Shown here one piece after another: positions 1 to 15,410 of a stretch of 15,410 nucleotides of DNA (its first letter is position 1; the number at the start of each line of letters is the position of its first letter). Origin of the DNA: an uncultured Bacilli bacterium. Its GTDB lineage: Bacteria > Bacillota_I > Bacilli_A > RF39 > UBA660. The position numbers were made by a program, and so were the translations under genes. The notes under the pieces were generated by a model, which made no database searches, was not told the origin of the DNA, and saw only the letters and a list, made by a program, of their open reading frames with translations. The stretch is from positions 1-15,410 of the forward strand of contig CANQIR010000006.1 in assembly GCA_947624095.1 (NCBI GenBank). Reading direction: 5' to 3'.

Positions 1-611
1 CTTGGAATTCAAGTGGGAGTAATAATTGGAGTACAGCAACATTACAGACGGCATTAAATGGCGATTATTATAATAGATCTAATAGTTATTCATCTAATGG
101 CTTAAATACAACTGCCCAAAGTATGGTAGCGAACGTAGTGTGGACATTAGGAGGAACAGCAAATTACAATTCAGCAAGTAATGGACTAGCAAGTCATTTC
201 TATGGATATGAAAGAGGAGATACAGTATATTCTGGAAATCCAAAGGCCTTTGTAGGCCACGTCGGACTTATGTTCCCAAGTGATTATGGCTATGCCACCG
301 GAGGTGGAACTACATATAACAGAACAGCTTGTTTAGCAAAAGAAATGTATAGCTGGGATAGCGGTAGTTATAAAACAGATTGTGCAAGAGGAAGTTGGTT
401 ATATAATTCTAGTAATATACAATGGACTTTGTCTCCTCGTTCCGATGTCTCCAACCTTGTGTTCAGTGTGCTCGGCAACGGCTATGTCAGCGACGGCAGC
501 GCTTCCGGTGCGCGTGGGGTCCGGCCGGTCGTTTATCTGAAATCGAGTGTACAGATTGCAGAAGATGGAATGGATGGATCTAGTGGTAAACCTTATAATT
601 TGAGTTTATAA
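1..611 (+). CDS. 3' part of a large surface-type protein with a probable hypervariable C-terminal domain
   Basis: The reading frame is open from the left edge (first whole codon at 3) to the TAA at 609-611, giving 202 visible residues; the start lies outside the window. The fragment is rich in Asn, Ser, Tyr and Gly, has no transmembrane segment or sorting signal, and ends in a short tail after the motif GVRPVVYLKS. Conserved-looking blocks are GLMFPSDYGYATGGG (about residues 89-103), LYNSSNIQWTLSP, and the GVRP block (about 172-175). I recognise this as the C-terminal part of a repeated gut-Firmicutes protein family, similar to DUF6273-like or C-type-lectin-like target domains; the exact family is from memory. 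Codons 144-172 have a base composition quite unlike the rest (see the separate entry). The protein is probably exported and used for binding, but no function can be shown here. Confidence 0.75.
   Translation, partial: WNSSGSNNWSTATLQTALNGDYYNRSNSYSSNGLNTTAQSMVANVVWTLGGTANYNSASNGLASHFYGYERGDTVYSGNPKAFVGHVGLMFPSDYGYATGGGTTYNRTACLAKEMYSWDSGSYKTDCARGSWLYNSSNIQWTLSPRSDVSNLVFSVLGNGYVSDGSASGARGVRPVVYLKSSVQIAEDGMDGSSGKPYNLSL
431..545 (+). other. Candidate variable region of a diversity-generating retroelement
   Basis: By hand count 431-530 is 65% GC with 10 adenines per 100 bases, while 321-420 just upstream is 33% GC with 38 adenines. In the 28 codons from 432 to 515, 25 end in C or T and the other three (GTG, GTG, GCG) contain no adenine. 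That is what is left when AAY codons of a template are randomised at their adenines while adenine-free codons stay fixed. The patch lies near the C-terminus and ends in an adenine-poor GVRP block containing the palindrome CCGGCCGG (521-528), the place where a mutagenic-homology end would be expected. No template repeat and no reverse transcriptase occur in this window, so the assignment is inference. A recent recombination tract from a GC-rich donor is the main alternative. Confidence 0.5.
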
Positions 612-615
612 AGAT

Positions 616-644
616 AAAACGTGAGGAATTATTTCTCACGTTTT
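616..644. terminator. Bidirectional rho-independent terminator
   Basis: A perfect 10-bp inverted repeat AAAACGTGAG / CTCACGTTTT (616-625 and 635-644) with a 9-nt loop lies between two convergent genes. A-runs on one side and T-runs on the other let it work in both directions. The stop codon of the minus-strand repressor gene lies in the loop. Confidence 0.75.
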
Positions 645-961
645 CTTATAGCTTCACTGTACCAGATTACATCATCTTTTTTGGATTCATTTAACATAAT
701 GAAGTTGTTTAGAATCTTATAAGTTTTAGGATTTAGAGTCTTAATATTTAGATCTTGGATTGGAGTATCATTTTCGGTACGACCGAGTAAATAATCAATA
801 GAAGTATTAAGGTAATCAGCTAGTTTAATTAAAGTATCTGTATTGGGATAAGATTTACCCGATTCATAAGCACTAATTGACTCTTGTTTGATGTCAAGGT
901 CAGTAGCTAATTTTGATTGAGTTATATTTCTTTTTTGACGAATTAGTTTAAGATTTTTCAA
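629..961 (-). CDS. Xre/Cro-family HTH transcriptional regulator
   Basis: This 110-residue protein has an N-terminal HTH_3 domain (about residues 4-60) with the pattern LIRQKRNITQSKLA, a recognition-helix region IKQESISAYESGKSYP, and the tail ADYLNTSIDYLLGRTE typical of phage-like and chromosomal Xre repressors. The remaining 45 residues are a short helical tail with no recognisable domain. The start is a TTG at 961, chosen because a strong GAGGTG ribosome binding site lies five bases upstream and the sequence begins MKNLKLIRQKR as in the family. It has its own promoter and is divergent from the radical SAM gene, so it may regulate itself and that gene. The target is unknown. No other phage genes are visible nearby. 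Confidence 0.88.
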   Translation of the reverse strand: MKNLKLIRQKRNITQSKLATDLDIKQESISAYESGKSYPNTDTLIKLADYLNTSIDYLLGRTENDTPIQDLNIKTLNPKTYKILNNFIMLNESKKDDVIWYSEAIRKREK

Positions 962-992
962 GGTATCACCTCACTATACAATTTATAATTAT

Positions 993-1021
993 ATTATAAT
1001 ATAATAAAAAATAATTTGCAA
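993..1021 (-). promoter_or_regulatory. Promoter of the Xre regulator gene
   Basis: Reading the minus strand, TTGCAA (1021-1016) and TATAAT (998-993) are separated by 17 bases, a near-consensus housekeeping promoter. The transcript would start about 25-30 bases upstream of the TTG start codon. Confidence 0.6.
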
Positions 1022-1037
1022 CTATGTAAAGTTTAGA

Positions 1038-1066
1038 TTGATATAAGAACATATGTATGGTATTAT
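1038..1066 (+). promoter_or_regulatory. Promoter of the radical SAM gene
   Basis: TTGATA (1038-1043), 17-base spacer, TATTAT (1061-1066). The expected transcription start at about 1072-1075 leaves a 5' leader of only about ten bases, just enough for the weak ribosome binding site GGTGAG (1073-1078) before the ATG at 1084. The spacer holds GAACATATGTAT (1047-1058), a possible operator. Confidence 0.6.
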
Positions 1067-1083
1067 ATTAATGGTGAGTCGAA

Positions 1084-1890
1084 ATGGACTTTAAGAAAAT
1101 ATATATAGAAGTAACTAATGTATGTAATTTAAATTGTGAATTTTGTATTGGTAATAAAAGAGAGAAAAGATTTATAGAAATGGATGATTTTAAAATAATA
1201 CTTAATAAGATACAGGGATTTACTAAATATATTTATTTACATATAATGGGAGAACCTTTATTACATCCAATGATTAATGAATTAATTGATGAAGCAGCAC
1301 AGTCTTATTTTGTAAATATTACTACTAATGGTTATTTTATAGAAAAAATTAAGAAGAATAAAAATATTAGACAAGTAAATATATCGTTACATGATTTTGA
1401 TATAAAAGTGGGGAAGAGTTTAGATGAATATTTAGATAGTATCTTGATAACTAGTGGTGAGTTAGTAAAAAATGGGACGATTGTATCTTATCGAATGTGG
1501 ACAAGAAGTAAGTATTTGGATAAGATAATTCAGAAATTGAATGAGCATTATGGAACAAGAATAGATGGAGAGATATCTACTAAGTTAAGTGATAAAGTAT
1601 TTTATGAGGTAGAGAATGAGTTTATATGGCCTTCTTTAGAAAATAATTATTATAATGAAGATGGTACTTGTTATGGAACTAGACATCATATGGGAATATT
1701 AGTTGATGGAACAGTAATACCTTGTTGTTTAGATAGTGCGGGGACGATTAATTTGGGGAATATTTACAAAAGGGAATTTAGTGATATAATAATGAGCGAT
1801 AAATTTAAAAAAATGCAAGAAGGATTTTTAAATAATAAGAAAATAGAAGAATTATGTAAGCATTGTAATTTTTGTGATTCGAGAAGATGA
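1084..1890 (+). CDS. Radical SAM protein with C-terminal SPASM-like cysteine cluster
   Basis: The 268-residue product carries the radical SAM signature CNLNCEFC (C14, C18, C21), which binds the 4Fe-4S cluster that cleaves S-adenosylmethionine. It also has the family's GEPLLHP motif (about 57-63) and the strand motif VNITTNGY. The C-terminal third has more cysteines: C196, C214-C215 within VIPCCLDSAG, and C258, C261, C264 near the end, an arrangement like a SPASM or twitch domain that binds auxiliary clusters. Such proteins modify peptides, proteins or small molecules; the substrate cannot be read from the sequence. No precursor-peptide-sized gene with a ribosome binding site is visible in the flanking gaps. 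It stops with TGA and is divergent from an Xre regulator. The start ATG is fixed by the promoter just upstream. No downstream gene appears co-transcribed for a related purpose. Confidence 0.87.
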   Translation: MDFKKIYIEVTNVCNLNCEFCIGNKREKRFIEMDDFKIILNKIQGFTKYIYLHIMGEPLLHPMINELIDEAAQSYFVNITTNGYFIEKIKKNKNIRQVNISLHDFDIKVGKSLDEYLDSILITSGELVKNGTIVSYRMWTRSKYLDKIIQKLNEHYGTRIDGEISTKLSDKVFYEVENEFIWPSLENNYYNEDGTCYGTRHHMGILVDGTVIPCCLDSAGTINLGNIYKREFSDIIMSDKFKKMQEGFLNNKKIEELCKHCNFCDSRR

Positions 1891-2022
1891 AAAGGGAAGT
1901 TATGGTATAAAGCTTTAAACTTAGATAAAACTAATAGATATAGAATGCCTATGGATTAATATATTTGGAAATAATAGAAATACCAAATTAAGCACGTAGA
2001 TAAATGAGGATGGTGTTAGATA

Positions 2023-4830
2023 ATGGATAAGATAGTAGTAAAGGGAGCTAGGGAAAATAATTTAAAGAATGTAGATGTGGAAATACCAAAAAATTCTTTA
2101 GTAGTTATGACTGGAGTTTCTGGGAGCGGGAAGAGTAGTTTAGCTTTTGATACAATTTATGCGGAAGGACAAAGAAGATATGTAGAGAGTTTGTCTGCTT
2201 ATGCTAGGCAGTTTCTTGGCGGGACGACTAAACCTGATGTTGATAGTATCGATGGATTAAGTCCAAGTATTAGTATAGATCAAAAGAGTACTAATAATAA
2301 TCCAAGGAGTACAGTAGGAACTGTAACAGAAATATATGATTATTTTAGACTTTTATATGCAAGAATTGGGGAACCTTATTGTCCTAATCATCATATTCCA
2401 ATTAAGAGTCAGAGTATTGAAGAAATGACTAATAAGATTTTAGAGTATCCTGAAGGGACAAGAATTGAAATTATGGCACCGGTAGTTAGAGAAGAAAAAG
2501 GTAGCCATATAGCGTTGTTGGAAGATTTAAGAAAAAAGGGATATACTAGAGCACGGGTTAATGGAGAAGTATTAGATTTAGCTAGTGATATTAAATTAGA
2601 AAAAAATAAAAAGGATACGATTGAAGTAGTTGTTGATAGAGTTGTTATTAATAGTGAAGCAAGAGGGAGAATATTTGAAGCGATAGAGAATTGTACGAAG
2701 TTAGCTGATGGAATGGTTCTTTTCAATATTCTTGGGGGAGAAGAATTATTAATGAGTGAGAATTATGCTTGTATACATTGTCATTATTCTTTACCACAGT
2801 TAGAGACGAGAATGTTTTCTTTTAATTCACCTTTTGGGGCTTGTGAAAATTGTAATGGTCTAGGATTTAAGATGAAAGTTTCAGAAGATTTATTAATTCC
2901 TAATCCGGATAAAAGTATTGCTGAAGGTGGGATAGTGGTTTTAACACCTGATCAAAATACGATGTATACTGAAGTAGAAACAGTTGCGAAAAAATATGGA
3001 ATAGATTTACAGGCACCTATTAGAGAAATTCCAAGAGAAAAACTAGATAAGATTTTATATGGTACAACAGAAGTACTTAATTTTAAGTATGTTTCTAAAA
3101 ATGGCAATGTTAGAACGAAGACAGACTTTTTTGAAGGGATAGTTAATAATTTAGAAAGAAGACAAATAGAAACGACAGCTGGCTGGATAAGAGAGTGGAT
3201 TGAAGGGTTTATGATTGAACAAGAATGTCCAGTATGTCATGGAAAGAGACTTAAAGATAATATCTTGAATGTATTTATTAATAAGAAAAGTATTTGGGAT
3301 ATGATGGATATGAGTATTGCTGATTTGTATAAGTTTATGCAAAATTTAAAGCTAAATAAGGAACAACAACAGATTAGTGAGCTTTTAATTAAAGAGATTT
3401 GTAATCGTTTGGAGTTTTTAAATAATGTTGGTTTGGGTTATTTAACATTAAGTAGAAGTGCGGGGACTTTAAGTGGTGGCGAAGCACAGAGAATTCGTTT
3501 AGCAACCCAGATTGGTAGTAAATTAACGGGAGTTTTATATGTTTTAGATGAACCAAGTATTGGACTTCATCAAAGAGATAATGAAAAATTAATTCAGTCG
3601 ATGAAGGATATGCGAGATTTAGGGAATACTTTAATTGTAGTTGAACATGATACTGATACGATGTTAGCAGCGGATTATTTAATTGATGTAGGTCCGGGAG
3701 CTGGAGTTGATGGTGGAAGAATTATGGCGGCTGGAACACCGGAAGAAGTAATGAAAAATCCAAATTCTTTAACTGGTAAATATTTAACAGGGGAGTTAAA
3801 AATTGAAGTACCAAAAAAGAGAAGAAAAGGAAACGGGAAATTTTTAGAAGTCAAGAGTGCAAGTGAGCACAACTTGAAGAAAATTAATGTTAAGTTTCCA
3901 TTGGGTAAGTTTATTTGTGTTACTGGGGTTTCTGGTAGTGGTAAGTCTACTTTAGTAAATGATATTTTATATAAAGCATTAACCAAGGAAATTTATAAAT
4001 CAAAAGTAGTAGTTGGTAAATGTAAGGAAGTAAAAGGTTTAGAAAATGTTGATAAAGTTGTACATATTACACAGGATCCGATTGGAAGAACTCCAAGAAG
4101 TAATCCGGCAACTTATGTTGGCGTGTTTGATGATATACGGGATGTTTTTGCGGAGATGAAAGAATCAAAAGCACGGGGTTATGGGAAGAATAGATTTTCT
4201 TTTAATGTAAAAGGAGGAAGATGTGAAGCTTGCTGGGGCGATGGTGTTAAACGAATCGAGATGAACTTCTTACCGGATGTTTATGTACCTTGTGAAGTAT
4301 GTAAAGGGACAAGATATAATAGAGAGACTTTGGATATTAAATTTAAAGATAAGAATATTTCAGAAGTATTACATATGCGGGTTAGTGAGGCATTGCCTTT
4401 CTTTGATAATATTCCTAAAGTAAGAAATAAGTTACAAGTAATGATGGATGTAGGTTTATCTTATATAGAACTTGGACAAAGTGCACCAACACTTAGTGGT
4501 GGTGAAGCTGGGAGAGTTAAACTAGCTAAGGAATTACAAAAGAAAGCAACTGGGAAGAGTGTATTTATCTTAGATGAACCAACTACTGGATTACATACGG
4601 ATGATATTAAAAAATTATTAATAATATTAAATAGAATAGTTGATAATGGAGATACAGTAATAGTTATTGAACATAATTTGGATGTGATTAAGGTAGCAGA
4701 TTATGTTATTGACTTAGGACCAGAAGGTGGTAATGATGGTGGAATGGTAGTGGCTACTGGAACACCGGAAGAAGTGGCAAACATTAAAGAAAGTTATACA
4801 GGTCAATTCTTAAAAGGCGTTTTGAAATAA
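2023..4830 (+). CDS. uvrA: Excinuclease ABC subunit A (UvrA)
   Basis: UvrA is the damage-sensing ATPase of nucleotide excision repair; it loads UvrB on lesions. The 935-residue product is full length for the family (about 940-960). It has two ABC modules: Walker A GVSGSGKS at 31-38 and again at about 635-642, signature LSGGE at 483-487 and 824-828, and Walker B VLDEP (507-511) and ILDEP (849-853). Zinc-binding pairs are C250/C253 with C274/C277, C402/C405, and C734/C737 with C757/C760. The second signature reads LSGGEAGR, with Gly830 where Gln is usual. The ATG at 2023 gives the canonical N-terminus MDKIVVKGARENNLKN; a moderate GAGGA/GGTG site precedes it. uvrB, often next to uvrA in Bacillota, is not in the window. 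No clear LexA box or promoter could be assigned in the 132-bp gap upstream. Confidence 0.98.
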   Translation: MDKIVVKGARENNLKNVDVEIPKNSLVVMTGVSGSGKSSLAFDTIYAEGQRRYVESLSAYARQFLGGTTKPDVDSIDGLSPSISIDQKSTNNNPRSTVGTVTEIYDYFRLLYARIGEPYCPNHHIPIKSQSIEEMTNKILEYPEGTRIEIMAPVVREEKGSHIALLEDLRKKGYTRARVNGEVLDLASDIKLEKNKKDTIEVVVDRVVINSEARGRIFEAIENCTKLADGMVLFNILGGEELLMSENYACIHCHYSLPQLETRMFSFNSPFGACENCNGLGFKMKVSEDLLIPNPDKSIAEGGIVVLTPDQNTMYTEVETVAKKYGIDLQAPIREIPREKLDKILYGTTEVLNFKYVSKNGNVRTKTDFFEGIVNNLERRQIETTAGWIREWIEGFMIEQECPVCHGKRLKDNILNVFINKKSIWDMMDMSIADLYKFMQNLKLNKEQQQISELLIKEICNRLEFLNNVGLGYLTLSRSAGTLSGGEAQRIRLATQIGSKLTGVLYVLDEPSIGLHQRDNEKLIQSMKDMRDLGNTLIVVEHDTDTMLAADYLIDVGPGAGVDGGRIMAAGTPEEVMKNPNSLTGKYLTGELKIEVPKKRRKGNGKFLEVKSASEHNLKKINVKFPLGKFICVTGVSGSGKSTLVNDILYKALTKEIYKSKVVVGKCKEVKGLENVDKVVHITQDPIGRTPRSNPATYVGVFDDIRDVFAEMKESKARGYGKNRFSFNVKGGRCEACWGDGVKRIEMNFLPDVYVPCEVCKGTRYNRETLDIKFKDKNISEVLHMRVSEALPFFDNIPKVRNKLQVMMDVGLSYIELGQSAPTLSGGEAGRVKLAKELQKKATGKSVFILDEPTTGLHTDDIKKLLIILNRIVDNGDTVIVIEHNLDVIKVADYVIDLGPEGGNDGGMVVATGTPEEVANIKESYTGQFLKGVLK

Positions 4831-4853
4831 GCTAGGTTTAAAACTAGTTTTTT
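4829..4853 (+). terminator. Terminator after uvrA
   Basis: A short imperfect hairpin (AAGCTAG pairing with CTAGTTT, one G-U pair, 8-nt loop) begins at the uvrA stop codon and runs into a T-run. It is weak but well placed. Confidence 0.5.
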
Positions 4854-4887
4854 TCTTGACAGCTTTATTTACTTAAAAAAAATTATT

Positions 4888-4896
4888 TGATATAAT
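4888..4896 (+). promoter_or_regulatory. Extended -10 promoter of lgt-trxB
   Basis: TGATATAAT is an extended -10 element 27 bases upstream of the lgt ATG. No good -35 lies at the proper distance; a TTGACA at 4856-4861 is 29 bases away and too far to pair with it. The transcript would carry the AAGGAGA ribosome binding site (4909-4915). Confidence 0.55.
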
Positions 4897-4922
4897 TTCT
4901 TTGATACTAAGGAGATGATTTA

Positions 4923-5738
4923 ATGAGTGATGTAGCTTTTACAATAGGTAATATTCATGTAATGTGGTATTCAATATTTATTATGGTAGGGGTTATATTT
5001 GGTATATGGTTAGCTACGAAAGAGGGTAAGAAGTTTAAAATACCAGGAGATTTTATGTTCAATTTATGTTTTTGGACAATTATTATGGGATTTATTGGAG
5101 CTAGATTATATTATGTAGTATTTAATATAGAATTATATCAAGATAATTGGTTAGATATTTTTAAAGTTTGGAAGGGCGGTTTAGCAATTCACGGAGGAAT
5201 ACTCTTTGGTTTTGTAACAGCTTTATTATATTGTCGAAGATATAATGCTAATTTTTGGCGAATTACAGATATTTTAGTTGTTCCTTTAATACTTGGACAA
5301 GCAATTGGTAGATGGGGGAATTTCTTTAATCAGGAAGCGCACGGAGCAGTTACTACTTTGGCAGAATTACAAAGTAATCCTTTATTACCAAAGTTTGTAA
5401 TTGAGGGAATGCAAATAGATGGATTATATTATGTACCAACTTTCTATTATGAGTCATTATGGTGTTTAGCTGGATTTTTGTTATTATTAATTGTGAGAAG
5501 ATTAAAGGTTACTAAAGTTGGTCAGTTAACGGCAATATATGCAATGTGGTATGGTGTAGGTAGATTCTTTATCGAAGCAAGTAGAACTGATAGTTTAATG
5601 TTTGGGGGATTTAAAGTTGCACAAATAGTTTCAGTTGGTTTATTTGTAGTTGGTTTGCTTTCATTTATGATTTTGAGTCGAAAAGGACGATTTGAAGGTA
5701 GATATAATGAAATTGATAATGAGAAGGTAAGGTTTTAA
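4923..5738 (+). CDS. lgt: Prolipoprotein diacylglyceryl transferase
   Basis: Lgt transfers diacylglycerol from phosphatidylglycerol to the lipobox cysteine of prelipoproteins in the cytoplasmic membrane, the first step of lipoprotein maturation. The 271-residue product shows the family's succession of hydrophobic helices and its conserved blocks: GGLAIHGGILFG, the hallmark GRWGNFFNQEAHG, YVPTFYYESLW, and GRFFIEASRTDSLM near the C-terminus. The length is normal. The start ATG at 4923 follows a good AAGGAGA site by seven bases. trxB starts one base after the stop codon, so the two form an operon under the extended -10 promoter. In Bacillus subtilis lgt is near hprK and trxB in a larger cluster; a reduced version of that neighbourhood is seen here. 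Confidence 0.97.
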   Translation: MSDVAFTIGNIHVMWYSIFIMVGVIFGIWLATKEGKKFKIPGDFMFNLCFWTIIMGFIGARLYYVVFNIELYQDNWLDIFKVWKGGLAIHGGILFGFVTALLYCRRYNANFWRITDILVVPLILGQAIGRWGNFFNQEAHGAVTTLAELQSNPLLPKFVIEGMQIDGLYYVPTFYYESLWCLAGFLLLLIVRRLKVTKVGQLTAIYAMWYGVGRFFIEASRTDSLMFGGFKVAQIVSVGLFVVGLLSFMILSRKGRFEGRYNEIDNEKVRF

Positions 5739-5739
5739 A

Positions 5740-6636
5740 ATGATATATGATTTAATTATAGTGGGACTTGGTCCAGCAGGAGTAGGAGCAGCAATATATG
5801 CTAAAAGAAGTGGACTTAATGTATTGTGTTTAGAAGCAGAAGCACCAGGGGGGTTATTAAATAAGATTAATACAGTAGATAATTACTTAGGATTTCCGCA
5901 TACTACTGGTCCAGAATTAGCGGTTCAATTATTTCAACAAATTACAAAATTAGAAATACCTTATAAGATTAAGAAGGTTACTGAAATTGAAGCAGGTGAA
6001 ATAAAAAAAGTACATTGTGATGATGAAGTATTTGAAGCTAAATATATTATTGTAGCTTCTGGAAGAAAAGCTAGAAAGTTAGGACTTAAGAATGAAGCTA
6101 ATCTAGTTAATAAAGGAATTAGTTATTGTGCGATATGTGATGCAGCATTATATAAAGGAAAAGATGTAGCAGTAGTAGGTGGGGGAAATTCAGCAATTGA
6201 AGAAGCTATATATATTGCTAAACTTGTTAATAAAGTTTATCTTATTCACAGAAGAGATGAATTTAGAGCTGATGAAAAGTTAGTTAATGATTTAAAGGCG
6301 TTACCTAATGTAGAAATATTATATAATTCTAATGTTACGGAATTAATTGGAGAAGATAAGTTAGAAGGAATTATTGTTAATGGAGATAAAAAGTTAGATG
6401 TAGCTTGTTTATTTACTTATGTTGGGTATGAACCAGAGGGTGATTTCTTAAGTGAACTAGGTATAACCGATGAAAAAGGATATATCATAGTAGATGAAAA
6501 TTATCAATCAAAAGCTGATGGAATATATGCAGCGGGGGATGCAATATTAAAGAAAGTATATCAAATAGTTACAGCAGCTAGTGAAGGAGCAGTAGCGGCA
6601 TTAGAGGTTGTTAGAAGAGTAAAAAATAATAAATAG
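5740..6636 (+). CDS. trxB: Thioredoxin reductase (TrxB family)
   Basis: This FAD-dependent disulfide reductase passes electrons from NADPH to thioredoxin in the cytosol. The 298 residues contain the FAD Rossmann motif GLGPAGVGAAIYA (9-21), the redox CxxC as CAICD (C130, C133), the nucleotide-binding GGGNSA (147-152), the NADPH phosphate-binding motif HRRDEFRA (170-177), and the C-terminal FAD-contacting block beginning GDAILKK and followed by QIVTAASEGAVAA. It is slightly shorter than the usual 310-320 residues but lacks no motif. The presence of HRRxxxR favours NADPH over the ferredoxin-linked type. It is translationally coupled to lgt with a one-base gap, and is followed by a hairpin terminator. 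A less specific member of the family is the main alternative. Confidence 0.93.
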   Translation: MIYDLIIVGLGPAGVGAAIYAKRSGLNVLCLEAEAPGGLLNKINTVDNYLGFPHTTGPELAVQLFQQITKLEIPYKIKKVTEIEAGEIKKVHCDDEVFEAKYIIVASGRKARKLGLKNEANLVNKGISYCAICDAALYKGKDVAVVGGGNSAIEEAIYIAKLVNKVYLIHRRDEFRADEKLVNDLKALPNVEILYNSNVTELIGEDKLEGIIVNGDKKLDVACLFTYVGYEPEGDFLSELGITDEKGYIIVDENYQSKADGIYAAGDAILKKVYQIVTAASEGAVAALEVVRRVKNNK

Positions 6637-6639
6637 GGT

Positions 6640-6663
6640 AAGGCTTCCGAAAGGAGGCTTTTA
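6640..6663 (+). terminator. Terminator after trxB
   Basis: A 9-bp stem (6640-6648 with 6653-6661, two G-U pairs) is capped by a GAAA tetraloop and followed by a short T-run. It lies four bases past the trxB stop. Confidence 0.65.
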
Positions 6664-6666
6664 TAT

Positions 6667-6696
6667 TTGGACTTTTTGTTGGTTTTATGATAATAT
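6667..6696 (+). promoter_or_regulatory. Promoter of the mrnC-rlmB-sigH operon
   Basis: TTGGAC (6667-6672), 18-base spacer, extended -10 TGATAATAT with TAATAT at 6691-6696. Expected transcription start is near 6703, which rules out the upstream ATG at 6687 as the mrnC start. Confidence 0.55.
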
Positions 6697-6713
6697 TTTG
6701 GTTGGTGGGAATT

Positions 6714-7076
6714 ATGAAGAATGCACTAACTATGGCATATATAGGGGATGCTGTATATGAAGTTTATGTAAGAGAACATTTAATTAACTTAGGGATTGTG
6801 AAAGTTAATGAGTTACAAAAGAGAAGTTTGGATTATGTTAGTGCGAAAAGTCAAAGAAAGCATTTGGAGTATTTGATAGAACATAATTTATTAACGGATG
6901 AGGAAATTGAAATATGTAAATGGGGTAGAAATGCTCACGGTGGGAAAAGTAAAAGTACAGATATTGTAACTTATAGAATAGCTACGGGATTTGAAGCATT
7001 AATTGGTTGTTTATATTTTGATAAGAAAATTAATAGGATAGAGGAAATAATGAAGGAGGTTTGGAAGCATCAATGA
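6714..7076 (+). CDS. mrnC: Mini-ribonuclease 3
   Basis: Mini-III is a dimeric RNase III-like enzyme without a dsRNA-binding domain; in Bacillus it trims 23S rRNA precursor ends. The 120-residue product shows the catalytic block AYIGDAVYEVYVREHL (Asp12), the conserved WGRNAHGG (about 70-77), and FEALIG with Glu94, the second metal-binding acid. I start it at the ATG at 6714: a GGTGGG ribosome binding site lies seven bases upstream, the family N-terminus reads xxALAYIGDA, and an upstream ATG at 6687 lies within the promoter. Its stop overlaps the rlmB start as ATGA, indicating translational coupling. The order mrnC-rlmB-sigH matches Bacillus, where cysS precedes mrnC; cysS is absent here. Confidence 0.94.
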   Translation: MKNALTMAYIGDAVYEVYVREHLINLGIVKVNELQKRSLDYVSAKSQRKHLEYLIEHNLLTDEEIEICKWGRNAHGGKSKSTDIVTYRIATGFEALIGCLYFDKKINRIEEIMKEVWKHQ

Positions 7077-7756
7077 AAGTTTTTGGGAAAAATGTATTTA
7101 ATGAATTAAGAAGTAATTATGAAATTATTAGAAAAGTTTATATTAGTAATAGATTTAATGATAAGGATATTATAGATTTTATTAAAGATAAACATATTAA
7201 ATATGAAAGTGTAGATGCAAAAGTTATAGATAGAATGGTCGAAGGTAATCATCAGGGAATAGTTATAGAGATTAATGAGTATGAGTATAAAGACTATACG
7301 AAGATGTTTGATGATAAAGTAGTAGTAGTTTTAGATCATTTGGAAGATCCGCATAATTTTGGAGCGATTATTAGAACTTGTGAAGCAGCGGGGATTAAGT
7401 CAATTATTATTCCGAAAGATAGAAGTGTAGTAGTTAATGGGACAGTAATGAAAACTAGTAGCGGGGGACTTAATTATGTTGATGTAGCAATGGTTAGTAA
7501 TTTAGTTAATGTAATCAATGATTTTAAAAAACAGGGATTTTTTGTCTATGCTGCTGATATGGATGGGATTAATTATAAAGATTGTGATTTTGCTGATAAG
7601 GTCTTATTAGTAATTGGTAGTGAAGGCAATGGAGTATCAAGACTTGTGAAAAGAGAAGTTGATGAAGTAGTAAGTATTCCAATGGTAGGACATGTTAATA
7701 GTTTAAATGCTTCTGTAGCAGCAGCTATATTAATATATGGAATAGTTAATAGGTGA
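7073..7756 (+). CDS. rlmB: 23S rRNA (guanosine-2'-O-)-methyltransferase, TrmH/SpoU family
   Basis: This knotted SPOUT methyltransferase uses S-adenosylmethionine to methylate a 2'-hydroxyl in 23S rRNA (Gm2251 by E. coli numbering). The 227-residue product has an N-terminal L30e-like substrate-binding domain (about 1-75) and the three SpoU motifs: DHLEDPHNFGAIIRT, VIGSEGNGVSRLV, and IPMVGHVNSLNASVAAAI. I take the ATG at 7073, which overlaps the mrnC stop; an AAGGAGGT site ends 12 bases upstream. The TTG at 7061 lies directly against that site and is an unlikely start. In Bacillus a yacP/rae1 gene lies between rlmB and sigH; here sigH starts five bases after the stop. The exact target nucleotide is assigned by family and context. 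Confidence 0.93.
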   Translation: MKVFGKNVFNELRSNYEIIRKVYISNRFNDKDIIDFIKDKHIKYESVDAKVIDRMVEGNHQGIVIEINEYEYKDYTKMFDDKVVVVLDHLEDPHNFGAIIRTCEAAGIKSIIIPKDRSVVVNGTVMKTSSGGLNYVDVAMVSNLVNVINDFKKQGFFVYAADMDGINYKDCDFADKVLLVIGSEGNGVSRLVKREVDEVVSIPMVGHVNSLNASVAAAILIYGIVNR

Positions 7757-7760
7757 TTGT

Positions 7761-8363
7761 ATGAATTATAATGATTATCCTGATGATGAGTTAGTATATT
7801 TAATTAGTGAAGGTAATGAGGAAGCTAAGGATATTCTTTATGATAAATATAAGTTTATTATTGATGCAGTTTTTTCAAAATATAAAAAAGCTTGTTTTGC
7901 TTTAGGTTTAGAGTATAGTGATATGTATCAGGAAGCATTACTGGGATTTTCTGATGCCTTAGCTAGCTATCGAGAAGATAAGGATACCAAGATATCGACG
8001 TTTATTACTTTGTGTGTCAATAGAAGATTACAAGTAGCAGTAAAAAGAGCTGGTGGGTTAAAACATAGGATGATGAATGATAGTATATCTTTAGATGCTT
8101 CTTATGGACCAAATGGAGTTATTTTAGAAGACTCAATAACTGATAAAAGTATTATTGATCCCTTGGATAATCTGGTGAAGAAAGAACTTGCTTATATGAT
8201 AAAAAAGAAATTGTCACCTTCGGAATATCAAGTTTTTTTGTTAACAATGGGAGGATTTAGTAGTCAGGAGATAGCTAAGATACAAAAAAAGACACTTAAA
8301 TCAGTTGATAATACATTACAAAGAATTAAATTGAAAATAAGGAATATATGGGTAAGAAATTAA
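7761..8363 (+). CDS. sigH: Sigma-70 family RNA polymerase sigma factor, SigH-like
   Basis: The 200-residue product has sigma region 2 (about 25-95, with YSDMYQEALLGFSDALASY and ISTFITLCVNRRLQ) and region 4 as a helix-turn-helix near the C-terminus (about 145-195, with LSPSEYQVFLLTMGGFSSQEIAKI). Region 3 is absent. Position directly after rlmB and close to secE-nusG matches sigH of Bacillus and ComX-like factors of streptococci, which act in early stationary phase, sporulation or competence. Whether this organism sporulates cannot be judged here. The ATG at 7761 follows a modest AGGTGAT site that overlaps the rlmB stop. It is the last gene of the operon and ends at a strong bidirectional terminator. 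Confidence 0.88.
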   Translation: MNYNDYPDDELVYLISEGNEEAKDILYDKYKFIIDAVFSKYKKACFALGLEYSDMYQEALLGFSDALASYREDKDTKISTFITLCVNRRLQVAVKRAGGLKHRMMNDSISLDASYGPNGVILEDSITDKSIIDPLDNLVKKELAYMIKKKLSPSEYQVFLLTMGGFSSQEIAKIQKKTLKSVDNTLQRIKLKIRNIWVRN

Positions 8364-8366
8364 AAT

Positions 8367-8397
8367 AAAAAATTAATCTTTGAGGGATTAATTTTTT
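8367..8397. terminator. Bidirectional terminator between sigH and the sortase gene
   Basis: A perfect 12-bp inverted repeat AAAAAATTAATC / GATTAATTTTTT (8367-8378 and 8386-8397) with a 7-nt loop separates two convergent genes. The A- and T-runs make it symmetrical; it overlaps the sortase stop codon. Confidence 0.75.
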
Positions 8398-9430
8398 AAG
8401 TGGTATATTTAATTAATTTGGCGTGCATTACGACCTTTTCTTTTAAATCGTAACAAGTAGATAAGGTAAGGATTTTGTCAGTAGGTAATACTTCAGTATT
8501 GAAGTGGTAAACACTTCTTTGTTGGATCATATCTGTAAATGATTGAAAGTCTTCATCACTATTAAAACTAGTTCTAATATAATCATTGGTATTGGGAATA
8601 CGATAAACACTAAAGACTTGCCATAAGCTACTTGTACCATTTAAGACTACTTTAATAATATGATTATCTAGATTATTATACCAATTTGTATTTAAAATAT
8701 TTTTTAGAGAACCAAACATTGTGTTATCTAGTCTTCCGTGACCATAAATGATAGTATTTTTATCTAAGTCATTAATATTATTACGATAATCTAAGAAAAT
8801 CCATCCGGCATAGTTAAATGATTTATCAAAAGCGTGAGTTAAGTAGTAGTCGTTATTATTTGTTTGAACAAAAGGATAATTGATATTGGTACCATTTACT
8901 TGAACCCAGCCGATTACATCGGAATTAGTTTTTTTAAGTTCGTTTAAGTCGACATCAATTAAGGACATTTTAATGTAATCCCAATAGGGATTTTCTTTTG
9001 GCTCTTCTTCATTCTCTGGGAGGATGACATTTTTTTCACTTTCATCGACATCAGTTATATTAACTTTTTCTTGAATAACTTTTGTTAATTTTACAATTTG
9101 GTTATTATCTTTGAACCAACGGTAGATATTATATGAGGAATATATGAGAAAGCCAAAGGCGATGGTCATAATAATAAGAGTAAATCCTTTGACTATTTTG
9201 GGATTTAATTTCTTTTTACGTTTGCGAGGAGCAGTTTGTTTTACCTCTTTTGGTTGAGATTCTGGTGGAATAGGCGGTTTATAGGTTACTTTCTTTTCAG
9301 TTTTAACACTTGTTTTTTTTGATTCGCCTTTTTTGATAGGCAGTTGGATGTTAGTAGTTTCTTCTTTAAATGAAATTTTGGTAGTATTGGTTGGTTTGTC
9401 TAGGGAACCATTGGTTTTTTTCGTACTCAT
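8396..9430 (-). CDS. Class B-like sortase with long basic cytoplasmic tail
   Basis: Sortases are membrane cysteine transpeptidases that cut a C-terminal sorting signal and join the protein to cell-wall precursor. The 344 residues comprise a long Lys/Pro/Thr-rich N-terminal tail (1-80), one membrane helix (about 83-101), a linker, and the sortase domain (about 150-342). The domain has GWVQVNGTNINYPFVQ, the catalytic His in IIYGHGRLDNTMFGSL (H231), and the catalytic Cys in LTLSTCYD (C326), as in SrtB-type enzymes. Where the family has the active-site Arg (pattern RxVVHAK), this protein has Lys332 (EKVVMHAK). The ATG at 9430 follows a GAGGTGG site. The gene is divergent from a protein with an NPLTAD sorting signal, its probable substrate. 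Class B is assigned from motifs; the gene could belong to a related housekeeping class. Confidence 0.92.
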   Translation of the reverse strand: MSTKKTNGSLDKPTNTTKISFKEETTNIQLPIKKGESKKTSVKTEKKVTYKPPIPPESQPKEVKQTAPRKRKKKLNPKIVKGFTLIIMTIAFGFLIYSSYNIYRWFKDNNQIVKLTKVIQEKVNITDVDESEKNVILPENEEEPKENPYWDYIKMSLIDVDLNELKKTNSDVIGWVQVNGTNINYPFVQTNNNDYYLTHAFDKSFNYAGWIFLDYRNNINDLDKNTIIYGHGRLDNTMFGSLKNILNTNWYNNLDNHIIKVVLNGTSSLWQVFSVYRIPNTNDYIRTSFNSDEDFQSFTDMIQQRSVYHFNTEVLPTDKILTLSTCYDLKEKVVMHAKLIKYTT

Positions 9431-9451
9431 AAATCCACCTCTATTAAAAAA

Positions 9452-9480
9452 ATTTTATCCCATTTGAAAGTAAAAGTCTA
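9452..9480 (-). promoter_or_regulatory. Probable sortase promoter
   Basis: On the minus strand TAGACT (9480-9475) and TAAAAT (9457-9452) are 17 bases apart. The match is moderate. It lies back to back with the promoter of the surface protein gene, 22 bases away. Confidence 0.4.
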
Positions 9481-9502
9481 GGGATGAAATATATCCACAT
9501 AG

Positions 9503-9532
9503 TTGACTTTCTGCCCCGGGGAGGGGTATAAT
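9503..9532 (+). promoter_or_regulatory. Promoter of the surface protein gene with GC-rich spacer
   Basis: TTGACT (9503-9508) and TATAAT (9527-9532) flank an 18-base spacer that contains the perfect palindrome CCCCGGGG (9514-9521) followed by AGGGG. Such a GC block is out of character with the AT-rich intergenic DNA and could be an operator. Confidence 0.65.
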
Positions 9533-9561
9533 TTTAAACATAGGAAAGGAGATGCAGGTTT

Positions 9562-10824
9562 GTGAAAAAACTACAAAAAATAAGTGCAGGAGTACTTGGT
9601 TTATTGCTAAGCTTTGGCATTACTGTAAATCCAGTTGCAGCATTGACAAAGTTTGAATTTGATGATTGGAATACTTTGGATGGATATTATGGAACTAAAG
9701 ATAAAGTTGATGATGTAGTAACTAAGTTAGTTGGACAAGATAATACGCCAGCTTTTGCTGGACAACTTGTCGGTGCTTTTACTAAAGCAAGTGAAGGAGC
9801 TTTATTAAAAGATGGCATTACTGAAGAATTATATATCGAACTAGATCCCGCTAAATATATGCAAGGAGATATATTTGAAGCAACTGTATCTTTAAATGCA
9901 ACTGCGAAAGCCGATGAACAATTGACTGAAAAGGCTGTTACGACAACAATGACTGGAGAAAATGAATTTACAATTACTTCTAATGGTTGGTCTTCTAAAA
10001 CTTTTGCAACAGTAACTGAAAGTGGTATTTATACTTATAGATGGCATTATTTCTTAAATGGAGATGTTGCTTATATTAATTTCTCTTTATTACATGGAGA
10101 TGAAGTAATTGGTACTTCAGGTGATGTAAAAGTTGAAGAGGTTACAGCTGAAAACAAAGATACTGTATCAGTAAGATCTGTATGGTTCTGTAATATTAAA
10201 ACTCGTGATGGCGTATATGTTCATTCAAGATTACCACAAACTACTGTTGATGTAGATGAAGATTCTACAGTAACTGTTGTTGATGATAGTGTTTCTAGTG
10301 TTTTCAAAGATTCTTTAGTTAATTTAGAAGAATTTGAAGATATTGGCGATACTGATGTAGCTGTTAAATTAGAAGCTAATGAAAAAACAGATGTAACTGA
10401 AGGAACTAAAACTTCATTTGAAAAAGTTGCTGGTAATGGTAAAATTGCTGAGTATTTAGATATTGAAGTATTAGTTACAGCTGGTACTCAATCATATAAT
10501 TTACACGAATTAGTTAAACCAGTAAGTCTTACGGTTGCTGTGCCACTTAATATTCCTGCTGTAGCAGAGGGTTATACAAGAACATATTATGTTTTAAGAG
10601 AACATAATGGTGTAGTTGAAAAACTTTCTACAAAATTATCAGAAGATGGTAAGAATTTAACATTTGCTACTGATAAGTTCTCAACATATGCATTAGCTTA
10701 TGAAGATGTTAAAGAAGTAGATAATCCATTAACAGCAGATGCAATTGTTATGTATGTAGCAGTTGGTGTAATAAGCTTAGGAGCTTTAGCTTTAGGTGTT
10801 AAGGTTTTAAAGAAAAATAACTAA
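9562..10824 (+). CDS. Cell-wall-anchored surface protein with NPLTAD sorting signal
   Basis: The 420-residue protein starts at a GTG nine bases after AAAGGAGA. It has a signal peptide (MKKLQKISAGVLGLLLSFG, then a probable cleavage after NPVAA near residue 27) and a C-terminal sorting signal: NPLTAD (388-393), a hydrophobic helix (about 395-413) and a short basic tail with KK. NPxT(N/G/A) motifs are typical of class B sortase substrates, and the sortase gene is divergent next door. The N-terminal half (about 30-190) is an acidic domain I do not recognise. The C-terminal half ends in KLSEDGKNLTFATDKFSTYALAY, a beta-rich stalk-domain pattern common in gut Firmicutes wall proteins. There are no long repeats. 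It is probably monocistronic, ending at a hairpin terminator. The ligand or role is unknown. Confidence 0.88.
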   Translation: MKKLQKISAGVLGLLLSFGITVNPVAALTKFEFDDWNTLDGYYGTKDKVDDVVTKLVGQDNTPAFAGQLVGAFTKASEGALLKDGITEELYIELDPAKYMQGDIFEATVSLNATAKADEQLTEKAVTTTMTGENEFTITSNGWSSKTFATVTESGIYTYRWHYFLNGDVAYINFSLLHGDEVIGTSGDVKVEEVTAENKDTVSVRSVWFCNIKTRDGVYVHSRLPQTTVDVDEDSTVTVVDDSVSSVFKDSLVNLEEFEDIGDTDVAVKLEANEKTDVTEGTKTSFEKVAGNGKIAEYLDIEVLVTAGTQSYNLHELVKPVSLTVAVPLNIPAVAEGYTRTYYVLREHNGVVEKLSTKLSEDGKNLTFATDKFSTYALAYEDVKEVDNPLTADAIVMYVAVGVISLGALALGVKVLKKNN

Positions 10825-10834
10825 TTAAATAACT

Positions 10835-10862
10835 AGGAAGGTACGAAAGTATCTTCTTTTTT
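10835..10862 (+). terminator. Terminator after the surface protein gene
   Basis: An 8-bp core stem GAAGGTAC / GTATCTTC (one G-U pair, extendable by two pairs) with a GAAA tetraloop is followed by a run of T residues. It sits ten bases after the stop codon. Confidence 0.8.
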
Positions 10863-10889
10863 GATGGAATAATTAGCGATAAAAAGGAC

Positions 10890-10945
10890 TTGTATTTTGG
10901 ATTATTTTATGTTATTTTAATGATGAACACGTGAAGGTGTTTTTA
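10890..10945 (+). promoter_or_regulatory. Possible secE promoter and short leader hairpin
   Basis: TTGTAT (10890-10895) and TATTTT (10913-10918) are 17 bases apart but match consensus poorly. Downstream a small hairpin AACAC / GTGTT (10926-10930 and 10937-10941) with a T-rich tail precedes the ribosome binding site; it could be a weak attenuator. The gap holds no rpmG gene, which usually precedes secE in Bacillus. Confidence 0.3.
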
Positions 10946-10972
10946 TTTTAGAAAAAAATGAGGTGGCTTTTT

Positions 10973-11182
10973 ATGAAAAAAAGTGAAAAAAAGAAAGTTA
11001 AGAAGGATGGTTTTTTCCACGGAGTTAAAGTAGAACTTAGCAAAGTTAAATGGCCTACTTTTAGCGAGATGGTTAAATATACTTTAGCTACAGTAATTTT
11101 CTGTGTATTACTTGCTTTATTCTTTGAAGGTGTAAGTTTATTAGCTATTTATGTTTCTGAACTTATAAAGGGGTTGTTATAA
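10973..11182 (+). CDS. secE: Preprotein translocase subunit SecE
   Basis: SecE clamps SecY in the protein-conducting channel of the membrane. The 69-residue protein is the short single-span form usual in Gram-positive bacteria: a basic N-terminus, the amphipathic VELSKVKWPTFSEM block that defines the family, and one membrane helix (about 36-60). The ATG at 10973 is chosen because a GAGGTGG site ends six bases before it; the ATG at 10958 precedes that site and would add five residues that the family lacks. The stop codon overlaps the nusG start by one base (TAATG), so the two genes are coupled, as in most bacteria. Confidence 0.96.
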   Translation: MKKSEKKKVKKDGFFHGVKVELSKVKWPTFSEMVKYTLATVIFCVLLALFFEGVSLLAIYVSELIKGLL

Positions 11183-11715
11183 TGGAGAAATTATGGTATG
11201 TCGTTAATACTTATAGTGGTCACGAAAGTAAAGTAAAGGAAAAATTGGAAATGCGTACTGAATCTATGGGTATGCAAGACCATATTTTTAGAGTAATTAT
11301 TCCAGAAACTACAGAAGTAGAATTAAAAGATGGTGTTAAAAAAGAAAAAGTTAAAAAGATGTTTCCAGGTTATATCTTAGTAGAAATGGATATGAGTGAT
11401 GAAGCTTGGTATATAGTTCGTAATACGCCGGGAGTTACAGGATTTATTGGATCTAGTGGTCATGGTGCTAAACCTACTCCTTTATTACCTCAAGAAATAG
11501 ATAGAATTTTATCAGCTATGGGAATGAGCAGAATTGATGTTGATAATGATATGAATGTTGGGGACAAGGTTAATATTGTTGATGGACCATTTAAAGGAAT
11601 GATTGGTACTATTGATAATATTGATAAAGACAATAATAGATTAAATGTATTGATAGATTTATTTGGTCAAGAAACACCAGTTGAAGTAGAATTATTTCAA
11701 GTTAATAAAATTTAA
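11182..11715 (+). CDS. nusG: Transcription termination/antitermination protein NusG
   Basis: NusG binds RNA polymerase through its N-terminal NGN domain and affects pausing, termination and coupling with the ribosome. The 177-residue product has the NGN domain (about 4-110, with WYVVNTYSGHE and MFPGYILVEM, then NTPGVTGFIG) and a C-terminal KOW domain (about 125-177, with GDKVNIVDGPFKGMIGTI). Length and motifs are standard. An AAAGGGG ribosome binding site lies within the end of secE. The gene ends at a strong terminator, so it is transcriptionally separated from rplK, which normally follows directly but here lies 1.2 kb downstream. Confidence 0.98.
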   Translation: MEKLWYVVNTYSGHESKVKEKLEMRTESMGMQDHIFRVIIPETTEVELKDGVKKEKVKKMFPGYILVEMDMSDEAWYIVRNTPGVTGFIGSSGHGAKPTPLLPQEIDRILSAMGMSRIDVDNDMNVGDKVNIVDGPFKGMIGTIDNIDKDNNRLNVLIDLFGQETPVEVELFQVNKI

Positions 11716-11744
11716 GAAAGCAAGTTGATGTGCTTTCTTTTTTT
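11714..11744 (+). terminator. Terminator after nusG
   Basis: A perfect 9-bp stem AAGAAAGCA / TGCTTTCTT (11714-11722 and 11731-11739) with an 8-nt loop runs into a T-run. It begins inside the nusG stop codon. Confidence 0.85.
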
Positions 11745-11781
11745 GAATAGATAGGTTAGAATATTATTAGAGGTTTTGGAA

Positions 11782-12183
11782 ATGACAGAAAATAAGATTT
11801 TAATAGATCAAATGGCAGTAGTTTATGATACAGTAGAAACAGACTGGATGGGATTTCCAATTACGGTTAGTAATAAACTTACTTATCACCATATTAGTAA
11901 GAAAAGTGATGGTGGGAAGAATACTTGGCAAAATGGAGCTTTATTAAGTAAAAAAGTAAATAAATTATTAAATATTTTAGAAATGTATCGACCGGAAATT
12001 TATGATGAATGGAATTTCTTGTTTAAAATTATTAATGAATCTCGAAGACCACCAAATGAGGAAATGAGAGAATGGATTGGGGCATTAAAAAAACGAACTT
12101 TAGAGTTTAGATACGGAGAATACAAAAATATTATGCGTTTAAAAAAGGAGATTTCTAAAAATGGAAAACAGGATGTATATTAG
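11782..12183 (+). CDS. HNH-like domain protein
   Basis: The 133-residue product contains LTYHHISKKSDGG (H36, H37) followed by NGALL (N51), which fits the first two elements of an HNH/beta-beta-alpha-metal nuclease fold. The third position, usually His in an 'H..LH' helix, is Asn60 here (KKVNKLLNILE), giving an HNN-like set that some members of the superfamily tolerate. The rest is helical with no further motif. The ATG at 11782 follows an AGAGGT site by seven bases; the TTG six bases upstream is less likely. No promoter is obvious after the nusG terminator. The next gene starts inside the end of this one with a 23-base overlap, so the two are co-translated. Function is unknown; an enzymatically inactive relative is possible. 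Confidence 0.65.
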   Translation: MTENKILIDQMAVVYDTVETDWMGFPITVSNKLTYHHISKKSDGGKNTWQNGALLSKKVNKLLNILEMYRPEIYDEWNFLFKIINESRRPPNEEMREWIGALKKRTLEFRYGEYKNIMRLKKEISKNGKQDVY

Positions 12184-12793
12184 TAAGGATTTATATTTTA
12201 GAAAGAAATTTTATCCACCAACGGAAAAGAAAAAGGAAGAATTAGAAGCTTTATTAGAGGGATTTATTGATGACTATGATAATGGATTTAAGACAGTGGT
12301 GGATGTTTATAAAGAAATAAGTGAAATTTATGCTGAGTCTGGTATATTTGATAAGTTGGATTATTCAGATAGTGAGTGTGTTTATCAATTAGAAATAAGG
12401 AGAGATAGCTTTTATTTAATCAATATGAGTAGACCGGATTTAAAACAGGTATTTAAGATAACACCGGAAGAATTAGAGGAAAATTTTGTATCATTGAGGG
12501 ATTTTATTAGTAAAGCTCAATATGTTGGTAAAAGAGGGTATATTACGAATCCATTATTTCACGATATTTATGGAATTGATGAGTTTAATGAATGTTTAGT
12601 TTTATATTCAGGGATTGAAGGTGTTTTGGTTGTTGATAATGGTTTATTAATTTTTTTAGATAGTCGTTATACAGAAGTTAATTGGCTATATGAAGATGAG
12701 CAAGAACAAGAAAATCGTAAGGATGTATATGCTAAATTTAGATTGCAATTTAAAGGGGATTGGCAAGATTATAGTGATTATAGTGATAATTAG
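12161..12793 (+). CDS. Uncharacterised acidic protein
   Basis: I do not recognise this 210-residue protein. It is acidic, with no signal peptide, membrane helix, cysteine cluster or repeat. Visible features are a charged N-terminal helical stretch (about 18-40, TEKKKEELEALLEGF), a middle block with ITPEELEENFVSLRDF, a hydrophobic beta-rich stretch ending in GVLVVDNGLLIFLDSR (about 165-180), and a polar C-terminus rich in Tyr, Ser and Asp. The ATG at 12161 is supported by an AAGGAGA site nine bases upstream. It overlaps the HNH-like gene by 23 bases in a different frame, so the pair is probably a functional unit inserted between nusG and rplK. Composition resembles its neighbours. No terminator follows; the ribosomal promoter begins 49 bases later. 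Confidence 0.7.
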   Translation: MENRMYISKDLYFRKKFYPPTEKKKEELEALLEGFIDDYDNGFKTVVDVYKEISEIYAESGIFDKLDYSDSECVYQLEIRRDSFYLINMSRPDLKQVFKITPEELEENFVSLRDFISKAQYVGKRGYITNPLFHDIYGIDEFNECLVLYSGIEGVLVVDNGLLIFLDSRYTEVNWLYEDEQEQENRKDVYAKFRLQFKGDWQDYSDYSDN

Positions 12794-12811
12794 ATTATTG
12801 GGAGGTTTTCC

Positions 12812-12823
12812 TTGATTAATCAA
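12812..12823. repeat. Perfect 12-bp palindrome upstream of the rplK promoter
   Basis: TTGATTAATCAA is exactly self-complementary and lies 18 bases upstream of the -35 element of the rplK promoter. It could be an operator or a chance AT-rich palindrome. Confidence 0.45.
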
Positions 12824-12841
12824 ATAAACTGTGATATTATT

Positions 12842-12871
12842 TTGAGTGCAATTATATATATTTTATATAAT
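12842..12871 (+). promoter_or_regulatory. Promoter of rplK-rplA
   Basis: TTGAGT (12842-12847), 18-base spacer, TATAAT (12866-12871). Transcription should start near 12878, exactly where the leader structure begins. Confidence 0.6.
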
Positions 12872-12877
12872 TAGTGT

Positions 12878-12924
12878 TAGTGGAGGGGAAGAGCGGATGC
12901 CCAGACCACTACCCGTTAAACTAT
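12878..12924 (+). promoter_or_regulatory. Putative ribosomal protein L1-binding leader of rplK-rplA
   Basis: The leader can form TAGT (12878-12881) with ACTA (12920-12923), an asymmetric internal loop GGA opposite GTTAA, then GGG (12885-12887) with CCC (12912-12914), closed by a 24-nt terminal region. This resembles the L1 site known from 23S rRNA and from L11-L1 leaders, where a stem, a GGA / GAxx internal loop and a G-C-rich stem form the binding surface. L1 binding would repress translation of rplK-rplA. An alternative hairpin pairs AGTGG with CCACT across the same bases. The ribosome binding site AGGAGGTG follows at 12929-12936. The assignment is from pattern memory and not from a search. 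Confidence 0.55.
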
Positions 12925-12942
12925 TTATAGGAGGTGTTTTTC

Positions 12943-13542
12943 GTGGCAAAAGAAGTCGTAAAGAGAATTAAATTACAAATTCCTGCTGGTAAAGCTACTC
13001 CAGCACCACCAGTTGGTACTGTTTTAGGACCTGCGGGAATTAATTTACAAGAATTCTGTACAAGATTCAATGATGCTACTAAGGATAAGATGGGGGACGT
13101 TGTACCAGTTGAAATTTCTTTATATGAGGATAGAAGTTTTGATTTCGTATTAAAGACGCCACCTGCTGCTTTCTTAATTAAGAAAGTTGCTAAGATTCAA
13201 AAAGGTAGCAAAAAAGGTGCTAATGAATTAGTAGCTACAATTACTAAAGATGAACTTAAGAGTATTGCAGAAACTAAGTTACCTGACTTAAATGCTTATG
13301 ATGTTGAATCAGCAATGAAGATTATTGAAGGAACAGCTAGAAATATGGGTGTTGCTATTAAAGGTGTCAATGACGCTGAGTTAGCTGAACAACAAAAAGA
13401 AGCTGAAAAAGAGGAAGCTGAAGCTGCTAAACGTGATGCTGAACTTGCAAAGATGGAAGAAGAAGCTAAGAGTGCTACTACTGCTGAAGTAGAAGTAATT
13501 GGTGAAAATAAAGACGAAGAATCTAACGAAGAAGAAAATTAA
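12943..13542 (+). CDS. rplK: 50S ribosomal protein L11 with acidic C-terminal extension
   Basis: L11 forms the base of the ribosomal stalk with 23S rRNA helices 43-44 and takes part in factor binding. The GTG at 12943 gives [25 protein letters not shown], the canonical N-terminus, six bases after AGGAGGTG; the GTG at 12934 lies within that site. Residues 1-141 are a normal two-domain L11, ending at the [12 protein letters not shown] block. Residues 142-199 are an added tail of Glu, Ala and Lys ([24 protein letters not shown]) ending in DEESNEEEN, probably a charged helix. Usual length is about 141, so the protein is 58 residues longer. The first gene of an operon with rplA, 44 bases apart. 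Confidence 0.97.
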
Positions 13543-13586
13543 TTTAAATAAATCCGCTTAATAACCACAATTAAGGAGGTAAAATA

Positions 13587-14285
13587 ATGAGAAAATTAGG
13601 TAAGAAGTATGTGGAAGCTTCTAAATTAGTAGAAAAAAATAAACTTTATACTAAAGAAGAAGCAACTGATTTAGTTAAAAAGACTTCAACTACTAAATTT
13701 GATAGTACTGTTGAAGTAGCTATTAAACTAAATGTTGATACTAAAAAGGCTGACCAACAATTAAGAGGCTCAATCGTATTACCTTATGGTACTGGTAAAA
13801 CTAAGAAAGTATTAGTTATTGCTAAGGGTGAGGCGGCTGAAGCAGCTAGAAAAGCTGGAGCTGATTATGTTGGTGATGTAGATATGATTGATAAAATTCA
13901 AAAAGAAAATTGGTTTGATTTTGATGTTATCGTTGCTACACCAGATATGATGGCTAGCCTTGGTAAAATTGGTCGTGTCTTAGGTCCTAAAGGTTTAATG
14001 CCAAATCCTAAAACAGGGACAGTTACTATGAATACAGCAAAAGCTGTAGAAGACATTAAAAAAGGTATGGTTGAATATAAGACTGATACTTATGGTAATG
14101 TTCATAGTATAATTGGTAAGGTATCATTTGATAGTAAGCAATTACTTGAAAACCTAGAATTTTTAGTTAATACTATTGCTAAAGCTAAGCCTTCAACAGT
14201 AAAAGGAGCTTATATGCAAAGTATTACAATCTCAACTACTATGGGTCCTGGTATCAAAGTAGATAAAAATTCTTTTGACATCTAA
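13587..14285 (+). CDS. rplA: 50S ribosomal protein L1
   Basis: L1 builds the mobile L1 stalk at the E site and, when in excess, binds the leader of its own operon. The 232-residue product is of standard length and shows the family blocks [20 protein letters not shown], the RNA-contacting [17 protein letters not shown], and [15 protein letters not shown]. The ATG follows an AAGGAGG site by seven bases. The final codons (Phe-Asp-Ile) overlap the -35 element of the rplJ promoter. It is co-transcribed with rplK. No terminator is seen before the rplJ promoter, so some transcripts may read through into rplJ-rplL. Confidence 0.98.
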
Positions 14286-14303
14286 GAATTAATTTAATAT
14301 AAT
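14275..14303 (+). promoter_or_regulatory. Perfect consensus promoter of rplJ-rplL
   Basis: TTGACA (14275-14280), 17-base spacer, TATAAT (14298-14303): both hexamers and the spacing are exact consensus. The -35 overlaps the last codons of rplA. Expected start is near 14310. Confidence 0.85.
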
Positions 14304-14309
14304 ATAAAT

Positions 14310-14415
14310 GCTTAAAGAAGCGAGTCTCCGAAGAAAGTAGGTGCAAAGTAAATCCTACCGAGGAAAAACTTTTGTATAGGTATACTAGAGCTTTTCCGTG
14401 GGAAAAGCTTTTTTA
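14310..14415 (+). ncRNA. Ribosomal protein L10 leader
   Basis: The transcript leader contains the conserved L10-leader core GAAGAAAGTAGGTGC (14330-14344) and CCTACCGAGG (14354-14363), in which GTAGG (14337-14341) pairs with CCTAC (14354-14358) beside a kink-turn-like bulge. In Bacillus the L10(L12)4 complex binds this element and causes premature termination. Here GGAAAA (14362-14367) can pair with TTTTCC (14392-14397) as an antiterminator, and the same TTTTCC is the left arm of the terminator that follows, so the two structures exclude each other. Confidence 0.85.
14389..14414 (+). terminator. Attenuator terminator of the L10 leader
   Basis: AGCTTTTCC (14389-14397) pairs perfectly with GGAAAAGCT (14401-14409) and is followed by T residues to 14414. 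Being upstream of rplJ, it works as the regulated terminator of the leader. Confidence 0.8.
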
Positions 14416-14440
14416 ATAGAAATCTAAAGGGAGGAAGAAT

Positions 14441-14932
14441 ATGGCGAGTCAAGCAAATCTAAATGCAAAAAAAGAAATTGTTAAAGAGATAGTTGATAAT
14501 GTTAAAAATAGTGATGCTGTTGTATTATTTACTTATCAAGGTTTAACAGTTGCTGAGTTAAGTGAACTTCGTAAAGCATTAAGAAGTTGCGAAGGGGAAG
14601 CAAGAATTTATAAGAATACCCTACTTAAGATTGCTTTAGATGAACTAAAAATCGATCTAGATGGATTTTTAGAAGGACCTAATGCGATTGTATTTGGTAA
14701 AGATTTATTAGGGGTTATTAAAGCTCTTGATAAGTTTGCTAAGGAACATGATAAAGTTGGTATTAGGGTAGGTATAATCAGTGGTGAAGTTGCTGATTGT
14801 AATGTTATTAAAGAATATGCAAGTATTCCTTCAAGAGAAGGTTTACTTACAATGCTTGCTGGTGGTATGATTCAATATGTTAGAGATTTAGCAATTGGTC
14901 TTAACCTTTATGCAGAGCAATTAGAAAAATAG
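14441..14932 (+). CDS. rplJ: 50S ribosomal protein L10
   Basis: L10 anchors the L7/L12 dimers to the ribosome base and is the autoregulator of this operon. The 163-residue product has the usual length and features: an N-terminal RNA-binding domain with VLFTYQGLTVAELSELRKALR and ARIYKNTLLKIAL, the EGPNAIVFG block (about 79-87), and a C-terminal helix (AGGMIQYVRDLAIGLNLYAEQL) that carries L7/L12. The ATG is seven bases after GGGAGGAA. Expression is set by the consensus promoter and the L10 leader upstream. rplL follows 16 bases after the stop. Confidence 0.98.
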   Translation: MASQANLNAKKEIVKEIVDNVKNSDAVVLFTYQGLTVAELSELRKALRSCEGEARIYKNTLLKIALDELKIDLDGFLEGPNAIVFGKDLLGVIKALDKFAKEHDKVGIRVGIISGEVADCNVIKEYASIPSREGLLTMLAGGMIQYVRDLAIGLNLYAEQLEK

Positions 14933-14948
14933 GAAAGGAATGATTTAA

Positions 14949-15323
14949 ATGGCAAAATTAACAAAGGAAGATTTTATTAGTGCTTTAAAAGAAATGACTA
15001 TTCTTGAAGTTAAAGAATTAGTTGATGCAATGAAAGAGGAATTTGGTGTAGATCCAAGTGCTGTAGCTGTTGCTGCTGCACCTGCAGGAGCTGGAGCTCA
15101 AGAAGACGCTGGAAGTTCTATGAAGACTGTAGTTTTAAAAGATGCTGGAGCTGCTAAGATTGGTGTTATCAAAATCTTAAAAGAAATTACTGGTTTAGGA
15201 CTTGTTGAAGCTAAAGCATTAGCTGATAATGGTGGTAATGTTAAAGAAAATATTACTGCTGATGAAGCTAACCAAATTAAAGCACAATTAGAAGAAGCTG
15301 GAGCTACTGTAGAATTAGCTTAG
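14949..15323 (+). CDS. rplL: 50S ribosomal protein L7/L12
   Basis: L7/L12 is the multicopy stalk protein that recruits translational GTPases. The 124 residues comprise the N-terminal dimerisation domain (about 1-33), an Ala/Gly-rich hinge (AVAAAPAGAGAQEDAGSS, about 38-58), and the C-terminal factor-binding domain with the conserved KIGVIKILKEITGLGLVEAK segment and the final EEAGATVELA. Length is standard. A GGAAAGGAA-type ribosome binding site lies in the short gap after rplJ. The gene ends at a strong terminator, so rpoB, when present downstream, would need other transcription. Confidence 0.99.
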   Translation: MAKLTKEDFISALKEMTILEVKELVDAMKEEFGVDPSAVAVAAAPAGAGAQEDAGSSMKTVVLKDAGAAKIGVIKILKEITGLGLVEAKALADNGGNVKENITADEANQIKAQLEEAGATVELA

Positions 15324-15332
15324 TTAATTTTT

Positions 15333-15359
15333 AAAAGATAGTGAAAACTATCTTTTTTT
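15333..15359 (+). terminator. Terminator after rplL
   Basis: A perfect 10-bp stem AAAAGATAGT / ACTATCTTTT (15333-15342 and 15347-15356) with a GAAA tetraloop and a T-run ends the rplJ-rplL transcript. Confidence 0.85.
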
Positions 15360-15387
15360 GTGATATATTACTTGATGAGGGATATGT

Positions 15388-15410
15388 ATGAAATTAAATA
15401 ATCATGGTTG
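15388..15410 (+). CDS. Start of an unidentified gene, cut by the window edge
   Basis: An ATG at 15388, six bases after GAGGG, opens a frame reading MKLNNHG to the edge. Seven residues are too few to identify it. In Bacillus an rsmC-like methyltransferase gene (ybxB) follows rplL, but this beginning does not resemble that protein. Confidence 0.45.

Follow-up and report, generated by a model that had tools for sequence, protein, structure and literature searches.

What produces a stretch of roughly 100 bases, rich in GC and poor in adenine, towards the end of a gene in an AT-rich genome? The question is raised by the first few hundred bases of the window (the whole stretch analysed, 15,410 nucleotides), which is contig C6 of assembly G000, the source genome (927 kb in 127 contigs, 77% complete) of a small uncultured bacterium probably of animal-gut origin. 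We identify window 429-541 with high confidence as a variable region (VR) of a diversity-generating retroelement (DGR), and assign a probability of about 96% to the fuller reading that this is a cellular DGR working in trans, in which one cassette would serve at least six targets elsewhere in the genome. Among the matches listed from open-licence papers, no title or abstract dealt with the lineage of this bacterium. The features on which the argument turns are as follows, in window coordinates.

3..611, + strand: DGR target gene, 3' part (202 codons); the frame is open from the first bases, with the start of the gene beyond the contig edge
429..541, + strand: DGR variable region (VR), with six copies in G000; it includes the 28-codon tract at 432-515
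516..541, + strand: 3' block GGGGTCCGGCCGGTCGTTTATCTGAA, the same in 6/6 VRs and likely to be the site for initiation of mutagenic homing (IMH)
542..611, + strand: short C-terminal tail outside the VR, where the copies diverge, at third codon positions too
616..644, + strand: inverted repeat of 29 bases (14-base arms, 1-base gap), directly after the stop codon

Composition of the tract

The footprint described in the initial annotation, codons that end in C or T or else lack adenine, is real: 25 of the 28 codons in 432-515 end in C or T and the remaining three are GTG, GTG and GCG, an excess with P = 2e-5 (for at least 25 of 28) given a rate of 51% in the rest of frame 3-611. These codons have 60.7% GC and 11.9% A, while the 99 bases of 429-527 reach 64% GC and 10% A, reproducing the earlier estimate of about 65% and 10% over some 100 bp. 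The GC peak of the window falls in the same place, the best 84 bases starting at 447 with 66.7% GC; 84-base stretches starting past base 621 never exceed 52.4%. The whole window has 31.2% GC, and the target gene outside the tract 36.7%, a recomputed value that replaces the 33% first given. The tract indeed sits just before a short C-terminal tail, which places the VR near the C terminus. Base composition alone was enough to recognise this VR: within an AT-rich gene, the tract stands out as rich in GC, poor in adenine and made up of codons with a final C or T. The same footprint could be used to find orphan VRs in other fragmented genomes.

The inverted repeat after the stop codon is a possible terminator with no known tie to the DGR; a terminator scan of window 400-1100 listed none, and no strong hairpin was found after the VR. 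Directly after the target gene, on the opposite strand, lies a gene (629-961, - strand) whose product we take from its translation to be a helix-turn-helix type regulator.

Copies in the source genome

A DNA search of G000 with the tract recovered six VR copies on six contigs, all six ending in the same 26 bases; a reversed-pattern control for this 3' block returned none in G000. Five of the six copies sit no more than about 470 bases from a contig end, as expected if the assembler breaks at repeats. When five of the six were compared codon by codon (one single-codon gap; the C7 copy, 6 bases longer, was left out), 17 of the 28 columns varied at the first codon position, 18 at the second and 2 at the third (Fisher P 6e-7). 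Ten codons were constant and every one is adenine-free (TCT, CCT, TCC, TCC, GTG, TTC, GTG, GGC, GTC, GCT), among them those at the positions already called constant from the window sequence. This is the pattern that AAY codons randomised at their adenines would leave: such codons in a template could give rise to many residues and adenine-free codons would stay fixed, so that the protein scaffold would be kept and about 18 positions would vary.

The C7 copy has two extra codons; the common pattern fits mainly its 3' half, and its 5' half fits a template like that of G002, a genome of the same genus described below. We considered a second G000 template for this copy and set it aside, since partial replacement from one template, with a 3' half of the common pattern and a 5' half still G002-like, would be the simpler account. 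As a DNA query, the C7 VR matched 3 of 12 relatives (G001, G002 and G035), which indicates that the VRs have diverged too far at the DNA level to be counted over a wider set. A plasmid collection held no match for the VR. Contig C46 (L011:185-320 and 448-2988) has the host mutS immediately downstream of a DGR target gene.

A reverse transcriptase cassette on contig C48

The initial annotation had proposed looking for a reverse transcriptase (RT) in the full genome, and there is one: an RVT_1 match in G000 (E 3e-19) lies on contig C48, where an RT frame with GLPIGNMTSQ and YMDD follows two small frames. The SQ within the first motif we take to be a DGR-type mark, and the best PDB match by sequence is 8ub7 (E 5.5e-23), presumably the RT of a Bordetella phage DGR. 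Other RT kinds (group II, DRT) also match this protein in PADLOC and NCBIfam profiles; the RVT_1 match, the two motifs and the rank of 8ub7 at the top of the PDB together point to a DGR-type RT. Both small frames resemble DGR accessory proteins. The first, which we call MSL, matches MutS_I (MutS domain I) above the Pfam cut-off (E 2e-5), and the second is Avd-like by PHROGs ('Avd protein of DGR', E 2e-14), with further matches to NCBIfam DivGenRetAVD (E 7e-11) and Pfam bAvd (E 3e-8) that both fall under their cut-offs.

L001:142-519 (contig C48): msl, MutS domain I-like accessory gene (MutS_I match)

The RT, avd and msl frames are all open, and their GC contents are 22%, 21% and 20%. None of the six G000 VRs lies on this contig, whose upstream side is unseen. 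MSL is already known as a DGR accessory, and by its genes the G000 system would join an established class of DGRs.

The template repeat of a sister genome

A template copy beside the RT, the other thing the initial annotation had proposed to look for, is absent from the G000 assembly and complete in a relative. Contig C48 begins where the template repeat (TR) should be, its first bases resembling the sequence just downstream of the TR in G002, so that the lack of a visible TR in G000 is attributable to a contig break at that very place; by analogy with known DGRs, G000 would carry a TR of its own. In G002, whose RT is 86% identical to that of C48, the TR is a 99-base sequence, PVPNSSNANNVFNVNNSGNVNNNNANNTNGVRP, with 32 adenines, located about 850 bp upstream of the RT, with a frame on either side of it and itself part of no target gene. 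Its end, GGGGTCCGGCCG, has 12 of the 26 bases of the VR 3' block in common, after which it diverges. In DGRs the IMH* at the TR differs from the IMH at the VR; 26 bases identical in all six G000 VRs, with a TR that departs from them after 12, make 516..541 the likely IMH.

We compared eight G002 VRs with this TR in gap-free alignment. Where the TR has an adenine, 150 of 256 cells are mismatched, against 31 of 536 where it has another base (P 1e-59). This count leaves aside C33, which has an extra codon and by eye looks close, as well as the diverged copies on C55, C51, C22 and C4, a second short match on C51, and four places with 3 mismatches (C6, a second on C22, and two on C35). G002, a 1.2 Mb genome, thus holds nine close VRs, C33 included, and at least four diverged ones. 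The bases found at template adenines are A 106, G 85, T 50 and C 15 of 256, a non-uniform spectrum. Adenine-specific differences in relatives, which the initial annotation had named as a check, are in the main what G002 displays; in G000 the same property was tested indirectly, by codon positions in 5/6 VRs. Taken with the RT and Avd-like gene of G000, these two patterns bear out the VR first proposed from the window sequence.

The composition of the tract follows from the same template. The G002 TR has 46% GC; were its 32 adenines randomised uniformly, 62.6% GC and 8.1% A would be expected. The tract is GC-rich because adenines have been replaced and the fixed positions of the template lean towards G and C. 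An imported GC-rich cassette, suggested in the initial annotation, is therefore unnecessary, and the msl, avd and RT genes themselves are at 20-22% GC. In G002 we also observed an open frame of 572 codons (contig C53, L050; 5' end open) with two VRs about 1 kb apart, the first of them internal and not C-terminal.

Related loci

When GTDB contigs were scanned, ten relatives of the RT came up; nine bear the title uncultured Bacilli and the tenth uncultured Tenericutes. Rabbit samples are suggested by eight of their isolate names, which start with 'Lapin', and one of the ten, L092, has the same TR as the G002 contig. Of 60 genomes searched, 20 (G000 included) hold an RT relative, and not every such relative is a proven DGR. 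Of six further RT loci tested for TR/VR pairs (L099 and L100, with TR-like tracts at contig starts, were outside this test), five have a local VR, placed in the frame before the TR and with its start 250-400 bases away, and L097 has no local VR. Adenine mismatches between TR and local VR in the five are 23/33, 20/34, 13/23, 10/22 and 18/33, and non-adenine mismatches, in the same order, 0/64, 0/59, 0/58, 0/59 and 2/63; in L093, L094, L095 and L096, the pairs differ at template adenines only.

Proposed mechanism and alternatives

On this evidence we propose, by analogy with known DGRs, a cassette ordered TR - msl - avd - RT at one genome site. The RT, with Avd, would copy template RNA and misread its adenines, and the mutated cDNA would then replace the VRs of at least six remote target genes, anchored at the common 3' block (IMH).

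Might such copies have arisen with no retroelement at all, as a paralogous family diversified in an exposed loop by ordinary mutation, selection and gene conversion? The G000 copies are indeed paralogues that differ outside the VR too, and positive selection can focus changes at codon positions 1 and 2. What makes this barely credible is that third positions are nearly fixed and ten codons fully conserved, that changes in G002 track the adenines of a separate template outside the target genes, and that four related loci have TR/VR pairs with differences at template adenines only. A DGR carried by a prophage and directed at a phage tail protein would be in keeping with the many phage-borne DGRs reported in the available part of PMC8144416, and 108 of 50,697 phage records do hold an RT relative. 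All 108, however, are below 60% identical, IMG/VR scans with the target alignment and with the RT confirmed no relative, and the six targets are spread over six contigs. Furthermore, the genes that flank the target in the window are presumably housekeeping genes, as named from their translations, and we regard a prophage origin as highly improbable.

The cellular DGR could still be a relic, its VRs genuine and the system no longer working in this strain. No TR is visible in the G000 assembly, and in G001, another member of the genus, two VR-like copies are accompanied by no more than a partial match to the RT, located at the end of a contig. Set against this are the open frames of all three cassette genes and the contig break that explains the missing TR; the shared 3' block of 6/6 copies and their almost unchanged third positions moreover suggest recent copying from one template. 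We judge a relic unlikely and hold with moderate confidence, from the behaviour of known DGRs, that the G000 system would be active at present.

MSL and a possible tie to mismatch repair

MSL matches at E 1e-5 occur in 63 of 193 family genomes, ten of them in frames of at least 459 aa. Six of these long frames were fetched (L125-L130; L126 in part), and in 6/6 MSL is fused behind an RT with an SQ-type motif and YMDD. A template-like AAY tract was found in one of the six stretches (L128), so that it is the RT by which the other five are placed among DGRs. Among the matches listed, the accessible portions of the DGR and MSL literature make no mention of an RT-MSL fusion. A second small frame also recurs near cassettes (L093:6052-6321, L094:4001-4288, L092:176-451 and similar), placed after the RT or, in G002, before the TR. 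In a profile comparison it was related to MSL with 63% probability, and the G002 frame matches the MSL profile at E 5e-7; it is probably a second MSL-like protein. The L126 fusion, read by eye, seemingly contains two MSL-like units.

In the F-x-E motif of MutS, Phe stacks on the mismatch and Glu is its partner in mismatch binding. MSL keeps the Phe in 41/41 distinct places and the Glu in 1/41 (44 rows by profile score, less one without the motif and less L152 and L157, which repeat L125 and L127), while the full-length MutS of the host reads GDFYEIF; MutS_V is found in 37 of 40 genomes searched. A tentative reading, to which we give low confidence, is that MSL recognises mismatches in order to counter their repair, shielding the cDNA/VR heteroduplex from host MutS. 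MSL would ride on the RT, sometimes as a fusion, and cover the mismatches of the heteroduplex, whereby the host MutS that 37 of 40 genomes keep would not erase new variants. If true, such shielding would allow a single template to supply many distant targets. The weak point of this reading is that only one of the six fusion loci (L128) has a template-like tract. According to the accessible text of PMC12875486, mutS was deleted in a reconstituted Bordetella DGR to preserve DGR substitutions, and an 18-base insertion reporter was without MutS effect; the former makes an anti-repair role of MSL testable, and the RT-MSL fusions offer a concrete handle on the function of this MutS-like DGR partner.

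Relation to known systems

The DGR of Bordetella phage BPP-1 is the prototype, with RT and Avd as neighbours, adenine-only differences between TR and VR, and IMH and IMH* at their 3' ends. With the TR as seen in G002, the system described here resembles it in these respects; it differs in being cellular, in having several targets off the RT contig and in its extra msl gene. The 15 phage RTs among the matches listed are 27-32% identical; the five Bordetella records fall outside those rows.

A parallel in organisation is Treponema denticola, where complete DGR strains have one TR and one RT with two to seven dispersed targets, according to the available excerpts of PMC4891356. As in these strains, one TR and RT would serve dispersed, surface-type target proteins. 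The accessory in the excerpted T. denticola system is an HRDC protein, whereas here there are avd and a MutS domain I-like gene; furthermore, nine close VRs occur in the 1.2 Mb of G002, and none was found in the 483 bases seen on the upstream side of the TR, the place that a local VR occupies in five other loci. An MSL accessory protein with PF01624 is described for DGRs in the accessible part of PMC10053308, and the cassette shares with those systems its MutS domain I-like protein; unlike them, as far as that part goes, it has relatives with a recurring second MSL-like small frame and, at six loci, an RT-MSL fusion. Trichodesmium erythraeum has 18 loci with TR/VR homology and two DGRs (PMC8867640, in excerpt), and so resembles G002 in its many remote targets but differs in having two DGRs, against one TR found in G002. 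DGR targets with several VRs are likewise known (excerpts of PMC6642488 and PMC10907252). One survey required a repeat at most 1 kb from the RT and states, in the portion available, that DGRs with remote targets would be missed (PMC8144416).

Target proteins and neighbouring genes

The paralogue on C7, 507 codons long, has a hydrophobic export-type segment at its start, and it and several G002 targets begin with a segment like KKVVILGILAVCLSVSIGIGFSYA. We take this segment to resemble SipW-dependent export signals; no profile bore this out. In known DGRs the VR sits in a C-type lectin fold near the C terminus; here the position agrees, and such a fold would be conjectural. The window target has a weak C-terminal match to DUF6273 (residues 139-181, E 0.005, below the cut-off), AlphaFold models of six targets had a mean pLDDT of 32.3, and a PDB profile search with the target alignment returned one chance-level match (E 0.12) and no solved relative. 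An export-type start together with a VR near the C terminus makes it likely that the targets are a set of exposed binding proteins, the binding function being that of known DGR targets. Elsewhere in the window, a sortase (PF04203; 8396-9430, - strand) adjoins a protein that begins with an export-type segment and has a hydrophobic one at its C terminus (9562-10824, + strand), possibly an anchor enzyme and its cell-wall protein.
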